Source: Phycisphaerae bacterium RAS1 (GTDB taxonomy: Bacteria > Planctomycetota > Phycisphaerae > UBA1845 > Fen-1342). From it: a stretch of DNA of 64,000 bases. Position numbers and translations under genes: made by a program. The stretch is from positions 2,232,001 to 2,296,000 of the forward strand of contig SMLU01000001.1 of the NCBI GenBank assembly GCA_007859745.1. The letters are read 5' to 3'. Below are positions 1-64,000 of this stretch, one piece after another (position 1 is the stretch's first letter; every line of letters begins with the position of its first letter). Below the pieces are notes generated by a model that saw only the letters and a program-made list of their open reading frames with translations, was not told the origin of the DNA and did no database searches.

Positions 1-1805
1 TCGAACTTCCACTGCACGCGGCCGACGCCGTTGAAGCGGTGCCACCAGTAGGGCCAGTTGTACCAGTGCCACCAGAGCGGATAGCCGCCGGTCTTGAGCT
101 GTGGATCCTCCATCATGTTGGTCTGGGCCACCACGCCCTCGTGATCCGCCGTGTCGGCCACGCCCAGAATGTACCGCGTGACTTCGATCCTGGCGCTGCT
201 CTGTCGCCGATTGGTCAGCGTCAGCTTGCCGCCCAGGTCAAAGCGGGCGTACATGTTGTCACCCCAGCGCTCGGCCTGCGGCGTGCGCTTGGTTTCCTGC
301 TCGGACTTGGCCACGCTGATGTCGACCGCCGTCGTCAGGTCCAGGTCCGCCGCGCCGCCGACCGGCGCGTAGGTCATCAGGCTCTGCGCCAGCAGCCGGC
401 CCTCGCGAAGAATCAGGGCCGGCGCCGTGGTCAGCGGGTAGGCGCTCTTGTTGGCCAGCCGGATGCGGTGCATCACCTTGGGTTGCTGGAGCAGGCGCGC
501 CAGCTCGGCCACCTGCTGCGGATTGGCGTTGCACTGCACTTCCGCCGGCGGGGAGAACGGCACTTCAAGCGAGAAAACATCCTCGTATGTCAGGTCGAAT
601 TCGGCCACGGGAACGACCATCCGCTCGCCCTTGCGCAGGCTCACGTGCGCGACGGTGAAGATGAACAGGTCTTCGTTGCGCGAGGCGGACGTGATTTCCG
701 GGTCGTCCAACTCGATCGCCGAGGTCTCAGTCGAATCCGGCGCCCGGTATTCGCTCTGCCGCGCACGCGCCTGCGTCATCAGCGCGTTCGAAAACGCGTA
801 TTGCTGCATCTGCCCGGACTGCCCCGGCTGACCAAAGTACTGCGATAGCTGCGCGATCGTCTGCTGCAGCGCGATCGGGTCGATCGTGTCCTTGAAGTAG
901 AACGACGGCACGCCGATGACCAGATGGGCCGTGGCGTCGTCGAGATCCACCAGCTCGTTGATCAGCGTCGCCTGCAGTTTCACCTTCGCCTTGCCGGCCC
1001 CGTCGATTTCGACCCGGTAACTCGGAATCCAGCGCACGCCGCGCTGCAGGTAGTACATGCCCACCTTGGCGCTTTTCGCGGCGGGCTTCCCGTCCCAATC
1101 CAGTTTCATCGTCAGCAGCTTGCGCTCTTCCTCCTCGCTGAGCGTCAGTTTCGGGTCGTCGCGAAACGTCACCCGCGAAATCCGCTCGATCGGCGCCGCC
1201 TTGACCCCCTCCTGAACCCGCAGCAGCACCAGGTTCCCCGGCTGGGGCGGCTTCACTCCGGCCGGACCGGGAGGGGTGCCGCCGTCCGCGTCGTCCGGCT
1301 TGCATTGCGGCAGACCGACGATCGTGGCGGCGTAGGTTCCCGTCTCGTCGGTGATGAACACTTCCGCCCCGATATTGGCGGCGATGAAGTCGGGGGTGGT
1401 CAGCGCGTTCCGATCGGCCTTGATGCGGCGCGTTCCGGCGACGACCGCGCGCAGCCTGGCCGCCGGGTCAGCGCTGTAGGCCCAGAACGTGCCGATCACG
1501 GGCGTGGGCAGCGTGTCGATCACCACGTCGCCCGTGGTTTCCGTCGGCATCTCGCTTTCGTGAAAGACAAACGCATGGCCGTCCTTGAATACGGTCAGCT
1601 CCTTGACCGGCATCGACGTGAGCACCGACGACTCGACCACCGGCGGCGGACCGGCCGGCGCTCTCCCCCCGCCGCCCTTGGCGAGAACGGCGGGAGCGCC
1701 CAGCGCGAGGGCGGCTGTGAGTACGCCTGTCAGAACCCCGCACGGCAGTGCGGGGCCAGGCAGTGCGGGGCCAGACAATTCGGACGCAAACACTCTGGCG
1801 AACAT
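1..1805 (-). CDS. Secreted DUF4139-like protein, C-terminus cut off by window edge
   Basis: This reading frame stays open from an ATG at 1805 to the left edge, so about 600 N-terminal residues are visible and the end is missing. The N-terminus has a long signal-like stretch (LTGVLTAALALGAPAVLA) followed by a Gly/Pro-rich linker. The body contains the segment YYLQRGVRWIPSYRVEI followed by LINELVDLDDATAHLVIG, which resembles DUF4139-type proteins that are common as secreted or periplasmic proteins in planctomycetes. The visible part ends in a Trp-rich stretch. Plus-strand frames here are shadows. No biochemical role is known. The family assignment rests on motif resemblance only, while the frame itself is secure because it has no stop over 1.8 kb. 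Confidence 0.7.
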   Translation of the reverse strand, partial: MFARVFASELSGPALPGPALPCGVLTGVLTAALALGAPAVLAKGGGGRAPAGPPPVVESSVLTSMPVKELTVFKDGHAFVFHESEMPTETTGDVVIDTLPTPVIGTFWAYSADPAARLRAVVAGTRRIKADRNALTTPDFIAANIGAEVFITDETGTYAATIVGLPQCKPDDADGGTPPGPAGVKPPQPGNLVLLRVQEGVKAAPIERISRVTFRDDPKLTLSEEEERKLLTMKLDWDGKPAAKSAKVGMYYLQRGVRWIPSYRVEIDGAGKAKVKLQATLINELVDLDDATAHLVIGVPSFYFKDTIDPIALQQTIAQLSQYFGQPGQSGQMQQYAFSNALMTQARARQSEYRAPDSTETSAIELDDPEITSASRNEDLFIFTVAHVSLRKGERMVVPVAEFDLTYEDVFSLEVPFSPPAEVQCNANPQQVAELARLLQQPKVMHRIRLANKSAYPLTTAPALILREGRLLAQSLMTYAPVGGAADLDLTTAVDISVAKSEQETKRTPQAERWGDNMYARFDLGGKLTLTNRRQSSARIEVTRYILGVADTADHEGVVAQTNMMEDPQLKTGGYPLWWHWYNWPYWWHRFNGVGRVQWKF

Positions 1806-2020
1806 GACGACCTCCGTTACTTGTTCGTCGCCACCGGCCGGCGGGCCATACCCTGGCCCGCGCCGGTTCGTAGGCGACGACGCTATTGGAAATATGGGGC
1901 GAAAAGACGGCGGCGGCTGTAACGAGTCTGTAACTAGCGTGCGGATCGCATCCCGAGCGGGCGCACTTTGACTCACGTCGCGTCAAGGCGCTACAACCAG
2001 TCGGGCGAGCACTGCCGCTG

Positions 2021-2094
2021 GTGCGAGAATCCCTTCTCGCACCTGCGCCGGTGCGAGAATCCGTTCCCGCTGGTGCGAGAATCCCTTCTCGCAC
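2021..2094. repeat. Triple short palindrome GTGCGAGAA...TTCTCGCAC
   Basis: Two perfect copies of a 22-base palindrome with 8-base arms (GTGCGAGA / TCTCGCAC) lie at 2021-2042 and 2073-2094. A third copy at 2051 has a degraded right arm. The set sits in the gap between the DUF4139-like gene (1805) and the small lipoprotein frame. It could form stacked hairpins. The rest of 1806-2132 shows nothing recognisable. Confidence 0.7.
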
Positions 2095-2132
2095 CTCGCG
2101 CCAGATGTCTTTTTCAGACCTCGGAGTCTTCC

Positions 2133-2387
2133 GTGCCCCCATCCCGGCGGCTGACCCTGTGCATCCTGACCATCCTGCTGCCCGCGGGCCTGTCAGCCTG
2201 TCAGTCAGCCGCCCCGGTTGAGTCGCCCGATCGCGAGCAGCGCGTTGACGAGCCGGAGGCGCGCTCGAGGCCAACACAAAAGGTCCCGCGCACGCATCGC
2301 AAGGTGACGATCCGCCCGATGATCGCGGCCGCCGGGCGGGCTGTTTTTCCGAACCCGCCGCGCCAAGCGGCGGGTTGGCGCTCGTAA
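2133..2387 (+). CDS. Candidate small lipoprotein ending inside a repeat
   Basis: An 84-residue frame with a GTG start encodes a basic N-terminus, a hydrophobic stretch and a lipobox (GLSAC), typical of signal peptidase II substrates. The mature part is short and charged (PVESPDREQRVDEPEARS). The last 20 or so residues are encoded by a copy of the dispersed palindromic repeat (arm CCCGCCGCGCCAAGCGGCGG), so the natural C-terminus was probably replaced or extended by repeat insertion. No ribosome binding site is obvious. It may be a decaying gene rather than a functional one. Confidence 0.35.
   Translation: MPPSRRLTLCILTILLPAGLSACQSAAPVESPDREQRVDEPEARSRPTQKVPRTHRKVTIRPMIAAAGRAVFPNPPRQAAGWRS
2348..2374. 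repeat. Single arm of the dispersed MITE-like palindrome
   Basis: A single hairpin with arms CCCGCCGC and GCGGCGGG, identical to one arm of the paired elements found at about 10.0, 16.5, 20.2, 24.1, 30.0, 34.6, 42.2 and 63.9 kb. The partner arm is missing here, so this is a solo or truncated copy. Confidence 0.75.
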
Positions 2388-2604
2388 GCGATCGGCGCCG
2401 CGTACGCCGCGAACATCCGCGCGGCGCGAGCTCGCGCTCCGCGAGAAAAGCGCGGACACGGAGACGGAAACCGTCGCGCTCGTCCGTTAACGGTCGGCCG
2501 GTACCGGAATTACCAACTCCAGGCAGATTCCCCGGGCATCCCGGCGATTGGGGCGGCATCATCAAAGACCCGTCGCAGCGTAATAGAGACACAATCCTCC
2601 GGCC

Positions 2605-2802
2605 ACTTTGCGACCGCCCCGCGCCGCAACTATCATGCGCCCGTCGATGAACCGCGTGCCCCAGACGCGACGGTGCGGCGGGTCAGAACGCGAAGCGCAA
2701 GCGAGCGCATGAGTGAGAAGACGCCTCGTCCGGGCGCTCGCTTGCGCTTCGCGTTCGGACAAACGGTGCGAACCTCCGCAACGTGATTGAGGAGTAGCGG
2801 TT
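2605..2802 (+). repeat. Duplicate of the glycyl-tRNA synthetase upstream region
   Basis: This stretch aligns with about 5410-5612, the upstream region of the intact glycyl-tRNA synthetase gene. Shared landmarks in order are CGCCGCAACTATCATG, the hairpin repeat beginning TCAGAACGCGAAGC (2683-2758 here, 5494-5569 there), CAAACGGTGCGAA and the ribosome binding site context GATTGAGGAGT. If the transcription and translation signals were copied too, this copy could drive the pseudogene fragment and hicA downstream. Upstream of it, 2388-2604 shows no gene or recognisable element. Confidence 0.8.
2683..2758. repeat. Hairpin repeat, GAACGCGAAGCGCAAGCGAG family
   Basis: A long inverted repeat whose arms read GAACGCGAAGCGCAAGCGAG and its complement, separated by about 25 bases. 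Related copies lie at 5494-5569, 7329-7413 and 60231-60294, and a variant lies at 34154-34240. This copy belongs to the duplicated glycyl-tRNA synthetase leader. Confidence 0.8.
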
Positions 2803-2934
2803 ATGCCCGGCGACGTGGCTTTCATGGAAAAACTCACCGCGCTGTGCAAACGCCGCGGGTTCATCTTTCCGTCCAGCGAGGTGAATCCGAAGGTGTGGGA
2901 GGCGAGCGGGCGTGAAGTACCGACAACTGACTAA
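2803..2934 (+). pseudogene. Broken 5' fragment of glycyl-tRNA synthetase
   Basis: The frame begins MPGDVAFMEKLTALCKRR, identical to the start of the intact gene at 5613, and continues to PSSE. It then jumps directly to NPKVWEASG, so about 180 bases of the gene (roughly residues 28-86) are deleted. It runs out of frame into the hicA start and stops at 2932. It cannot encode a synthetase. Its GTGGGAGGC segment lies at ribosome-binding-site distance from the GTG start of hicA, so a piece of glycyl-tRNA synthetase coding DNA now seems to act as the hicA translation signal. Confidence 0.8.
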
Positions 2935-3109
2935 GATACTTGAACAGGACGGCTGGGTCTTGGAACGCATCGTCGGAAGCCATCAGCAATTTCGGCATCC
3001 GACCAAGCCCGGGACGGTGACGCTTCCGGCCGGCGGGAAAATGGGCAAAGATGTGCCTCCGGGGACGCTTAACAGCGTCCTGAAGCAAGCCCAGCTCAAG
3101 CGAGGATGA
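2912..3109 (+). CDS. hicA: HicA family toxin (mRNA interferase)
   Basis: A 65-residue protein of typical HicA length. HicA toxins are double-stranded-RNA-binding-fold ribonucleases that cleave mRNA. Seen here are the N-terminal KYRQLTKILEQDGW, the catalytic-His context GSHQQFRHP, and the C-terminal pattern VPPGTLNSVLKQAQL. The GTG start overlaps the end of the broken glycyl-tRNA synthetase fragment, and the GGGAGG upstream lies inside that fragment. The hicB antitoxin gene follows after 4 bases, so the two are almost certainly co-translated. Confidence 0.92.
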   Translation: MKYRQLTKILEQDGWVLERIVGSHQQFRHPTKPGTVTLPAGGKMGKDVPPGTLNSVLKQAQLKRG

Positions 3110-3113
3110 AGAC

Positions 3114-3326
3114 ATGGAGTACGTGGCGGTAATCGAGAAGGCCGATGACGGCAGCTACTCGGCCTTCGTGCCGGACCTGCCCGGCTGCGTCACCTGCGGG
3201 GATACGGTAGACGAAGCCCGGCGCCTGATTGAGGAGGCGGTAAGTTTGCACCTGGAATCCCTCCGTGACCACGGCGAGTCGATCCCGCCGCCAACGGCGA
3301 CGACGCACACGGTTCATGCCGCTTGA
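3114..3326 (+). CDS. hicB: HicB family antitoxin, copy 1
   Basis: A 70-residue HicB-type protein with the partial RNase H-like fold signature MEYVAVIEKADDGSYSAF...PDLPGCVTCGDT followed by a helix rich in Glu/Ala. No separate DNA-binding domain follows, so this is the short HicB form. It should bind and neutralise HicA encoded immediately upstream. A near-identical second copy lies at 4820-5032, and similarity continues past the stop (GATCGGATCACCCA), which shows a recent segmental duplication. Confidence 0.92.
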   Translation: MEYVAVIEKADDGSYSAFVPDLPGCVTCGDTVDEARRLIEEAVSLHLESLRDHGESIPPPTATTHTVHAA

Positions 3327-3409
3327 TCGGATCACCCACTTTCGGAGTTGGGCGTCGACGACCGGGAAAGCCGGGATGTGACTCGGTAAAATCCACTGGG
3401 AGGCGTTAG

Positions 3410-3607
3410 ATGAGCAGCGACTTCGCCTGGCTGACCGAGCACAGTATCGAAATCTACCAGCAGTACGCGGGCAAGTGTATCGCGGTGCTTGACGGCGAAA
3501 TCGTCGGCGTCGGAGATACGGTCGTGGAGGCGGCCGAGGAGGCGGAAAAAAAACACCCGGGGGCGAATTACATTCTTGAAGCCGTCGATTCTGCGGATCG
3601 TGTCTGA
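3410..3607 (+). CDS. DUF5678-like small protein
   Basis: A 65-residue protein with the layout of DUF5678: an N-terminal helix (LTEHSIEIYQQYAGK), a strand pair (CIAVLDGEIVGVGDT), and then a helix and strand (AEEAEKKHPGANYILEAV). A GGAGG-containing sequence precedes the ATG. Its TGA overlaps the ATG of the next gene (TGATG), indicating translational coupling. Small proteins of this kind are often seen next to retropepsin-like proteases, which fits the next gene. The function is unknown. Confidence 0.75.
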   Translation: MSSDFAWLTEHSIEIYQQYAGKCIAVLDGEIVGVGDTVVEAAEEAEKKHPGANYILEAVDSADRV

Positions 3608-4812
3608 TGCCCGTCTTTGCGTGGAAGAAGCAGCCCACGCGGCATTTCGGCGAGCAATGGGTTCCTTTCGCCGAAATCCGGCTCGAGGACCAGCGCGGCC
3701 GACTTCGCGAGTTTTCACTTCAGGTCGACACGGGCGCGGTCATCACTCTGCTGCGAGCCTCCGCGGCGAAACTGCTCGGTTTGGAACTGACGAGCGGGCA
3801 GAAGATCGATCTGCGCGCCGTCGGCGGCGGCGTGAACGATGCCTACGTTCACCCGGTTTCTGTTCAACTCGATGGTGAGACGCCCTGGCCGATCCGGATC
3901 GCCTTCTCGACCGGCGAGAACGTGCCGCATCTGCTTGGCCGGCTCGACGTGTTCGAGCGCGTTCAGCTCGATTTCGACGCGTCGCTGGAGGAAACCCGCA
4001 TCGCGCCGCCATGGCTGACCGCAGCCACGAGACAGACGCGGCAACACTTGTTCGCGGTTGCCGACGCAATCGAAAAGCAGCGCAACGCGAAGTCTCTTGG
4101 TGCGAATGTCGAAGCCGCCGCATCGCGTTTTGCGAACCGCGCGAATGAGCTGGTCCTCGCCGCTGAGTCATTTCAAAAGCTCGCCAGAAGTGACGCTTTC
4201 CCGCTTGTGATTCGCGCGCTGTTCGAGCTAGCTGTCCAGTTCGAATACCTCATGCGCGAGCCTGAGGCCCGGGCAAAGCTGTATCTCGAATACTCGGCCG
4301 TTTCACGGTTCAGATGCCAGAAAAGCTGGCTCAATCTCCCGGGGCCAATCGGTGACTATTTGCGCAATTCGCCGGATCGCCCAAGAGGGGAGCAAAGAAA
4401 CCGCGTACTGTACGATGCCGTACGCTCACAGTTTGCGATTCGGCGGAAGCCGAACCGAGAACGCAATCACTGGTATGAGGGCGACCTGCGCCAGCTTAGC
4501 AGGGAGGTCGGTCGTGAATCGGAGCACGTTGCAATCTACGGGATCTACAGCGGCTGGGCGCACGCGGATGCGTGGACCACCGGAGCGATGGGCGGCGTGG
4601 CTCACGGTGGACTGCTGCACGACGGCGGAACAGTATCAGACTCTCCAGTTGCTGGAAAAAGCGATGGTTTCCTGAACGCAGGATTATTCGAGGCAGAGCG
4701 CGTCTCGAATCGCAGTTCAGCATCGAACGGTCGCTGGACTTTGCGACCACCTCGGCAAGCAAGTGCCGCGCGGAACGCTAAGCAGCATCTGAAGCAGGCC
4801 CGACTGAAGTGA
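3607..4812 (+). CDS. Retropepsin-like protease fused to DUF5677-like domain, 3' end probably frameshifted
   Basis: Residues 1-135 form a retropepsin-like aspartic protease domain with the catalytic-type motif LQVDTGA near residue 40 and the typical flap and hydrophobic strands (LLGRLDVFERVQLDF). Residues about 140-330 resemble DUF5677: a long helical region with RALFELAVQFEYLM, then HWYEGDLRQLSREVG and SGWAHADA. After about 4615 the composition becomes non-protein-like. The +2 frame continues plausibly as AEQYQTLQLLEKAMVS before its own stop, so a frameshift near 4580-4620 is likely. The last residues (HLKQARLK) come from a hicA remnant. It is coupled to the DUF5678-like gene. Substrate and role are unknown. 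Confidence 0.7.
   Translation: MPVFAWKKQPTRHFGEQWVPFAEIRLEDQRGRLREFSLQVDTGAVITLLRASAAKLLGLELTSGQKIDLRAVGGGVNDAYVHPVSVQLDGETPWPIRIAFSTGENVPHLLGRLDVFERVQLDFDASLEETRIAPPWLTAATRQTRQHLFAVADAIEKQRNAKSLGANVEAAASRFANRANELVLAAESFQKLARSDAFPLVIRALFELAVQFEYLMREPEARAKLYLEYSAVSRFRCQKSWLNLPGPIGDYLRNSPDRPRGEQRNRVLYDAVRSQFAIRRKPNRERNHWYEGDLRQLSREVGRESEHVAIYGIYSGWAHADAWTTGAMGGVAHGGLLHDGGTVSDSPVAGKSDGFLNAGLFEAERVSNRSSASNGRWTLRPPRQASAARNAKQHLKQARLK
4745..4812 (+). pseudogene. Remnant of a second hicA gene
   Basis: In one frame this reads DHLGKQVPRGTLSSI and, after loss of one base, LKQARLK followed by a stop. Together these match the conserved HicA C-terminus (compare VPPGTLNSVLKQAQL in the intact copy). Only about 22 codons remain. 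It directly precedes the second hicB, with the same short spacing as in the intact pair, so the second hicB is an orphan antitoxin. Confidence 0.7.
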
Positions 4813-4819
4813 GACGACG

Positions 4820-5032
4820 ATGGACTACGTAGCGGTGATTGAACGAGCCGCGGACGGGAGTTTTTCGGCGTACGTTCCGGACTTGCCCGGCTGCGTCACC
4901 TGCGGCGACACGGTAGACGAAGCCCGGCGCCTGATTGAGGAGGCGGTGAGTTTGCACCTGGAATCCCTGCGTGACCACGGCGAGTCGATCCCGCCGCCAA
5001 CGGCGACGACGCACACGGTTCATGCCGCCTGA
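4820..5032 (+). CDS. hicB: HicB family antitoxin, copy 2 (orphan)
   Basis: Seventy residues, nearly identical to copy 1 with conservative changes only in the first 20 residues (MDYVAVIERAADGSFSAYV). From PDLPGC to the C-terminus the two proteins are identical. Its own toxin gene is reduced to a fragment just upstream. If expressed it could still bind the HicA encoded at 2912. The frame is intact, so there is either continuing selection or a very recent duplication. Confidence 0.88.
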   Translation: MDYVAVIERAADGSFSAYVPDLPGCVTCGDTVDEARRLIEEAVSLHLESLRDHGESIPPPTATTHTVHAA

Positions 5033-5190
5033 TCGGATCACCCAGTCTCGCAGCGACCATTCATGCCCGCCGGCGTCTCGATCATGGGAAAACGCGCCGC
5101 GCCCAGCGATCGCCGCTGCGTGCTTGATTTCCTACACTAGCTAGCTAGCATATGATCCGCGGGCCGACGCCCAGCACGCTTTCGGTGTGC

Positions 5191-5269
5191 AACGTCCGGA
5201 TAACAAAGGCGCTCAACCGGGGGGGGTGTATGTCATGAGCAACTTGAGCGCCTTTGTTATCCCGACGTT
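5191..5269. repeat. 26-bp inverted repeat with 27-base loop
   Basis: The arms 5191-5216 and 5244-5269 pair at 25 of 26 positions (left arm begins AACGTCCGGATAACAAAGG). The loop carries a run of Gs. It is less GC-rich than its surroundings and unlike every other repeat family in the window. It lies between the orphan hicB and the glycyl-tRNA synthetase leader, where the broken duplicate has no equivalent. It could be a terminator-like structure, a small RNA or a mobile-element footprint. The rest of 5033-5410 has no recognisable gene, though CTAGCTAGCTAG occurs near 5140. Confidence 0.75.
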
Positions 5270-5493
5270 CACCAGCAACTCCCGCGCTGCAGCGCGCCGC
5301 GGTCGCTTTCGATCCGCCGCCTGCGCCCCGGTGTTCAATCTCGCCCCCCGCCGAGCCGCTCGTCGCGCTCGGTCGTCCTGCGCAATAGGCGCGCAAATCG
5401 AACGATACGCCGCCGGCTTTGCGAGCGATGCGCGCCGCAACTATCATGCCCGCTCCGATCAACCGCGTGACCCGTGCGCGACGGCGCGGCGGG

Positions 5494-5569
5494 TCAGAAC
5501 GCGAAGCGCAAGCGAGCGCATCGTGAGAGGACGCCTCGCCCGGGCGCTCGCTTGCGCTTCGCGTTCTGA
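5494..5569. repeat. Hairpin repeat, GAACGCGAAGCGCAAGCGAG family
   Basis: Inverted repeat with arms of about 24 bases in the leader of the intact glycyl-tRNA synthetase gene, about 45 bases before its start. The position is the same as in the duplicated leader at 2683. If transcribed it would form a strong leader hairpin. Confidence 0.8.
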
Positions 5570-5612
5570 CAAACGGTGCGAATCTCCGCAACGTGATTGA
5601 GGAGTGGCGGTT

Positions 5613-7289
5613 ATGCCCGGCGACGTGGCTTTCATGGAAAAACTCACCGCGCTGTGCAAACGCCGCGGGTTCATCTTCCCGTCCAGCGAAATCTACGGCG
5701 GGATCAACGGCTTCTGGGATTACGGCCCGCTGGGGGTCGAGCTGAAGCGGAACATCAAGAACGCCTGGTGGCAGGACATGGTCACCAATCCGCCGGTGGG
5801 GCCGGACGGCCGGCAGGTCGAGATGGTCGGGCTGGATTGCTCGATCATCATGAATCCGAAGGTGTGGGAGGCGAGCGGGCACCTTGCAGGCTTCGCCGAT
5901 CCGATGCGGAAGTGCGGCGGGTGCGGGCACTTCGTTCGCGCCGACCAATTGTGGGAGATTCTCGCGAGCGGATCGGAGTGGGTGAACTCGCTTATCCAGG
6001 TGTTCACTCCGATCACCGGTGAATTCGATACGCCGCGACTCTTGAAATGGGCGCGCGGAAAAGGGAAGCAGCTTGCGCCGAACCTCGCATTGGTGCGCAA
6101 TCCGGAAGTAACGCTGGCGTGGCTGGCAACACGAATCAACGGCCAACCCGATGCGCCGCCAACGCTTCAGGAGATCACGAGCTATCTCGCAACCGAGCAG
6201 CTGCACCAGACGGGACTACAAGAGCCATGCCCTCGTTGCGGCGGCCCGCTCGGCGCGCCCTCGGCGTTCAAGCTCATGTTCGAGTCCTACGCCGGTGTCG
6301 AGCAGAACGAAGAGAGCAAAGTCTATTTGCGGCCGGAGACGGCACAGGGGATTTTTGCCAACTACAAAAATGTCGTTGACACGTCGCGCGTCAAGCTGCC
6401 ATTTGGAATTGCGCAGGTTGGAAAGGCGTTTCGTAACGAAATAACCCCGCGCAACTACACCTTCCGCTCGCGCGAGTTCGAGCAGATGGAAATCGAGTTC
6501 TTCTGCCGCGACGAGACCGCCATGGACTGGTACCAGTTCTGGCGCAACACGCGCTACCAGTGGTATATCACCCACGGCCTTCGCAGCGAAAAGCTGCGGC
6601 TGCGCGACCAGGACGAAAAAGAGCTGGCGCATTACTCGAAGGCCTGCGCCGACATCGAGTATCTGTTCCCCTTCTCCGACGAGCACCAGGAGCTCGAAGG
6701 CTGCGCCCATCGCGGCTGCTTCGATCTTTCGCAGCACTCCAAGCACAGCGGCAAGGATTTGAGCTACTTCGACGACGAACTTTGGCAGAAAGACGCCGCC
6801 AAGTTCCCCGAGAAAGACGCCGCTACCAAGGCCAAGTCCGGCCCGCCTTACCGCTTCCTGCCGATGGTGATCGAGCCTTCCGCCGGGGCCGACCGGGCCA
6901 CGCTGGCGTTTCTGTGCGAGGCGTATACCGAGGACACCGCGCCCAACGACAAGGGCCAGGCCGAGACGCGCGTCGTGATGAAGCTGCACCCGCGGCTCGC
7001 GCCGATCAAGGCCGCGTTTTTCCCGCTGGTCAACAAGGAAGGCATGCCGGATATCGCCGAGGCCCTCTTCCGCGACGCCCGCAAGCGCTTCAACGCCTAC
7101 TTCGACGACGGCGGCGCGATCGGTCGCCGCTATCGCCGGCAGGACGAAGCCGGCACGCCCTTCTGCATCACGGTCGATGGCCAGACGCTTCAGGATGGGA
7201 CGGTAACGGTGCGCGAGCGAGATACGCTCCGGCAGGAGCGCGTCAGCAAACAGCAGGTCGTCACCTGGCTGGCCGAACGCGTGGGGTGA
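5613..7289 (+). CDS. glyQS: Glycyl-tRNA synthetase, dimeric class II type
   Basis: Charges tRNA-Gly with glycine in the cytoplasm. Class IIa features are clear: KRRGFIFPSSEIYGG at the N-terminus, YGPLGVELK (motif 1 region), FRNEITPRNYTFRSREFEQMEIEFF (motif 2, residues about 275-300) and a C-terminal anticodon-binding domain (FPLVNKEGMPDIAEALF). At 558 residues it is a normal length for the single-chain alpha2 enzyme. I chose the ATG at 5613 because GAGGAG lies 8 bases upstream and the duplicated fragment has a stop just before the same ATG. A GTG at 5604 is the alternative. The 5' end is duplicated in broken form at 2605-2911. Confidence 0.95.
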   Translation: MPGDVAFMEKLTALCKRRGFIFPSSEIYGGINGFWDYGPLGVELKRNIKNAWWQDMVTNPPVGPDGRQVEMVGLDCSIIMNPKVWEASGHLAGFADPMRKCGGCGHFVRADQLWEILASGSEWVNSLIQVFTPITGEFDTPRLLKWARGKGKQLAPNLALVRNPEVTLAWLATRINGQPDAPPTLQEITSYLATEQLHQTGLQEPCPRCGGPLGAPSAFKLMFESYAGVEQNEESKVYLRPETAQGIFANYKNVVDTSRVKLPFGIAQVGKAFRNEITPRNYTFRSREFEQMEIEFFCRDETAMDWYQFWRNTRYQWYITHGLRSEKLRLRDQDEKELAHYSKACADIEYLFPFSDEHQELEGCAHRGCFDLSQHSKHSGKDLSYFDDELWQKDAAKFPEKDAATKAKSGPPYRFLPMVIEPSAGADRATLAFLCEAYTEDTAPNDKGQAETRVVMKLHPRLAPIKAAFFPLVNKEGMPDIAEALFRDARKRFNAYFDDGGAIGRRYRRQDEAGTPFCITVDGQTLQDGTVTVRERDTLRQERVSKQQVVTWLAERVG

Positions 7290-7328
7290 TGCGCCAGGCC
7301 ATGACCGCGCGCGAAGCCGCGCCGCCTG

Positions 7329-7413
7329 TCAGAACGCGAAGCGCAAGCGAGCGCGGCTGTCACACACGCTCGCGATCTGCGAGCTGTCGCGCTCGCTTGC
7401 GCTTCGCGTTCGG
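7329..7413. repeat. Hairpin repeat, GAACGCGAAGCGCAAGCGAG family
   Basis: Inverted repeat starting 40 bases after the glycyl-tRNA synthetase stop, with arms ending TCAGAACGCG and CGCGTTCGGA. It lies between convergent genes and may act as a two-way terminator. Confidence 0.75.
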
Positions 7414-7454
7414 ATGGCCGGCGCACTCGCCGACCGCTCGATTGCCGAAGACCG

Positions 7455-7474
7455 CTCCCTCACGGTCGCGGCTC
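7455..7474. repeat. CTCCCTCACGGTCGCGGCTC repeat
   Basis: A 20-base sequence found again as both arms of the hairpin at 43062-43120 and, in altered form, near 44861. It is a solo arm here. Confidence 0.6.
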
Positions 7475-7479
7475 GGATC

Positions 7480-8556
7480 TCAGGCACGCGGCTCGGATGG
7501 GCCGGTCGCCCCGCCGCCCCCGAGTTCCGCCTTGATTTCGCGAATTTCCTGCCGCAGCCGCAAGAGCGCCGAGCGCACATTCGCGATGAAGCGCGTCACC
7601 TGTCCGTGCGCCCGGCGATCGTCGCCGTGCAGCTCGTCGAGCAGGCTCTCCATCTCCACCATCAGGCTCGCCAGCCACTCCGTGTCAAACGCGTACACGC
7701 GCCGCACCGCCGCCTTGTAGCGCGCCAGCGCCGCCTCGACCAGCGGCGACTCCCGCGGATGCTCGCGTTCGAGTCGATGAAACTGAATAATGACGTCGGC
7801 CAACTGGTTGATCTCGTCGGCGATCTGTTTTTCCCGCTGCAGCACCGCGCCCACGGCCTCGTGCTGCTCGCGGGTCGCCGAGGCGGTCGCCGCCGTCTTG
7901 CGGATGGCCTCGATCTGGCTGTCCGGCAGCAGCGCCGGATGCAGGACCTGGATCGCGTGCAGCCGCCGCAGGATCCAGGTGGCCTTCTCCTGCTCGCCGC
8001 CGGCCGCGGCCGACGCGGCCTGTTTGCCCAGCTCGGTGATCTGCTGCTGCCAGCGCTCGCAGCGCGTCCGCAGCTCGTCAATCTTGTCGGCGAATGCATT
8101 CGCCGTCGCCTCGTCGATGTGCACCGGAAACCGCCGCCGCAGCTCCTGCACGCGCGCCGCGATTTCCATCGCGCCGGCGTAGTCGAAGCGCAGCGAGCGC
8201 AGGTCGAAGTCATGCTCCAGCTTGTGGAGCGTGGTCATGAGCTGGGCCTTGGTCGGCTCGGCGGGAGCGGGCATGGGTCCGCCGAAGGCCATCCGGAGTT
8301 TGGAGCCGGGTTGCTTGCCCCCTTTCATCTCCATGTCCTGGAAGCGGATCGCGTTTTCGCGCTCGGCGACGAAATTACGAATCATCCCGGCCAGCGCCGG
8401 ATCGCGGCTGGCCTCGGGGTGCGCGAGCGCCATCGCCGCGCAGCGAGTAAGCGACGGCAGATCAATCGCCTCGCGCGTAATCTGAGCGCAGAGCTGTTGA
8501 TAGACCGCTTCGCGGTGCTTGCCTTCGTATGGGAGTGCGCGTTCCCGGCCGGCCAT
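7480..8556 (-). CDS. Hypothetical helical cytoplasmic protein
   Basis: A 358-residue protein rich in Ala, Arg, Glu and Gln with no signal peptide or membrane segment. It appears almost entirely helical, with coiled-coil-prone stretches such as LRTRCERWQQQITELGKQ and VESLLDELHGDDRR-like charged helices near the C-terminus. It contains a short Gly/Pro linker (GGPMPAPAEP) near residue 100 between an N-terminal helical domain and the rest. I chose the ATG at 8556 because the frame upstream of it reads repeat-like sequence. No family is recognised. The next gene upstream is transcribed the same way but is separated by a repeat. Confidence 0.7.
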   Translation of the reverse strand: MAGRERALPYEGKHREAVYQQLCAQITREAIDLPSLTRCAAMALAHPEASRDPALAGMIRNFVAERENAIRFQDMEMKGGKQPGSKLRMAFGGPMPAPAEPTKAQLMTTLHKLEHDFDLRSLRFDYAGAMEIAARVQELRRRFPVHIDEATANAFADKIDELRTRCERWQQQITELGKQAASAAAGGEQEKATWILRRLHAIQVLHPALLPDSQIEAIRKTAATASATREQHEAVGAVLQREKQIADEINQLADVIIQFHRLEREHPRESPLVEAALARYKAAVRRVYAFDTEWLASLMVEMESLLDELHGDDRRAHGQVTRFIANVRSALLRLRQEIREIKAELGGGGATGPSEPRA

Positions 8557-8689
8557 GGTGGCACCCGCAGAGGCCGTCGTCCCATCCAAATGGTATCCCC
8601 GTCCGGCGTGGCTGGAAACGGAAATCTGGTCGCCGGTGTGGTTGAGAGAACCGTAGCGTCGGCGCCGCAAAGGGCCTGCAGGTGTTTTC

Positions 8690-8754
8690 GGGTGGAACGG
8701 GCATCTTGCCCGTTCCTAAAGACCGCGGGGACGGGCGAGACGCCCGTCCCACCC
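8690..8754. repeat. Hairpin repeat, GGTGGAACGGGCATCTTGCC type
   Basis: A compound palindrome made of AACGGGCATCTTGCCCGTT followed by GACGGGCGAGACGCCCGTC, with GGGTGG and CCACCC at the outer ends. An almost identical copy lies at 61861-61924. It sits between two minus-strand genes and could terminate transcription of the upstream cysteine synthase-like gene. Confidence 0.8.
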
Positions 8755-8779
8755 AAATACTCACAGCCTCGGACGCCCA

Positions 8780-9877
8780 TCACGCGACGGCGTAGAACCT
8801 GAGCAGTTCGATCCGCGGGGTCAGATAGCGATCATCAGCCGGCTCCTCGCGGGCAAAGTCCGTGCTGAGGTATTTCTTGTTCGAGTCCGGGAAGATCGTC
8901 ACTACCGTCGCGCCGTCGTCGCCGCGTTCGACGAGCTGCACGGCCCCCAGGAAGTTCGCCCCGGATGAAATTCCGACGCCCAATCCCAGCCGGCCGCACA
9001 GCGCCTGCGCCATCAGGATGGCGTCGCCGTCCCAGACGTCGATCACGTCGTCCAGCTCGTCGAGTTTCACGATGGGCGGCACGAATTCGTCCGATATGCC
9101 CTGGATGCGGTGTCGGCCGACCTTGTGCCCTTCGCGGAGCGTGGGCGAATTGGCCGGCTCGAGCGGATGGGCCGCAAGACGTGGGTTGACGCGCTTCAAG
9201 TGCCGCTTCAGCCCCATGATCGTCCCGCCGGTGCCCACGCCGGCGATCACGGCGTCCGCCCGTAAGCCCAGCGCCGCAAGCTGCCGCTCGATCTCCGGGC
9301 CGGTCGCCTTCTCGTGCGCCTCGATATTGGCGGCATTGGCGAACTGCCGCGGCAGAAACACATGATCGTGCTGGCGGGCAAACCGCTCGGCCTGTTCGAT
9401 GCTGCCCAGAAACCCGCCCGCTTCGCGCGAGATGGGGACCACCTCGGCCCCGAAGCTGCGAATCAGCCCGACGCGCTCGGAGCTCATCCAGTCGGGCATG
9501 TAGATGCGCACCGGGTGCCCCAGCGCCCGCCCGATTGCCGCGAATGAAATGCCCGTATTTCCGCTGGTGGCTTCGACGATCGTGTCGCCGGGATGCAGCT
9601 CGTCGTGCTCGTAGGCCTTGGCGATGATCCAGGCGGCCATGCGGTCCTTGATCGAGCCGGTCATGTTCCGCTGTTCGTATTTGGCGAACAGCCGCCGCGG
9701 CCGGGCGTCGAGGCGGTAGTCGATCGCGAGCAGCGGCGTGTTGCCGATCATATGCTGCAAGCCCGCCGCCAGAACCGGGCAGCGATGCGCGCATCGTCCG
9801 CCATTGGCACTAGCGACTGGCGAAACGGCCCCCGGCGTCAGGCAGCAGGGCGGTTGTTGCGGCTCCATCTCGGCCAT
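8780..9877 (-). CDS. PLP-dependent cysteine synthase / cystathionine beta-synthase family protein
   Basis: A fold type II PLP enzyme. Members make cysteine from O-acetylserine (or O-phosphoserine) and sulfide, or catalyse related beta-replacements. Visible motifs in order are [18 protein letters not shown] containing the PLP-binding lysine, [19 protein letters not shown] (cofactor loop), GVGTGGTI (phosphate-binding loop) and a C-terminal [12 protein letters not shown]. The conserved core begins around 9751. Starts at 9919, 9877 and 9751 are all possible, and none has a convincing ribosome binding site. The frame upstream of 9919 is repeat-derived. Substrate preference cannot be told from sequence. 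Confidence 0.88.
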
Positions 9878-9942
9878 GCTAAGTCCCGGCTGTCGGCGAT
9901 TCCAGTTTCGCTCCGACATCGCCGTCTGCGGCGTGCGACCGG

Positions 9943-10102
9943 AGATTCGGGCAGGCCCGGCGCGCATATCCGTCCGAACCCGCCGCGCCAAGCGGCGGGG
10001 CGACGTCCCCGGCCTGTGTGACCGGGATCGGCAACGATGGTCAACCCGCCGCTCGGCGCGGCGGGTTCGGAAAAACCGCGCGGCCGGCGGCGGCTGGCAA
10101 AA
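9943..10102. mobile_element. MITE-like double-hairpin element
   Basis: Two opposed hairpins (arms CCCGCCGC/GCGGCGGG), at 9970-9997 and 10045-10073, form a larger inverted repeat. The outer sequences match other copies: ATATCCGTCCGAACCC on the left and GGCCGGCGGCGGCTGGCAAAA on the right, the latter shared with the copies at 30.1 and 63.9 kb. It lies between divergent genes and may have supplied or displaced promoter sequence. No coding capacity, so any movement would need an enzyme in trans. Confidence 0.75.
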
Positions 10103-10206
10103 CTCCGGCCAGACTCCCGCTCTGCGCTCCGTGGAATGCTTCGGCATTGGGCCGTATTCTAATCCCGGCGCCGCCGCGCGGTTTGCGGCGCGTCGGAGCA
10201 TAGCGC

Positions 10207-13200
10207 ATGAAACCAGGCATCGCCCTTATGACGCTGCTGCTAGTTCCCGGTCTGTTTGCCGCACCGCCGTCGGTGGGCGGGTACGACCCGGTCGCGGACC
10301 CGAACGCCGTTTCGATCATTGGAAACGTGCGCTTCACCGCACTGACGCCGCGGATCATGCGGATCGAGTACTCGCCGAGCGGAAAATTCGAGGACCGCGC
10401 CTCGTACGCGTTCGTGAATCGTAAGACGCCGGTGCCGGCGTTTCGCAAGGTGCAGCGCGGAGCGATTCACAACGTCAAGACCGAGCTGATCAACCTGTTC
10501 TACGACACGAGCCGGGCGGGGCCGCCCAGCGCCGCGAACCTGACCGCGAAGCTGGTCATTGACGGTGAAGTCATCGACTGGTCTCCCGATATGCGCAGCA
10601 CGAACCTCGGCGGAACGACGCGCACGCTTGACGGCGTCTCCGGCTCTTGCGAACTGGAGCCGGGCATTTTCTCGCGCGAGGGCTTTACGCTCATCGACGA
10701 CTCGAAGTCGATCGTCTTCGACCACCGCGAGGGAACCGACTGGCCGTGGGCGGCGGCGCGGCCCGATCCGGCGGCGACCGACTGGTACCTGTTCGTCCAC
10801 GGCAGCGACTACAAGGGCGCGCTCGCGGATTTCACAGCGGTCGCCGGTCGGATTCCTCTGCCGCCGCGATATGCGCTGGGGGCGTGGTGGTCGCGCTACT
10901 GGGCCTATTCCGACGGCGAACTGCGGCAGCTCGTGAAGGAGTTCCGCGAGCACGACGTGCCGCTGGATGTGCTGGTGGTGGATATGGACTGGCACCTCGA
11001 CGGCTGGACGGGCTACTCCTGGAATCCGCAGTATTTTCCCGATCCCGACGGGTTTCTGAAATGGACGGCGGAGGAGAAGCTCCGCGTCCCGCTGAATCTT
11101 CACCCGGCCGACGGCGTCGGCAAGCATGAGACGCGCTTCAAGGAATTCTGCGAGGCGGTCGGCGTCGACGCCGCGACGACGGACCGCGTGCCATTCGATT
11201 GCACCGATCCGAAATTCGTCAAGGCGTATTTCGAGGTGCTGCACCACCCGCTTGAGAAACAGGGAATCGATTTCTGGTGGATGGACTGGCAGCAGGGCCG
11301 CGCGTCGCAGGTCGACGGGCTGGACCCGCTGCCGTGGCTGAACTACCTGCACTGGACCGACTGGGAGCGCAACCCTGGGGTCAAGCCGAGCCGGCCTCTG
11401 GTCTTCAGCCGCTGGGGCGGGCTGGGCAATCACCGCTATCAGGTCGGCTTTTCCGGCGACACGTTCTGCGACTGGCCGTCGCTGGCGTTTCAGCCGAGCT
11501 TCACCGCGACCGCCGGGAACGTCGGTTATGCGTGGTGGAGCCACGACATCGGCGGGCATCAGCCGGGCAAGGTCGATCCGGAGCTGTACGCGCGCTGGAT
11601 TCAGTGGGGCGCGTTCAGCCCCGTGCTGCGGACGCATACCACCAAAAACCCGCTGGCCGAGCGGCGCATCTGGGAGTTCCCGCCGGAGTTTTACAACGCA
11701 ATGAAGGCGGCCTGGCGGCTGCGCTATTCGCTGCTGCCGTACACGTACAGCGCCGGGCGGGAATGCTATGACACGGGCGTGCCGCTGTGCCGGCCGCTGT
11801 ACTACCACTGGCCGCTGATCGACCGGGCCTACAACACGCCGGGGCAATACATGTTCGGCGAGAGTCTGATGATCGCACCGGTGCTGGAGCCGCGCAACCC
11901 GGCCAACCGGCTGGCATCGATCAAGGTCTGGATTCCGCCGGGAGAATGGACGCTGTGGGCCGAGGGGCGGCAGTTCGCGGGCCCGAGCGAGGCGCGGCTG
12001 TTAGTGCCGATGGACACGATTCCGATCTTCGTCCGCGCGGGCGACGTGCTGCCGATGGCAAACGTCGGCAGAAACAGCGAGGACAGCGGAACGGACACGC
12101 TCACGCTGGTCGGCAACGCACCCGGCTGGGGCGACACGCGGCTCTACGAAGACGACGGCCTGACGCAGGCGTACCAGAAAGGCGAATTCGCCTGGACGCC
12201 CATCAAGTCCGGCGGCCAGAGCGGATTTCGCGAGGTGACGCTGCGCCCGGCGCAGGGGACGTTTCCGGGCGCGGTCGATTCACGGATTCTGACCTATCGC
12301 GCGCGCAACCTGCCGCAGCCGACGAAGGTGGTGCTGAACGGCGAGCCGCTGGCGCAGTCCGAGTGGTCGTTTGACAACGGGTTCAATTTCAGCGTTCAGC
12401 TTCCACCGCGTCCGGTGAAAGAGGAAACGAAGCTGCGCGTGGAATACGAACCGAACGCGGCGCTCGAGAAGCTGCTGGCTGACGGGCTGGCGGGCGACCT
12501 GCGTGTGCTCGCCCAGCTTTCGCAGGAGTTGGGCGAGGCGGCGCCGCCGGAGCTGGCCGCGTCGCTTCAGGCGGCGGCGCTGCTCGCCAAGGGTGGAAAC
12601 ACGAGCGAGGCGCAGGCGGCGGCGTACGTCGGCAAGCGCTTCGCGCTGGCGGCGAAGGTCGCCGTGTCGGCGTTACCCGAGCCGCGCCGCTCGGAGTTTG
12701 TTTGCCGACTGCTGGGACTCTGGACCAAGCTGAGCCTGGTGGCGCTGGACGGCGGCAACCAGCCCCCCACGCTGACCGCCAATGCCGAGGTCGCGCTGAG
12801 CTCGCCGTTTGTCGCCAGCAAAGACGTCCAGAAGCGCGTCCGCTTCGTGCCGCCGGAGAATTGGAAACTCGCCCCCGGCCTGAAGCTGGAGCAGGAGTCG
12901 CGCGACGACGTGATGAACTGCGGCGCGGCGCTTGAATCCTCCGGTCCGCCGCAGACCGGCGTGCTGCGGGCGGAGATTGAGCTGACGGCCGGCGAGACGA
13001 AGATCGCCGTGCCGATCGAACAGGTGCTCTATCCGTCGATTAACGCCTGGTGGATTCTCGGGCCGATGACGCCGACCGTGCCGGAATCGCTCGATGCGGA
13101 GATGGCCGCGATGACGTCGATCGACGATTCACGGTCGTATGACGGTAAGGACGGCAAGCCGGCCCGCTGGCGGCGCTTCGAGCGAAAGGCGGACGCGGCC

Positions 13201-13554
13201 TCGGCGATGAACGAGTTCTTTATCAACTTCACCAATGTCTATGGCGAGCGGACGTATGGCACGAACGCCTACGTCGCGACGATTCTGAAGTCGCCGCGCG
13301 ACCAGGAGGCGACTCTGGCGGTGGGCAGCGACGACGGCGTGATCGTCTGGCTGAATGGGCAGGAAGTGCACCGCTATCCGCACGGCCGCGCGTACGCCTC
13401 CAAGGCGGACCGAGTCAACGTGACGCTGAAGCAGGGAACCAATGTGCTGATGATGCGGATCATGCAGGGCACGGGCGACTGGGGTTTCGGCGTGCACGTC
13501 GAGACACGCGCGGGCAAGCCGCTGCCGGAGGTTGAAGTCTCGCTGCGACCCTGA
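10207..13554 (+). CDS. Secreted glycoside hydrolase family 31 protein
   Basis: A 1115-residue exported enzyme that should release alpha-linked sugars (alpha-glucosidase or alpha-xylosidase type). It has a signal peptide ([18 protein letters not shown]). The (beta/alpha)8 core contains [11 protein letters not shown], the nucleophile motif FWWMDW with Asp at residue 360, and the acid/base segment FSGDTFCDW with Asp at residue 418, followed by [10 protein letters not shown] proximal C-terminal beta domain ([16 protein letters not shown]) follows, then a helical linker and a distal beta domain (about residues 940-1115; [18 protein letters not shown]) like those that bind sugars. The extra 300 or so residues make it longer than typical GH31 enzymes. 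GGAG precedes the ATG. The gene is single. Confidence 0.92.
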
Positions 13555-13564
13555 CGCGGAGGCT

Positions 13565-13626
13565 GTAGCGTCGGACCTCTGTGTCCGACGACGATTTCAA
13601 CGTCGGACGCGGAGGTCCGACGCTAC
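13565..13626. repeat. GTAG-footed palindrome, TCGGACCTC type
   Basis: An inverted pair of GTAGCGTCGGACCTC...TCCGACG hairpins facing each other, ending in CTAC at 13623-13626. The GTAG tetranucleotide at the 5' foot of each hairpin is the REP signature recognised by RAYT transposases. It follows the GH31 stop by 10 bases and may act as a terminator. A related sequence (GTAGCGTCGGCGCTCG) occurs near 42098. Confidence 0.7.
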
Positions 13627-13657
13627 AAGGGCGTGTGCGTCACACTGCCAGGCGGTT

Positions 13658-14089
13658 TCAATTTCGCACCGGCAGCGTTCCGTCGATCAGCCCGAACAGG
13701 ATTTTCAGCGCCCAGCCGCCGACGAGCACAATCAGCAACGAGAGAAAAAGCCGATAGGGCGTGAGAATCCCGAAATGCCACGCCGGCCAGCGGCCACGCA
13801 GCAGCGCCAGCAGCGCGGCGACCGACGCGATCGCCGCCCCGAGCGCCAGAATAAAGCCGCCCGGCTGGGCATAGACCGCGCGTAACCAGTGGAATCGCAC
13901 GGCGTGGGCGAACGCGGTGGTCATCCCGCAACTGGGGCAGGGCAGCCGCGTCTGAAGCAGGAACCCGCACGGCGCGAAGCCGAACTGCTGGTGCGTGCCG
14001 AGACCGCGCGGGTCGGGCCTGAGCCATGCCGCGACGCCGAGCACGCCGCCGCAGCCCAGCAGCACGCCAAGCGCGATCAGGCGCGTCAT
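13658..14089 (-). CDS. DUF2752 family membrane protein
   Basis: A 143-residue integral membrane protein. The family hallmark LPCPSCGMTTAFAHAV is present after the first membrane segment. Three to four hydrophobic helices are visible (LIALGVLLGCGGVLGVAAWL, FILALGAAIASVAALLALL, LFLSLLIVLVGGWALKILFG). I chose the ATG at 14089 because it places the first transmembrane helix at the N-terminus. The longer frame upstream is Arg/Pro-rich and unlike the family. No function is established. Confidence 0.85.
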   Translation of the reverse strand: MTRLIALGVLLGCGGVLGVAAWLRPDPRGLGTHQQFGFAPCGFLLQTRLPCPSCGMTTAFAHAVRFHWLRAVYAQPGGFILALGAAIASVAALLALLRGRWPAWHFGILTPYRLFLSLLIVLVGGWALKILFGLIDGTLPVRN

Positions 14090-14291
14090 CGCCCGGCCGG
14101 CGGTCGGCGCGGCGGCCGGCGGGCCTACGGGGGCTTCGCGTTGCACCTGGTCGCTGATTGCATTTCTCCTTTTCGGGTGAGGCGGGCGTTTGGCCCGTCG
14201 GTGCGGGCGGGACGTCCGCACTCCCCGATTCTGGCCGGCGCGTGCTCCTCAGATTCTACCGCTCCACAGCCTCACGCTACGATATGGTCTC

Positions 14292-15179
14292 ATGTCGGCG
14301 CCGGCGACCAAATTCTGGATCGGCCCTTCCGGCTGGAGCTATGCCGACTGGAGCGGCGTGTTTTATCCGGCGTCGCCGCCGCGCGGCTTCAAGCCGCTGG
14401 CCTTCATCGCCCGGTATTTCAACGCCGTGGAAGTGAACTCAACCTTCTATCGCATTCCGGCGGCGAGCGTGACGGCGGCCTGGCCGAAACTGACGCCGCC
14501 GGACTTCCGCTTTGCGCTCAAGCTTACGCAGTCGTTCACGCATCAGCGCAGCGCGTTTCCGGAAGCGTCCGAAGCCGACGCATTTCATGCCTGCGCCGCG
14601 CCGCTGCGCGACGCCGGAAAGCTCGGGCCGCTGCTGATCCAGTTTCCCTGGTCCTTCCGCTATTCGCCGGCGGCCGCGGACTGGCTGGCGCGGCTGGCGG
14701 AGACCTTTGCCGACTATGACCGATTCATCGAAGTGCGGCACACGTCATGGGCGCAGCCGGAGGCGCTGGACGCGATACGCCGCAGCGGCGGCTACTGCAA
14801 CATTGATCAGCCGCTGCTGAATCACTGCCTGGGACCGACGCCGCACGTCTTCGGCGAGCGGGCGTACGTGCGTCTGCACGGGCGGAACGCGGCGACATGG
14901 TTTGCGGAAGGGCTGCCGGCGTTTGAGCGCTACAACTATCTCTATTCGGAAGCCGAAATTCGCGAGTGGGTGGCGCGCCTGAATTCGATGGCAGACCGGG
15001 CGCGCGAGGTGTACGTCTTCACGAACAACCACTATCGCGGGCAGGGGCCGGCGAACGCGCTGGACATTCGTGCAATGCTCGAAGGCAGGCCGGTGGATGT
15101 GCCCGACGAGCTGCTGCGGGCGTACCCCGGCCTGAAATCGCGGGCCAATCCGGCGCGGCAGCCGGGGCTGTTTGAATAG
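14292..15179 (+). CDS. DUF72 (YecE-like) family protein
   Basis: A 295-residue cytoplasmic protein of the DUF72 family, a TIM-barrel-like fold of unsettled function. Family signatures are IGPSGWSYADWSGVFYP at the N-terminus, the segment NAVEVNSTFYRIP, FALKLTQSFTH, EVRHTSW and the C-terminal YVFTNNHYRGQGPANAL. The ATG at 14292 gives the family's usual N-terminus. The upstream frame is not conserved-looking. It is divergent from the DUF2752 gene. Confidence 0.9.
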   Translation: MSAPATKFWIGPSGWSYADWSGVFYPASPPRGFKPLAFIARYFNAVEVNSTFYRIPAASVTAAWPKLTPPDFRFALKLTQSFTHQRSAFPEASEADAFHACAAPLRDAGKLGPLLIQFPWSFRYSPAAADWLARLAETFADYDRFIEVRHTSWAQPEALDAIRRSGGYCNIDQPLLNHCLGPTPHVFGERAYVRLHGRNAATWFAEGLPAFERYNYLYSEAEIREWVARLNSMADRAREVYVFTNNHYRGQGPANALDIRAMLEGRPVDVPDELLRAYPGLKSRANPARQPGLFE

Positions 15180-15226
15180 GAAACAGGGGAACAAGGGAAC
15201 AAGGCAACAAGGGACGCATCGCGCGA

Positions 15227-16411
15227 TTATGTGGTGTTGACGACAGACCGCACGATCTCACAAACCCCGCGGCTCGCGCTGCCGGTTTCCAACGGGCGCA
15301 CGACTTCGTCCAGTTGCGCGATCATCAATTCGCGCCACGCATGATCGCTCAGCAACTGATCCGCCACCGCAGCGACCTCGGCCGGGTCGGGAACCGTCGG
15401 CATGAACTCCGGCACCACGCGGCGGTCGGCCAGCAGGTTGACCAAGGACAGGTGCGGCGTGGCGACGATGCGCCGGCCGAAATACTCATACGCGCCGCCC
15501 AGCAGCGGGCCGGCGTCGTACATCACGATCATCGGCTTGCGGTAGTGGGCGACGTGCAGCGTGGCCGTGCCCGACGCGACCAGCACGAGGTCCGCGGCGC
15601 TCAGCAACGACGCGTTTTCGTCGGTCAGAATCTCGATCGTGCCGCGCAGCGCGGGCGGCTGCGGCGACGCGGCCAGCACGCCGCTGATCTCTCCGGCCCG
15701 TTCCGCATCGACCGCCGAGACCGCACAGCGAAAAGGACGCCGCAGCCGTCCGAGGACCGCCAGTTGCAGCGGCAGCACGCGGCGAAGCACGCCGCGCCGC
15801 GAACCGGGCAGCAGTGCGATCAGCGGAGCGTCACCCGCTCTCAGCCGCGCGACCATCGCCGGCCGCGGCTGCTCCCGCGCTAGCGACTCGAAAAGCGGGT
15901 GCCCGACGAACCGTGCGTCAATGGCGCGACTGCGGAAATAGGCCTCTTCAAAGGGCAGAATGCATGCTAGCGTATCGACGCAGCGGCGGATGGCGGCGTT
16001 TCGCCACGGACGCGAGGCCCAGGTTTGCGGGGCGATGTAATAGACCACCGGAATGCCGCGGCGGCGCGCCCGCGGCGCCATGCCGCGCAGCCGCAACTCG
16101 GGGACGCCCAGGTGCAGCTCGGGTGAATCGAGTACGACCAGGACATCCGGCCGCTGGCGGGTCCAGGACTGCTCGACGGCGCGCAGTGCGGCGAGCGCCC
16201 GCGACGCCACGCCGAACACGCCGCCCAGCATGGCGGCGTGCGCGGTGAGGTCCGCCACCGTTTCCGCTCCCAGCGCCCGCAGGCGCGGTCCGGTCAGACC
16301 TGCGACCGTGAAATGGCCCAGCACGTCCGGCGCGGCGCGCAGCAGGGCGGCGGCATGAACGTCGGCGGAGTCTTCGGCGACAGAGATGAAAATGCGAAGA
16401 GGCCGCGCCAT
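15227..16411 (-). CDS. lpxB: Lipid-A-disaccharide synthase
   Basis: A 394-residue peripheral membrane glycosyltransferase of family GT19. It joins UDP-2,3-diacylglucosamine and 2,3-diacylglucosamine-1-phosphate (lipid X) to make the lipid A disaccharide at the inner face of the inner membrane. Visible motifs are FISVAEDSADVHAAALL (in place of the usual GE.SGD region), YYIAPQTWASRPWR, ILPFEEAYF, FVGHPL, LLPGSRRGVLRRVLP and the donor-binding region SGTATLHVAHYRKPMIVMY. The C-terminus is degenerate but the length is normal. No other lipid A gene is adjacent. Presence of lpxB implies an outer membrane with lipid A or a derivative. Confidence 0.9.
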   Translation of the reverse strand: MARPLRIFISVAEDSADVHAAALLRAAPDVLGHFTVAGLTGPRLRALGAETVADLTAHAAMLGGVFGVASRALAALRAVEQSWTRQRPDVLVVLDSPELHLGVPELRLRGMAPRARRRGIPVVYYIAPQTWASRPWRNAAIRRCVDTLACILPFEEAYFRSRAIDARFVGHPLFESLAREQPRPAMVARLRAGDAPLIALLPGSRRGVLRRVLPLQLAVLGRLRRPFRCAVSAVDAERAGEISGVLAASPQPPALRGTIEILTDENASLLSAADLVLVASGTATLHVAHYRKPMIVMYDAGPLLGGAYEYFGRRIVATPHLSLVNLLADRRVVPEFMPTVPDPAEVAAVADQLLSDHAWRELMIAQLDEVVRPLETGSASRGVCEIVRSVVNTT

Positions 16412-16455
16412 TCACGGCATCTTAGCCTGAAGCGCCGATCTCCGCGGGCTGGTCT

Positions 16456-16905
16456 GTCCGAACCCGCCGCGCCAAGCGGCGGGGTCACGTCCCCGACCCG
16501 TGCGGCGTCGCTCGTCCACGATCGTCAACCCACCGCTTGGCGCGGTGGGTTCGGAAAAGCGGCCCCGCCCGGCGGCGTTTGGCCCGTCCGAACCCGCCGC
16601 GCCAAGCGGCGGGGTGACGTCCCCGACCCGTGCGGCGGCGCTTGTCCACGATCGTCAACCCACCGCTTGGCGCGGTGGGTTCGGAAAAGCGGCCCCGCCC
16701 GGCGGCGTTTGGCCCGTCCGAACCCGCCGCGCCAAGCGGCGGGGTGACGTCCCCGACCCGTGCGGCGCCGCTCGTCCACCCCGACCCGTGCGGCGTCGCT
16801 CGTCCACGATCGTCAACCCACCGCTTGGCGCGGTGGATTCGGAAAAGCGGCCCGCCCGGCGGCGTTTGGCCCGTCCGAACCCGCCGCGCCAAGCGGCGGG
16901 GTGAC
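16456..16905. repeat. Tandem array of 130-bp units of the MITE-like double hairpin
   Basis: Copies of the MITE-like palindrome are arranged head to tail, with left arms starting at 16456, 16586, 16716 and 16873. The first two periods are exactly 130 bases and the third is 157 because of a 27-base internal repeat near 16780. Copies are nearly identical, and the last is only half a unit. The array fills the 518-base gap between lpxB and the beta-glucosidase gene. Readings in all frames through it are repeat-derived and not genes. Confidence 0.85.
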
Positions 16906-16929
16906 TCGGCGGGCATCGCGAGACCCTCG

Positions 16930-19170
16930 CTACTCGACGATCTCAAACGTCGCTTTCAACCCGCCGGCGCTGCTGCCGCCGACGTAGAGTTCCATCACCC
17001 CGGGCTCGACGACGAACTTCATGTCGGCGTCGTAGAAGCCCATGTCGGCGACAGAGAGCCGGAATCGACACGTGTACGTTTCTCCCGGCGACAGCCCGAT
17101 GCGCTGAAACGCTATCAGTTGCCGCACCGGCCGCGTCACACTCGCGGCGCAGTCGTGAAAGTAAGCCTGCACGACTTCATCGCCGCGGCGATCGCCGGCG
17201 TTGCGAACGTCCACGCTAACCTCCAGCACGCCGTCGGACTTGAGCTTCTGGTGTGACAACTCGATGGCCGAATACTCGAACCGCGTGTAGCTGAGGCCGA
17301 AGCCGAAGGGGAACTGCGGCGTCCAGTCGATGTCGATGTACTTGGAGGTGTAGCGCTCGCCGGCGACCGGCGGGCGGCCGGAGTTCTTGTGGTTGTAGTA
17401 GAGCGGAATCTGGCCGACGCTGCGCGGGAACGTCGCCGGCAACTTCCCTCCCGGGTTGTACGTTCCGATCAGAGTGTCGGCGACGGCGTTGCCGCCCTCG
17501 ATGCCGGGATGCCAGGCGACCAGGATCGCCGGTATATTTTCCGCCAGCCAGGGAATCGCCAGCGGCCGGCCGGTGAAGACAACGACCACGGTCGGCACGC
17601 CGGCGGCGTGAACCGCTTTGACCAGTTCAAGCTGCGGCGCGGGCAGGTCGATCTCGGCCCGGCTGTGAGCCTCGCCGCTCATGTCTTCGCTCTCACCGAC
17701 GGCCAGGATGGCGACCTGGCTGGCCTTGGCGGCGGCGACGGCTTCGTCGATCCCGCCGGTGATCGGCTTGAGGAACTCGCTGCCTCTCACGATCTTCACG
17801 GCCGCGTTGGGCAGAGCTTTCCTCAAGCCGTCCGAGAGCGGCACGACGTCCTCGGCGCGGCCGATGCAGGCCCAGGTGCCCAGCAGGTCGGCGCGGTTTT
17901 CCGCCAGCGGGCCGATGAGCGCGATGCGTTCAACGCCGGACCGAATGGGCAACAGCCCGCCTTCGTTGCGCAAAAGGACGAGGCTCCCCGCGGCCGCCGC
18001 CAGGGCCGCGACCCGGTGCGAACGGTCCAGCAACGTGCGCGACTCGTGCGCGGCGTCGGCATACGGCTGCTCAAACAGCCCGAGGCCGAACTTGGCCGCC
18101 AGCACGCGCCGAACGGCCTCGTCCAGCAGCGCCGCCGGCAGCCGGCCGGACTCCACCAGCGCCGCCGCGTGCTTTTCGTATAGAAACGCGCACATGTCGA
18201 TGTCGACGCCGGCTCGAATCGCCTTTTCGGCCGCGGCCGCGCCGTCCGCCGCGAACCCGTGCGGAATCAGCTCGCCGATGGCGTTGTAATCGCTGATCAC
18301 GATGCCGTTGAATCGCCAGCCGCGGCGGAGCACGTCTCGCAGGATGTAGTTGTTGGCTGTCGCCGGGATGCCGCTGATTTCGTTGAACGAGGTCATGAAC
18401 GATCCGGCGCCGGCTTTGACCGCGGCGTGAAACGTCGGCAGGTAGATTTCGTGCAGCGTGCGGCGCGAGATGTCGACCGTGTTGTAGTCCCGTCCGCCCT
18501 CCGCCCCGCCGTAGGCCGCGAAGTGCTTTGCGCAGGCCATCACGCCGCCGTGCGGACCGTCGGCCGCCTGCTGGAACCCGCGGACGCGGGCGGCGGCGAT
18601 GACGGAACCGAGATACGTGTCTTCGCCGGCGGTTTCCGCGATGCGCCCCCAGCGCGGATCGCGGCACACGTCGACCATCGGTGCAAACGTCCAATGCGTG
18701 CCGCCGGCCCGCGCCTCGCGTGCTGCCACCTGGCAGCACGTTTTGATCAGTGCGGGATTCCAGCTCGCCGCTTCGCCCAGCGGAATCGGAAAGATCGTGC
18801 GATAGCCGTGAATCACGTCGTTGGCGATCAGCAGCGGAATTTTGTGCGGCGACTCCTCGACCGCGACGCGCTGCAGCATATTCGTGTATTCGGCGCCGGT
18901 CGCGCCCAGCACCGAGCCGACGCGTCCGGCGCGAATCTCGGACAGGAGCTTCTCCCGCACGGCCGCGTCGGCATCGGCCGAGCCGCCGGAGATCTGGTTG
19001 AGTTGCCCGACTTTGTCGGCCAGCGACATCTTGGCCAGCAGCGCGTCGATGCGCGCGTCGATTTCATCGGCGCGCGCTGGCGGCGGCAGCGCGACGGCCG
19101 CCATGAGAATGGCGCCGCCCAGCAGAGAGCACAAACGCGAATGCCAGTCTGAAAATTTCCTACTGTCCAA
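16930..19170 (-). CDS. bglX: Glycoside hydrolase family 3 beta-glucosidase, exported
   Basis: A 746-residue exported beta-glucosidase of BglX type. It has a signal peptide (LLGGAILMAAVALPPPARA). The N-terminal TIM-barrel domain contains APMVDVCRDPRWGRIAETAGED and the nucleophile motif GIVISDYN with Asp at about residue 294. The alpha/beta sandwich domain follows (LVLLRNEGGLLPI, VGESEDMSGEAHSRAEIDLP) and a C-terminal fibronectin III-like domain ends the protein (PFGFGLSYTRFEYS). Length and domain order match the family. It lies 30 bases downstream of the GDP-fucose synthase gene on the same strand, so the two may be co-transcribed. Role: release of glucose from beta-glucosides in the periplasm. 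Confidence 0.93.
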   Translation of the reverse strand: MDSRKFSDWHSRLCSLLGGAILMAAVALPPPARADEIDARIDALLAKMSLADKVGQLNQISGGSADADAAVREKLLSEIRAGRVGSVLGATGAEYTNMLQRVAVEESPHKIPLLIANDVIHGYRTIFPIPLGEAASWNPALIKTCCQVAAREARAGGTHWTFAPMVDVCRDPRWGRIAETAGEDTYLGSVIAAARVRGFQQAADGPHGGVMACAKHFAAYGGAEGGRDYNTVDISRRTLHEIYLPTFHAAVKAGAGSFMTSFNEISGIPATANNYILRDVLRRGWRFNGIVISDYNAIGELIPHGFAADGAAAAEKAIRAGVDIDMCAFLYEKHAAALVESGRLPAALLDEAVRRVLAAKFGLGLFEQPYADAAHESRTLLDRSHRVAALAAAAGSLVLLRNEGGLLPIRSGVERIALIGPLAENRADLLGTWACIGRAEDVVPLSDGLRKALPNAAVKIVRGSEFLKPITGGIDEAVAAAKASQVAILAVGESEDMSGEAHSRAEIDLPAPQLELVKAVHAAGVPTVVVVFTGRPLAIPWLAENIPAILVAWHPGIEGGNAVADTLIGTYNPGGKLPATFPRSVGQIPLYYNHKNSGRPPVAGERYTSKYIDIDWTPQFPFGFGLSYTRFEYSAIELSHQKLKSDGVLEVSVDVRNAGDRRGDEVVQAYFHDCAASVTRPVRQLIAFQRIGLSPGETYTCRFRLSVADMGFYDADMKFVVEPGVMELYVGGSSAGGLKATFEIVE

Positions 19171-19200
19171 TGGATAGCTCCAGCATTATTGGGGGACCGC

Positions 19201-20304
<1,104 letters not shown>

Positions 20305-20315
20305 TCAAACAAGTC

Positions 20316-20343
20316 TTGACTTTCGGGTTCGCCCAAGTTATCT
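20316..20343 (+). promoter_or_regulatory. Sigma-70-like promoter ahead of the cobalamin riboswitch
   Basis: TTGACT at 20316-20321 and TTATCT at 20338-20343 are separated by 16 bases, a good match to a housekeeping promoter. Transcription would begin near 20350, just before the riboswitch aptamer. Confidence 0.6.
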
Positions 20344-20351
20344 AAGTTCTC

Positions 20352-20552
20352 GTAACTGGTGTCCTGCGCTTGTCGCGCAGGGAGAATAGGGAATCCGGTG
20401 TAAGTCCGGAGCGGCCCCGCCGCTGTAACCAGGTTATTGCAGCCGATCGCCATTGGCCCGCATCGCGGACCGAGAAGGTGCGGCTGCCCGTTCCGCCACT
20501 GCGGAGCACCTGGGAGCCAGAAGACCTGCCAGTGAAATCCTGGTCGCGTTGC
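20352..20552 (+). promoter_or_regulatory. Cobalamin riboswitch
   Basis: Conserved parts of the B12 aptamer are visible in order: GGGAATCCGGTGTAAGTCCG, GAGCGGCCCCGCCGCTGTAA, GCCACTGCGGAGCACCTGGG and AGCCAGAAGACCTGCC. High adenosyl- or other cobalamin should repress the downstream genes. About 220 bases separate the aptamer from the first ATG. They contain several GC-rich potential stems, including GGTGC-GAGA-GGCACC at about 20731-20747 shortly before the ribosome binding site. No clear terminator U-run is seen, so translational control is plausible. Confidence 0.95.
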
Positions 20553-20773
20553 CTTCGTGGGACGAGGTGACCGGCGTGGTTGCGCATCCGCCTGAATTCC
20601 CGCCGATGACCGCCGAGCTTTCAACCCGGGCGCAGATTTCGCGCGCCCGGCCCGGCGATCACGGAGCGGCCGGGCGACGAGCAGCCTCCGGGCCTCCCTC
20701 TCCCCGCTTTAGGCCACGCACGGCGCCGGCCGGTGCGAGAGGCACCGTTCGGGCGTCAGAGAGGGAAGAAGCC

Positions 20774-21580
20774 ATGTTGAGAGAGAGAGCGGCGCAGATT
20801 GGCGCCGGAGTCGCGGCGCTGTTGAGCTTGCCGGCGGCCTTCGCAGGGGCGGTGGATCCGTGGGCCGACGGGGTGGTCGCCTTTTCGCCGGGCGCGGATG
20901 GCAACCCCGCCTATCCCGATCCGGCGACCGCCATCGGTTCGCCGGAGCGATTTACCGGCGAGGGCACCGACTATTTCGGAGTCGTGTCGGTCTTCAATCC
21001 GCCCTTCGGCGGCGATGAAATCGTCAGCTTGGGCGCCGGTGGGTCGCTCACGGTCCGTTTCAACGAGCCGATCACGAATGATCCGGCCCACGCCTACGGC
21101 GTCGATCTGATCATCTTCAGCAACGGGTTCTTCATCGATGAGGCCTGGCCGGCCGGAGTCGTCGGCGGTCGGTTCACGACGGGCACGATGCGGGTTCGCG
21201 TCAGCCAGAACGGCGTCGATTTCCACGACGCGGGCGTCTTCGACCCGTCGCTTTACCCCACGCAAGGCTATCGCGATGTCGGTCCCTACAGCGCCACGCC
21301 CGGCGACGATCCGACGGAATTTCTGCGCCCTCTGAATCCGTCCCTGACATTCGCGGATTATCAGGGGCAAAGCCTCGGCGGCGTGTTGTCGCTCTACGAC
21401 GGCTCCGGCGGCGGCATCCCGGTCGATATTGCCGGCGCCGGTCTTTCGAGCGTGAACTTCGTCCGCGTCGAAGCGGCCGGCGGCGTGGTGCAGGTGGATG
21501 CATTCGCGACCGTTCCCGAGCCGAGCTCACTTCTCGCGTTTGGTTTGTTTGGTTGGCGTGCTCTCTGGAGGAGAGGCTGA
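20774..21580 (+). CDS. B12-regulated PEP-CTERM-like surface protein
   Basis: A 268-residue exported protein with signal peptide (VAALLSLPAAFAGA) and a C-terminal VPEPSSLLAFGLFG...WRRG tail: the PEP motif, hydrophobic helix and basic end that characterise PEP-CTERM sorting signals. The middle is beta-rich, with SLGAGGSLTVRFNEPI followed by YGVDLIIFSNGFF. This pattern resembles cobalamin-regulated cell-surface proteins seen in other Gram-negative bacteria, where it is usually next to B12 uptake genes. The start has GGGAAGAAG 4-10 bases upstream. It is the first gene after the riboswitch and is likely expressed under B12 starvation. Role in capturing corrinoids is inferred, not shown. Confidence 0.8.
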   Translation: MLRERAAQIGAGVAALLSLPAAFAGAVDPWADGVVAFSPGADGNPAYPDPATAIGSPERFTGEGTDYFGVVSVFNPPFGGDEIVSLGAGGSLTVRFNEPITNDPAHAYGVDLIIFSNGFFIDEAWPAGVVGGRFTTGTMRVRVSQNGVDFHDAGVFDPSLYPTQGYRDVGPYSATPGDDPTEFLRPLNPSLTFADYQGQSLGGVLSLYDGSGGGIPVDIAGAGLSSVNFVRVEAAGGVVQVDAFATVPEPSSLLAFGLFGWRALWRRG

Positions 21581-21687
21581 GGGGACGCGTACGCGGGGCG
21601 GCGGTCGCTCGACCGCCGCCCCGCGGATGGCGCAGGGGCGCAATTCGAACCGTCGTGCACTGCAATCGAATCTCTGTGTAGAACGTG

Positions 21688-23208
21688 ATGGCGAATCGTT
21701 ACAGGCGAAAGCTGCGGGGCTGCTGGCCGGCGGCGCTTCTGCCGGCGGTCGTGGCCGCGTCGGCCGTGGCCGGGGAATGGACGCACCTGGCGCGCGACGC
21801 GCGCCGCAGCGGCGTCGCGGCGCGCGGACCGCGAGACTTGTCATCGGTCGATTGGTGCGCCACGCTCAATCCCGATGAGGAGTTCGTCTGGCGCTCGTCC
21901 GTGGTCGTTGGCGGGTGCCGCGCGTACGCAAACGTGCGCGTGTTCGACGGAGACGACGTGCAGAGCGGCAACCGCTTGATCGCGCTGCACCGGGACGACG
22001 GCCAGATCAAATGGCGCTGCGAGCTTCCGCCCGACGTGCTAGACAGTATCAGCACGCCGACGATCAGCGCGGCGCACGAACTGGCGATCCTGGGGATCGA
22101 TCAAACGCTCTTTGCGGTCGATACGCACGTCGGTTCGATCGCGTGGCAGCGCCCGTTGCCGCGGCGGATTGTGAACGCGTCGGCCGCTGTCAGCGACAAC
22201 CTGAAGAACGGCGAGACGCCGGCCAATCGCGTGTTCATCACGGACTACGCGCCCTACTCGACCGGCGCGCTCTACGCGGTCAATCTCGACGCCTACCACG
22301 CGAGCAAGAACCCGTTTCAGCCCGGCGAGATTGCGTGGAGCGTCACCCTCGCCGGAAGCAGCGGCGCCACGCCCGCACTCGACGGGTCGTGCGTCTACGT
22401 GGCATGCACGAGCGGCGAGATTCGCGCCTACGACGCGCGCGACGGCAGCCTCGAATGGGCGCAGCCGGGACTCGGCCCGGGGGGGTTCTTCGGCGGCGTC
22501 GGCGTGAGCGCGGGCGCGGTCTACGCGGCAACGTACAACTTCTTCGGTTCGCAGAACAACAGCCGACTCTACAAGCTGAGTTCCGCGGACGGCGCGATCA
22601 TCTGGCAGACGCCCTGCGAACGCACGACCAGCATCCCGGTCGTCGTCGATTCGCGAATCTACGTCAGCGGCGGCATCAACGGATTCGGCTCGGTGGAAAA
22701 AGTGCAGGCCTTTGCCGACGGCGGAACCTCCGCGACGCTGCTTTGGGACACGGCGGCGATTGAGCCGACGGTCGGCGGCTGGACGCATCAGCCCGCTTGC
22801 GCCGACGGCCTGCTCTACGTCGGCACGCCCGCGCCCGGCGGCGACTGGAGTCCCTACGTCCAGCTTGCAATCATCGATACCTTGAAATCGCCGGGCGACG
22901 CCGGGTTCATCATGGCCGTCCATCCAGGCTCGGGCGGGTCGCCGGCGCTGGCCGATGGCGCGGCGTTTTCGTTCGGCAGCGGCGGGCTGTTTGCTCTTGC
23001 GGGCGATCCCCTCGGCGACATGAACTGCGACGGTGCGGTGGACGTGCTCGACATCAACCCGTTCGTGCTGGCGCTGTTTGACCCGCTCGCGTATGACGTG
23101 CTCTATCCCGGTTGCAATATGCAGAACGCAGACGCGAACGGAGACGAGCAGGTAAACGTGCTGGATATCAACGCCTTCGTCGATCTTCTGGCGGGAGACG
23201 GCGGTTGA
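21688..23208 (+). CDS. Exported PQQ-type beta-propeller with dockerin-like tail
   Basis: A 506-residue exported protein. A signal peptide (CWPAALLPAVVAASAVAG) is followed by repeated PQQ-like beta-propeller blades (for example DDGQIKWRCELP, HVGSIAWQRPL, DGSLEWAQP, DGAIIWQTPC). The last 70 residues carry two Ca-binding dockerin-like repeats, MNCDGAVDVLDINPFVLAL and DANGDEQVNVLDINAFVDLL. It follows the PEP-CTERM-like gene by about 105 bases with no terminator seen and is probably under the same B12 riboswitch. A surface beta-propeller in a B12 regulon recalls BtuG of Bacteroidetes, which binds B12. That parallel is functional inference, not demonstrated homology. A GTG lies one codon upstream of the chosen ATG. 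Confidence 0.85.
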   Translation: MANRYRRKLRGCWPAALLPAVVAASAVAGEWTHLARDARRSGVAARGPRDLSSVDWCATLNPDEEFVWRSSVVVGGCRAYANVRVFDGDDVQSGNRLIALHRDDGQIKWRCELPPDVLDSISTPTISAAHELAILGIDQTLFAVDTHVGSIAWQRPLPRRIVNASAAVSDNLKNGETPANRVFITDYAPYSTGALYAVNLDAYHASKNPFQPGEIAWSVTLAGSSGATPALDGSCVYVACTSGEIRAYDARDGSLEWAQPGLGPGGFFGGVGVSAGAVYAATYNFFGSQNNSRLYKLSSADGAIIWQTPCERTTSIPVVVDSRIYVSGGINGFGSVEKVQAFADGGTSATLLWDTAAIEPTVGGWTHQPACADGLLYVGTPAPGGDWSPYVQLAIIDTLKSPGDAGFIMAVHPGSGGSPALADGAAFSFGSGGLFALAGDPLGDMNCDGAVDVLDINPFVLALFDPLAYDVLYPGCNMQNADANGDEQVNVLDINAFVDLLAGDGG

Positions 23209-23999
23209 AAACACGGCGAGCCATCACGCTGGTCGAGCTCCTCACCTGCATCGCGATCATCGTCGCGCTGCTGGCGATCTTGCTGCCCACGATCACCCGG
23301 GCCAAGTCGCAGGCGCGGCGCGTCAAGTGCATGAGCAACCTGCGGCAGCTCGGGGCGGCGTTTCACATGTACGCCGGCGACCACCTCGGCCGGGCCATGC
23401 CGCTGGCCTATACCGACAACGACGTGCTGGCCGGGGGCGATCCGGTGTATTGGTGGGGCGCCAGCAGCGGCGACGGCGTGGACCACACGCGCGGCTTCAC
23501 CTGGCCTTATCTGAACAGCGACCTGCGTGCGGCGGGCATCTACGAATGCCCGGAGCAGCCGGTCGGCTCCTACCTTCCGCAGGGCGCGTCCAGGTCGGTC
23601 ACCAGCACGTACGGGTACAACGGCTATTACCTCTCTCCGCCGCACACGCCCGGGTGGTCGATCTCGATCGGCCGTCGTCCGTGGCAGATGGTGGACACGC
23701 TGGCCCGCCCGCAGTTGGTTTTCGCGTTCGCCGACACGGCCCTGGATGTTGGCTTGGAAGTGCCGCAGAACTGCGCCCTGCTCGATCCGCCTTTTCTCTT
23801 TTCGAACCGGCGCTGGCACCGGAACGACTCGCCGACAACCTCCTTCCGGCACGCCGGCCGTACCGTCGTGGTGTGCGCGGACGGGCACGCCGTGGCCTGC
23901 GGGCTCGAGGGCGGGCGGATGGCGTCGCCATCGCTGCAGATCGGCTCGGTCGGCTTGCAGAACGGGCCGCACTACGTGCCCGATTGGCGCGACTGGTGA
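23205..23999 (+). CDS. Pseudopilin-like protein with prepilin signal and H-x8-DG motif
   Basis: A 264-residue protein starting at a TTG that overlaps the stop of the previous gene (TTGA), with GGGAG about 8 bases upstream, so translation is coupled. The N-terminus is a prepilin peptidase signal: basic KTRRA, then ITLVELL with Glu5, then a hydrophobic helix (CIAIIVALLAILLPTI). The C-terminus has FRHAGRTVVVCADGHA, the H-x(8-9)-DG motif of planctomycete pseudopilin-like proteins. Third gene of the B12 riboswitch operon. It is probably exported by a type II secretion or type IV pilus-like route. What it does in B12 nutrition is unknown. Confidence 0.85.
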   Translation: MKTRRAITLVELLTCIAIIVALLAILLPTITRAKSQARRVKCMSNLRQLGAAFHMYAGDHLGRAMPLAYTDNDVLAGGDPVYWWGASSGDGVDHTRGFTWPYLNSDLRAAGIYECPEQPVGSYLPQGASRSVTSTYGYNGYYLSPPHTPGWSISIGRRPWQMVDTLARPQLVFAFADTALDVGLEVPQNCALLDPPFLFSNRRWHRNDSPTTSFRHAGRTVVVCADGHAVACGLEGGRMASPSLQIGSVGLQNGPHYVPDWRDW

Positions 24000-24084
24000 G
24001 GACATAGCCGCCCAATTTGTCGCGCGCTCGACCGACCAGGGTGTGGCCGACGTGCTTGGTAGACGCCGCCGGCCGGGCCGCCTT

Positions 24085-24184
24085 TCCGAACCCGCCGCGC
24101 CAAGCGGCGGGGTGACGTCCGCGGCCTGAGGGTCGCCGATCGCTGGCGATCGTCAACCCGCCGCTCGGCGCGGCGGGTTCCGAA
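24085..24184. mobile_element. MITE-like double-hairpin element, subfamily with inner CGATCG
   Basis: Opposed arms as in the other copies, but the centre reads CGATCGCTGGCGATCG, shared in altered form with the copy at 34592. The left flank (AGACGCCGCCGGCC) is the complement of the right flank seen in other copies, which supports terminal inverted repeats. It lies in the 409-base gap before rpsA. Confidence 0.78.
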
Positions 24185-24252
24185 AGACGCCGCCGATCGC
24201 GACCTGTAGCGGGGTGCAGCCGACCCACCGCCTACCGCGCTCACGCTGGGCA

Positions 24253-24281
24253 TTGCCCTGATTTGGCACTTCGATTACAGT
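24253..24281 (+). promoter_or_regulatory. Possible promoter of rpsA
   Basis: TTGCCC and TACAGT spaced by 17 bases, about 130 bases before the rpsA start. A moderate match to a housekeeping promoter. It is not supported by anything else. Confidence 0.35.
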
Positions 24282-24408
24282 TCCTCATTCGCCCCTTCAC
24301 GAGGCCCCGGTCGTTCCGGCGGCGAGGCGGCGGCTGGTTCTCACACCCTTCCCAAGCCACTCACAAGCCGGTGTCAGAACCCAAACACGCAGGAAGTCCC
24401 GACGTCCC

Positions 24409-26184
24409 ATGGTTGATCTCAATCTCATCAAGGAAATCGATATCTCTGACGCCGAGCTGGACGCCCAGCTTTCGGCGGCGTTCGGCGGATCGCTGACGCG
24501 CGAGTCGATCGAGAAGGCAGTTGGCGCCCCGGCGGCGGCCCGACCGGTGTCGACGCCCGGCGAGGACTCGGCCCCGATTCGCCGGGCGCGGGTCGTGGCG
24601 ATGACGGCCAATGAGGCGGTGCTTGACATCGGCATGAAGAGCGAAGGCATCATTCCGCTGAACGAGTGGGATGATCCGTCGCAGGTGGATGTGGGCGACG
24701 AGGTCGAGGTTTTGATCGAGGAGATCGAGAGCGACACCGGCATGGTGCTCGTCTCCAAGCGCAAGGCCGACCGCATCCTGAACTGGCGCCGCATCGTCGA
24801 AAGCACCAAGGAAGGCGACGACTGCAAGGGCCGCGTCATCAAGAAGATCAAGGGCGGCCTGCTGGTCGACATCGGCGTAAACGTGTTCCTGCCCGCGTCG
24901 CAGGTGGATATCCGCCGGCCGGCCGACATCGGCGAGTACATCGGCCAGGAGATCGACGCCAAGATCCTGAAGATCGACAAGGAACGCCGCAACATCGTTA
25001 TCTCGCGCCGCAAGCGGATCGAGGAGGAGCGGGCGCGGGCGAAAGAGCGGCTGATGGCGGAGATTCAGGTCGGTCAGGTCCGCAAGGGCCAGGTGAAGAA
25101 CATCGCCGACTTCGGCGCGTTCGTGGACCTGGGCGGCATCGACGGCCTGCTGCACATCACCGACATGTCCTGGGACCGCATCGAGCACCCGAGCAAGATG
25201 CTGAAGATCGACCAGCAGATCGAGATCATGGTGCTGAGCGTCGATCGCGACCGGGAAAAGATCGCCCTGGGCCTCAAGCAGCGGCTGGAAAACCCGTGGG
25301 AGAAGGTGGCCGAGCGCTACCCGGTCGGCTCGCGCGTCAAGGGCGAAGTGGTCAACATCATGAACTACGGCGCCTTCGTGAAGCTCGAACCGGGCATCGA
25401 GGGTCTGGTCCACATCAGCGAGATGAGCTGGACGCGGCGGATCAATCATCCGTCCGAGGTGGTCAACGTCGCCGACAACATCGAAGTCGTCGTGCTGGAC
25501 ATCAACAAGGACAAGCAGGAAATCTCGCTTGGAATGAAGCAGATCGAGGTCAATCCCTGGACCACGGTCGCGCAGAAGTACCCGCCCGGGACGGTTGTCG
25601 AAGGCACGATTCGCAACCTCACCAATTACGGCGCGTTCGTCGAGATCGAGGAAGGCATCGACGGCCTCTTGCACATCTCCGACATGAGCTGGACCAAGAA
25701 GGTCAGTCACCCGTCGGAAATGGCCAAGAAGGGCGACCGCGTCCGCTGCGTCGTCCTGACGGTGGACCAGGAAAAGATGCGCGTCGCCCTCGGACTCAAG
25801 CAGATGACCGAGGACCCGTGGGTTCGCGCCGTGCCGGAGCGCTATCAGCCGGGCATGGTCGTCCGCGGCAAGGTCACCAAGATCACCAACTTCGGCGTCT
25901 TCGTCGAGCTGGAGCAGGACCTCGAGGGCCTGCTGCACGTCTCGGAACTGGCCGATCACAAGGTCGAGAACCCGCAGGACGAGGTGAAGATCGGCGACGA
26001 GGTCGACGTCAAAATCCTGCGCGTCGACACGGTCGAGCGGAAAATCGGCCTGTCCAAGAAGCGGGCCGACTGGGCCGGCGAGGCGGCCGAAGTCGGCGGG
26101 ACGCCCGCCGCCGAGAAGAAGGAAAAGAAGAAGCGCCGCGGCGGTCTGCACACCGGCGAAGAGGGCGGCCTGAACATCGGGTAG
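24409..26184 (+). CDS. rpsA: 30S ribosomal protein S1
   Basis: A 591-residue RNA-binding ribosomal protein that helps mRNAs dock on the 30S subunit. Six S1 (OB-fold) domains in tandem are visible, each with the GAFV(D/E/K)L or related core: two divergent N-terminal domains (AVLDIGMKSEGIIP, GLLVDIGVNVFLPASQV), then four strong repeats (IADFGAFVDLGGIDGLLHI, MNYGAFVKLEPGIEGLVHI, TNYGAFVEIEEGIDGLLHI, TNFGVFVELEQDLEGLLHV). Ends in a Lys-rich tail (EKKEKKKRRGG). Length fits six-domain S1. Confidence 0.97.
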   Translation: MVDLNLIKEIDISDAELDAQLSAAFGGSLTRESIEKAVGAPAAARPVSTPGEDSAPIRRARVVAMTANEAVLDIGMKSEGIIPLNEWDDPSQVDVGDEVEVLIEEIESDTGMVLVSKRKADRILNWRRIVESTKEGDDCKGRVIKKIKGGLLVDIGVNVFLPASQVDIRRPADIGEYIGQEIDAKILKIDKERRNIVISRRKRIEEERARAKERLMAEIQVGQVRKGQVKNIADFGAFVDLGGIDGLLHITDMSWDRIEHPSKMLKIDQQIEIMVLSVDRDREKIALGLKQRLENPWEKVAERYPVGSRVKGEVVNIMNYGAFVKLEPGIEGLVHISEMSWTRRINHPSEVVNVADNIEVVVLDINKDKQEISLGMKQIEVNPWTTVAQKYPPGTVVEGTIRNLTNYGAFVEIEEGIDGLLHISDMSWTKKVSHPSEMAKKGDRVRCVVLTVDQEKMRVALGLKQMTEDPWVRAVPERYQPGMVVRGKVTKITNFGVFVELEQDLEGLLHVSELADHKVENPQDEVKIGDEVDVKILRVDTVERKIGLSKKRADWAGEAAEVGGTPAAEKKEKKKRRGGLHTGEEGGLNIG

Positions 26185-26199
26185 AGCGCCGGATCGGCG

Positions 26200-27153
26200 T
26201 CACTTGGCCTCGAGCTTCGCCGCATCCGCCGGTGTCAGGCGGCGAAGCTTGAGGCCGCGCTGTTTCAGCAGTTCGATCACGCCGGTCTTGTCCGGCAGGT
26301 GAGCTGCGCCCACGGCGAAAAAGAACGACTTGCCCGGGCTCTCCTTCAGCTTCGCCGCCATGCGCTCCGCCATGTGCTTGTTTCGCTGCGTGAGCAGCTT
26401 GTCCACCATGCGCTTGTCGAGCGGGTCGTTCTCGTCGAAGTAGGCGTTCATGAACTTCATCAGCTCGGCCTCGTCCCCGGAGAGGTAGAGGTCGATCAGC
26501 TTGTCGATGTACTTGACGCCCTCCTTCTCCGATTTCTCCAGAAAGTCCAGCGTCTTGTCGAGCATTTCCGCCTGTTCGGCATCGCTGAAGGACTCGAAGA
26601 TGCCGAACTGTTCGTCAAGCGTCTCCAAGCCACCAACTTGCTTGTCTTCGGCCTGGCAGCGCAGGTAGAGCGACATGTCCAGCGCCTGCTTGGTCGCCAT
26701 GTCGTGCAGGCGGTCCAGCAGCGTGATCTGCACCGCGACCGCCCAGACGCGCATGCGGCTGAACGCGGCGATGTCAAAGCCCTTGGTCTTTGCGAACGCG
26801 GCGGCGCGGTCGTAGACCTTTTTCGGAATCACGTCCTGAAGCTTCTTGCCTTCGGGCAGCATCATCCGCTGGGCGGATTTCAGGATCACGTCGCCGTCCA
26901 TGGGAATCTCAGCGAAGAACGCGTCGCAGGCGTCGAGCGCCTTGTCGACCACCTTCGGCAGGGCCAGCACGCGGTCATCGGGCAGGTGAATCGTGCCGTA
27001 CAGGTAGGACGGCGTCTTGCCCTCGATCATCCACAGCAGCGGCTTGTCGGTCGGTTGGACGGCCTGCGCCGCCGCGGTGCGCGCCGACGCGAGCACGACA
27101 AGCAGGGTGAGTGCGGGGATTCGCTGCGCGGAGGGGCGGGTGAACATCAGCAT
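26200..27153 (-). CDS. TraB/GumN family exported protein
   Basis: A 317-residue exported protein of the TraB/GumN family, a proposed metal-dependent hydrolase fold related to Tiki-type peptidases. It has a signal peptide (LTLLVVLASARTAAAQA). Conserved motifs in order are YLYGTIHLPD with the first metal-binding His, FFAEIPMD with the Glu, LLTQRNKHMAERM, and FFFAVGAAHLPDKTGVIELL with the second GxxH motif. The middle is helical. Convergent with rpsA, with 15 bases between stop codons. Substrate unknown. Confidence 0.88.
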   Translation of the reverse strand: MLMFTRPSAQRIPALTLLVVLASARTAAAQAVQPTDKPLLWMIEGKTPSYLYGTIHLPDDRVLALPKVVDKALDACDAFFAEIPMDGDVILKSAQRMMLPEGKKLQDVIPKKVYDRAAAFAKTKGFDIAAFSRMRVWAVAVQITLLDRLHDMATKQALDMSLYLRCQAEDKQVGGLETLDEQFGIFESFSDAEQAEMLDKTLDFLEKSEKEGVKYIDKLIDLYLSGDEAELMKFMNAYFDENDPLDKRMVDKLLTQRNKHMAERMAAKLKESPGKSFFFAVGAAHLPDKTGVIELLKQRGLKLRRLTPADAAKLEAK

Positions 27154-27240
27154 TCAAGGCTCCGTTTCGGGACAATGCACACCAGACGCTATGAGCATTT
27201 GACGACGATTTCAACCGCGTGAGGCCCGCGCGCCGCGCAC

Positions 27241-27287
27241 GGCCGGCACGGGGGCCGCCGACGGCCGGCACGGGGGCCGGCCGCTAC
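27241..27287. repeat. GTAG-footed palindrome, CGGCCGGCCCCCGTGCCGG type
   Basis: Read on the minus strand this is GTAGCGGCCGGCCCCCGTG followed by its complement. A second copy is at 36411-36437. The GTAG foot supplies the TAG stop codon of the MFS transporter gene ending at 27284. Confidence 0.65.
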
Positions 27288-28657
27288 AATGCGGAAGGCG
27301 TCTCGCCCGGCTCAGCAACCGGCGGGTCCGCCGCGCCACGGGCCAGGCGCCCGAACAGCACCACCGCGGTCACGCCCGCCGCAATCGCGATCAGGAATGA
27401 CGCCCACCCCAGAAAGTAATACGTGAGCTGCCCGACGAAGGGCATGATGACGCCGCGCAGGCCGGTCAGCGCCACGTGCACGCCCATGTAAAGCTCCGCG
27501 TCGTGCTTGCCGGCAAAGTGCAGGTGGCCCAGGTTCCAGGCGATTGACCCGCCGCCGCGGCCGACGCCGTTGATCATGCGACTGACGCCGATCACGACCA
27601 ACCCGGCGACGGCGAACCCATCCGCGCCGAGCGCCGCGGACGGATCTCGCTGATTTAAAAGGAATATGCCCAGCGTCATGATGACGACGGCGCCCAACCA
27701 GACGCTGCTGTTGACGACGCGGAAGGCCAGCACGCCGCGGCGGTCGAAGTAGCCGGCCCAGGCGCGAATGGTGACGAGCATGATGACGGTGGGGATCAGG
27801 TCCATCAGCAGGCTGGATTTGAAGTAGCCCAGGCCGAGCTGCTTCGTGAGAATCACGGTCAACACCGGATCGACCAGGAAGTTCGAGCTGCCCAGGAAAT
27901 ACTGGGCCGTGCAGTAACGGGCGAAAGGCGCATCGTTCCGCAGGATCGCGGCGGACTCTCGCAAGCCGTCACGAAACTGACGCCAGGAAGACCGGCCGGC
28001 GGCGCCGCGCTGCGCCAGGTGGCGCCGCAGACTGTGCAATTCGGCCCGCTCGCCGCGGACGCGCACGCGCCGCAGCGGCAGAAGCGACAGCACGCCCAGC
28101 ACGCCGATGAGCGGATACGCGAGGCGGAAATAGTCGGCGTGACGGTCGAAGAGCAGCGTCAGGCCGGCGCTCATGATCAGCATCTGCTGGGCGTTGATCA
28201 TCTGGATGCGTCCGGCGATGCGAGCGCGATGCGTCGAGGGATAGTTAGATTTCCACATCGACGTGCGGACGGTGACCAGGCCCGAAAGGAAGATGCGCGC
28301 TCCGGCCACCTGAGCCGCGAAGATCCAGCCGCCGGCTTCGCCCCAATGCGTCGGCGTCAGCGCGACCGAGGCGGCGCAGAGCAGCGCTCCGATGGCCAGC
28401 AGCACGAACATCGGCACGCGCGGACGGCCGCGCAGCACGACGCCCCAGACGAGGCTGAGGATGTGGGCCAGCATGGGCGTGGCCCAGACGAACGAGACCA
28501 GCATGCTGGAGGCGTGAAACGTCTTGGCGACGACGATGCTCGAGAACGACCCGTCAACGAGATTCGCGAACACGCCCCACATGGAGATGTGCCGCAGTTC
28601 GAGCAGGTAGTTCCGCCGCGCCAGGGGCGGAATGTCGTCGATGCGGAGGAAATCCAT
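27284..28657 (-). CDS. MFS-type membrane transporter
   Basis: A 457-residue polytopic membrane protein with about 12 hydrophobic segments (for example FVLLAIGALLCAASVAL, LAYPLIGVLGVLSLLPL, GVIMPFVGQLTYYFLGWASFLIAIAAGV). It has a central hydrophilic loop rich in Arg (RRVRVRGERAELHSLRRHLAQRG), the usual layout of a major facilitator. Substrate cannot be told. The ATG at 28657 gives MDFLRIDDIPPLARRNYLLELRH as a cytoplasmic N-terminus. The stop codon falls in a GTAG-footed repeat. It is about 125 bases downstream of the LOG-family gene on the same strand. Confidence 0.8.
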   Translation of the reverse strand: MDFLRIDDIPPLARRNYLLELRHISMWGVFANLVDGSFSSIVVAKTFHASSMLVSFVWATPMLAHILSLVWGVVLRGRPRVPMFVLLAIGALLCAASVALTPTHWGEAGGWIFAAQVAGARIFLSGLVTVRTSMWKSNYPSTHRARIAGRIQMINAQQMLIMSAGLTLLFDRHADYFRLAYPLIGVLGVLSLLPLRRVRVRGERAELHSLRRHLAQRGAAGRSSWRQFRDGLRESAAILRNDAPFARYCTAQYFLGSSNFLVDPVLTVILTKQLGLGYFKSSLLMDLIPTVIMLVTIRAWAGYFDRRGVLAFRVVNSSVWLGAVVIMTLGIFLLNQRDPSAALGADGFAVAGLVVIGVSRMINGVGRGGGSIAWNLGHLHFAGKHDAELYMGVHVALTGLRGVIMPFVGQLTYYFLGWASFLIAIAAGVTAVVLFGRLARGAADPPVAEPGETPSAL

Positions 28658-28782
28658 CGGCAGAATTGTAGCTCTTCGCCCATTCAGAGAGGGACGACGG
28701 CAACGAATAGAGGAACAAAGGGCACAAGACGCACAGGTCCGTACAACCCGCGCGCCCGGCATCCCGCTAGCCCTTCCCCCCT

Positions 28783-29826
28783 CTATCCCCGCGCATCGCC
28801 GTTAATGACGTTAATCATCCTTCGCAACAGCCCGCAGCTCCGACGGTCGAACTGGAGCTTCAGCCGCGACTTGTCCGGCAGCTCGCCCTCTTCGTCGGCC
28901 AGCGGGGCGGTGCGCTCGATGCCGCCGCCGTCGAGCAGGCCGCGGAATTCGGCGTTCAGCGTCTGCAGCGTGGCGTCCGAGATCTCGCGCTCGAGGCGAA
29001 GGACGAGGTCTTTGCCGACGAAGCGCATCGAGTGGTAGACGCGATAGAACTGCACGACCTCGCGGACGGCCCGGTCGATGTCATCCGTGATGAGGAACAG
29101 CTCGGTATCGTGCTGGCTGATCAGCCCGGTGCGGAGCAGCTCGCGCTCCACCCACGTTCGCCAATGCGGCCAGTAGGTGCCGCCCGGATGCTCGATCATC
29201 ACGATCGGCACGAGCGGCATCTTGCCGGTCTGGACGAGCGTCAACGCCTCAAAGCCCTCGTCCTGCGTGCCGAAGCCGCCCGGAAAGAGCGCCACCGCCG
29301 AGGCTTCCTTCATGAACATCAGCTTGCGCGTAAAGAAGTAGCGGAAGCTGATCAGCTTCGGGTCGGCCTCGATGATGCTGTTGGTCTTCTGTTCGAACGG
29401 CAGGCGGATCGCCACGCCGAAGCTCTTCTCGCGCCCCGCTCCGCCGTGGCCGGCTTTCATGATCCCGTCCCCGGCGCCGGTGATGACCATCCAACCGGCC
29501 TCACAGACCTTTCGGCTGAAGTCCAGCGCGGCGATGTAATTCGGGTGGTCCTCCGGCGTCCGGGCGGAGCCGAAGACGCTGATTTTGCGGATGTCGGCGT
29601 AGGGGGCGAAGATTTTGAAGGCGAAGCGCAGCTCGGCGATGGCCTTGTTCAGCAGCTTGACGTCGCCGCGGTTGGTGTTGTCGCGGACCATGCGCGTCAG
29701 CGTGACGAGCATGCCTTCGTACAGTTCCTGATCGCGGCCGGAGAGCCAGCGCTCTGCGAACTCGCGCACGTCGTTGTCGCGCTGCTCCCGGCGGCGGACG
29801 TCGGCCTGATCCTGGGTGAATTCCAT
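28783..29826 (-). CDS. LOG family (TIGR00730-like) Rossmann-fold protein
   Basis: A 347-residue cytoplasmic protein with the lysine-decarboxylase-like/LOG fold. Members of the family hydrolyse nucleoside 5'-monophosphates, and some release active cytokinin. The phosphate-binding signature PGGFGTQDEGFE is present near residue 200, preceded by ISVFGSARTPEDHPNY and VITGAGDGIMKAGHGGAG. It is longer than the usual 180-250 residues, with an N-terminal helical extension (about 75 residues) and a C-terminal extension. The ATG at 29826 follows an AGGACCGG-type ribosome binding site. An ATG at 29853 is possible. Confidence 0.85.
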   Translation of the reverse strand: MEFTQDQADVRRREQRDNDVREFAERWLSGRDQELYEGMLVTLTRMVRDNTNRGDVKLLNKAIAELRFAFKIFAPYADIRKISVFGSARTPEDHPNYIAALDFSRKVCEAGWMVITGAGDGIMKAGHGGAGREKSFGVAIRLPFEQKTNSIIEADPKLISFRYFFTRKLMFMKEASAVALFPGGFGTQDEGFEALTLVQTGKMPLVPIVMIEHPGGTYWPHWRTWVERELLRTGLISQHDTELFLITDDIDRAVREVVQFYRVYHSMRFVGKDLVLRLEREISDATLQTLNAEFRGLLDGGGIERTAPLADEEGELPDKSRLKLQFDRRSCGLLRRMINVINGDARG

Positions 29827-30006
29827 TCCGGTCCTGACTCCTGATGAGCGCATGGTCGCCGCCGTCCTGCGCCGCGGGTTTCGCCGCGGGCGCCGGCCCT
29901 GACAGCAAGCGTGAGCGAACCGCTCATGATAGGGGAAATCGCCGTCGAATAGTGCCCGTCTGCCCAGCAAACACACCGCGGGGCGGCGCGGGCGCGTGAG
30001 CCGAGA

Positions 30007-30163
30007 TTTTGTCAGACTCGACGGGCATCTCTGTCCGAACCCGCCGCGCCAAGCGGCGGGGTGACGTCCCCGGCCTGTGCGGTGTCGCTCGGCCACGGAT
30101 GTCACCCCGCCGCTTGGCGCGGCGGGTTCGGAAAAACGGCCCGGCCGGCGGCGTATGCAGGAA
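30007..30163. mobile_element. MITE-like double-hairpin element, full-length copy
   Basis: One of the most complete copies. The left end is TTTTGTCAGACTCGACGGGC, followed by the two opposed hairpins (30033-30060 and 30102-30132) and the right end GGCCGGCGGCGTATGCAGGAAA. Compared with the copy at 63.9 kb, the ends form imperfect terminal inverted repeats of the type TTTTGCCAG...CTGGCAAAA. Confidence 0.8.
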
Positions 30164-30192
30164 AGCTCGCCGCACCCCCTGCCGAAAAAGCG

Positions 30193-30227
30193 ACAGGGTG
30201 CGTCGCGAATCGCGAGACGCACCCTGT
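30193..30227 (-). terminator. Hairpin terminator after the beta-helix exoprotein gene
   Basis: A 12-base-pair stem (ACAGGGTGCGTC / GACGCACCCTGT) starting 30 bases beyond the stop of the gene ending at 30257. A short T-rich tract follows on the minus strand (CTTTTTCGGC). Confidence 0.75.
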
Positions 30228-30256
30228 GCAGAGTTCAGTGCTCAGTCACATCCGGA

Positions 30257-32446
30257 TCAGCCGCCGTTGAGCAGCAGGTCGGTGAAGGGGTTGATGTCCA
30301 GCACCGTCACGTCGCCGTCGCCGTCGATGTCACCGTTGTCGATGGTGCAGTCGGGGAACATCGCCGCGTAGCCGGCCGGATCGATGATCGCCAGGACGAA
30401 GGCGTTGATGTCGAGCACGTTGGCGGCCCCGTCGCAGTTCATGTCACCCAGCACCTGGGCGTACTCATACGCGCCGATGTCCACCACCGGGGCGCCGCCG
30501 CTGCCGGTATCGGGCACCGACGGAGCATCCAGACGCCGCGGCATCAGGGCGATGTCGAAGGGCGTCGCTTCGCCGCTGTTCAGGTCGCCGTCGAGGTCGC
30601 AGTGGTCAGCCGCAACGCTGCCATTCGCGCCGGCGTCGATGCAGGGCGAGGTGAGCTTCAGCTTCAGGTTATCGTCGCTGTCGCCGGGGAAATTGTTGGC
30701 GCCGTCCGCGTCGGCGAACTGCGGGTCGAGGCCGAAGTTGCCCGTGCCGCCGAGGATGCCGGTCCAGCCTTCGATGTCGCAGTTGAAGACGCTCATGAGC
30801 GAGCCGTCGCCGTTGGTCTTCATGATCTGCTCGGCCTCGTCCGCGGTGCCGGCGGTGTTGTCGGTGTTGCCCCAGACGACGCTGTTGCGCAGGTACACCA
30901 GCGCGCCGCTCGTGCTGCGGACACCGCCGCACTCGGCCGCATAGTTGTTCCAGATCGTGCAGTTGTGGGCGAAGACGAAGGTCGTGTTGCTGGCGTTGCC
31001 GAAGGCCATGATCGCCGCGCCGCGGTCGCCGTTGGAGGTGTTGGCGGTGAAGACGCAGTTCTGGGCCGTGACGCTGCCGCCGTAGGCGTAGATGCCGCCG
31101 CCGCCGAAGGTCGAGGCGTTGCGCTGGAAGAGCGTGTTGTAGACGAAGGCGCTGCCTTCATTGCGAAGCCCGGCGCCGAAGTCGGCGTTGTTGTAGCGGA
31201 AGCGGCAGTTGGAGAACTTGGCGCCGGCGCCGTCGTTGATCCGCACGCCGCCGCCGGTCGAATCCGCCAGGTTGTTGAAGAAGTAGCAGTTCTTGAAGTG
31301 CGGCGTTCCGCTGATGTCGACCGCCGCGCCGCCGCCGTTCCAGGCCGCGTTTCCGGAGATGGTGCAGTTGCGGATTTCCGCCGTCGATTCACGAACGTAG
31401 AGGCCGCCGCCGAGCATGTCCCAGCCCAGCGTGCCGTTGGCGTTGCCGCCGGTGATCGTGAAGCCGTCCAGGGCGGTGGTTTCGTCGCAGCCCCACATCG
31501 TGACGACGTGGTAGCAGTTGTCGGCGTTGCCGGGGGCGTCGATGTTTCCGCTCAGGAATGTCGGGTTGGCGGCGATGTCGCGCTGCGAGAGGTTCGCTTC
31601 CGTGCCGGCGAAGCCGCCGTAAACCTGCACGCCGTTGGGGACGCTGAAGGTGTCCGTGCGGTACGGATCGACGTCGGGAACGTACGTTCCCTCCGTGACC
31701 CAGATTTCCGTCACCGCGCCGGCGTACTGGCCCGTGGCCGAGAACGCGTCTTCAAGCCGGGTGAAGGCGTTGGCCCAGTCCAGACCCGTCGCGGCGCCGG
31801 CGGCGTCCGGTTTCACGTACAGCCGCGTCGGGAGCTTTTCAACCTGCATGCCGTTGATGATGCCGCGGCCGCTGGCGCTGGTGTTGTTGCCCACCGTCAC
31901 CGTCAGCGACTGATTGGCGTTCACCTGCACGACGTGAGCACAGTGCGACACGGGCGAGAAGAGCAGGTTGCCGTTCCGCGAGCCGCCGACGTTGTAAAAC
32001 GTGCCGCTGACCGTGACGCGCGTCGACTGGTTGCTGCTGGTCGGATCGTCGCCGTAGGTCCAGATGCGGTACGGCCCGGCGGCCAGGCCGGTGAATGTGA
32101 ACGTCATGGCGGGGCCGCTGCCGCTCGCGGCCAGCTCCCAGCCGTCTTCCATCAGCTTGGCGAAGTCGCCGGTATCCGTGCCGTCGTGCTGCATGACGAT
32201 CACCTCGCCGGTGGTCGCGACCTGAACGCTGGTGTTCGTGCCGGCCAGGTTCTTCAGCGTGAAGTTGCCGTTGGGCAGCGTGCTGATGGCGTTCCAGAAT
32301 CCGGGCTGGTTGGCGGCCGCCGCGAAGGCGTTGGCCGGGGCGCCCGAGCCGATGCCGCTGGTGCTGTTGATGTCGATGTTGAAGGACTGGCCGAAGGCGG
32401 CACACGCCCCTGTACCGGCCAGCAAGCTGAGGATGAATCGTCGCAT
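30257..32446 (-). CDS. Secreted beta-helix protein with dockerin-like tail
   Basis: A 729-residue exported protein. After the signal peptide (LSLLAGTGACAAFGQ) comes a beta-sandwich region. A right-handed parallel beta-helix follows (about residues 230-600) with short repeats rich in Asn and Gly, such as IRNCTISGNAAWNGGG, FKNCYFFNNLADSTGGG and AQNCVFTANTSNGDRG. A segment SPCIDAGANG and DIGAYEYAQ precede two dockerin-like repeats: MNCDGAANVLDINAFVLAI and IDGDGDVTVLDINPFTDLL. Beta-helix proteins of this build are surface or polysaccharide-associated, but no catalytic residues can be assigned. It is followed by a clear terminator. Confidence 0.88.
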   Translation of the reverse strand: MRRFILSLLAGTGACAAFGQSFNIDINSTSGIGSGAPANAFAAAANQPGFWNAISTLPNGNFTLKNLAGTNTSVQVATTGEVIVMQHDGTDTGDFAKLMEDGWELAASGSGPAMTFTFTGLAAGPYRIWTYGDDPTSSNQSTRVTVSGTFYNVGGSRNGNLLFSPVSHCAHVVQVNANQSLTVTVGNNTSASGRGIINGMQVEKLPTRLYVKPDAAGAATGLDWANAFTRLEDAFSATGQYAGAVTEIWVTEGTYVPDVDPYRTDTFSVPNGVQVYGGFAGTEANLSQRDIAANPTFLSGNIDAPGNADNCYHVVTMWGCDETTALDGFTITGGNANGTLGWDMLGGGLYVRESTAEIRNCTISGNAAWNGGGAAVDISGTPHFKNCYFFNNLADSTGGGVRINDGAGAKFSNCRFRYNNADFGAGLRNEGSAFVYNTLFQRNASTFGGGGIYAYGGSVTAQNCVFTANTSNGDRGAAIMAFGNASNTTFVFAHNCTIWNNYAAECGGVRSTSGALVYLRNSVVWGNTDNTAGTADEAEQIMKTNGDGSLMSVFNCDIEGWTGILGGTGNFGLDPQFADADGANNFPGDSDDNLKLKLTSPCIDAGANGSVAADHCDLDGDLNSGEATPFDIALMPRRLDAPSVPDTGSGGAPVVDIGAYEYAQVLGDMNCDGAANVLDINAFVLAIIDPAGYAAMFPDCTIDNGDIDGDGDVTVLDINPFTDLLLNGG

Positions 32447-32851
32447 GGGTCTCTCCTGGTTTACGTTCCGAAGTTCCTGTAAAGCGGTTCACTGGGATAC
32501 ACGCAGGACGGGTCGGAGAGCCTCAGAAATACCGGAAGAGAACTTGATAGGATCGGGATTCGGGCAGCGCGGGCGTCCGTGCTTGTGAAGACTTGGGTGG
32601 GACGGGCGTTTCGCAGCGCCTCGCCCGTCGCCCCCCCGCCCCCGGCGCTCCCCGAAATCGGCCGCGTGCGGAGCCAGCACCTCGATTCACGTCCGTAACC
32701 GTCGTATCCGCCACTTTTTCCCGCCGCGAACCTGGAGATTCTGAAACATACGCCGGATTCCTTCCCAGAGAGAGGTATTGCCGTTTGTTCGGCAAGACGC
32801 AACGCACCCGGGCGCCTATCGCGCGCCCGACGCAACCGAAGGAGGTATTCT
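32447..32851. other. Divergent intergenic region without a gene
   Basis: 405 bases between two divergently transcribed exoprotein genes. It contains a partial ACGGGCGTTTCG...GCCCGT palindrome near 32600, related to the hairpins at 8.7 and 61.9 kb. Otherwise I see no gene or confident promoter. Frames through it have no protein-like composition. Confidence 0.5.
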
Positions 32852-33838
32852 GTGAGAATCCGATCGCGCATCTCCGTCACAGCCCTGTCGTTCGGCGGTC
32901 TGATCGCCGCGGCAAACCCGGCTCTGGCCTATCTGGGCAGTTTCCGACCGCAGGACGGTTACAGCCTCAGCGTGTACAACGGGTCGGCCAATTGGTGTGA
33001 TGTAACTTATTACAACGCTGGCGCTTATGGACCAAACGCCGGCGGCGGGGCCGGCCCGACGCCGATCGTCCCCGACAGCGGTCAGTGGAAGCTGCAAAGC
33101 CAGGCGGGTGCGTTCTTCCCGACGACGGCCGCCCGCAACGCATCGGTGGGTGGCGCGCCGCCCTACCCGAGCTCGGTTCCGTCGGGCTCGATGCCGATCT
33201 ACATCGTCGGCAATCACGGCCCAGGCCGCGGCGGCGACGGCAGCAGCCTCGCCGTCCGCAACGACTCGCCCTCCGGCACCGGCCCCCTGAAGTACGACTA
33301 CGCCCTCGACAGCTACGACTTCGGCGGAACAAACCCCGCCACCGTTACCAGCGGCACGCTCATCACCGAGTTCTACTACCTGTCTGACCCCGGCGTCGCG
33401 CCGCAACCCGGCACCCCGCCACAGGACAAGTTCCGGCTGAAGTTCAAGGACAGCCTCGGCAACGTCGGCGTCGAGTGGGGCTACGGACGCGACAACGAGG
33501 TCTATTGGCGGGCCAACAACGGCGGAAACTGGTCCTACACCGGCCTCTACGCCGACCCCGGCGACTGGGACGGAGTCCGCATGAGCATTGACCTGGGCGC
33601 CGACACGTTCATGCTCGAGTACTACGACGTTTCAACGAGCCTCTGGACCACGCTTGCTGCCGCCGGCACCCCCCTGGGCACCGCCCTTCAGGACCTGACG
33701 CACCTCGGCTGGGAGATGGAGGACAACGTGGTCGGAGGCCTGGGCGGAAAGAACTTCTTCGACGACTTCTCGGTGACGCCGGAGCCGTCGACGCTGGTGC
33801 TGGCCGCCGCCGGTCTTCTGGTAATTCGCCGGCGGTAA
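32852..33838 (+). CDS. Secreted protein with PEP-CTERM sorting signal
   Basis: A 328-residue exported protein. GTG start with a strong ribosome binding site (AAGGAGG, 7 bases upstream). Signal peptide ends ANPALA. The C-terminus TPEPSTLVLAAAGLLVIRRR is a textbook PEP-CTERM tail (PEP, hydrophobic helix, Arg cluster), which in other bacteria is processed by exosortase. The body is Gly/Asn/Tyr-rich and beta-like. The section FRLKFKDSLGNVGVEWGYG...WRANNGGNW suggests a lectin-like or laminin G-like sandwich, but no family is certain. No exosortase gene is visible in the window. Confidence 0.85.
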   Translation: MRIRSRISVTALSFGGLIAAANPALAYLGSFRPQDGYSLSVYNGSANWCDVTYYNAGAYGPNAGGGAGPTPIVPDSGQWKLQSQAGAFFPTTAARNASVGGAPPYPSSVPSGSMPIYIVGNHGPGRGGDGSSLAVRNDSPSGTGPLKYDYALDSYDFGGTNPATVTSGTLITEFYYLSDPGVAPQPGTPPQDKFRLKFKDSLGNVGVEWGYGRDNEVYWRANNGGNWSYTGLYADPGDWDGVRMSIDLGADTFMLEYYDVSTSLWTTLAAAGTPLGTALQDLTHLGWEMEDNVVGGLGGKNFFDDFSVTPEPSTLVLAAAGLLVIRRR

Positions 33839-33997
33839 CGGATCGGCGAAGAATCGCGTGAGCGTGGGGCGGGCGTCCGGGCCCGCCCCTGATGGATCCG
33901 GGAATTCGGGAAAGCCGTCGCCCTGATTTTGGCGGCTGCCGCTTCCTCACGGGCGCGGCTCGGATTGAGCTGTTGGAGACCGAGCAACGGAAGAGGT

Positions 33998-34098
33998 GGC
34001 CATCGTCAAGCGGTCACGCGAGGATCGCCCGTGCGTGGGAAGCGGCCGAACGCGTACCGGCACTGTACGATCCTTTGCGGGACCGTTTGACGATGGCC
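33998..34098. repeat. Imperfect 30-bp inverted repeat
   Basis: GGCCATCGTCAAGCGGTC at 33998 is mirrored by GACCGTTTGACGATGGCC ending at 34098. The match extends inward to GGATCG with a few mismatches. The spacer is about 40 bases. It lies downstream of the tRNA pair. No gene is seen in 33839-34260. Confidence 0.65.
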
Positions 34099-34153
34099 AT
34101 CGAAGCGCGATCAGGCGAAGCGAGAAGCGCCAACGAGCGCCCGAAGCAATCAC

Positions 34154-34240
34154 AACGCAAAGCGCCAGCGAGCGCCCGGAGCGTGGCGCCTCCCAAGTTG
34201 GGAGACCCCTTGTTCCGGGCGCTCGCTGGCGCTTCGCGTT
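34154..34240. repeat. Hairpin repeat, variant AACGCGAAGCGCCAGCGAGC
   Basis: Arms of 26 bases with one mismatch, 35 bases apart. The sequence is a variant of the GAACGCGAAGCGCAAGCGAG family. An extra half-copy lies at about 34118. It follows the tRNA-Arg gene by 20 bases on its strand and may terminate the tRNA transcript. Confidence 0.75.
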
Positions 34241-34260
34241 CTGTTTGCTGAGACGGGAAA

Positions 34261-34334
<74 letters not shown>

Positions 34335-34390
34335 GTGATTCTTCGCCCATCGCCGCGCAGCATCCGACCCGGCGGCACGCGCCAAACGCA

Positions 34391-34474
34391 TGCCCGGGAC
34401 AGGATTTGAACCTGCACGAGGTTGCCCTCGCCAGCCCCTCAAGCTGGTGCGTCTGCCAATTCCGCCACCCGGGC
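34391..34474 (-). tRNA. tRNA-Leu(GAG)
   Basis: Minus strand. Acceptor stem GCCCGGG / CCCGGGC with discriminator A, D arm starting GGCGGAATTGG, anticodon loop TTGAGGG between CCAGC and GCTGG giving anticodon GAG, a long variable arm (CGAGGGCAACCTCG) as expected for class II tRNAs, and T arm GCAGGTTCAAATCCTGT. Length 84, no encoded CCA. It lies 56 bases upstream of tRNA-Arg, probably in the same transcript. Confidence 0.95.
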
Positions 34475-34591
34475 GGCAGGCCGAACGGTGCGCTGCGGGG
34501 GACAAAAAGCCTAGTCGCCACCCGCGCAACCGTCAAGGTCCGCCCCTCCCGCGCAGCCCCCGCGGTGCATCCGGTCTCAGGTGGCGATCCG

Positions 34592-34690
34592 TCCGAACCC
34601 GCCGCGCCAAGCGGCGGGCTGACGTCCGCGGCCTATACGGCGCCGATTGCTAGCGATTGTCAATCCGCCGCTTGGCGCGGCGGGTTCGGA
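34592..34690. mobile_element. MITE-like double-hairpin element, subfamily with inner GATTGCTAGCGATTG
   Basis: Opposed arms as in the other copies. The centre and right flank (CACCGTCAATCGCAACCTC) match the 24.1-kb copy better than the rest, defining a subfamily. It lies upstream of the tRNA-Leu gene in the 660-base gap 34475-35134, which otherwise holds only the heptamer repeat. Confidence 0.78.
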
Positions 34691-34973
34691 AAGGCACCGT
34701 CAATCGCAACCTCTATCGGGATGCGCCCAGCCCCCGCGACGCGGATGCGTGCGGCCCGACAGCCGCGAGCGCGTTTGGCCCGTCTTCCACGATAGCGATT
34801 CGACCGCACCGACCGGGTGCGGCACACGATGCGCTGATTAATGTGTCGCGACGGCGGCGCCGGGCGCGGACCGCGGCTCGGACCCGGCGGGAGCGTCATG
34901 TGACGTGACCTCCGCGGTCCACGCACCGGCCGCCGCCGAGCGGCCCAATGTCAACGTACGCGTGTCGTTTGCC

Positions 34974-35036
34974 ACTTGTCACTTGTCACTTGTCACTTGT
35001 CACCTGTCACGTGTTTCTTGCCACGTGTCACGTGCC
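34974..35036. repeat. CACTTGT heptamer tandem repeat
   Basis: Four perfect copies of CACTTGT from 34974, followed by degenerate copies (CACCTGT, CACGTGT). Simple-sequence DNA about 100 bases before a dockerin-like exoprotein gene. Slippage could alter spacing in the leader. Confidence 0.75.
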
Positions 35037-35134
35037 GACCGCCCGCATCCCGCCGCAACGTTCTCTGGAGGCCTGACGCCGGACAGTCATCCGGGACCAT
35101 CCTCGTTTGGACGCACGTCCAAGGAGTCAGTCCG

Positions 35135-36391
35135 ATGCGCAACCACCTCTTTCGAATCGGTATTCGGTTTCTGCTCGCGCCCGCCTTCGCGACCGCCGGT
35201 TGGTCGCAGACGTTTTCGATCGACGGCCCGTCGCCTTCGCACACCGTCTGGCCCGCCCGAGTTCACCTGCCCGACAGCCTGCTGCTGACTGATCCGGCGA
35301 GCACGGGTGAAGACATCGGCGGGCTTGGTCCGCTGGTCAACTTCTCCGGCACGAAGTTTCCGCGGCACACCTTCGGCCCCTTCATGCTGCGCGATGTGGA
35401 TGGGATCAGCAGCAACCACGGCTCGATCGTCACGCCCGCGCCTCGGGCGCTGCGGATCGTCTTCAGCGTCCGCCGGCCGGACATCGGCGACCTCGGAACC
35501 TGCGTTGAAGATCAGCGCCTGCTCAACCAGGAGGCGGGCGACCTGTTCGTCAGCAGCGACGCCTGGCGGCCGGTGCCGCCGGCGGGCGGGCACGTCTACT
35601 TCGCCGCCGGCGCGAGCAACCTGTGCTACATCAATCAGCAGGCGCTCGACGAGGCGCCCAGCGTGCCGGACACGGCGTTCGTTCCGGCAGGCATGCCGAT
35701 TGACAACCTCGACGGTTTTGATTTCCGCGTCTTCGACACCAACACCGACGGAACGCTCGACCTGCGGCTGTACTACTCCGTCTCGCTTGCAACCGACGCG
35801 GACTTCGGCGCCTACATCTTCACGCTTCCGGTCGGCTGGAACGCCGCCCCGGCCGACCCGCTCGACCTCGGGCCGATCTACGCCACGCGCGAGCAGCTTC
35901 GGCTCACCAGCGGCGACGACCTGGACGGGCTGGTGGTGTATGACGCGAACAACAACGGCGTGTACGACCCCGGCGACTGCGTCCTGCTGAGCCTGATGGC
36001 CGGCAGCACGTCGCTGAACGTCGGCTTCCCCTACCATTTCGCCGGCATGGGGAATCCGGCCGATGTGTTCATGGCGTTTCGCGTGAACGCGATTACCACC
36101 GTCGTCACGCGGCTGGCCCCGCGCGAGCTGCTGGGCTTCTCCGGCGGGGCGGGCTACGCCGACATCGACGCGCTCGAAGTCGCGAGCATCTGCATTTTGG
36201 CGGGCGATCTCAACTGTGACTGCGTGGTCGACATTCTCGACATCAACCCGTTTGTGCTGGCCGTGGGCGACGCGGCGGCGTACCACGCCGCCTATCCGCT
36301 GTGCTGGATCGACAACGCCGACATGAACGCGGACGGGTCGATTGACGTGCTGGATATCAACCCGTTCATCGACCTGGTGTCCGGCGGCTAA
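35135..36391 (+). CDS. Secreted protein with dockerin-like tail
   Basis: A 418-residue exported protein. ATG preceded by AAGGAG. Signal peptide FLLAPAFATAGWSQ. The body (residues 20-345) is beta-rich and Asp-rich with no recognised catalytic motif, including Ca-site-like loops such as FDTNTDGTLDLRL and YDANNNGVYDPGDC. The C-terminus has two dockerin-like repeats, LNCDCVVDILDINPFVLAV and MNADGSIDVLDINPFIDLV. The short D-x-N-x-D loops earlier in the protein suggest additional Ca binding. Confidence 0.85.
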   Translation: MRNHLFRIGIRFLLAPAFATAGWSQTFSIDGPSPSHTVWPARVHLPDSLLLTDPASTGEDIGGLGPLVNFSGTKFPRHTFGPFMLRDVDGISSNHGSIVTPAPRALRIVFSVRRPDIGDLGTCVEDQRLLNQEAGDLFVSSDAWRPVPPAGGHVYFAAGASNLCYINQQALDEAPSVPDTAFVPAGMPIDNLDGFDFRVFDTNTDGTLDLRLYYSVSLATDADFGAYIFTLPVGWNAAPADPLDLGPIYATREQLRLTSGDDLDGLVVYDANNNGVYDPGDCVLLSLMAGSTSLNVGFPYHFAGMGNPADVFMAFRVNAITTVVTRLAPRELLGFSGGAGYADIDALEVASICILAGDLNCDCVVDILDINPFVLAVGDAAAYHAAYPLCWIDNADMNADGSIDVLDINPFIDLVSGG

Positions 36392-36410
36392 CTACCAGGC
36401 GCGCTCGGTG

Positions 36411-36437
36411 GTAGCGGCCGGCCCCCGTGCCGGCCGC
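36411..36437. repeat. GTAG-footed palindrome, CGGCCGGCCCCCGTGCCGG type
   Basis: GTAG followed by a CGGCCGG...CCGGCCG hairpin. Same family as 27241-27287. It lies 20 bases after the dockerin-like protein's stop and immediately before the REP array. Confidence 0.65.
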
Positions 36438-36450
36438 TGGGGGCGAGCTG

Positions 36451-36774
36451 GTAGGCTGGGCTGAGCTTTGCGAAGCCCAGCAACAGCACGGCTGGGCTTC
36501 GAGTACTCAGCCCAGCCTACGAATTAACTCAGTAGGCTGGGCTGAGCTTTGCGAAGCCCAGCAACAGCATGGCTGGGCTTCGAGTACTCAGCCCAGCCTA
36601 CGAATTAACTCAGTAGGCTGGGCTGAGCTTTGCGAAGCCCAGCAACAGCACGGCTGGGCTTCGAGTACTCAGCCCAGCCTACGAATTAACTCAGTAGGCT
36701 GGGCTGAGCTTTGCGAAGCCCAGCAACAGCACGGCTGGGCTTCGAGTACTCAGCCCAGCCTACGAATTAACCCA
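36451..36774. repeat. REP array, four 81-bp units, downstream of the RAYT gene
   Basis: Units start at 36451, 36532, 36613 and 36694. The period is exactly 81 bases and copies differ by single bases. Each unit has a REP hairpin with GTAG foot (GTAGGCTGGGCTGAGCTT...AAGCCCAGC) and an oppositely oriented hairpin (GCTGGGCTTCGAGTACTC...CCCAGCCTAC), that is, a BIME. Because 81 is a multiple of three, the plus-strand frame stays open through it, but this is an artefact. Confidence 0.9.
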
Positions 36775-36801
36775 GCTCAGCCCACGGCGAATCGACACGA
36801 C

Positions 36802-37362
36802 CTACTCCCCGGTCGTTGCCGCCGCGGCGGCGATCGTCACGGGAACCGCGGCCGGGCGGGCGCACGAGCACGCCCAATCGGCGGCGTAGCGGCCTTCCCG
36901 AACCCAGCGATGAAAGCTCGAGTGCGGCCAGGCGTGCGGGCAGGTTGCATATCCGTGTTTCACGGGGTTGTAGTGGATGTAGTCCATGTGCGTGGCGAAG
37001 TCGGACTCGTCGCGGATGGTGTGCTCCCAGAAGCGCCGCTGCCAGACAGCCCGCTCGCGGCGGCGCGTGCGCGAAGGCGAGGCGATTGCCCCGGCGCCGG
37101 CCGGCGTAAACCTCGACTTGATGAGCATGACCCGCGTGGAAAAATCGGTATCGCCGACGGGGAGCTCGATCAGCAGGTGCAGATGATCCGGGAGGATCAC
37201 GGCGCCCCAGACGGTGAATGGACGCCGCTCCCTGGTGTGCGCGAGCGCGGCGCGGAGGCGATCGACATGATCGAGTTGCGTCAGGATGGGCGCGCGTTGA
37301 TAGGTGACGAGCGTAAGAAAGAACCGTCCGCCCGGCGCGTGCATGCGGAGGTAGGTGCGCAT
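36802..37362 (-). CDS. REP-associated tyrosine transposase (RAYT), IS200-like
   Basis: A 186-residue Y1 transposase-family protein (HUH endonuclease). Visible are the HUH motif DHLHLL near residue 60 and the catalytic-Tyr region MDYIHYNPVKHGY near residue 130, with SFHRWVREGRY towards the C-terminus as in RAYT proteins. Such single-copy enzymes cut and join single-stranded REP hairpins at GTAG. It is flanked on both sides by dense REP arrays whose hairpins have GTAG feet, so it and the arrays are very likely a functional unit (REPtron). Terminal insertion-sequence ends and a tnpB gene are absent. The plus-strand frame overlapping it is spurious. Confidence 0.88.
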   Translation of the reverse strand: MRTYLRMHAPGGRFFLTLVTYQRAPILTQLDHVDRLRAALAHTRERRPFTVWGAVILPDHLHLLIELPVGDTDFSTRVMLIKSRFTPAGAGAIASPSRTRRRERAVWQRRFWEHTIRDESDFATHMDYIHYNPVKHGYATCPHAWPHSSFHRWVREGRYAADWACSCARPAAVPVTIAAAAATTGE

Positions 37363-37422
37363 GGTCGGGAAGGTAGCACCTGGCGTGGGCGAGTGGTAGT
37401 AGAAGAATGTAGAACGTAGAAC

Positions 37423-38176
37423 GTAGGCTGGGCTGAGCTTCGCGAAGAACGTAGGCTGGGCTGAGCTTCGCGAAGAACGTAGGCTGGGCTGAGCTTCGCG
37501 AAGCCCAGCGAGGGGACGGCTGGGCTACGGAACGGGGGTCTCTCGTTTGGTAGTGACGTTGAACCGCGCGGTGCGTCCACGCCGGCGAGGGCTGGGCTTC
37601 GAGTACTCAGCCCAGCCTACGAGACTACGAGACTACGAGACTACGAGACTCAGCCCAGCCTACGAAACTACGGAACGGGGGTCTCTCGTTTGGTAGTGAC
37701 GTTGAACCGCGCGGTGCGTCCACGCCGGCGAGGGCTGGGCTTCGAGTACTCAGCCCAGCCTACGAGACTGGGCTTCGAGTACTCAGCCCAGCGTACGAGA
37801 CTGGCGTGGGCGAGTGGTAGTAGAAGAATGTAGAACGTAGAACGTAGGCTGGGCTGAGCTTCGCGAAGCCCAGCGAGGGGACCGCGGGGCTACGAAACGG
37901 GGGTCTCTCGTTTGGTAGTGACGTTGAACCGCGCGGTGCGTCCACGCCGGCGAGGGCTGGGCTTCGAGTACTCAGCCCAGCCTACGAGCTACGAGCCTAC
38001 GAGACTACGAGACTACGAGACTCAGCCCAGCCTACGAAACTGGGCTGAGCTTCGCGAAGCCCAGCGAGGGGACGGCTGGGCTACGAAACGGGGGTCTCTC
38101 GTTTGGTAGTGACGTTGAACCGCGCGGTGCGTCCACGCCGGCGAGGGCTGGGCTTCGAGTACTCAGCCCAGCCTAC
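37423..38176. repeat. Complex REP array upstream of the RAYT gene
   Basis: The array mixes REP hairpins (GTAGGCTGGGCTGAGCTT), inverted partners (TACTCAGCCCAGCCTAC), an approximately 90-base spacer module (GGGGGTCTCTCGTTTGGTAG...) present four times at 37534, 37677, 37899 and 38090, and short ACTACGAG octamer runs near 37620 and 37990. Within it, the segment GGCGTGGGCGAGTGGTAG from the RAYT upstream region recurs at 37803, so the leader of the RAYT gene has itself been copied. Reading frames inside are not genes. Confidence 0.88.
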
Positions 38177-38762
38177 GAGACTTATACTCGCAATGGGCCG
38201 CGCCACCACCCGCGCCGGCTGGGTGCCGAAGTTCGGTTTCATCGCAATCGGGCGGGTTGTTCCAACAGGAGCTCGGCGCTGATCCGATACTACCACCACC
38301 AGCCATTTCCGGTCCAAGCGGTGTGAAATCGCGCGTCGCAACCCAGTTCGATACGCAGTATCCCGGACGGCACTCATACCAGGGTTCACCGCAGTTCGTT
38401 GTTCCTGCAGCCGAAACTCCACCCTCTCCCGGGCAATCCACGAAGCGCTCAAAGCCAGAAGCACTTCGCGGCGTGCAGTCGCAGACGGTCCAAGTTTCCC
38501 ACCACGTTACCCAACTCCACGCTACCGAGCACGACCAGATGGCCTCCAACCCATCTGGGTCATCGCCGCCGATATCGACACATGTATGCGTGAGAACACA
38601 GGAACAGGGCCAGTCGTACCCCGGCCCGCAACCGGGCCAAGCCTGTCCGCAAGCACAGTATAGCGTTGTGTCGCACCAGCTGTCGCGACCGTCGACGGGA
38701 GAGCCTGCCCGAGTGACGACACAGGCAAGCGCAAACGCAGTAGCGAGCAATGGTCTGAACAT
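38163..38762 (-). CDS. Secreted Cys/Trp-rich hypothetical protein
   Basis: A 199-residue exported protein with a strong ribosome binding site (GGAGG, 6 bases before the ATG) and a signal peptide (LLATAFALACVVTRAG). The mature part has about 17 Cys and a dozen Trp (examples CDTTLYCACGQAWPGCGPG and WSWVTWWETWTVCDC), so it is probably disulfide-stabilised. No family recognised. The last few residues and the stop codon lie in the REP array, so the original C-terminus may have been replaced by REP insertion. Confidence 0.7.
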   Translation of the reverse strand: MFRPLLATAFALACVVTRAGSPVDGRDSWCDTTLYCACGQAWPGCGPGYDWPCSCVLTHTCVDIGGDDPDGLEAIWSCSVAWSWVTWWETWTVCDCTPRSASGFERFVDCPGEGGVSAAGTTNCGEPWYECRPGYCVSNWVATRDFTPLGPEMAGGGSIGSAPSSCWNNPPDCDETELRHPAGAGGGAAHCEYKSRRLG

Positions 38763-38904
38763 ACGTACCTCCGGTGGCGCGGTGGATCTAGGATGGACCG
38801 ACCAACCTAGGGCACCTGGAGTCCAGTGGCCCGCCGCGCGCGTTCCGACGCTGCAATTCGCGTGCCATTATCGCGAAAGCAACGAAACCGCGCACGAGCC
38901 CAGA

Positions 38905-38924
38905 TGTGTGTGTGTGTGTGTGTG
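38905..38924. repeat. (TG)10 microsatellite
   Basis: Ten TG dinucleotides in an otherwise GC-rich intergenic region, just before the terminator of the pseudopilin gene. Confidence 0.9.
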
Positions 38925-38931
38925 CAAAAGC

Positions 38932-38966
38932 GCGTGAAAACCCCCAGCGACTGGGGATTTTCACGC
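38932..38966 (-). terminator. Hairpin terminator of the pseudopilin gene
   Basis: Arms GCGTGAAAACCCCCA and TGGGGATTTTCACGC, 15 bases with one mismatch, located 26 bases downstream of the stop at 38993 on the minus strand. Confidence 0.8.
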
Positions 38967-38992
38967 TCTAAATCGGAAGATGTTGCCGACGG

Positions 38993-40048
38993 TCAGTCGG
39001 GCAGGACTTGCCCGTTCGTGTAACCGGTCAGCACCGCTTGGGTCTCGCGAGTCATGCTCGAGAAGTTCGCGAGTTTGGAGCCGCTCGGCGTGGAGAACCC
39101 GTGATACCGCGTCTGCTTGTCGCTCAGGAACTGGACGTGACCGTCAAAAAACAGGGCGTTGAGGGCGCGCGTCCTGCCCGAATTATGGCGATAGCTCAGC
39201 GGCACTGCGTACCGAGTTCGCGTCTCGCTCGTATCTTCGTAGCCGTACTCGCGCGACAGGTTGTACGTCGGACCAGACGCCGAGTAGCTGCCGTTTCCCC
39301 AGTACGCCATTCCCTCGCGGAATCGCTCCCAATGGAAATCTGAGATCCCGTCGTCGCGAACGAACCGCGCTCCATCCATGACAAAGATCTTTCGCTCGTT
39401 CGGACCGATGCGCAGCGTGCGCGGCAGGTAGTCGTCCGGCGGCGTGGTCTCCCAACCTATGTCCTGCACCTGCCAGCGCACGACGTTCTCACCTGCTGGA
39501 AAAGAAAACGTACCCTGAATGCGTCCGCTGTTTGATGATTCGCGATACTTGTCGCCCACGATCAGCATCTTCCACATCGTGAGGTAGCTCGCCGCGCGCT
39601 GAATCTTGATCTGTGGGTTCACCGGATAGGGGATCGAGGTTTCCCGGTTCTCCGGGCAGCGGAACAGCCCCTCCCGCGACTGCGCGAATAGCTCGCGAAC
39701 ATCGTTGGTGTTCACGTTGGAGTCGTTCAGATAGTAGCGCCGCATGGGGTTGATCCAATCCCAAGGCGTCGCAGCCAGCCCCCGGAACGTGAAGAAGTTG
39801 CCGCCGCCGTAGGCCGGTATGCCTGATCCGTTTGGCGCGCCGATGATCCAGTCGTTGTTCTCCTCGGCGTAGGCGCGCATTGCGATCCCCATCTGCCGCT
39901 GGTTCGCACCACACACGATGCGGCGTGCCTGCTTGCGTGCGCCGTTGAGCGATGGCAGCAGGATCGAGATGAGCAAGGCGATGATCGCCACAACGACCAG
40001 CAACTCGATGAGCGTGAACGCGGACCGGACTCGTGTTCTGCCTCGCAT
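38993..40048 (-). CDS. Pseudopilin-like protein with prepilin signal and H-x9-DG motif
   Basis: A 351-residue protein. The N-terminus is a classic prepilin signal: basic leader MRGRTRVRSA, then FTLIELLVVVAIIALLISILLP with Glu5, then RKQARRIVCGANQRQMG. The C-terminal region has ALNALFFDGHVQF, the DG box of this planctomycete family. The ATG at 40048 follows GGAGAAAG. The longer upstream frame overlaps the zinc-ribbon gene and is not used. Probably exported through a type II secretion-like system. Partner of the small gene 17 bases upstream. Confidence 0.88.
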   Translation of the reverse strand: MRGRTRVRSAFTLIELLVVVAIIALLISILLPSLNGARKQARRIVCGANQRQMGIAMRAYAEENNDWIIGAPNGSGIPAYGGGNFFTFRGLAATPWDWINPMRRYYLNDSNVNTNDVRELFAQSREGLFRCPENRETSIPYPVNPQIKIQRAASYLTMWKMLIVGDKYRESSNSGRIQGTFSFPAGENVVRWQVQDIGWETTPPDDYLPRTLRIGPNERKIFVMDGARFVRDDGISDFHWERFREGMAYWGNGSYSASGPTYNLSREYGYEDTSETRTRYAVPLSYRHNSGRTRALNALFFDGHVQFLSDKQTRYHGFSTPSGSKLANFSSMTRETQAVLTGYTNGQVLPD

Positions 40049-40065
40049 GGTCTTTCTCCGCCGAG

Positions 40066-40416
40066 CTAGTCGCCGTGAACGATCGGACCGTCGCACTTCT
40101 TGCAGCGCGTCGCCTCTGGAATGTCCTTTCGATCGGGGAACAGTGACCGCAGGTGATCGTTTAGAATCTGCCTGTTGCCGCATTTCCTGCACTTCGCAAG
40201 TGGAACGACCGACTCTCGCCCGCATTTCGGGCACTTCTGCACCGATGGGTCGCCGAGACCGAACGTCAGCGACCCGGTCCAGCCGCACTCCTCATGATAC
40301 GCGCAGGCGGACGACTGGGAGAACTCACTCGCGTCCGTCGCGAGGTAAGACCACGCAAAGTACGCGCCGCCGACCGCGAGCAGTATGACCACAAGCCAAA
40401 GTGCCTGCTTCTTCAA
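40066..40416 (-). CDS. Membrane-anchored zinc-ribbon protein
   Basis: A 116-residue protein starting at a TTG with GGAG 8 bases upstream. N-terminal hydrophobic anchor (LWLVVILLAVGGAYFAWSYL) followed by a short linker and three Cys-pair motifs (CPKCGRES, CRKCGNRQ, CKKCDG), suggesting one or two zinc ribbons. It precedes the pseudopilin gene by 17 bases and is probably co-transcribed with it. A role in assembly or quality control of the pseudopilin is conceivable but not shown. Confidence 0.7.
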   Translation of the reverse strand: MKKQALWLVVILLAVGGAYFAWSYLATDASEFSQSSACAYHEECGWTGSLTFGLGDPSVQKCPKCGRESVVPLAKCRKCGNRQILNDHLRSLFPDRKDIPEATRCKKCDGPIVHGD

Positions 40417-40531
40417 CGAGTCACTCCGCGAGCAACGGCAAGCGAACCGACGATAGGCGCGCCCGGTGCGCGTCATTCTCAGGCGGCGCTAACGAATTGT
40501 GAAGCGACCTCAAGGCGCCGCCTTATCAGAC

Positions 40532-41905
40532 CTAAAGCCCGTATTCCTTGATCTTACGATACAGCGTCCGCGTTCCAATTCCCAGCATTTTCGCGGCCTG
40601 CTCCCGGTTGCCGCCCGTCGATTGCAGGGCGCGCTCGATCATCAGCCGCTCCATCTGCGAAATCGTGAAACCTACCATCGCCGCCGACGCCGGGTGCAGC
40701 AGCTCCCGGCTGCCGCGCAGCGGCTCCGGCAGATGCTCCAGCTCGACGCGGCCCTCGCCGGCCTCGACCGACGCGGCTTCGACCACGCTCACGAGCTCGC
40801 GGATATTACCCGGCCAGTGGAACTTCGCCAGCGCGGCCATCGCCTCGCTCGAAAAGCCGTCCACATTGACGTTATGCAGCAGGTTCGCCCGCCGCAATAA
40901 GTGATGGGCCAGCAAGGGGATATCCTGCCGCCGCTCGCGCAGCGGGGGCACGTCGATCACCCACTGCCGCAGCCGGAAATAGAGGTCCTCGCGAAACGCC
41001 TTGTCGTCCACTTTGCGGGCCAGGTCCACGTTGGTGGCGGCCACGACGCGCACGTCCACCCGCCGCACCTCGGTCGAGCCGACGGGGGTGATCTCGCGGC
41101 GGTCCAGCGCCCGCAGCAGCTTGGCCTGCATGGCCAGCGGCATGTCGCCGATCTCGTCCAGAAAGAGCGTCCCGCCGTCGGCGGCGACGAAGTAGCCCTT
41201 CTTGTCGCTGACGGCGCCGGTGAAGGCGCCTTTGACGTGGCCGAAAAGCTCGCTTTCGAGCAGGTTCTCATTCAGCCCGGCGCAGTTGAGCGGCTTGAAG
41301 GGGCGGCGGGCACGGTCGGAGTGCTTGTGGATCGCCTCGGCGATCAGCTCCTTGCCCGTGCCGGTTTCTCCCAGGATCAGGACGGTGAGCTTGTTGCGGG
41401 CGGCTTTCTTGATGCGCTCGATGATCTTCCGGATGGCGGGCGAGACGCCGATGATGCCTTCGAACGGCTCGACCTGCTGGCCTTCGAGCGATTCCTTCAG
41501 CAGGCGGCTCTCGCGGCGGACCACCGCCTTCGTGGCGGCGTCCGAGATTCTCGCCACCAGCCGGCCGAATTCCGTGTCCGCCGGGATCGCGAGCGATTCC
41601 ACGGTGACGCGCGGCGCCAGCCCGGTCTGGCCCGGGGCGGCGTCGCCGTTGACGAGCGTGACGAGGGTGGCGTCGTGCGCGACGCCGTCGAGCAGGCCGC
41701 CGATGACGGCGAGCGAGGATTCGCCGCGAACGACGGCGTCGGCGACGACCAGGTCTGGGGCCTTGTCGCGGATCGAGGCGACGGCGTCATCGAGCGATTC
41801 GACGAGGTTGGTGGAGTGGCCGTGCCGCTCGCGCAGCGCTTCGCGCAGGCGCTGGCCGCGATCATGGTCGGGCGTGACGATCAGGATGAAAGCGGTCTGG
41901 GGCAT
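40532..41905 (-). CDS. Sigma-54-dependent transcriptional activator, NtrC-like, with degenerate receiver
   Basis: A 457-residue bacterial enhancer-binding protein. Residues 1-115 resemble a response-regulator receiver, but the usual conserved Lys is absent and only one central Asp is left (VVADAVV), so it may not be phosphorylated normally. The AAA+ domain has Walker A GETGTGKE (about 179-186), the sigma-54-contacting GAFTGA loop (about 226-231), Walker B GGTLFLDEIGDM and the arginine-finger region. The C-terminus is a Fis-type helix-turn-helix (NREQAAKMLGIGTRTLYRKIKEYG). It should activate sigma-54 promoters. Targets are unknown, and no histidine kinase is adjacent. Confidence 0.93.
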   Translation of the reverse strand: MPQTAFILIVTPDHDRGQRLREALRERHGHSTNLVESLDDAVASIRDKAPDLVVADAVVRGESSLAVIGGLLDGVAHDATLVTLVNGDAAPGQTGLAPRVTVESLAIPADTEFGRLVARISDAATKAVVRRESRLLKESLEGQQVEPFEGIIGVSPAIRKIIERIKKAARNKLTVLILGETGTGKELIAEAIHKHSDRARRPFKPLNCAGLNENLLESELFGHVKGAFTGAVSDKKGYFVAADGGTLFLDEIGDMPLAMQAKLLRALDRREITPVGSTEVRRVDVRVVAATNVDLARKVDDKAFREDLYFRLRQWVIDVPPLRERRQDIPLLAHHLLRRANLLHNVNVDGFSSEAMAALAKFHWPGNIRELVSVVEAASVEAGEGRVELEHLPEPLRGSRELLHPASAAMVGFTISQMERLMIERALQSTGGNREQAAKMLGIGTRTLYRKIKEYGL

Positions 41906-42184
41906 GGCACGGAGTTCAAAGTTCGGAGTTCGACGTTCAGCGTTCAAAGTTCAGAGTTCAGGATTCAGCTTTCAGCGTTCAGCGTTAGAAGTCGGAAATC
42001 GGGGAGTGCGGGCGTCCCGCCGCACCGGCGGGCCAGAGGCCCGCACTCCCCACGGCACATTGCGAGCACCGCGGGCGCCTGTTTCCGAGTTGGAGATTGT
42101 AGCGTCGGCGCTCGATGCGCGACGAGGCGCGGTATGATACTCCCACGTGAGGGTGTGCCCGGAAATCCGGGCAAGCCCGCTGGT

Positions 42185-42306
42185 TGGCCGAACCCTGCCG
42201 CGCCAAGCGGCGGGGTGACGTCTTGGCGCGTTCGCGGCGGCGCGCCGTGGATTGACGACAATCGCCGTGCGCACCTCAACCCGCCGCTTGGCGCGGCGGG
42301 TTCGGA
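42185..42306. mobile_element. MITE-like double-hairpin element
   Basis: Opposed arms (left arm altered to CGAACCCTGCCGCGCCAAG) with a longer centre (about 65 bases). It lies in the gap between the sigma-54 activator (41905) and the thioredoxin-like gene (42403). A GTAGCGTCGGCGCTCG sequence near 42098 is another GTAG-footed palindrome. The rest of 41906-42180 has no recognisable gene. Confidence 0.75.
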
Positions 42307-42402
42307 AATTAAGACCGCCCGCCCGGAAAAATGGGCACACCCCCACGCCACGCCACGCGACGCGACGGGCGTCGCCCGCGGGCGCGCAGAAAGGAGACCC
42401 TG

Positions 42403-42996
42403 GTGAGTATGTATCTCGGGCGCCGTCGAATCGCGGCGATTGGCATGGGCGCCCTGCTGGCGACGCTGGCGGCGGCGGACGAACCGAAGGACGCGGGAAA
42501 GGACAAGGAGAAAGCCGCCACACCGGCGATCGACAAACCGGCGCCCGCCTTCGACTTGAAGGGCACGGACGGCAAGTCCTACAAGCTCGATGAGCTCAAG
42601 GACAAGACCGTCGTCATCGAGTGGCTCAACCGCGACTGCCCCACCTGCAAGAAGCTCGAAGACAAAATGAAGGCGACCGCCGAAGAGGTGCAGAAGAAAG
42701 GCGCCCTGTGGCTGGCGATCGACAGCACGTCATATCACGAGCTGAAGGACAACGCCGAACACGTGAAGAACGCCAAGTTGCCGTACGTGGTTCTTGATGA
42801 TCACGACGGCAAGGTGGGCAAGACGTACGGCGTGAAGCGCACGCCGACGATGTTCGTCGTTCACAAAGGCACGCTGGTCTACACCGGCTGCCTGGTGCCG
42901 GCGAAAGACGGCGACCGGAACTACGTGAAGGAAGCGGTCGAGGCGGTCGTGGCCGGCAAGGAGCCGCCGGTCAAGGAAACACAGGCGTATGGCTGA
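42403..42996 (+). CDS. Exported thioredoxin-like (redoxin) protein
   Basis: A 197-residue exported protein with signal peptide (IAAIGMGALLATLAAA). It has a low-complexity Lys/Asp linker, then an AhpC/TSA-thioredoxin fold: APAFDLKGTDGKSYKLDELK, the redox motif NRDCPTCKKLE (CxxC), and KRTPTMFVVHKGTLVYTG with the cis-Pro typical of thioredoxins. GTG start with AAGGAG 6 bases upstream. Likely role is a thiol peroxidase or thiol-disulfide reaction in the periplasm. The Trp-Cys-Gly-Pro-Cys form is not present. Confidence 0.85.
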   Translation: MSMYLGRRRIAAIGMGALLATLAAADEPKDAGKDKEKAATPAIDKPAPAFDLKGTDGKSYKLDELKDKTVVIEWLNRDCPTCKKLEDKMKATAEEVQKKGALWLAIDSTSYHELKDNAEHVKNAKLPYVVLDDHDGKVGKTYGVKRTPTMFVVHKGTLVYTGCLVPAKDGDRNYVKEAVEAVVAGKEPPVKETQAYG

Positions 42997-43061
42997 ACGG
43001 TGAAATACCAGAAGGGCAGTTAGCTCTTCCCAAACACGAAGGCGTGCCCGAACGCCAAAAC

Positions 43062-43120
43062 AGAGCCGCGACCGTGAGGGAGTGGTCTTCAGCGGCTCGC
43101 TCCCTCACGGTCGCGGCTCT
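43062..43120 (+). terminator. Long hairpin, probable terminator, also a dispersed repeat
   Basis: Arms of 21 bases with perfect pairing (AGAGCCGCGACCGTGAGGGA and complement) 66 bases after the thioredoxin-like stop. One arm is repeated at 7455-7474, and a variant near 44861. Confidence 0.7.
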
Positions 43121-43152
43121 GATGGAGCCCCCCTCCCGCGGAGTTTATGTGC

Positions 43153-44760
43153 ATGTGCCGTGACCAGCATCTGACTCGACGCGATTTTCTTCATGCCTCC
43201 GCCGGTCTGGCCGGCATGTACGTCATCGGCTGCGCTCCCGGCGGAGGCGAGGTCCGCCGCGCGCCTTCGGCCGCGTCGCAGCCCGCCGCGGCCGACGCCG
43301 ACATCGGCCCCGGCGATTGGCGCGGACTGGCCGACGCCGCGATGCAACGCGTTCGCCGCGGTGGGGCGGCGTATGGCGACATCCGCATCATCAAGACCAC
43401 GACGCAATCCGTCTTCGGCCAGGATCGTCGCATCGCAAACGTGAGCGACGGGCTGGATCGCGGCTTCGGGGTTCGCGTGCTGGTGAACGGGGCGTGGGGG
43501 TTCGCCGCCAGTTCGGTCATCAGCGCGGCCGAAGTGCGCCGCATCGCCGATCTGGCGCTCGAGATCGCGCGCGGCTCGGCGATGCAGATCAACGACCCGG
43601 TGCAGCTCGCGCCTGAGCCGGTGTACGAAGACACGGTCGTGACGCCGCGTCGGATCGATCCATTCTCCGTGCCGCTCGAGGACCGCACGGCCCTGCTCTT
43701 GGCGGTGATGGAGAAATTGCAGTCGCACAGCGGCGTCGCCCGCAGCTCCGCCAGCCTCTGGGCCCAGCGTGACATCAAGTTCTTCGCCTCGACGGAAGGC
43801 AGCCGCATCCGCTACGACCTGCTCGCGGTTCAGGGCGGCTTCTCGGCGACGGCGATTCACGAAGGCCGCTTCGCCACGCGGCGCTTCAGCACGCCGCACC
43901 TGCGCACCGGCTGGGAGATGATCGACGAAGCGGCGTTTCTGAACGAGGCCCCGCGCGTCGCGGAGCAGGCGGTCGAGAAGGTGCAGGCGCCGCAGGTCGA
44001 GCCGGGCCGGTACGACCTGGTGCTCGATCCGCAGCATCTGTCGCTGACGATTCATGAGTCGTGCGGGCATCCCACGGAACTGGATCGCGCCCTTGGCTAT
44101 GAGGCGAACTACGCGGGCACGTCGTTTCTGACGACTGATAAGCTGAACAACTTCCAATATGGCTCGCGCGAGGTGTCGATCGTCGCCGACAACCGCGAGC
44201 CGGGCTGCCTGGCTTCGACCGGCTACGACGACGACGGCGTCGAGGGCCAGCGCTGGCCGATCATTCAGCAGGGGCAATTCGTCGGCTACAGCACCAGCCG
44301 CGAGCTGGCCGGCAAGGTCCGCGAGCAGCGCTCGCGCGGCTCCTGCCGGGCGGACAGTTGGGCCAGCGTGCCGATCATCCGCATCGCCAACGTCGGGCTG
44401 GAGCCGGGGACGGGGCGACTTGATGACATGATCGCGGATGTGAAGCGCGGGATTTACATCGAAGGCCACGACTCGTTCAGCATCGACCAGCGGCGCTACA
44501 ATTTCCAGTTCGGCGGAGACGCGTTCTGGCTGATTGAGAACGGCAAGCGCAAGGGCATGCTGCGCGACGTGATCTACACTGGCATCACCAGCGAGTTCTG
44601 GAACAGTTGCGACGCGGTGGCCGATTTGACGCACCGCAAGCGCTTCGGCTTCATCAACTGCGGCAAGGGGCAGCCGGGGCAGAGCGGGTGGATGACGCAC
44701 GCGGCGAGTCATGCGCGGTTTCGGGGGGTGAATGTGATTGCGGGGAAGACGGCGACGTGA
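43153..44760 (+). CDS. TldD/PmbA family metalloprotease, probable Tat-exported lipoprotein
   Basis: A 535-residue protein with the TldD-type metal-binding signature HESCGHPTELDRALGYEANYAG (HExxxH) near residue 300, and RTDSW-like RADSW and RSRGSC segments further on. The N-terminus HLTRRDFLHASAGLAG is a twin-arginine signal, followed by VIGC, a possible lipobox. TldD and its partner PmbA/TldE form a protease complex in many bacteria. Here TldE is not in the window. I chose the ATG at 43153 over 43147 because GGAG is 9 bases upstream of it and only 3 from the other. An exported TldD is common in planctomycetes and some other groups. Confidence 0.88.
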   Translation: MCRDQHLTRRDFLHASAGLAGMYVIGCAPGGGEVRRAPSAASQPAAADADIGPGDWRGLADAAMQRVRRGGAAYGDIRIIKTTTQSVFGQDRRIANVSDGLDRGFGVRVLVNGAWGFAASSVISAAEVRRIADLALEIARGSAMQINDPVQLAPEPVYEDTVVTPRRIDPFSVPLEDRTALLLAVMEKLQSHSGVARSSASLWAQRDIKFFASTEGSRIRYDLLAVQGGFSATAIHEGRFATRRFSTPHLRTGWEMIDEAAFLNEAPRVAEQAVEKVQAPQVEPGRYDLVLDPQHLSLTIHESCGHPTELDRALGYEANYAGTSFLTTDKLNNFQYGSREVSIVADNREPGCLASTGYDDDGVEGQRWPIIQQGQFVGYSTSRELAGKVREQRSRGSCRADSWASVPIIRIANVGLEPGTGRLDDMIADVKRGIYIEGHDSFSIDQRRYNFQFGGDAFWLIENGKRKGMLRDVIYTGITSEFWNSCDAVADLTHRKRFGFINCGKGQPGQSGWMTHAASHARFRGVNVIAGKTAT

Positions 44761-45580
44761 GCGGGGAGTAGCGAGTAGCGAGTAGCGAGTAGCGAATAGC
44801 GAGTGAAGAGGGCTGAAGGCCGAAAGCTGAAGGCTGAAAGCTCATGGCTGAATGCCGATCCGAGCCGCGACTGTGAGGGAACGGGAGTTTCGCGCGCCGC
44901 CGGCTTCCGCGCGCGGATGAGGGTGTGGTTGGGTATTCACTTGTCAAAGAGCCCGGTGGCCGCTGCCGCGGGCCGGGAGATTTCGAGCCGGTGCTTCCGG
45001 GATCGCTGGGTGCGCGGGAGTTCAGAGTAGCGAGTAGCGAGTAGCGAGCTGGGAAGGCCGAATTCTGAATGTCGAATGTCGAATGTCGAATATCGAATTC
45101 AGACCGCCGGACTTCCGGATCGCTGCTGCGCGCCTGGCACGCTGAAATTGAGAGGGGGAGCAGGGAAGCGGCGCGGCCGTCGACGGGAGGCGCGATTCGG
45201 CGAGCGTCGTTCTGGTCCGCAACGACCCCCCTCGGATCGTCCCTATTCCCTAAAGACGACCGCGCGGGCTCTGCGGATCCTGGGCACGGAACCACGGATC
45301 TAGGATAGCACACATTTTTAGAAAATCAAGGAATCACCGGCGAGGGGCGCGTGGCATACTCGCGGCCCTTGGCGAGCATGCTATTGCCATGGCGGGAAAG
45401 TGTACCGGGACCGGTGGCAGCATGGCTGCCAACGGCCGCAGCCACGCCACCCAACGCTGCCATGCCGCCCGCCGTTCCAAACCAGGAAGCACTTTGTAGT
45501 TGGTGTGATTCAGGCGGTTGGTAGCATGAGCGGACGAGAAACGGTGTGCGGAATCGGCTCGACTTGCACACGGAGGCGTC
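44761..45580. other. Gene-poor stretch with simple repeats
   Basis: 820 bases without a convincing gene. It holds AGTAGCG heptamer runs at about 44767-44805 and 45026-45050, GAATGTC runs at about 45062-45100, the variant GAGCCGCGACTGTGAGGGA, and an AT-richer patch near 45310-45340 that may carry the promoter of the small gene at 45581. Frames across it have shadow-like composition. Confidence 0.6.
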
Positions 45581-45865
45581 ATGCCTGCGAACGGCGCAAC
45601 GACGGCTTCCACGGAAACGGGAGCGCTGATCGCGCTGATATTCGCTGGCGTACTGGCCGCCGGGCTGGGCGTGCTGCTGCTGCGCGCCGCGTTCGGCACC
45701 GCCCGGCGGCGTGATTGGGGGGACGCCCGTGGCGACTTCGATGGTGATGGCGGGGGCATCTGCGCCGGTTTCGGCGGACCCAGCGGACACGACGCACATG
45801 GGGAGGCGGACGGCGGGGGTGCCGGCGACGGCGGATGCGGGGGCGGCGACGGAGGCGGAGAGTAG
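45581..45865 (+). CDS. Small membrane protein with Gly/Cys-rich tail
   Basis: A 94-residue protein with a good ribosome binding site (GGAGG, 4 bases before the ATG). One transmembrane segment (ALIALIFAGVLAAGLGVLLL) is followed by an Asp/Gly/Cys/His-rich tail ending GDGGCGGGDGGGE. The architecture, a short anchor followed by a Gly-rich acidic tail, is seen in many small uncharacterised membrane proteins. Could bind metal. No family recognised. Confidence 0.6.
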   Translation: MPANGATTASTETGALIALIFAGVLAAGLGVLLLRAAFGTARRRDWGDARGDFDGDGGGICAGFGGPSGHDAHGEADGGGAGDGGCGGGDGGGE

Positions 45866-46113
45866 TCTGCCGCACGACGCAAGGGAGGCTGCCCGCCGCC
45901 CTCGCAACCCATCAGCGCCGCACCGGGGCGTGTTTCGCGCGGACCGGCTCGAAAAAGGTATGGACACGTGGCCGATGAACGAAGATACTGTACAAACAGA
46001 TCAGTGGCGCGCGCGGAGGTCGGCGGCCTGACCAACCGTGCCGCCCGTCCGAAATGCCTCGCAAGGCGAACAGCCGGAGAACTGAAGAGGTAAACGTACA
46101 CGAGGAAATCGTC

Positions 46114-46662
46114 GTGGCCGAAACCAGATCTCGACAATCTGCGGCGATGCTCGGCCTTGTCTGTTTGATCGCTGTCGGAATAGTAGGATGTCCCGAGTTG
46201 GGAATTGGGCCATTAGGCCCAATTGTCACGACGAGTATTCCTCCTGGCATATATGCGGGAAGGACTGACTATTCGCTTCGAATCACGTCGACGGGTGGGC
46301 TTGATCAAACGGAACCGTATTCTACATCTCTGAGCGAGGTGGTTGACGAGAACGGACTGCCTCTGCTTCAACCAGACGCAATCGTTCCGCGTACGAACGC
46401 AACGGTTTCCAAAGACTTGGGAGGGACACAAATATCGCTCCGTGTAACTTCCGTTACGGCTTCAGGTTCGCGTGTTGTGATCGGATACGACTTCACGATG
46501 GTGATTAGCGGAGTGCGCTTTCAGGGATTTGGCTCATCGACATATTCGTACAGTGATCCAGACGAACTGACTTTGCTTGATGAGTTTTTTGCATCAAGCG
46601 ATCTTGTCAATGGCGCTGTACTGACGCTTTCAGCATCCGGCAGCGGTGCGTATCAACGTTAG
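46114..46662 (+). CDS. Hypothetical lipoprotein
   Basis: A 182-residue lipoprotein candidate. GTG start with GAGGAAA 6 bases upstream. Signal peptide and lipobox AVGIVGC. Mature part is Ser/Thr-rich and beta-like (TTSIPPGIYAGRTDYSLRITST..., SASGSRVVIGYDFTMVI). The DNA is visibly less GC-rich than neighbouring genes, as is the following gene. An ATG at 46054 is an alternative start but gives an unusual N-terminus. Function unknown. Confidence 0.7.
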   Translation: MAETRSRQSAAMLGLVCLIAVGIVGCPELGIGPLGPIVTTSIPPGIYAGRTDYSLRITSTGGLDQTEPYSTSLSEVVDENGLPLLQPDAIVPRTNATVSKDLGGTQISLRVTSVTASGSRVVIGYDFTMVISGVRFQGFGSSTYSYSDPDELTLLDEFFASSDLVNGAVLTLSASGSGAYQR

Positions 46663-46817
46663 CGCCGACGTGTCGTCCCCGCGGCTGTTGGTGAGGATCT
46701 GTTGCTTTGAAGGGAGGGCACACTGGGACAGGAAGCGGCTTGACTGCCAACGGCTGCAGGCATGCTGCCGGTCGCTCATGTTGAGGGACGCTGCTGTTTC
46801 GAGGATGGAGTCTCCGA

Positions 46818-47411
46818 ATGGCGTTGACGTTCTTGTCCGCAGATTCGAATAAGGAAGTCCTGCACGAGGTCTCCACCAAAGGAGACGTTCGCCGTCGTGA
46901 TTTGACGAAGCAACGAAACGAAAAGCTACAAGACTTCCAGTCGCGAAAGATGCGCCACTCGACAGTGTGCGCTGGCGATCTCGCGCGAATACGCCTCGAA
47001 CACGCCCGGGCATGTGCCCAGGATTACTGCAACGCGGTGTTTCAGGTCGTGGAGGCCGATGGCATCGCCCTCACACCGGGGCAGCTAGCCGAAATCGGAA
47101 AGCACGTAGTGATCCTCATATCGGCGTTGCAGCGAGAATGCGAGACTGATATTCACAGCGAGCTCGACCACATGGCGGTCTCGAGCGTGTCGGCGCAAAT
47201 GTTGGATGCGAACAGGCAGCGGTTTGAAGCCCTTATGAAGGAGGTTCAGAGAGAAATAGACGTGCGCGGCTCTCAGTTGAAGCGAAAACTCCGCAAGGAT
47301 ATGAGCACATCCTGGAAACAGCGCCGAGAGCAAGGCATTTGGGTACTGATTGGAGTGGGAGTTACGCTGCTCACGCAATGGCTGCTGCGAACGCTCGGAC
47401 TTCCCCCGTAG
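46818..47411 (+). CDS. Hypothetical protein with C-terminal membrane anchor
   Basis: A 197-residue protein, mostly helical and charged (CAQDYCNAVFQVVEADG, VQREIDVRGSQLKRKLRK), with a single C-terminal hydrophobic helix (GIWVLIGVGVTLLTQWLL). Likely a tail-anchored or inner-membrane protein facing the cytoplasm. It shares lower GC content with the preceding lipoprotein gene, from which a 155-base gap separates it. No family recognised. Confidence 0.65.
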   Translation: MALTFLSADSNKEVLHEVSTKGDVRRRDLTKQRNEKLQDFQSRKMRHSTVCAGDLARIRLEHARACAQDYCNAVFQVVEADGIALTPGQLAEIGKHVVILISALQRECETDIHSELDHMAVSSVSAQMLDANRQRFEALMKEVQREIDVRGSQLKRKLRKDMSTSWKQRREQGIWVLIGVGVTLLTQWLLRTLGLPP

Positions 47412-47443
47412 GGCGGGGTGGCACGGTTTGTTCTCCAAGCTTG

Positions 47444-47532
47444 GTAGGGTGGGTTGAGCGCCGCGAAACCCACCGATTCTCGCGCGGTGCCGTCCGCGCG
47501 CGGTGGGTTTCGCTTCGCTTAACCCACCCTAC
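47444..47532. repeat. GTAG-footed palindrome pair, GGTGGGTT type
   Basis: GTAGGGTGGGTTGAGCGCCG...AAACCCACC at the left and GGTGGGTTTCGCTTCGCTT...AACCCACCCTAC at the right, each a hairpin with a GTAG foot, opposed to one another. A solo copy lies at 48121-48151. It is a different REP sequence class from the one beside the RAYT gene. Confidence 0.8.
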
Positions 47533-47554
47533 CGTTTGCTATCGGCTATCAACA

Positions 47555-48076
47555 TCACGCCTCGCGCCAGCCGAGCGAGACCCACGGAATGTCGACGCCG
47601 AAATCCAGGCGCAGCCGCAGGCTGAGCTGGGCCGCGTGGTGCTGGATGTGGCGCGTGTTGTAGACGTACAGCTCCGCCCGGCTGAATGTCCGCCGCGGCA
47701 GGCCGCAGGGGGCCGCGAGAGACTCGGCTGTTTCCGCCGCGATCACCTCGGCCAGCTTCGAGCGGCAATGCCGGACATAGAGCTGGATGGTGGGCCGGTC
47801 GTAGAGCAACTGCTGCGGGCGATCCTCGAGTTCCTCGTAGTCGCGGAAGAAATCGGCGTGGGCGAGGTGAAACGGCTGGCGGCGGAAGGCCAGCTCATCG
47901 TCGCGGCCGAGATAGAGGTCGGCAAAGATGAGCGTGTGCAGGGCGACCTGGCAGAATTTCAGGTTGGCGACCGGGGCGTTCCAGGCGGCCTCGGGGCAGC
48001 GCTCGATGCAGAGGTTCAGCGTGGACAGGGCGGCGTTGAACTGGCCGGCGAGGAGGGTCTTGAGCGGGTCTGACAT
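47555..48076 (-). CDS. DinB-like four-helix protein
   Basis: A 173-residue cytoplasmic protein resembling the DinB/YfiT four-helix bundle superfamily: N-terminal helix FNAALSTLNLCIERCPEAAWN, a first metal-type His (QVALHTLIFADLYL), and the C-terminal NTRHIQHHAAQLSLRLR with two further His, the usual triad layout. The ATG at 48076 gives MSDPLKTLL as N-terminus. Some members are metal-dependent thiol S-transferases, others are of unknown function. Confidence 0.75.
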   Translation of the reverse strand: MSDPLKTLLAGQFNAALSTLNLCIERCPEAAWNAPVANLKFCQVALHTLIFADLYLGRDDELAFRRQPFHLAHADFFRDYEELEDRPQQLLYDRPTIQLYVRHCRSKLAEVIAAETAESLAAPCGLPRRTFSRAELYVYNTRHIQHHAAQLSLRLRLDFGVDIPWVSLGWREA

Positions 48077-48120
48077 GGGTTTGAATCCTACGCCGACGTT
48101 GTCGACGATCAAACAGCCGT

Positions 48121-48151
48121 GGTGGGTTTCGCTTCGCTCAACCCACCCTAC
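48121..48151. repeat. GTAG-footed palindrome, GGTGGGTT type, solo
   Basis: GGTGGGTTTCGCTTCGCTC followed by AACCCACCCTAC. Same class as 47444-47532. It lies between two minus-strand genes. Confidence 0.75.
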
Positions 48152-48161
48152 CGTGGCTCCC

Positions 48162-50969
48162 TTATGGCCGCGGCCTCAAGATCACGAATTGCTGCTTGCC
48201 CGTCGAATCGGCGGCGACCGTCGTAATCTCACCGGACCCGTTGACGGCGGTGGCGTTCAGGTAGGCGAGGCCTGCTGAATCGTCGAGTATTTCGGAGATC
48301 AACTGCGTGCCGTCTTCCAAGGTCCACACCCAGCCGAACAGGGCAGTGCCGAAGCGCGCGGTGCCCACCACGATTCCGCCGCTGCTGACCGCGTTGGCGT
48401 TGCTGGCGTCGGCGCCGGCCGGATGGATGCTGATGGGATCGTCATCGCCCATCCAGACGACCGCCCGATACGCCGCCGTCGCGCCGCTGCCGACGAACGA
48501 GGCGCCGGCCACGTAGTCGCCCTGTGTGCTCGTCGCATAACTCGGTTGTCCGGCCGTCAGCGATGGCAGCTCCGTCCGCGTCGCGTAATTGACGCCTGAC
48601 CAGGTGACCGCCTTGGGGATCAGTCCCTCCCTGCCGACGATCCGTATTCCGTCACGATCAATGGCCGCGGCCACCGCGCGGCGCTGCGCATCCAGCGTCG
48701 GCAATTCAGTCGTCCCGCCGTCGCGCCAGAAGATAGCGCGCGTGCGGCCCTGCGCGTCGGTGGAAACGCCCACCGCCGTCCCGTCTTCCGCGATGCCGTA
48801 AATCGATCCCTCGACGTCGCCCGCGAGTAGGTCGATCAATGTGAGATCCGCCACTCGCGGTTCGAGATTCTCCAGTCGGATGACGAACGGCTGCGGATTC
48901 TCGGCGTTGCTTGAGACGATCAATTCGCCGCCGGCCAGGCAGGTGTCCGTGATCGCGTGCAGGCTGAGCGAGAGCAAATCGAACACGCTCAGATCGACAA
49001 AGAACGGCTCTTCATCGGGCGTCACGGCCGCCTTCCGCGGCGAGCCGGTCACCGGCCCGTAGTTCAATGTCACCAGGCCGTTTTCGTTGGAGTCGGTTGG
49101 CGTCAGCGGGAAGTCCCCCACGCCGGCCGGCGCCTCAATGGGAATCACAGCATAGCCGTTGGCCGGGATTCGGGACGCTGGAGTGCCGACTTCGGCCACT
49201 CGGCATCCGTTGCGCGCATTGCAGCGCTGCCCGCCGAACCCGAGCCCACCGAATTGGTCGCTGGCGGTCCCGTCCGGCTCGTCGGTCGGCGTGCCCATTC
49301 CGCGGCTGCCAGCGGCAAAACTGGTGCCGCCCGGATTGCCTGCATCGCCGGGGCCTTCGCCGTCGCCGCCGTTGCCCGCCTTGCCGCCCTCGGCGCGGGC
49401 GATACCTCCGGGCCGGGCGTTGACGCCGTCGCCGCCATTGCCGCCGCGGGCTTGTGCGAAACCGCCGTCGCCGCCATTCTGGCCGGCGGAGGGCGGCGGC
49501 TTGCAGCATGATGCGCCGTTCATTCCGTTACCGCCCTTGGCAAAAGCGTCCCCGCCCTTGCCGCTCGCAAACAGCTCAAGCGTCTGGCCGGGCGCGATCG
49601 CGACCGTGCAATTGCCGCCCTTTCCCCCGCTCGCATCGGCAGACGTGTTCGCCGCGGTCGAGCCGCCGACCGGCCCGCCGCTGCCGCCGAAGGCCTTTCC
49701 CGCGCCTCCGTCGCCGCCGAACGTGCTGCGCCCCAAGAGGACGAAAACCTCGCTCTCGGCGAGCTTGACGGCGGTTTTCGCAGACGAGTTCCCGCCGTCG
49801 CCGCCGAATCCGAACGCGCGGCCGCCCCGGCCGGTCCCGGTTCCGTTGCCGGCCTCAGCAATCGCAAAGCCACCGTGGCCGCCGCGAAATGCGCCGTCGC
49901 CGCCGCGAGCGCCGCGCTTGGCGTCAACGAATCCCTCCTTGCCCGCCGGATCCCAGCAGGGCATGGCGTTCTGCTGGGTCAGCCGCGATTTTGAATAGGC
50001 GCGGCTTCGCGGCGCGCGGGGCTTGGCCGCGTCCTGATCGTCGTCCCGCCCGGCGTTGCCGCCGTTCCCGCCGATGCCGCCGTCGAGAATCAGCGCAGAG
50101 TCGCCGGTCAACAGCAGCAACGTAGAACCGTCGGTGCTGGAGATTTCATCAAACGAAAGTCCCTCAAGCGAAGCCGCGCTCAGATTGGCCGCTCCGGAGT
50201 CGCCGCCCCGGCCGCCCTCGACGTTCGTTCCGGTCACGCCGTCAGCTTCGGCCGGCACGACGACATCCGCCGCGCCGCCTTGCCCACCGTTGCCAAGGAC
50301 GAGGTTGGCTTCGCCCGCGGGATCGAAGCGCAAAACGCTCGCGGCGCTGATGGTCACGTCGCCGCCCTTGCCGCCCTTGCCTCCCTTGGCCGAAACCTCG
50401 CCCTCCGCGCTCATTTCGGCGATCGCATTGACAAGCTGGCCGTTGGCGCCGTTCCCGCCCGTGACGCGCGCTGCCCGTCCAATCACGACGTTTGCTTTCG
50501 ATTTGATCGAGACGGCGCCTCCGTCGCCGCCGTCCTGTCCTGAACCGCCGCTGCCTTGCTGCGAGGCGGACTCAACCTTCGGCGCATTCCCCGCGGCGAC
50601 GGTCCCATGAATCTCGACCGATTCATCCGCCTCGATCGACACGTTCGCGCCGCGCTGCGCTGCCGCGCGGCCGACGATCTTTCCGGCAACCACAACGCTG
50701 GACTTGGAGCGCAGCGTCAGGTCGCCGCCCGCGCTGATCGTCACCCCCTCGGGGATGTCGATCGAATCGGCGATCAGTTCGCCTTTGAGCGTCGCGTCCG
50801 CGCTGGGCGCATACGGACCATCGATCACGGTGGTCGTCGTGGCGGGCGGGTCGGCGCCGTTGTCATTGGTGAGCGGGGCGCCGTCGCCCTCCGGCGGAGG
50901 GGGACAGCCCGGAATGCAGAGCAGCAGGACGGCGCTCCCCAGGATCGCACGCGCATCGAACCTTGTCAT
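48162..50969 (-). CDS. Large Gly-rich lipoprotein with HAF-type repeat domain
   Basis: A 935-residue lipoprotein (lipobox LLCIPGC, Thr-rich linker). Residues about 50-650 are extremely rich in Gly, Ala and Asp with motifs like GGNGANGQ, GGKGGKGGDV, GGDGGNSS. Short beta-type repeats such as VSIKSKANVVIG and VTISAASVL suggest a repeated, possibly beta-solenoid, structure. The C-terminal 250 residues contain extracellular HAF repeats (GIAEDGTAVGVSTDAQGRTRAIFW, then AVVWMGDDD and WVWTLEDGTQL). Probably surface exposed. Preceded by AGAGGAAC. It is the third gene on the minus strand after the sigma factor and kinase, with a 150-base gap. Confidence 0.8.
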   Translation of the reverse strand: MTRFDARAILGSAVLLLCIPGCPPPPEGDGAPLTNDNGADPPATTTTVIDGPYAPSADATLKGELIADSIDIPEGVTISAGGDLTLRSKSSVVVAGKIVGRAAAQRGANVSIEADESVEIHGTVAAGNAPKVESASQQGSGGSGQDGGDGGAVSIKSKANVVIGRAARVTGGNGANGQLVNAIAEMSAEGEVSAKGGKGGKGGDVTISAASVLRFDPAGEANLVLGNGGQGGAADVVVPAEADGVTGTNVEGGRGGDSGAANLSAASLEGLSFDEISSTDGSTLLLLTGDSALILDGGIGGNGGNAGRDDDQDAAKPRAPRSRAYSKSRLTQQNAMPCWDPAGKEGFVDAKRGARGGDGAFRGGHGGFAIAEAGNGTGTGRGGRAFGFGGDGGNSSAKTAVKLAESEVFVLLGRSTFGGDGGAGKAFGGSGGPVGGSTAANTSADASGGKGGNCTVAIAPGQTLELFASGKGGDAFAKGGNGMNGASCCKPPPSAGQNGGDGGFAQARGGNGGDGVNARPGGIARAEGGKAGNGGDGEGPGDAGNPGGTSFAAGSRGMGTPTDEPDGTASDQFGGLGFGGQRCNARNGCRVAEVGTPASRIPANGYAVIPIEAPAGVGDFPLTPTDSNENGLVTLNYGPVTGSPRKAAVTPDEEPFFVDLSVFDLLSLSLHAITDTCLAGGELIVSSNAENPQPFVIRLENLEPRVADLTLIDLLAGDVEGSIYGIAEDGTAVGVSTDAQGRTRAIFWRDGGTTELPTLDAQRRAVAAAIDRDGIRIVGREGLIPKAVTWSGVNYATRTELPSLTAGQPSYATSTQGDYVAGASFVGSGATAAYRAVVWMGDDDPISIHPAGADASNANAVSSGGIVVGTARFGTALFGWVWTLEDGTQLISEILDDSAGLAYLNATAVNGSGEITTVAADSTGKQQFVILRPRP

Positions 50970-51121
50970 GGCGCGTTCCTCTAGCGTGGTGCCCAGACTA
51001 GTACGACAGAGCCCAGGAATTGGATTCACGGCCGTGCCCGAAACCCGGATCGGCACGCCGCAACGTCGATTATTGTACCGCGCTCCCAAACGGCCGGGCC
51101 CACTCAATCGTCAGAAGGCGT

Positions 51122-54016
51122 TCATGGCGCCGGAGCTTCCGCCGGTTGAGAGGTTGCCGGGTCGCGGAGGAGCTTGGCGCGCCAGGCGGCGGCCGCCGGG
51201 GCTTTGCCGGCGTCGGGGTGTTGCTGGTTCCACAATTCGTAGATACGCGCGACGCGCTCGAGGGTTGTCTGCTTCCACGCGGCCGGCGCGGATTCATCCG
51301 CCTCCATGCGGGCGTGACCGTCGAGCGCCAGGGCTTCGGCTTCTTCGAACTTGCCGAGCTGGGCGAGGCAGAGCGCCAGCAGGGTGGCGGTGCTGTGGCG
51401 AATCCAATGGGGCGGGTTTGCGGCGCTGCGGATGGCGAGGCACTCGCGCAGCAGCGGTTCGGCGTCTGCCGGCCGCTTCTGGTCCAGGAGCATGAGTGCA
51501 ATGGTCGCGAGCGTGTTTGAGATGTCGGAATGCTGCGCGGGGAGCAGCTTGCGGCGCAGGTCGAGGGCCTGCTGCAGCAACGGCTCAGCAAGATCGACGC
51601 GGCCGCGGATGCGCAGCAGATCGCCGAGGCCGAAAATGAGCTGGGCGGTGAGCACATGTTCGTCGCCGAGGCTGCGGCGGGCCATGTCGAGGGCTTCTCG
51701 CATCAGCGTTTCCGCCTCTTCGAGGCGATCCGCGTTTTGCAGGACCCCGGCGAGGTTTCCGAGGCTCATCGCGAGGTCGGGGTGCCCGGGTTCCAGGAGG
51801 CGGCGCTGCATGGCGAGGGCTTCCTGGAAGAGCGAGACGGATTCGTTCAGGTCGCCGCATTCGAACAGCGTGTTGCCGAGATCATTCAAGGCGACGACGA
51901 CATTCGGGTGCGGCGCGGGGTAAAGGCGGCGGAAGATGAGGAGCGCGTCGCGAAGGGCGCGCTGGGCTTGCGAGCAGCGTCCCTGGGCGCGGAGCACATT
52001 GCCGAGCCGTTCGAGGCACTCGGCCTGATTTGATGGTTCTTCGGTCTGGAGCGCGCGGTAGAGGTCCGCGGCTTCGCGCAGGTGCGATTCGGCCTCGTCG
52101 AACTTCTCCTGGAAAAAGAGCTGCGTTCCGAGGTTGACCAGCGCTGTCGCCAGCAGCTCGTGGTCGCCGCCGCTGGAGCGACGGAGAATGTTCAGCGCGG
52201 CGCGGAGAATTATCTCAGCCTCGGCGGCGCGGCCCTGGTCGCCGCGCAGGCCGGCGAGGTCGAGTTGGCAGCGGATCGTGCGCTCATCGCCGTCACCGAA
52301 GAGTGCGGCGCTGAGGTCGGCGGCGCGGTGCAGGTGTTCTTCGGCGGGGTCGTAGAGTCCCAGCGAGCGGTAGGTGCGGCCGATGGTGGTGCGGAGGTCG
52401 AGCTCGATTTCACCCTGCTCGGCGAGCGCCCCTTGTTCGAGTCGGCGGGCGGCCTGGTCGAGCGCGTCGCGGACGGTGACCTCGCGGCCCTGGGCCTGGC
52501 GCGGATCGACCGATGAGAAGACTTGCTGGAGGAACGACTTGACGGCCAGGGCCTTGACTGTCTCGGCCTTGGCGAGCGATTCGCTGCGCTCGGCGCGCTC
52601 GCGCTGCGCGCGCTCGGAAAGCTCGGCGCGGCGCGCCGCGTCGCGCTCGGCGCCGCGCTGTTGTTCCGCAAGTTGCGCCTGGTCGCGGGCCGCCGCGGTT
52701 TGCCGCCACTGCGCCAGCGACACGGCCAGCGCGGCGCTGACGAGCAGAACGAACCCTGCGGCTATGCCGACGGCGACGCGGTGGCGACGGAGCTGTTTGC
52801 GCAGCACGTATCCGGCGGAGTCGCGCTTGGCTTCGATGGCTTCGCCCGCGAGGTAGCGCTCCAATTCGCGGGCCAGCTCGCCGGCGGACTGGTAGCGCCG
52901 CTCGCGCTCCTTGCTGAGGCATTTGAGAAGGATGGTCTCGAGCTCGTCGTCGAGTCCGGGGCGAATCGGGTCGGTCTTGACGATGCGCTCGAGCACTTCG
53001 CGGGTGCTGCCGCGGTGGTCGAAGGGGAAGCCGCCGGTGAGAACCTGGTAGAGCATGACACCCAGCGAATAGACGTCGGTCCGCACGTCGAGTTCGTCGG
53101 AGCGGCCGTCGGCCTGCTCCGGGCTGGCCCAGTAGAGCGAGCCGACGAACTGGCCGGTCTGCGTCAACGCCGCCGACGCGCCGTGGGCCGCCGGGTCCTC
53201 GGCGGAGAGCTTGGCCAGTCCGAAATCGAGGATGTGCGGCTCGCCGGCGGGGTCGACGCGGATGTTGCCGGGTTTGAGGTCGCGGTGGATGACGCCACGC
53301 AGATGGGCGACGTTGACGGCGTCGCAGATTTTCACGAAGAGGCGCAGGGCGGGGGCGATCGCGATTCTGAAGTCGCGCCGGATGGCGATCGATTGTCGGC
53401 GGCCGCGCGGTTCGGCGGGCTGCCGGCCGGGGAGGTTCTCTGCGGCCCAGTCGTCGAGGGGCAGGCCGGGGACGAAGTCCATGACGTAATAGGCGCAGCC
53501 GGCGGTTTCGCCGCTGTCGTGCACGGTGACGATGTTGGGGTGCCGGAGTTGCGCGAGGATCTGGATTTCCTGCTGAAAGCGGGCGACATCGACCGGGGCG
53601 GCAAGCGGTCCCTCGCGGAGCAGCTTGACGGCGACCGTCCGGCCGGTGGAGAGCTGAATCGCGCGACAGACAACGCCTTGCCCCCCGCGGTGCAGCTCGG
53701 CTTCGATGCGGTAGCCGGGGATGGTCTCGGCTACGACGCGTCCGGGCAGTGCCGGCGCGGGCGAGGCGACTTCATCGTCGGCTTCGGCAAAGGCACTCGA
53801 ATCCGAGTGGGCACGGCGGCGGGCGGCCTCGATGAGGGAGCGTTTCCGCAGTTCGGCGCCCAGTTCCGGCTGAAGCTGCGGATGAGCGGCGAGCACCTGA
53901 TCGTCCGTCAGCGACTCACCGGCGCAGCGGCGGGCGAAGAGGTCGGCGATAATGCTTTGAATCTGGCGGGGGCGACCGGCGTGCGTTTCGTCGGATGGAC
54001 CGCTGGAAGAGCTCAT
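51122..54016 (-). CDS. Ser/Thr protein kinase with transmembrane segment and TPR repeats
   Basis: A 964-residue membrane kinase. A short N-terminal domain is followed by a Hanks-type kinase domain (about 70-360): Gly loop ELHRGGQGVVC, VAVKLL with the ATP-binding Lys, catalytic HRDLKPGNI, DFGLAKL, and YWASPEQADG activation segment. Then a TM helix (VAVGIAAGFVLLVSAALAVSLAQW), a coiled coil rich in Ala/Arg/Glu (EQQRGAERDAARRAELSERAQRERAE), and about ten TPR-type repeats to the C-terminus. Good ribosome binding site (GGGAAGG). It lies about 100 bases downstream of the sigma factor gene, a pairing typical of planctomycetes. Confidence 0.94.
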   Translation of the reverse strand: MSSSSGPSDETHAGRPRQIQSIIADLFARRCAGESLTDDQVLAAHPQLQPELGAELRKRSLIEAARRRAHSDSSAFAEADDEVASPAPALPGRVVAETIPGYRIEAELHRGGQGVVCRAIQLSTGRTVAVKLLREGPLAAPVDVARFQQEIQILAQLRHPNIVTVHDSGETAGCAYYVMDFVPGLPLDDWAAENLPGRQPAEPRGRRQSIAIRRDFRIAIAPALRLFVKICDAVNVAHLRGVIHRDLKPGNIRVDPAGEPHILDFGLAKLSAEDPAAHGASAALTQTGQFVGSLYWASPEQADGRSDELDVRTDVYSLGVMLYQVLTGGFPFDHRGSTREVLERIVKTDPIRPGLDDELETILLKCLSKERERRYQSAGELARELERYLAGEAIEAKRDSAGYVLRKQLRRHRVAVGIAAGFVLLVSAALAVSLAQWRQTAAARDQAQLAEQQRGAERDAARRAELSERAQRERAERSESLAKAETVKALAVKSFLQQVFSSVDPRQAQGREVTVRDALDQAARRLEQGALAEQGEIELDLRTTIGRTYRSLGLYDPAEEHLHRAADLSAALFGDGDERTIRCQLDLAGLRGDQGRAAEAEIILRAALNILRRSSGGDHELLATALVNLGTQLFFQEKFDEAESHLREAADLYRALQTEEPSNQAECLERLGNVLRAQGRCSQAQRALRDALLIFRRLYPAPHPNVVVALNDLGNTLFECGDLNESVSLFQEALAMQRRLLEPGHPDLAMSLGNLAGVLQNADRLEEAETLMREALDMARRSLGDEHVLTAQLIFGLGDLLRIRGRVDLAEPLLQQALDLRRKLLPAQHSDISNTLATIALMLLDQKRPADAEPLLRECLAIRSAANPPHWIRHSTATLLALCLAQLGKFEEAEALALDGHARMEADESAPAAWKQTTLERVARIYELWNQQHPDAGKAPAAAAWRAKLLRDPATSQPAEAPAP

Positions 54017-54118
54017 CGCAGACCTTCCCTCGCTTTGCCGGCGACGGCATGCGCGGCGGGCCGGATTCGCCGCCGGATGGCCCGCCGCTTCCACTTCATG
54101 GCGATCCGGGGGGTGCGC

Positions 54119-54751
54119 TTACTCCTTGCGGCTGAAAAAATTCATGGACTCGCCCAGTGCGGCCGCCATGCGGCGCAGACCGCGGTGGCAGAGCTGATGT
54201 ACTGCGCCTTCGGTTCGATTCATGCGTGCGGCGATCTCGGCGATGGGGAGTCCTTCAATGTAGCGCATTTCCAGGGCTCGGCGAAGATCATCGGACAGGT
54301 GCGCCAGGGCGGCCCGGACGGCGTCGGTGGCATCGAGCCGGGCGGCCGAGCGGCTTGGCGTCTGCGAATGGGTCGCGAGAAGCCCCAGCAGGGAGACGAC
54401 GGACGCCTCCTGGCCTGCCGGCGCGTCCAGCCGCCGGGCGCCCCCGCCGCGCTTGGCCGCGCGGGCGTTGCGGATCGCGTCGCGGAGCTGGTTCATGCCG
54501 ATGCCGGACAGCCAGGCGCCGAACGTGGCGTGTTCGGCGAGCTGGAAGGACTGAATGCGGCGGAAGACGACGACATACGCTTCCTGCGCTACATCGTCGG
54601 CGCTGAGCGCGGCCCGAAGTTCCTGCGGAATGCGGGCGGCAATCTGGGCCACGATCCGGTCGTGGTGCAGCACGAGCAGGTCGGCGAGGGCTTGCTCGTC
54701 GCCGGCCGTGGCCCGTCCCAAGAGCACGGTTTCGTTTGACTCAGCCGACAT
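54119..54751 (-). CDS. ECF-type RNA polymerase sigma factor
   Basis: A 210-residue sigma-70 family protein. Region 2 is present (LADLLVLHHDRIVAQIA, SADDVAQEAYVVVFRRIQSFQ and FGAWLSGIGMNQLRDAIR), as is region 4 with helix-turn-helix (LSDDLRRALEMRYIEGLPIAEIAARMNRTEGAVHQLCHRGLRRM). No anti-sigma gene is adjacent, but a Ser/Thr kinase gene follows directly, as in planctomycete ECF groups thought to be controlled by kinases. It probably directs expression of some neighbouring surface genes. This is an inference. Confidence 0.93.
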   Translation of the reverse strand: MSAESNETVLLGRATAGDEQALADLLVLHHDRIVAQIAARIPQELRAALSADDVAQEAYVVVFRRIQSFQLAEHATFGAWLSGIGMNQLRDAIRNARAAKRGGGARRLDAPAGQEASVVSLLGLLATHSQTPSRSAARLDATDAVRAALAHLSDDLRRALEMRYIEGLPIAEIAARMNRTEGAVHQLCHRGLRRMAAALGESMNFFSRKE

Positions 54752-54954
54752 GGACGGCGAGGGCTCCGGTTAGGCCGCTTCGATCGCAGATCGGCGGGGG
54801 GGCCGCGCTACGTGCCCGTCGAGTGTACCGCCCGCCGGTCGAAATCCAAGTTTTTCGTAAGCGCGGCGGTCGGGCGGCCATTGGTTGCTTGTGCCGCTCA
54901 GGGTGGTCCTGAACGGCGAGACGGACGAACGCGGGCTGCGGAAAGGGAACGGTT

Positions 54955-55209
54955 ATGTGGACGAAGATGCTCAAGACGGTTGCGGTGTGCGGCGTGGTTC
55001 TGGCCGCGGGGACGGGTTGCGATGAGATGGGCGGGGCGCTGCTGGGCGAACTGGGCTCGTTCGAGGAGTCCTACTCGGAAGAGTCCTTCTTCATGGATCA
55101 GTCCGGCGACGGGTCGGGAGGCTATCAGGATTCGGGTTCGCTCAACGCGGATATCGCCTCGAACACGGCGTGGATCAACTCCGGCGCGGGCGACTGGTCG
55201 TCGCGGTAG
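54955..55209 (+). CDS. Small hypothetical lipoprotein
   Basis: An 84-residue lipoprotein with signal peptide and lipobox VLAAGTGCDEMGG, then an acidic, Ser/Gly-rich mature part (SFEESYSEESFFMDQSGDG). GAAAGGGAACG lies just upstream of the ATG. Divergent from the sigma factor gene, 203 bases apart, and ends before a terminator. No family recognised. Confidence 0.7.
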   Translation: MWTKMLKTVAVCGVVLAAGTGCDEMGGALLGELGSFEESYSEESFFMDQSGDGSGGYQDSGSLNADIASNTAWINSGAGDWSSR

Positions 55210-55261
55210 CGGCTGTCGCGCGGACATGCCGACGCAAAGGCCGTCGTGTGATGGAAATCTC

Positions 55262-55298
55262 CGGGACCGGAATGCTCCGTGTGGAGCGTCCGGTCCCG
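55262..55298 (+). terminator. Hairpin terminator of the small lipoprotein gene
   Basis: Outer arms CGGGACCGG / CCGGTCCCG with an inner GCTCC / GGAGC stem, 52 bases after the stop. No U-run, so termination may be incomplete and the next gene partly co-transcribed. Confidence 0.65.
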
Positions 55299-55349
55299 CT
55301 TTGCAGGAAGCGACTCAAACCGGCGAAAGCCGAAAGGAAAAGTGCTGTG

Positions 55350-57269
55350 ATGATTGCCGAAATGCTGAAACGCGTGCATCGGAAGTGGATGGGCGGAACG
55401 TCCGCGACGGTCATGAGCTGCGCCGTGCTGCTGCTGACGGCCAACCCCGACGGGTGCACCCCGGCGGAGGACAACGGATTCGAACATAAACCGACGCCGG
55501 TGCAGGAGCAGGGAGACGCGGAGGACCGGGTGTACACGCCGACGCGCGTGAAGGGACCGATCGACCGGGTGGAGTTGCCGGATCTGGCGCGCCCGATGGA
55601 GGCGTTGGACATCGACTATCGCGATTTCACGCTGGATATTTTGCACGACGGCGACGGCTCGGTGGCGCAGACGTTTACGTTCTTCGCCGGCGCCGATGTC
55701 GAGTCGTTCCGATTCGAACTGACGGCGGCGCAGCTCGAACCCGAGCCGCAGCCGGGCGACGATGATTCGCTCACGGAACTCAACCCGCGGCGGGCGAAGC
55801 TGGAAGTGCTGTCGGGCGGCGGGCAGTTGGTGCAGACGATCGAGACGAACGGCAGGATCACGACCGGCGAGATTTCCGGAAACGTCGGGCTGCTGCGCGT
55901 GACGGCCGCAGCGTGGCAGCAGTACATGCCGCCGCAGATCACGGTGCATTCGCTGCACGCCCTGCGAGCAAAGGTCCGGCTTAGCGTTCCGCTGATTCGC
56001 ATCGAGCGCGGCCTTGCGAATTCGGTCTCATCGGCGCCGCTGGCGCTAAATGAGCCGGTCGAGATGGCGCTGACGCCGGACCAGCGCACTTATTTCTTTT
56101 CAATCAGCGGCGTTGCGGGGCGGAACATTGACGTTGCCGTGGATGGGGCCGGGCGCGAGCTGGCGGACGGATCGGCCGGCGCGAAGCTGCGGATCGTCGA
56201 TGCGGCGGCGGGCGCCTTCCCGCTCAGCGACGCGCCGATCGCGGGCCGCAGCGTCGAAGTATGGCCGCGTTTTGACGCCGGCGATCCGACGACGAAGGAC
56301 GACGATCGCTTCCGCGGCGCGCCCTTCCGGCGCTTCGCGCCGGCGACGACGGACACGCTGCTGCTTGCGGTGACGAACGAGGGTGTCGGCGGTCTCGGGC
56401 ACGTGCGGATTCGGGTGAATGAAATCGTATCCACGGGCCTCTCGTTTCCGTCGGATGAACCGGAGGCGTTCACGCGGATGCCGTTCAGCCCGGCGACGGT
56501 GGTCATTGGCGTCGATCGCGACCCGGCCCCGGGCGCGGCGATGGGTATTTTTCCCGCGACGTTGGATTGCACGAACTATGCCGGCCTGACGGGCATGGTC
56601 ACCGTCTCTGGACCGCCCGTCTGGGTTCCGGGGCCTTCGCACCTCGAGTGCGTCACTATCTGGGGAGAGGAATACTGCGTGGAGGTTCCCGGCGATCCCG
56701 TGCAGGTCCCCGGACCTTCGGTCCCGGCGCCGCGCTTCCCGCCGGTCTGCTATGACGGCCACGAGGGCACGGACTATCCGCTTCTGCTTGGCCGAATCGG
56801 GCAGGAGATCGGCGTGGACGTGACGGCGGCGGCGGCGGGAATCGTGGTCCGAACCGGCGACGGACACGCTGACGACTGCTTCGCCGATCCTTTTAATGAG
56901 TTCAAGCCGCGCTGTCCGGATACGCGGAATCCGGCCAACTTCATCATCGTGCGGCAGAACGATGGCCTGGTTGCCGCGTACTTCCACCTGGCGACCGATT
57001 CGGTCGCGGTGAGCGTTGGACAGCGCGTGGCGTGCGGGCAGTTCCTGGGTCTGGCGGCCAGCTCCGGCGACTCGACGGCGCCGCACCTGCACTTCGAGTT
57101 GCAGAATCTGTCGCCGACGGCGTTCGATCCGAACGCGGCGCCGGTGAGCGTGCTTCAGGATTGGAGCCTGTTCAGCGTGCGAAACAGCGGCGTCGCGGTT
57201 GATCCATACCTGCCCAATCTGTGGGCGGCGCTGGACGCATTCGGCGAGCCGATTCCGGTTTGCCCGTGA
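55350..57269 (+). CDS. Exported M23 (LytM-type) metallopeptidase
   Basis: A 639-residue exported protein. The N-terminus is signal-like (SCAVLLLTANPDGCTPA; a lipoprotein form with Cys is possible). A long Ig-like/beta-rich middle region (residues 50-440) with LPFSP-type loops precedes the C-terminal M23 domain. That domain contains CYDGHEGTDYPL (first metal ligands), VAAYFHLATDSVAV and the second motif APHLHFEL. Such enzymes cleave peptidoglycan cross-bridges. A conserved HLHF and HxxxD pair supports activity. GAAAGGAAAAG precedes the start, and a GTG one codon earlier is the alternative. Confidence 0.88.
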   Translation: MIAEMLKRVHRKWMGGTSATVMSCAVLLLTANPDGCTPAEDNGFEHKPTPVQEQGDAEDRVYTPTRVKGPIDRVELPDLARPMEALDIDYRDFTLDILHDGDGSVAQTFTFFAGADVESFRFELTAAQLEPEPQPGDDDSLTELNPRRAKLEVLSGGGQLVQTIETNGRITTGEISGNVGLLRVTAAAWQQYMPPQITVHSLHALRAKVRLSVPLIRIERGLANSVSSAPLALNEPVEMALTPDQRTYFFSISGVAGRNIDVAVDGAGRELADGSAGAKLRIVDAAAGAFPLSDAPIAGRSVEVWPRFDAGDPTTKDDDRFRGAPFRRFAPATTDTLLLAVTNEGVGGLGHVRIRVNEIVSTGLSFPSDEPEAFTRMPFSPATVVIGVDRDPAPGAAMGIFPATLDCTNYAGLTGMVTVSGPPVWVPGPSHLECVTIWGEEYCVEVPGDPVQVPGPSVPAPRFPPVCYDGHEGTDYPLLLGRIGQEIGVDVTAAAAGIVVRTGDGHADDCFADPFNEFKPRCPDTRNPANFIIVRQNDGLVAAYFHLATDSVAVSVGQRVACGQFLGLAASSGDSTAPHLHFELQNLSPTAFDPNAAPVSVLQDWSLFSVRNSGVAVDPYLPNLWAALDAFGEPIPVCP

Positions 57270-57306
57270 CCGTCTCGTAAGGCGGCTCAAAAGCACATTC
57301 ACCGCT

Positions 57307-57349
57307 CCGCACCCACGCTTGGCGCTGTTTCGGCCAAACGTGGGTGCGG
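57307..57349 (+). terminator. Hairpin terminator of the M23 gene
   Basis: Arms CCGCACCCACG / CGTGGGTGCGG (11 base pairs) with an inner TTGGC / GCCAA stem, 38 bases after the stop codon. Confidence 0.75.
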
Positions 57350-57365
57350 GCGCGCTGCCGCTCGA

Positions 57366-57443
57366 CCCGATATGATCCGGCGGTCCGGAAGTTGCGGCGG
57401 AAGCGCTGACCGCGAATCGCCGTTCGCGACTCGCCGAGAACGC
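57366..57443. repeat. Direct repeat ATATGATCCGGCGGTCCGGA, copy 1
   Basis: This copy shares ATATGATCCGGCGGTCCGGA and CCGCGAATC-CCGTTCGCGACTCGC with the sequence at 58713-58798, with a variable centre. The two copies flank the pseudopilin gene at 57494-58576 as direct repeats about 1.3 kb apart. Confidence 0.6.
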
Positions 57444-57493
57444 TGGCTTGCGCGTCGCGTTCCGACATGCCACGCAGGGCGGACTTGGTCTGG

Positions 57494-58576
57494 TCATCGC
57501 CGCCAATCGCACGGCGGTGACAAGTTGTCCTCGTAATCGCGAACCGGCCAGCAATCGAACCAAGACGGCGGCATCCAGAGGTCCGGGCAGGAGCCCATCA
57601 GGCGCGCGCACGGCGTCGGATAGCAGTCGAGCTGGTAATAGGCGCCGCGGACAAAATTGAACGTATCGTCAATGTCGGAACAAACGTCGTCGGCCGGCTG
57701 AACTGGCACGCGACCGGCGAAAGTGTAGCGTGCGCTTCCGTCCAGGAATTGAACGTTGTCCATCATCAGATCGCCGTGCCAACCGAAATGCAGCTTCGTG
57801 TCGAAGACCTGATCGAATCCCAGCCCGTACGTGTGCGATCTGAACGGAGCGTCCGCCAGGCCGGGCAATCGCTCCGGATTGGGCAACGTCGAGAGGCGAT
57901 GCGCAATCGGCGAAATCGAAAACGCGTTAGCCCCGACAAAAGCGCTGGTGAAAATCGTGAAGCCCGCGAGAATGTAGCTGTTTCCGAGCATCGGCGACAG
58001 CGGCCGGTCCCAGTTCCCGGACACCAACCAGCGCGCAAACGTGTCCTGGGAAAGCGGGATGCCTGGCACGCCCACGTCCGACGGACAGCGGAAAACGCTC
58101 GACACCGGATCGACGGCGTCGACGCCGATCGCGTCGGGCGTCGCGCCGATGTAGCGATTCAGCGGCCGCGTGCGCGCCGCCCATCGCCGCCCCAACGGAT
58201 CGGATTCGTTGAGATACAAAGAAACGCTGCTCGTCAGTCTATACGGCTCCGTACCCGACGCGCCCCCGACGGAAAAACCGCTCGTCGTGTACCAGAGAGC
58301 GGTTGGGGAGACGCCTTGCGTGATGACCATCCGGTGAATCGGAATCGCATGTTCGCGCGAATCCTCCGCGCTGTAAGTCAGCATCGCCGCCCCGATGTGC
58401 TGCAGGTTCGCCAGGCAAACGGCTTGCGACCGGTCGCCCGACACGCGGCTGAGCGCGGGAAAGGCCAGGAGCGAGAGAGCGAGGATCGCCGCGGCGCTGG
58501 TCAGCACGTCGGCGGCGGCGGCGCCGGGTCTGGCGTGCGGGAGATGAGTGGTCTGCGATGGTGGTGAGGCGTTCAT
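57494..58576 (-). CDS. Atypical pseudopilin-like protein lacking the FTLIE motif
   Basis: A 360-residue protein resembling the planctomycete pseudopilins: an N-terminal hydrophobic helix (TSAAAILALSLLAFPALS), then RSQAVCLANLQHIGAAMLTYSAED like the KxxxCxxNLRQLG region of the others, and FGWHGDLMMDNVQFLDG, the H-x9-DG box. However, the usual prepilin peptidase site and Glu5 (FTLIE) are missing, with an Ala/Gly-rich segment instead. Starts at an ATG with AAGGAGG 6 bases upstream. Flanked by direct repeats. Confidence 0.75.
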   Translation of the reverse strand: MNASPPSQTTHLPHARPGAAAADVLTSAAAILALSLLAFPALSRVSGDRSQAVCLANLQHIGAAMLTYSAEDSREHAIPIHRMVITQGVSPTALWYTTSGFSVGGASGTEPYRLTSSVSLYLNESDPLGRRWAARTRPLNRYIGATPDAIGVDAVDPVSSVFRCPSDVGVPGIPLSQDTFARWLVSGNWDRPLSPMLGNSYILAGFTIFTSAFVGANAFSISPIAHRLSTLPNPERLPGLADAPFRSHTYGLGFDQVFDTKLHFGWHGDLMMDNVQFLDGSARYTFAGRVPVQPADDVCSDIDDTFNFVRGAYYQLDCYPTPCARLMGSCPDLWMPPSWFDCWPVRDYEDNLSPPCDWRR

Positions 58577-58712
58577 GAGGGGCCTCCTTTCCATGTTCAT
58601 CAACGCAATCGGCCGGCGCGGCTTTCCCTGTTCCGGCTGGCCAGGGTGCGCCGGAAACCCGCGCGGCTCCGCCGCGGCTAAACGTGAGGACGCGCGCGAC
58701 GCTCGGCGCGCG

Positions 58713-58798
58713 ATATCATGCGGCGGTCCGGAGGCTGGAGCGCCCGCGAAGTTCGCGCATTACGAACCGCGAATCCCCGTTCGCGACTCGCCGACACC
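58713..58798. repeat. Direct repeat ATATGATCCGGCGGTCCGGA, copy 2
   Basis: This copy reads ATATCATGCGGCGGTCCGGA and, after about 40 bases, CCGCGAATCCCCGTTCGCGA. It lies in the leader of the M24 peptidase gene and is the partner of 57366-57443. Confidence 0.6.
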
Positions 58799-58821
58799 CG
58801 CTCTCCGGCAAGGAGCCGCCC

Positions 58822-60216
58822 ATGTCCACGCCCGTCAAGATGCCCTCGCCGCCCGACGCCTATCGTCGTCGCAGGGCGAAGCTGGCTTCACATTTGAAAC
58901 GTCCGCTGGTCGTCTTCGCCGGCCACGCGCCGTCAAGAAACTACGCCGCCAACGTCTATCCGCTCCGCCCCAGCAGCACCTACCTCTACTTCGGCGGACC
59001 GTTCATCGAGCACGCCGCGTGGCTGATCACACCCGGCAGCGACGGGGACAACGGCTGCACACTGTTTCGTCCGGTGGCCGGACCCGACGACGCCGTCTGG
59101 CTCGGACCGACGCCCAGCGACGGCGATTACGCCTTCGCCGCCGGCGTCGCCGCCAGCCGCATCGCCGATCTGGACAAGCTCGAAGCGGCCGTCGCCGGTC
59201 GTGGAGCGGTGGCGATTATCCCGCCATTCCCGGACACGATTGCGCTGGCGGCAAAGCTGAAGCTCGCGCCGCTGGGCGACGAGGAGATCATCCCGCTCGC
59301 CGCGATGCGTGTCCGCAAGGACGAGCACGAGCTGGCCGCGATGCGCTACGCCGCCGAGATCGGCTGCGACGCGCACCGGGCCGCGATGGCGGTCATCCGG
59401 CCCGAAATGCTGGAGGCCGACGTGGCCGCAGAATACGAAGCCGTGCTGGTCGCCAACCAGTGCCGGCATCCCTACACGCCCATCATCACCATCCGCGGCG
59501 AAGTGCTGCACGGCAACGGGCATCCGAACATGCTCGACCCGGGCGCGATGCTGCTGATGGACGCCGGCGCCGAGGAGCCGGGCGGCTACGCGACCGACAT
59601 CACGCGCGTCGTCCCGGTGAACGGCCAGTGGACCACGATTCAGCGGCACATCTACGACGCCGTCCTGCGGGCCAACCGGGCCGCGATCGAGGCCTGCACG
59701 CCGGGGCGGCGCTTTCGCGAGATTCACTTCCTCGCGGCCCGCGTCATCGCCGAAGGGCTGGCGCAGGCCGAGTTGCTGGTCGGCGATCCGGCCGCATTGG
59801 TGGAGCGCAACGCGCACGCTCTCTTTTTCACGCACGGCCTGGGTCATCTGATCGGTCTCGATGTCCACGATCTGCGGGAGTTCGGCCCAGCCGCGACCTA
59901 CGCCCCCGGACGCCAGCCGCCAACGGAGTTCGGCGGGCGCTACCTGCGGATGGACCGCGATCTGGAGCCGGGGATGACGCTGACGATCGAACCGGGCATC
60001 TACCTGACGCCGGAGGTGTGGGAGCGCAAGGACCTGTGCGGCCCGCTGGAGGACGTGATCAACCGTCCGAAGATCGAGGCGCTATTGGCTGAGCGCTTCG
60101 GCGGTATTCGCATCGAGCACACGGTGTGCGTCCGCGCGGAGGGCGCGGCGGAGATTCTGACCGACGCGGTGCCGACCGATGCGGATGAAGTGCTTGAAAT
60201 GGTCGGCATCGCCTGA
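58822..60216 (+). CDS. Xaa-Pro aminopeptidase family (M24B) metallopeptidase
   Basis: A 464-residue enzyme of the creatinase/prolidase fold that removes N-terminal residues linked to proline. N-terminal domain (residues 1-170) with YLYFGGPFIEHAAWL, then the pita-bread catalytic domain. The five metal ligands are visible: Asp in LLMDAGAE, Asp in TDITRVV, His in HGLGHLIGLDVHD, Glu in TIEPGIYLTP and Glu in GIRIEHTVCV. AAGGAG lies 6 bases before the ATG. Length agrees with PepP-type enzymes. Confidence 0.94.
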   Translation: MSTPVKMPSPPDAYRRRRAKLASHLKRPLVVFAGHAPSRNYAANVYPLRPSSTYLYFGGPFIEHAAWLITPGSDGDNGCTLFRPVAGPDDAVWLGPTPSDGDYAFAAGVAASRIADLDKLEAAVAGRGAVAIIPPFPDTIALAAKLKLAPLGDEEIIPLAAMRVRKDEHELAAMRYAAEIGCDAHRAAMAVIRPEMLEADVAAEYEAVLVANQCRHPYTPIITIRGEVLHGNGHPNMLDPGAMLLMDAGAEEPGGYATDITRVVPVNGQWTTIQRHIYDAVLRANRAAIEACTPGRRFREIHFLAARVIAEGLAQAELLVGDPAALVERNAHALFFTHGLGHLIGLDVHDLREFGPAATYAPGRQPPTEFGGRYLRMDRDLEPGMTLTIEPGIYLTPEVWERKDLCGPLEDVINRPKIEALLAERFGGIRIEHTVCVRAEGAAEILTDAVPTDADEVLEMVGIA

Positions 60217-60230
60217 GAGCCGCGCGCGAA

Positions 60231-60294
60231 TCAGAACGCGAAGCGCAAGCGAGCGCCTGTGGGAGTTCGCGCTCGCTTGCGCTTCGCGTTCCGA
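60231..60294. repeat. Hairpin repeat, GAACGCGAAGCGCAAGCGAG family
   Basis: Inverted repeat with arms TCAGAACGCGAAGCGCAAGC and complement, 15 bases after the M24 stop. Between convergent genes, so possibly a two-way terminator. Confidence 0.8.
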
Positions 60295-60321
60295 TCTGCG
60301 GCGGCGACTTGCGCCGTTGAT

Positions 60322-60900
60322 TCAGCGCGCGCCCGGACGCGAGGCGGTCGGCGCGCCGGCCGTCGCCGGCTGTGTCGCGGACGTCGCCAGAAGAGCCACG
60401 TCGCCGGCGTAGCGGCGCTCGAACGCGTGAACTTCCGCGCCGTCTTCAAGCGTGAGCGCCGTTCCCTCGATCGTCGTTCCATCGTCCAGTTGGAGTTTCA
60501 GCTCCACGCGCACACGCCGCGGCTGGAGCAGCACGTTCTTCAGCCGCACGTCCCCTCCAACGACGCAGGACTTGCCCGCCAGCGCTCCGACCACCTGCAC
60601 AAAGAACCCGCCGCAGCCATCCGGCGGAGGTGAGTAACCCGTGACGGCGCCGCAGGCCCGAAGATAGAGCAGGAAATCCCGCGGCCCGTCCTTGGCGCCC
60701 GGCAGCGGCAGCGCGATGAGCACGCTCGTTCGCGAACCGTCGGCGGCGTGATAGGCCCAGTCGCTCTCGAGCCGCATCTGCTGCTGCCGCGGCGGGGCGA
60801 GCGGCTGGCAAACGTCCAGTTTCGCGTGCGAGGAACAGCCCGAGAGCAGCGGAATGACGGCCAGGGATAATCTGACCCGTGCGCGACGTGGCATCCACAT
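60322..60900 (-). CDS. Hypothetical lipoprotein
   Basis: A 192-residue lipoprotein candidate with a basic N-terminus (MPRRARVRLSLA), hydrophobic stretch and lipobox PLLSGCSS. The mature part is beta-like with 5 Cys. No family recognised. Starts at 60900 or 60894 (MPRRAR) are both possible, and neither has a strong ribosome binding site. Convergent with the M24 gene. Confidence 0.65.
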   Translation of the reverse strand: MWMPRRARVRLSLAVIPLLSGCSSHAKLDVCQPLAPPRQQQMRLESDWAYHAADGSRTSVLIALPLPGAKDGPRDFLLYLRACGAVTGYSPPPDGCGGFFVQVVGALAGKSCVVGGDVRLKNVLLQPRRVRVELKLQLDDGTTIEGTALTLEDGAEVHAFERRYAGDVALLATSATQPATAGAPTASRPGAR

Positions 60901-60948
60901 GTTTCGTAGCATACGGGCCGTCCGCACGGGCCGCCAAGGATGAAGTAC

Positions 60949-61022
60949 GAAGTCAGAAGTCAGAAGTCAGAGTTGAAGAGTTGCACAGGCGGTCGCTTTC
61001 ACTTCTGACTTCTGACTTCTGA
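60949..61022. repeat. Inverted repeat of GAAGTCA heptamers
   Basis: GAAGTCAGAAGTCAGAAGTC at 60949 faces its complement ending 61022, each arm being three tandem GAAGTCA units. It lies between divergent genes, about 35 bases before the permease start. Confidence 0.8.
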
Positions 61023-61056
61023 GTAATGACTTCATAGAGTATCGTCCATCGCACGC

Positions 61057-61842
61057 ATGCGTCACCTTCGCCTGATCGCGCTCTTCGCCCGCGTCAGCCT
61101 CCAGAACGAGGCCGCCTATCGTTTCGATTTTTTCCTGAAGCTCGGCGTCGCGGTCGCGCAGCTCGTGGGCGAGCTGTTCAGCCTGTGGGTCATTTTCTCC
61201 AACACGCGCAGCGTCGCCGGCTGGAGCGCTGCGGAGGTCGTCGTCCTGCTGGGCGTCTTCCGCATGATGGTCGGCATCATCGGCGCGTTCGTCGCCCCGA
61301 ACATGCGCCGGATCATGGAGGACATCCGCAACGGCACGCTCGACTTCGTGCTCACCAAGCCGATCGACAGCCAGTTCTACGTGACGTTCCGCCAGATGCT
61401 GGTGTGGCGCGCCGTGGACACCGTGCTGGGGTTGGGGCTGGCGGTCGCCGGGGCCGTGGCGATGGCCCGCAGTGTGCCGCCGCTGCACGTCGTCTACTTC
61501 CTGCTGATGCTGGCCGCCGGGGCGGTCGTGATCTACTCGTTCTGGCTGATCCTGGCCACGAGCGTGTTCTGGTTCACGCGGATCGACAACATCGAGATGG
61601 TCTTCTGGAACGTGTTTGAAGCCGGTCGCTACCCGATCGACATCTACCGCCCATGGGTCCGCTGGACGCTCACGTTCCTGATTCCGCTCGCCTTCCTGAC
61701 GACGTTCCCGGCCGCGGCGCTGGTCGGCAAGGCCACACCCTACGGCCTGCTGGCGGGCGCCGTCGTAGCGCCGGCGATGCTGCTGCTTGCGTCGTGGTTC
61801 TGGCGCTTCGGGCTGCGGCGCTACAGCGGTGCGTCGGCGTAG
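61057..61842 (+). CDS. ABC-2 type transporter permease
   Basis: A 261-residue membrane protein with six hydrophobic segments (for example FFLKLGVAVAQLVGELFSLWVIF, VDTVLGLGLAVAGAVAMA, VVYFLLMLAAGAVVIYSFWLILATSVFWF, LLAGAVVAPAMLLLASWFW). It has the family-type segment VGIIGAFVAPNMRRIMEDIRNGTLDFVLTKPIDSQFYV, found in ABC-2 export permeases of the DUF990-related group. The ATPase and any second permease are not next to it. The substrate is unknown. Confidence 0.85.
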   Translation: MRHLRLIALFARVSLQNEAAYRFDFFLKLGVAVAQLVGELFSLWVIFSNTRSVAGWSAAEVVVLLGVFRMMVGIIGAFVAPNMRRIMEDIRNGTLDFVLTKPIDSQFYVTFRQMLVWRAVDTVLGLGLAVAGAVAMARSVPPLHVVYFLLMLAAGAVVIYSFWLILATSVFWFTRIDNIEMVFWNVFEAGRYPIDIYRPWVRWTLTFLIPLAFLTTFPAAALVGKATPYGLLAGAVVAPAMLLLASWFWRFGLRRYSGASA

Positions 61843-61860
61843 GAGCCTGTGAACTTCTTC

Positions 61861-61924
61861 GGGTGGAACGGGCATCTTGCCCGTTGATGGCCGCACAGGA
61901 CGGGCGAGACGCCCGTCCCACCCC
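61861..61924. repeat. Hairpin repeat, GGTGGAACGGGCATCTTGCC type
   Basis: Almost identical to 8690-8754, with the same two stems and outer GGGTGG/CCACCC ends. It lies between convergent genes. Confidence 0.8.
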
Positions 61925-61929
61925 AATCT

Positions 61930-63717
61930 CTATGGCTTCTTCTTTTCCCCGTCAGCCGCCTTGCCGCCGCCGAGGCCCGCCAGCCGTTCAAAGTACTCGC
62001 GCACCACGCGGTCATACTGCCGCGGCACCGGCTCGCGTTCGACCGCGTCTTCCGCCTCGCGGATCGCGGAGCGGATGGCCTCGCGCGCGTCGGCGGCCGC
62101 TTCGCCGCGCATCTGGGCGCCGTCGATGAGCGTCTGGCCGATGACTTCGCCGCCCTGCAGCTTCACATTTGCCTTGGACGGGTCGTACGAATGAGCCTTC
62201 TTTTCCTTGCCGATGCGCGAGCCGTACCCCAGGCCCGCACCCGACCCCTGCCCGCCTTCGCCCGGCCGGTCTCCTGGTTTATTGCAGAATCCGCCCTTGC
62301 ACACGCCCGAGCGGAGCTTGTCCAGCTCGGACAACTGCGACTGCAGCTCGTTCATCATCTGCTCGGACATCTCCATCTCGGAGAGCTGTCCGGCCGCCTC
62401 GGAGAGCGCGGCGGAGGCGTCGCCCGCGTTGTCGGCGTCGCCGTCGCCGCCGTCCTCTTTCTTCATGGCGTTGGCCGCCTGCGCCAGCGCCTTTGACAGG
62501 CTCTTGCACTTCTCCTCGCCCGATTTGCACTGCTGCATCTTCTTGGCCAGCTCCTCCAGCTTCTCCGCGTTCAGGCCGCGGGCCGAGAGCTCCTTCTTCA
62601 GCGCGTCGGCGGCCTGTTTCGGATCCATGTTCTTAAGCTGGTCGAGCAGCTTCTGGGCGTCTTCCTTCGAGAGGCCGGCCTTGTTCTCCAGTTCCTTCTT
62701 CATCTGCTCGGCGGCGCTGAGCTTGGAAAGCTCGTCGCTGAGCTTGGCGAGCTTCTCCTGAAGCTCGGCGGCTTTCTGCTTGGCCTGCGGATCGCCGCTG
62801 CGGGCGGCTTCCTCCAGCTTTTTCTGCAGTTCGCCGATCGCCTGTTTGGCCGATTCCATGTCGCCCGAAGCGAGTGATTCGGCCAGCTTGGACGCCGGGT
62901 CGTCGCCTTTGCGTTGCTCGAGCTGCGCCAGGAGCTTCTGCGCATCCTTCAACCCCTCCAGCTCGCCCTCTTCCTTTTTCTTCTGCAGTTGCTCCGCAAT
63001 GCTGTCGATTTTCTTGGCGGCCTCGCGGCGGACGTCGTCGGGCGTGACGGGTTGCTTCTCCGGCAGTTCCAGCGGCGGCACGTCGAGCGAGAGGTCCTTC
63101 AAATCCGGATTCGACTCGACCATCTCCTTGACCTTGTTGAGACGGTCGTTGAGCTCCTTCCTGATGTTCTCCTGCTCGATCTTGGCCGCCTCGCGGATTT
63201 CGGCGGCGGGCTCGTTCGAGTCGTCCTTTTCGCCGGCCAGCAGGTTCAAACTCGGCATGAAGAAGCCCAGCAGGACCGCGGCCGCGACGGCGGCGCCCGA
63301 CCAGGGCAATATCTCGGGCGAGCGATATGGAAGATGAGCGCGAACCGTGACGCGGGCGGCGGCCGCCTCCGCGTCGACGCGCGTGGCGGCGGCGAATTCA
63401 TCCGCGCCGAGGCAATTGCAGTACAGGGCCGAACTGATGCGCTCCTTCAGCCCCGCCGCGCGGTCGAGCTCGACCGCGGCACGCAGCGCATCAGCCCGCG
63501 CCAAAAGCGTGCCCACCACCGCGATCAAAAGCCCCACAAGGCCCGCCCCGGCCACGCTCCACCCCAGCGGAATCCCGAGCACAAACGCCCGTTCCACCAG
63601 CCAGAGAACAGACCACCCCGCGGCGGCCAGCAGTACGCCGAACGCGGCCCGGTGAAAAAAAACATTCGTATTCAGCCGGCGGCGGGCGCGGCCGACCTGG
63701 AGTTCGAGCGTGGACAT
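61930..63717 (-). CDS. Membrane-anchored coiled-coil protein
   Basis: A 595-residue protein. N-terminus: MSTLELQVGRARRRLN, then two close transmembrane helices (AAFGVLLAAAGWSVLWLVERA, WSVAGAGLVGLLIAVVGTLLA) and a third near residue 140 (GAAVAAAVLLGFFMPSLNLLAG). The rest is a long Glu/Lys/Ala/Leu-rich coiled coil (EEARRSGDPQAKQKAAELQEKLAKL...), followed by a Gly-rich, Cys-containing segment (GVCKGGFCNKPGDRPGEGGQGSG) and a basic tail. This build is common in planctomycetes but the function is unknown. The ATG at 63717 has GGAG 6 bases upstream. Confidence 0.8.
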   Translation of the reverse strand: MSTLELQVGRARRRLNTNVFFHRAAFGVLLAAAGWSVLWLVERAFVLGIPLGWSVAGAGLVGLLIAVVGTLLARADALRAAVELDRAAGLKERISSALYCNCLGADEFAAATRVDAEAAAARVTVRAHLPYRSPEILPWSGAAVAAAVLLGFFMPSLNLLAGEKDDSNEPAAEIREAAKIEQENIRKELNDRLNKVKEMVESNPDLKDLSLDVPPLELPEKQPVTPDDVRREAAKKIDSIAEQLQKKKEEGELEGLKDAQKLLAQLEQRKGDDPASKLAESLASGDMESAKQAIGELQKKLEEAARSGDPQAKQKAAELQEKLAKLSDELSKLSAAEQMKKELENKAGLSKEDAQKLLDQLKNMDPKQAADALKKELSARGLNAEKLEELAKKMQQCKSGEEKCKSLSKALAQAANAMKKEDGGDGDADNAGDASAALSEAAGQLSEMEMSEQMMNELQSQLSELDKLRSGVCKGGFCNKPGDRPGEGGQGSGAGLGYGSRIGKEKKAHSYDPSKANVKLQGGEVIGQTLIDGAQMRGEAAADAREAIRSAIREAEDAVEREPVPRQYDRVVREYFERLAGLGGGKAADGEKKKP

Positions 63718-63834
63718 TCGCATCTCCGCGGGCCGGCGGGCGCCCGTACATCCTCAGAATGGTAGTATCGGCGACCGCCGGCCTCCATGACAACGCAAAT
63801 CGCGGGTGACGCTTTCTTAGAGTGAGACCAGAGG

Positions 63835-63991
63835 TCTTGCCAGGCTCGGCGGGCATATCTGTCCGAACCCGCCGCGCCAAGCGGCGGGGTGACGTCCCCG
63901 CGCCTGTGTGACGTCGACCGCCGACGAGCATCACCCCGCCGCTTGGCGCGGCGGGTTCGGAAAGGCCGGCCGGCCGGCGGCGTCTGGCAAA
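63835..63991. mobile_element. MITE-like double-hairpin element, full-length copy
   Basis: Left end TCTTGCCAGGCTCGGCGGGC, opposed palindromic arms, right end GGCCGGCGGCGTCTGGCAAAA. The two ends are imperfect inverted repeats (TTGCCAG / CTGGCAA). With 30007-30163 this is the best-defined copy. The region 63718-63834 has no gene. Confidence 0.8.
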
Positions 63992-64000
63992 ATGTTGGCC

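Follow-up and report, generated by a model that had tools for sequence, protein, structure and literature searches.

We analysed a three-gene operon that lies behind a cobalamin riboswitch in a 64,000-nucleotide stretch of DNA from Phycisphaerae bacterium RAS1 (hereafter, the window), together with its counterparts in other genomes, and we read it as probably a system under B12 control by which Phycisphaerae that require the vitamin capture it at their surface, the product of the first gene (A) being the likely binder and a pseudopilin (C) its near-constant partner. An earlier note on this DNA had likewise proposed corrinoid capture by surface proteins, possibly including a pilin-like fibre, with its emphasis on the beta-propeller encoded between them (B). 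Given that the operon recurs behind riboswitches, that it takes in btuFCD genes in one family of relatives (f3), and that A has a BtuH-type predicted fold, the capture role appears well grounded; it is A, however, rather than the optional B, that is likely to bind corrinoids.

RESULTS

The aptamer (Table 1) matches the cobalamin model over its entire length (Infernal; positions 1 to 189 of 189) and scores far above the gathering score of 31.5, as anticipated of a strong B12 aptamer ahead of the three genes. No other cobalamin riboswitch was found in the genome (5.5 Mb). By analogy with the behaviour of this riboswitch class, B12 presumably represses the operon, which would be expressed when the vitamin is scarce, and control may be exerted at the level of translation. 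A scan of the leader found no terminator-like site, and the fold of positions 20548 to 20800 was no better than that of shuffled sequences (z 0.14; with the aptamer included, z -1.79). A possible anti-Shine-Dalgarno pairing in the leader was spotted by eye. The promoter that had been assigned to the operon did not reappear; a scan of positions 20200 to 24200 gave 0 sites (0.4 in shuffles) with a sigma-70-type consensus, which a planctomycete promoter may not fit. A cobalamin riboswitch has been noted in the planctomycete Thermogutta terrifontis (PMC5673643), in a passage that does not go on to its genes. In the open-access literature, we found no description of the genes under cobalamin-riboswitch control in Phycisphaerae, and no report of a B12-riboswitch operon that includes a pseudopilin.

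TABLE 1 Features of the riboswitch operon, in positions of the window
Feature	Position	Strand	Size, score or place
Cobalamin riboswitch aptamer (RF00174)	20340-20547	+	Infernal 102.6 bits, E 1.5e-24
Leader, presumed expression platform	20548-20773	+	Between aptamer and gene A
Gene A, PEP-CTERM-tailed exported protein, BtuH-type predicted fold	20774-21580	+	268 aa
Gene B, PQQ/BamB-type beta-propeller, weak dockerin-like tail	21688-23208	+	506 aa
Gene C, pseudopilin	23205-23999	+	264 aa

The three genes are packed on one strand just as had been described, down to the overlap between the TTG start of C (23205-23207) and the TGA stop of B (23206-23208). The PEP-CTERM tail of A is recognized by TIGR02595 of NCBIfam (16.4 bits; cut-off, 16) and falls just below the cut-off of the Pfam model PF07589 (19.9 against 20.7 bits); beyond the tail, A is unrecognized by Pfam. 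It presumably resides at the cell surface. B is indeed a PQQ-type propeller (PQQ_2, 73.4 bits, 2.7e-20), but the dockerin-like tail ascribed to it stays below threshold (Dockerin_1, 13.4 against 22.9). PF16819, which we take to be the family of BtuG, is not among the Pfam matches of B at E values up to 1. C is a pseudopilin (DUF1559/SBP_bac_10, 26.3 bits against 23.3), whose N-methylation motif scores below the cut-off in the window (N_methyl, 15.7 against 21.2 bits) and above it in the C copies of two other loci (L025 and L026).

The expectation that these genes recur behind cobalamin riboswitches was borne out for A. Among 70 A-carrying relatives (every second one of about 139 genomes hand-listed from the strong profile matches shown), a riboswitch lies upstream on the same strand for 67 of 71 A genes, in 66 genomes; in 3 of the 70 genomes, A is present without a riboswitch match. 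In a set of named genomes, which overlaps the other set and is not an independent sample, the association holds at 51 of 55 loci. Homologues of A routinely found apart from a riboswitch, which the earlier note had named as grounds against its reading, were thus not seen. A census of the 75 loci with an A match below 1e-30 (loci without A were examined separately) placed a C-type pseudopilin close to A in 73, the remaining two being cut by contig ends, and B in 30, some of the other 45 loci having been cut short. C is therefore the most constant partner of A, and B is optional. One A gene has neither riboswitch nor C (L211), and another has no C within the 1.8 kb examined (L210). Dockerin tails in the profile inflated a tally of 316/397 for A homologues, which we set aside as a count of A. 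Candidate A-negatives were the 20 listed of 81 genomes; the profile search had scored 5 candidates per genome, and the sequence examined beside the riboswitch spanned 1.5 kb. Operon copies supplied the sequences for all four profiles (A, B, C and another exported protein, Y), and so the scores are tilted towards such copies. A also occurs in metagenome-assembled genomes titled Omnitrophota, Deltaproteobacteria and Desulfotomaculum, which mis-binning may explain. Even so, to call the system planctomycete-specific, as had been done, is too strong, given these finds and the domain that A has in common with BtuH and BtuG of Bacteroidetes.

The AlphaFold model of A has a pLDDT of 96.7, with a core of about residues 27 to 247. 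Its top fold match, the first of 996 chains aligned, is residues 315 to 593 of BtuH2 (7biz_B; Z 13.2, 146 residues aligned, 3.8 A), followed by the BtuH-type domain of BtuG1 (8blw_B; Z 12.6), whereas CBM32/discoidin folds reach a Z of up to 10.7. Foldseek superposes A only loosely on 8BLW (TM-score 0.39), and a first model built from 7 sequences (pLDDT 66.5) had pointed only to generic CBM32/discoidin folds. Because A shares its fold with the widespread CBM32/discoidin group, it may bind a different ligand. BtuH was not found in the PDB by A alone, nor by the profiles A1 and A3. A homologue from another planctomycete class (G011), in which PKD domains precede the A-like domain and a riboswitch lies in front, may bridge A to BtuH2, itself matching 7BIZ with an E value of 1.6e-10. 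In hhalign, A against the BtuH2 piece gives 91.9% and E 6.9e-7 over 60 columns; the shallower A1 profile gives 6.9%. Asn399 of BtuH2 contacts the phosphate of B12 (PMC8941943); it pairs with N117 of A, which is kept in 72 of 75 homologues. The position pairing with Phe401 is only partly kept, being F in 41 of 75, and no counterpart of the BtuH2 contacts Gln333, His476, Tyr510, Trp511 and Trp577 could be placed in A.

C belongs to a pseudopilin subfamily found in these operons. None of the 73 operon copies scores below 114 bits, and no paralogue from their own genomes above 94, with a profile made from the operon copies themselves. A single origin of these copies does not emerge from the tree (a quick search with 37 of the 73 copies and many open forks), on which the operon copies need 3 changes. 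C also lies behind a riboswitch at five loci with no A in the stretches examined (L197, L198, L199, L201 and L202), which argues that it does not serve A alone. Four of these loci have a further exported protein, which by eye resembles Y, between riboswitch and C; in L199, a Y-like frame precedes C.

The window holds no recognizable transporter, in line with what had been stated of the operon, but the same cannot be said of all its relatives. In the f3 family, btuF-btuD-btuC comes straight after C in all three loci examined (L028, L082 and L102). Operons L028 and L030 carry DUF4465 genes matching PF14717, alongside a divergent A-like gene and C. A DUF4465 protein of Mucisphaera (BtuJ, PF14717) binds B12, and the PF16819 propeller family occurs near DUF4465 genes (PMC13398666). 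The window's own A was considered as a DUF4465 member and set aside, PF14717 being absent from its Pfam matches at E values up to 1. Among 20 A-carrying genomes, none has CbiC, all have proteins with a B12-binding domain and FecCD permeases, and 7 have a TonB-receptor match, with none in the other 13 at E values up to 1e-3. As to btuB or btuF homologues elsewhere in the window's genome, FecCD and Peripla_BP_2 genes are present. Its one TonB-dependent receptor stays below cut-off both with its best NCBIfam match, the TOL_0244 family (300.9 bits against 645), and with the B12-receptor model (115.3 against 599.7). The same genome encodes MetH (1233 bits; cut-off, 1010.85). No TonB-dependent receptor was found within the A-C operons examined. 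In one locus (L233), A and a fragment of a TonB receptor lie head to head, and each of the two has a riboswitch of its own; the best model for the fragment is the B12 receptor, at 113.8 bits, under its cut-off.

DISCUSSION

The mechanism that we envisage is as follows. When B12 is scarce, the riboswitch would permit expression of the operon. Exported A would bind corrinoids at the cell surface through its jelly-roll domain of the BtuH kind, with B, where present, as an accessory exported propeller. C, as a dedicated pseudopilin, may assemble into or cap a short pilus-like structure that displays A or helps B12 bound at the surface to reach the periplasm, from which point import of the BtuF-BtuCD type would take over. 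A bolder version, which we offer tentatively and think rather unlikely, is that in Phycisphaerae a pseudopilus replaces a TonB/BtuB receptor in outer-membrane B12 uptake. C would then be a dedicated fibre or tip subunit on which interchangeable B12-binding proteins (BtuH-like A, DUF4465, and possibly Y and B) dock, and the loaded fibre would deliver B12 to periplasmic BtuF.

One explanation accepts capture by A and makes of C only a secretion helper, a component of type II secretion or of a pilus that is co-regulated to export A and B, with B12 crossing via porins or whatever TonB receptor exists. We regard this as quite possible, if somewhat short of probable. Pseudopilins usually serve in secretion or pilus assembly, the window's genome does have a TonB-dependent receptor, and the Y-like proteins ahead of C in loci without A would fit a general helper. 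The occurrence of C at loci with no A in the stretches examined nevertheless argues that it is not there for A alone, and most of the 20 genomes gave no receptor match through which the vitamin might pass.

It is improbable that the operon encodes adhesive or matrix proteins that do not bind B12 and whose production simply follows B12 status. Matrix and appendage proteins often have PEP-CTERM, dockerin-like and pilin features, and the fold of A is common to carbohydrate-binding CBM32 modules; yet that fold is nearer to BtuH and BtuG than to CBM32, and relatives carry btuFCD and DUF4465 genes in the same operon. Least probable is that corrinoids are bound mainly by B, acting as the BtuG of planctomycetes with A as an accessory: a propeller behind a B12 riboswitch does recall BtuG, B is the first gene behind the riboswitch in L192, and A is followed by a PQQ_2 propeller in L242 (titled Desulfotomaculum), but B was not found at most census loci, some of them cut short, and it matches PQQ_2/BamB models, with PF16819 not among its Pfam matches at E values up to 1.

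If A is the binder of a surface capture system, as we favour, a BtuH-type B12-capture module would extend from gut Bacteroidetes to the environmental class Phycisphaerae. Because the 20 examined members gave no CbiC match and mostly no TonB-receptor match, the operon is directly relevant to how planctomycetes that depend on B12 acquire it.

The best structural matches of A, BtuH2 and BtuG1 of Bacteroides, have in common with it a D-x5-N motif that includes the phosphate-contacting Asn, and BtuH family genes, like A, are linked to B12 riboswitches. The proteins differ in that A is a single-domain PEP-CTERM protein whereas BtuH2 is a predicted lipoprotein (identity, 17%), and most of the ligand side chains of BtuH2 are not identifiable in A. 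The genomic neighbour also differs, being a pseudopilin for A and btuB for the BtuH system. DUF4465/BtuJ proteins resemble A in being exported and riboswitch linked and share operons with A-like genes (L028 and L030), although, unlike them, the window's A has no PF14717 match. In the BtuB-BtuG/BtuFCD system, surface capture is followed by BtuF-BtuCD import, and btuFCD lies within the f3 operons; that system, however, relies on a TonB receptor, which the A-C operons examined do not include and for which 13 of the 20 genomes gave no match. Finally, pili-like fibres of planctomycetes have been described as binding dextran (PMC5394234) and have been likened to fishing rods (PMC8882080). The idea common to these fibres and to gene C is that nutrients are caught on pilin fibres before entering the periplasm. 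The passages on dextran fibres mention no vitamin, whereas here a specific pseudopilin is genetically tied to B12. Such a conserved, riboswitch-marked pseudopilin offers a practical starting point for examining whether planctomycetes use pili to catch nutrients.

Results

The best-supported reading of these genes is a B12-controlled capture operon with A, the gene bearing a PEP-CTERM tail, encoding a putative B12 binder; the operon itself is real and conserved, and more than a stray riboswitch. The B12 aptamer claimed in the earlier note was recovered with the Rfam model, as the only such match found genome-wide, and the TTG start of the pseudopilin gene C was seen to overlap the stop codon of the propeller gene B, as that note had it. 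The claim of an own promoter was not borne out: consensus scans found none around the operon, nor a terminator in the leader ahead of A. Beyond its PEP-CTERM tail, A has zero Pfam matches. A 24-base palindromic word, AACCCGCCGCGCCAAGCGGCGGGG, has 21 copies in the window when up to 3 mismatches are allowed (shuffled sequence gave 0); most form inverted pairs with a spacing of about 67 bases, and one pair flanks the operon on either side; it is a dispersed REP-like element.

Features of the window (unprefixed positions) and of related loci (L, locus excerpt; G, genome)
Feature	Position	Strand	Remarks
Epimerase-family gene	19201-20244	-	divergent, upstream of operon
Cobalamin riboswitch	20340-20547	+	Rfam cobalamin model 102.6 bits, gathering score 31.5
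Gene A	20774-21580	+	riboswitch strand; PEP-CTERM tail
Gene B	21688-23208	+	PQQ/BamB-type propeller repeats, weak dockerin-like end
Gene C	23205-23999	+	DUF1559 match, weak prepilin match
S1-repeat protein gene	24409-26184	+	downstream of operon, gap about 400 bases
Palindromic word, places include	20178-20201; 20244-20267; 24089-24112; 24156-24179	+; -; +; -	
Y-family loci	L025 9748-10338; L026 3544-4578; L123, L131, L132, L133		
C and adenosylhomocysteinase fragment	L197 1793-3193		
Second riboswitch operon of G057	L029 2705-9793		
A and TonB-receptor fragment	L233 3-2163		
A and PQQ_2 propeller gene	L242 353-3072		
TonB-dependent receptor, window's genome	G000:C3:409436-410467 (L153 6531-8564)		

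The linkage of riboswitch and A is conserved. A single-sequence search across 149 genomes of the phylum placed A in 8, the window's own counted; in six of the other seven a riboswitch lies upstream on the same strand (gene Y intervening in two), and in the seventh the locus ends at a contig end. A profile search of 397 genomes of the class listed many strong matches, and in a sample of 70 of the about 139 further genomes with strong matches, a riboswitch precedes A on the same strand and contig for 67 of 71 genes (66 of 70 genomes). In G519, A and riboswitch stand at the ends of different contigs, and three of the 70 genomes (G317, G329 and G323) gave no riboswitch match under stricter filters. 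This sample held 79 riboswitch matches (77 above the cut-off), 67 of them preceding A; 55 genomes have one and 12 have two. In a second, overlapping set of 55 A loci, mostly from MAGs labelled Phycisphaerae, Phycisphaerales, Phycisphaeraceae or Planctomycetota, the riboswitch is present at 51 and was not found at L211, L231, L242 and L256, the last two having little upstream sequence. Recurrence downstream of cobalamin riboswitches, which the earlier note had proposed as a check, thus holds for A. At L242, from a MAG labelled Desulfotomaculum, A is followed by a propeller gene; horizontal transfer or mis-binning would account for it.

The pseudopilin C is a near-constant, unexpected partner of A. 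At 73 of 75 loci a homologue lies no more than 2.5 kb from A and on its strand, and the other two (L120 and L136) stop at contig ends. In the second set it was found at 45 of 55 loci; of the ten without it (L206, L210, L211, L226, L228, L231, L233, L241, L242 and L252), several stop shortly past A or within B, while L211 and L210 are real exceptions within the available stretch. Against a profile built from seven of the 73 operon copies, all 73 score at least 114 bits and other pseudopilins of the window's genome at most 94; the two non-operon pseudopilins with the highest scores align over roughly the first 130 of 272 positions only. A quick tree combined 37 operon copies with 24 own-genome paralogues and 8 other sequences; setting the operon copies apart on it takes 3 label changes, against a mean of 23.1 after shuffling, and C of the window is placed in a supported group made up of 15 operon copies. 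The window's genome shares its family, f1, with G241 and G246.

Other members are optional. B occurs at 30 of the 75 A loci and Y at 22, both together at 2. Y is a further PEP-CTERM family (motif like WGYRWDG; the tail in several copies) with zero Pfam matches beyond PEP-CTERM in the copies scanned, placed before A and also at second cobalamin riboswitches without A. Of 20 genomes listed as A-negative, 14 still have the riboswitch. Judged within 1.5 kb, it is followed by a Y-like gene and C in L198, L199, L201 and L202 (Y recognised by profile in L202 and by eye in L198, L199 and L201), by C directly and then an adenosylhomocysteinase (PF05221) fragment in L197, by the B propeller in L192, by a DUF4465-like gene in L194, by a divergent A-like gene in L200, and by other exported proteins elsewhere. 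C is therefore not tied to A alone. Adenosylhomocysteinase is a methionine-cycle gene. In L189, L190, L191, L193 and L195 (f78/f79 genomes), a dockerin-tailed exported family, recognised by eye (motif like ETFxDDPxxxxRF), comes first behind the riboswitch.

Genetic links to B12 import and synthesis were also found. In all three loci examined of family f3 (L028, L082 and L102), the import genes btuF, btuD and btuC continue the operon after C; such extended operons account for 3 of the 90 loci in the scan, of which 75 have A. In L028 the three were assigned by Pfam (Peripla_BP_2, ABC_tran and FecCD), and the A-like gene is a divergent form (E 2e-8). DUF4465 genes in L028 and L030 score 191.4 and 175.7 bits; eight distantly related DUF4465 proteins, including one of the planctomycete Mucisphaera, are described as binding B12 (PMC13398666). 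Besides an operon of divergent A, C and btuFCD, genome G057 has a second riboswitch heading phosphatase, CobU, DBI_PRT (CobT), CobS, aminotransferase and CobD/CbiB genes and, last, a TonB-dependent receptor that scores best with the B12-receptor model (351.2 of 599.7 bits). In L233, from a MAG labelled Deltaproteobacteria, A and a TonB-receptor fragment (best model that of the B12 receptor, at 113.8 bits below cut-off) stand head to head, and a separate cobalamin riboswitch precedes each of them; C was not found there.

The structure model of A (residues 22-250, built from 74 sequences; pLDDT 96.7, pTM 0.93) most resembles domains of known B12 binders. Its sole Foldseek match under 1e-3 was 8BLW chain B, BtuG1 of B. 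theta (2.9e-5, but a loose superposition, TM-score 0.39). When top Foldseek chains were compared by VIA-align, 7BIZ chain B (BtuH2, residues 315-593) ranked first (Z 13.2; 146 residues, 3.8 Å, 17% identity) and 8BLW chain B second (Z 12.6), with CBM32 and similar modules at 10.7 and lower. The A-like domain of genome G011 matched 7BIZ at 1.6e-10 and 8BLW at 1.4e-12, and is preceded by PKD domains, as is that of BtuH2. Sequence evidence for A-BtuH kinship is thinner than fold evidence: in hhalign the A3 alignment of A homologues matched a 109-residue BtuH2 piece at 91.9%, a shallower one at 6.9%, and searching the PDB with A or with profiles of it did not bring up BtuH. BtuH2 is described as binding B12 via its C-terminal domain, with Asn399 contacting phosphate (PMC8941943). 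This residue (chain position 299; the offset of 100 also puts Gln333, Phe401, Trp577 and Leu578 on residues named there) aligns to N117 of A, conserved in 72 of 75 homologues; nearby D111 is conserved in 75 of 75. No position in A could be assigned to the other BtuH2 ligand contacts, so the binding mode of A may differ.

Among 20 A-carrying genomes, CbiC was found in none (7 of 14 control genomes gave a match), B12-binding-domain proteins in 20 (not all PF02310 proteins use B12), FecCD in 20, Peripla_BP_2 in 19 and TonB-dependent barrels in 7. From these gene counts, the hosts seem to need B12, to lack the CbiC step and, in most cases, to have no detectable BtuB-type gate. A full MetH (1233 bits; cut-off, 1010.85) is encoded by the window's genome, whose FecCD and Peripla_BP_2 genes sit apart. 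Its single TonB-dependent receptor, two genes away from a nusA-type gene, has TOL_0244 and then, lower, the B12 receptor as best models, all below cut-off, and no B12 gene among its scanned neighbours.

Discussion

We propose that low B12 would switch the operon on and that A would be located on the cell surface. The part of C could then be a B12 version of the fishing-rod idea: planctomycete pili have been likened to fishing rods (PMC8882080), and gold-dextran was seen at their pili-like fibres (PMC5394234). That C instead serves secretion of A through a type II-like machine fits too. With capture as the preferred reading, the operon would be a variant of known surface B12-capture systems, in which the new element is an unexpected pseudopilin that is almost always present.
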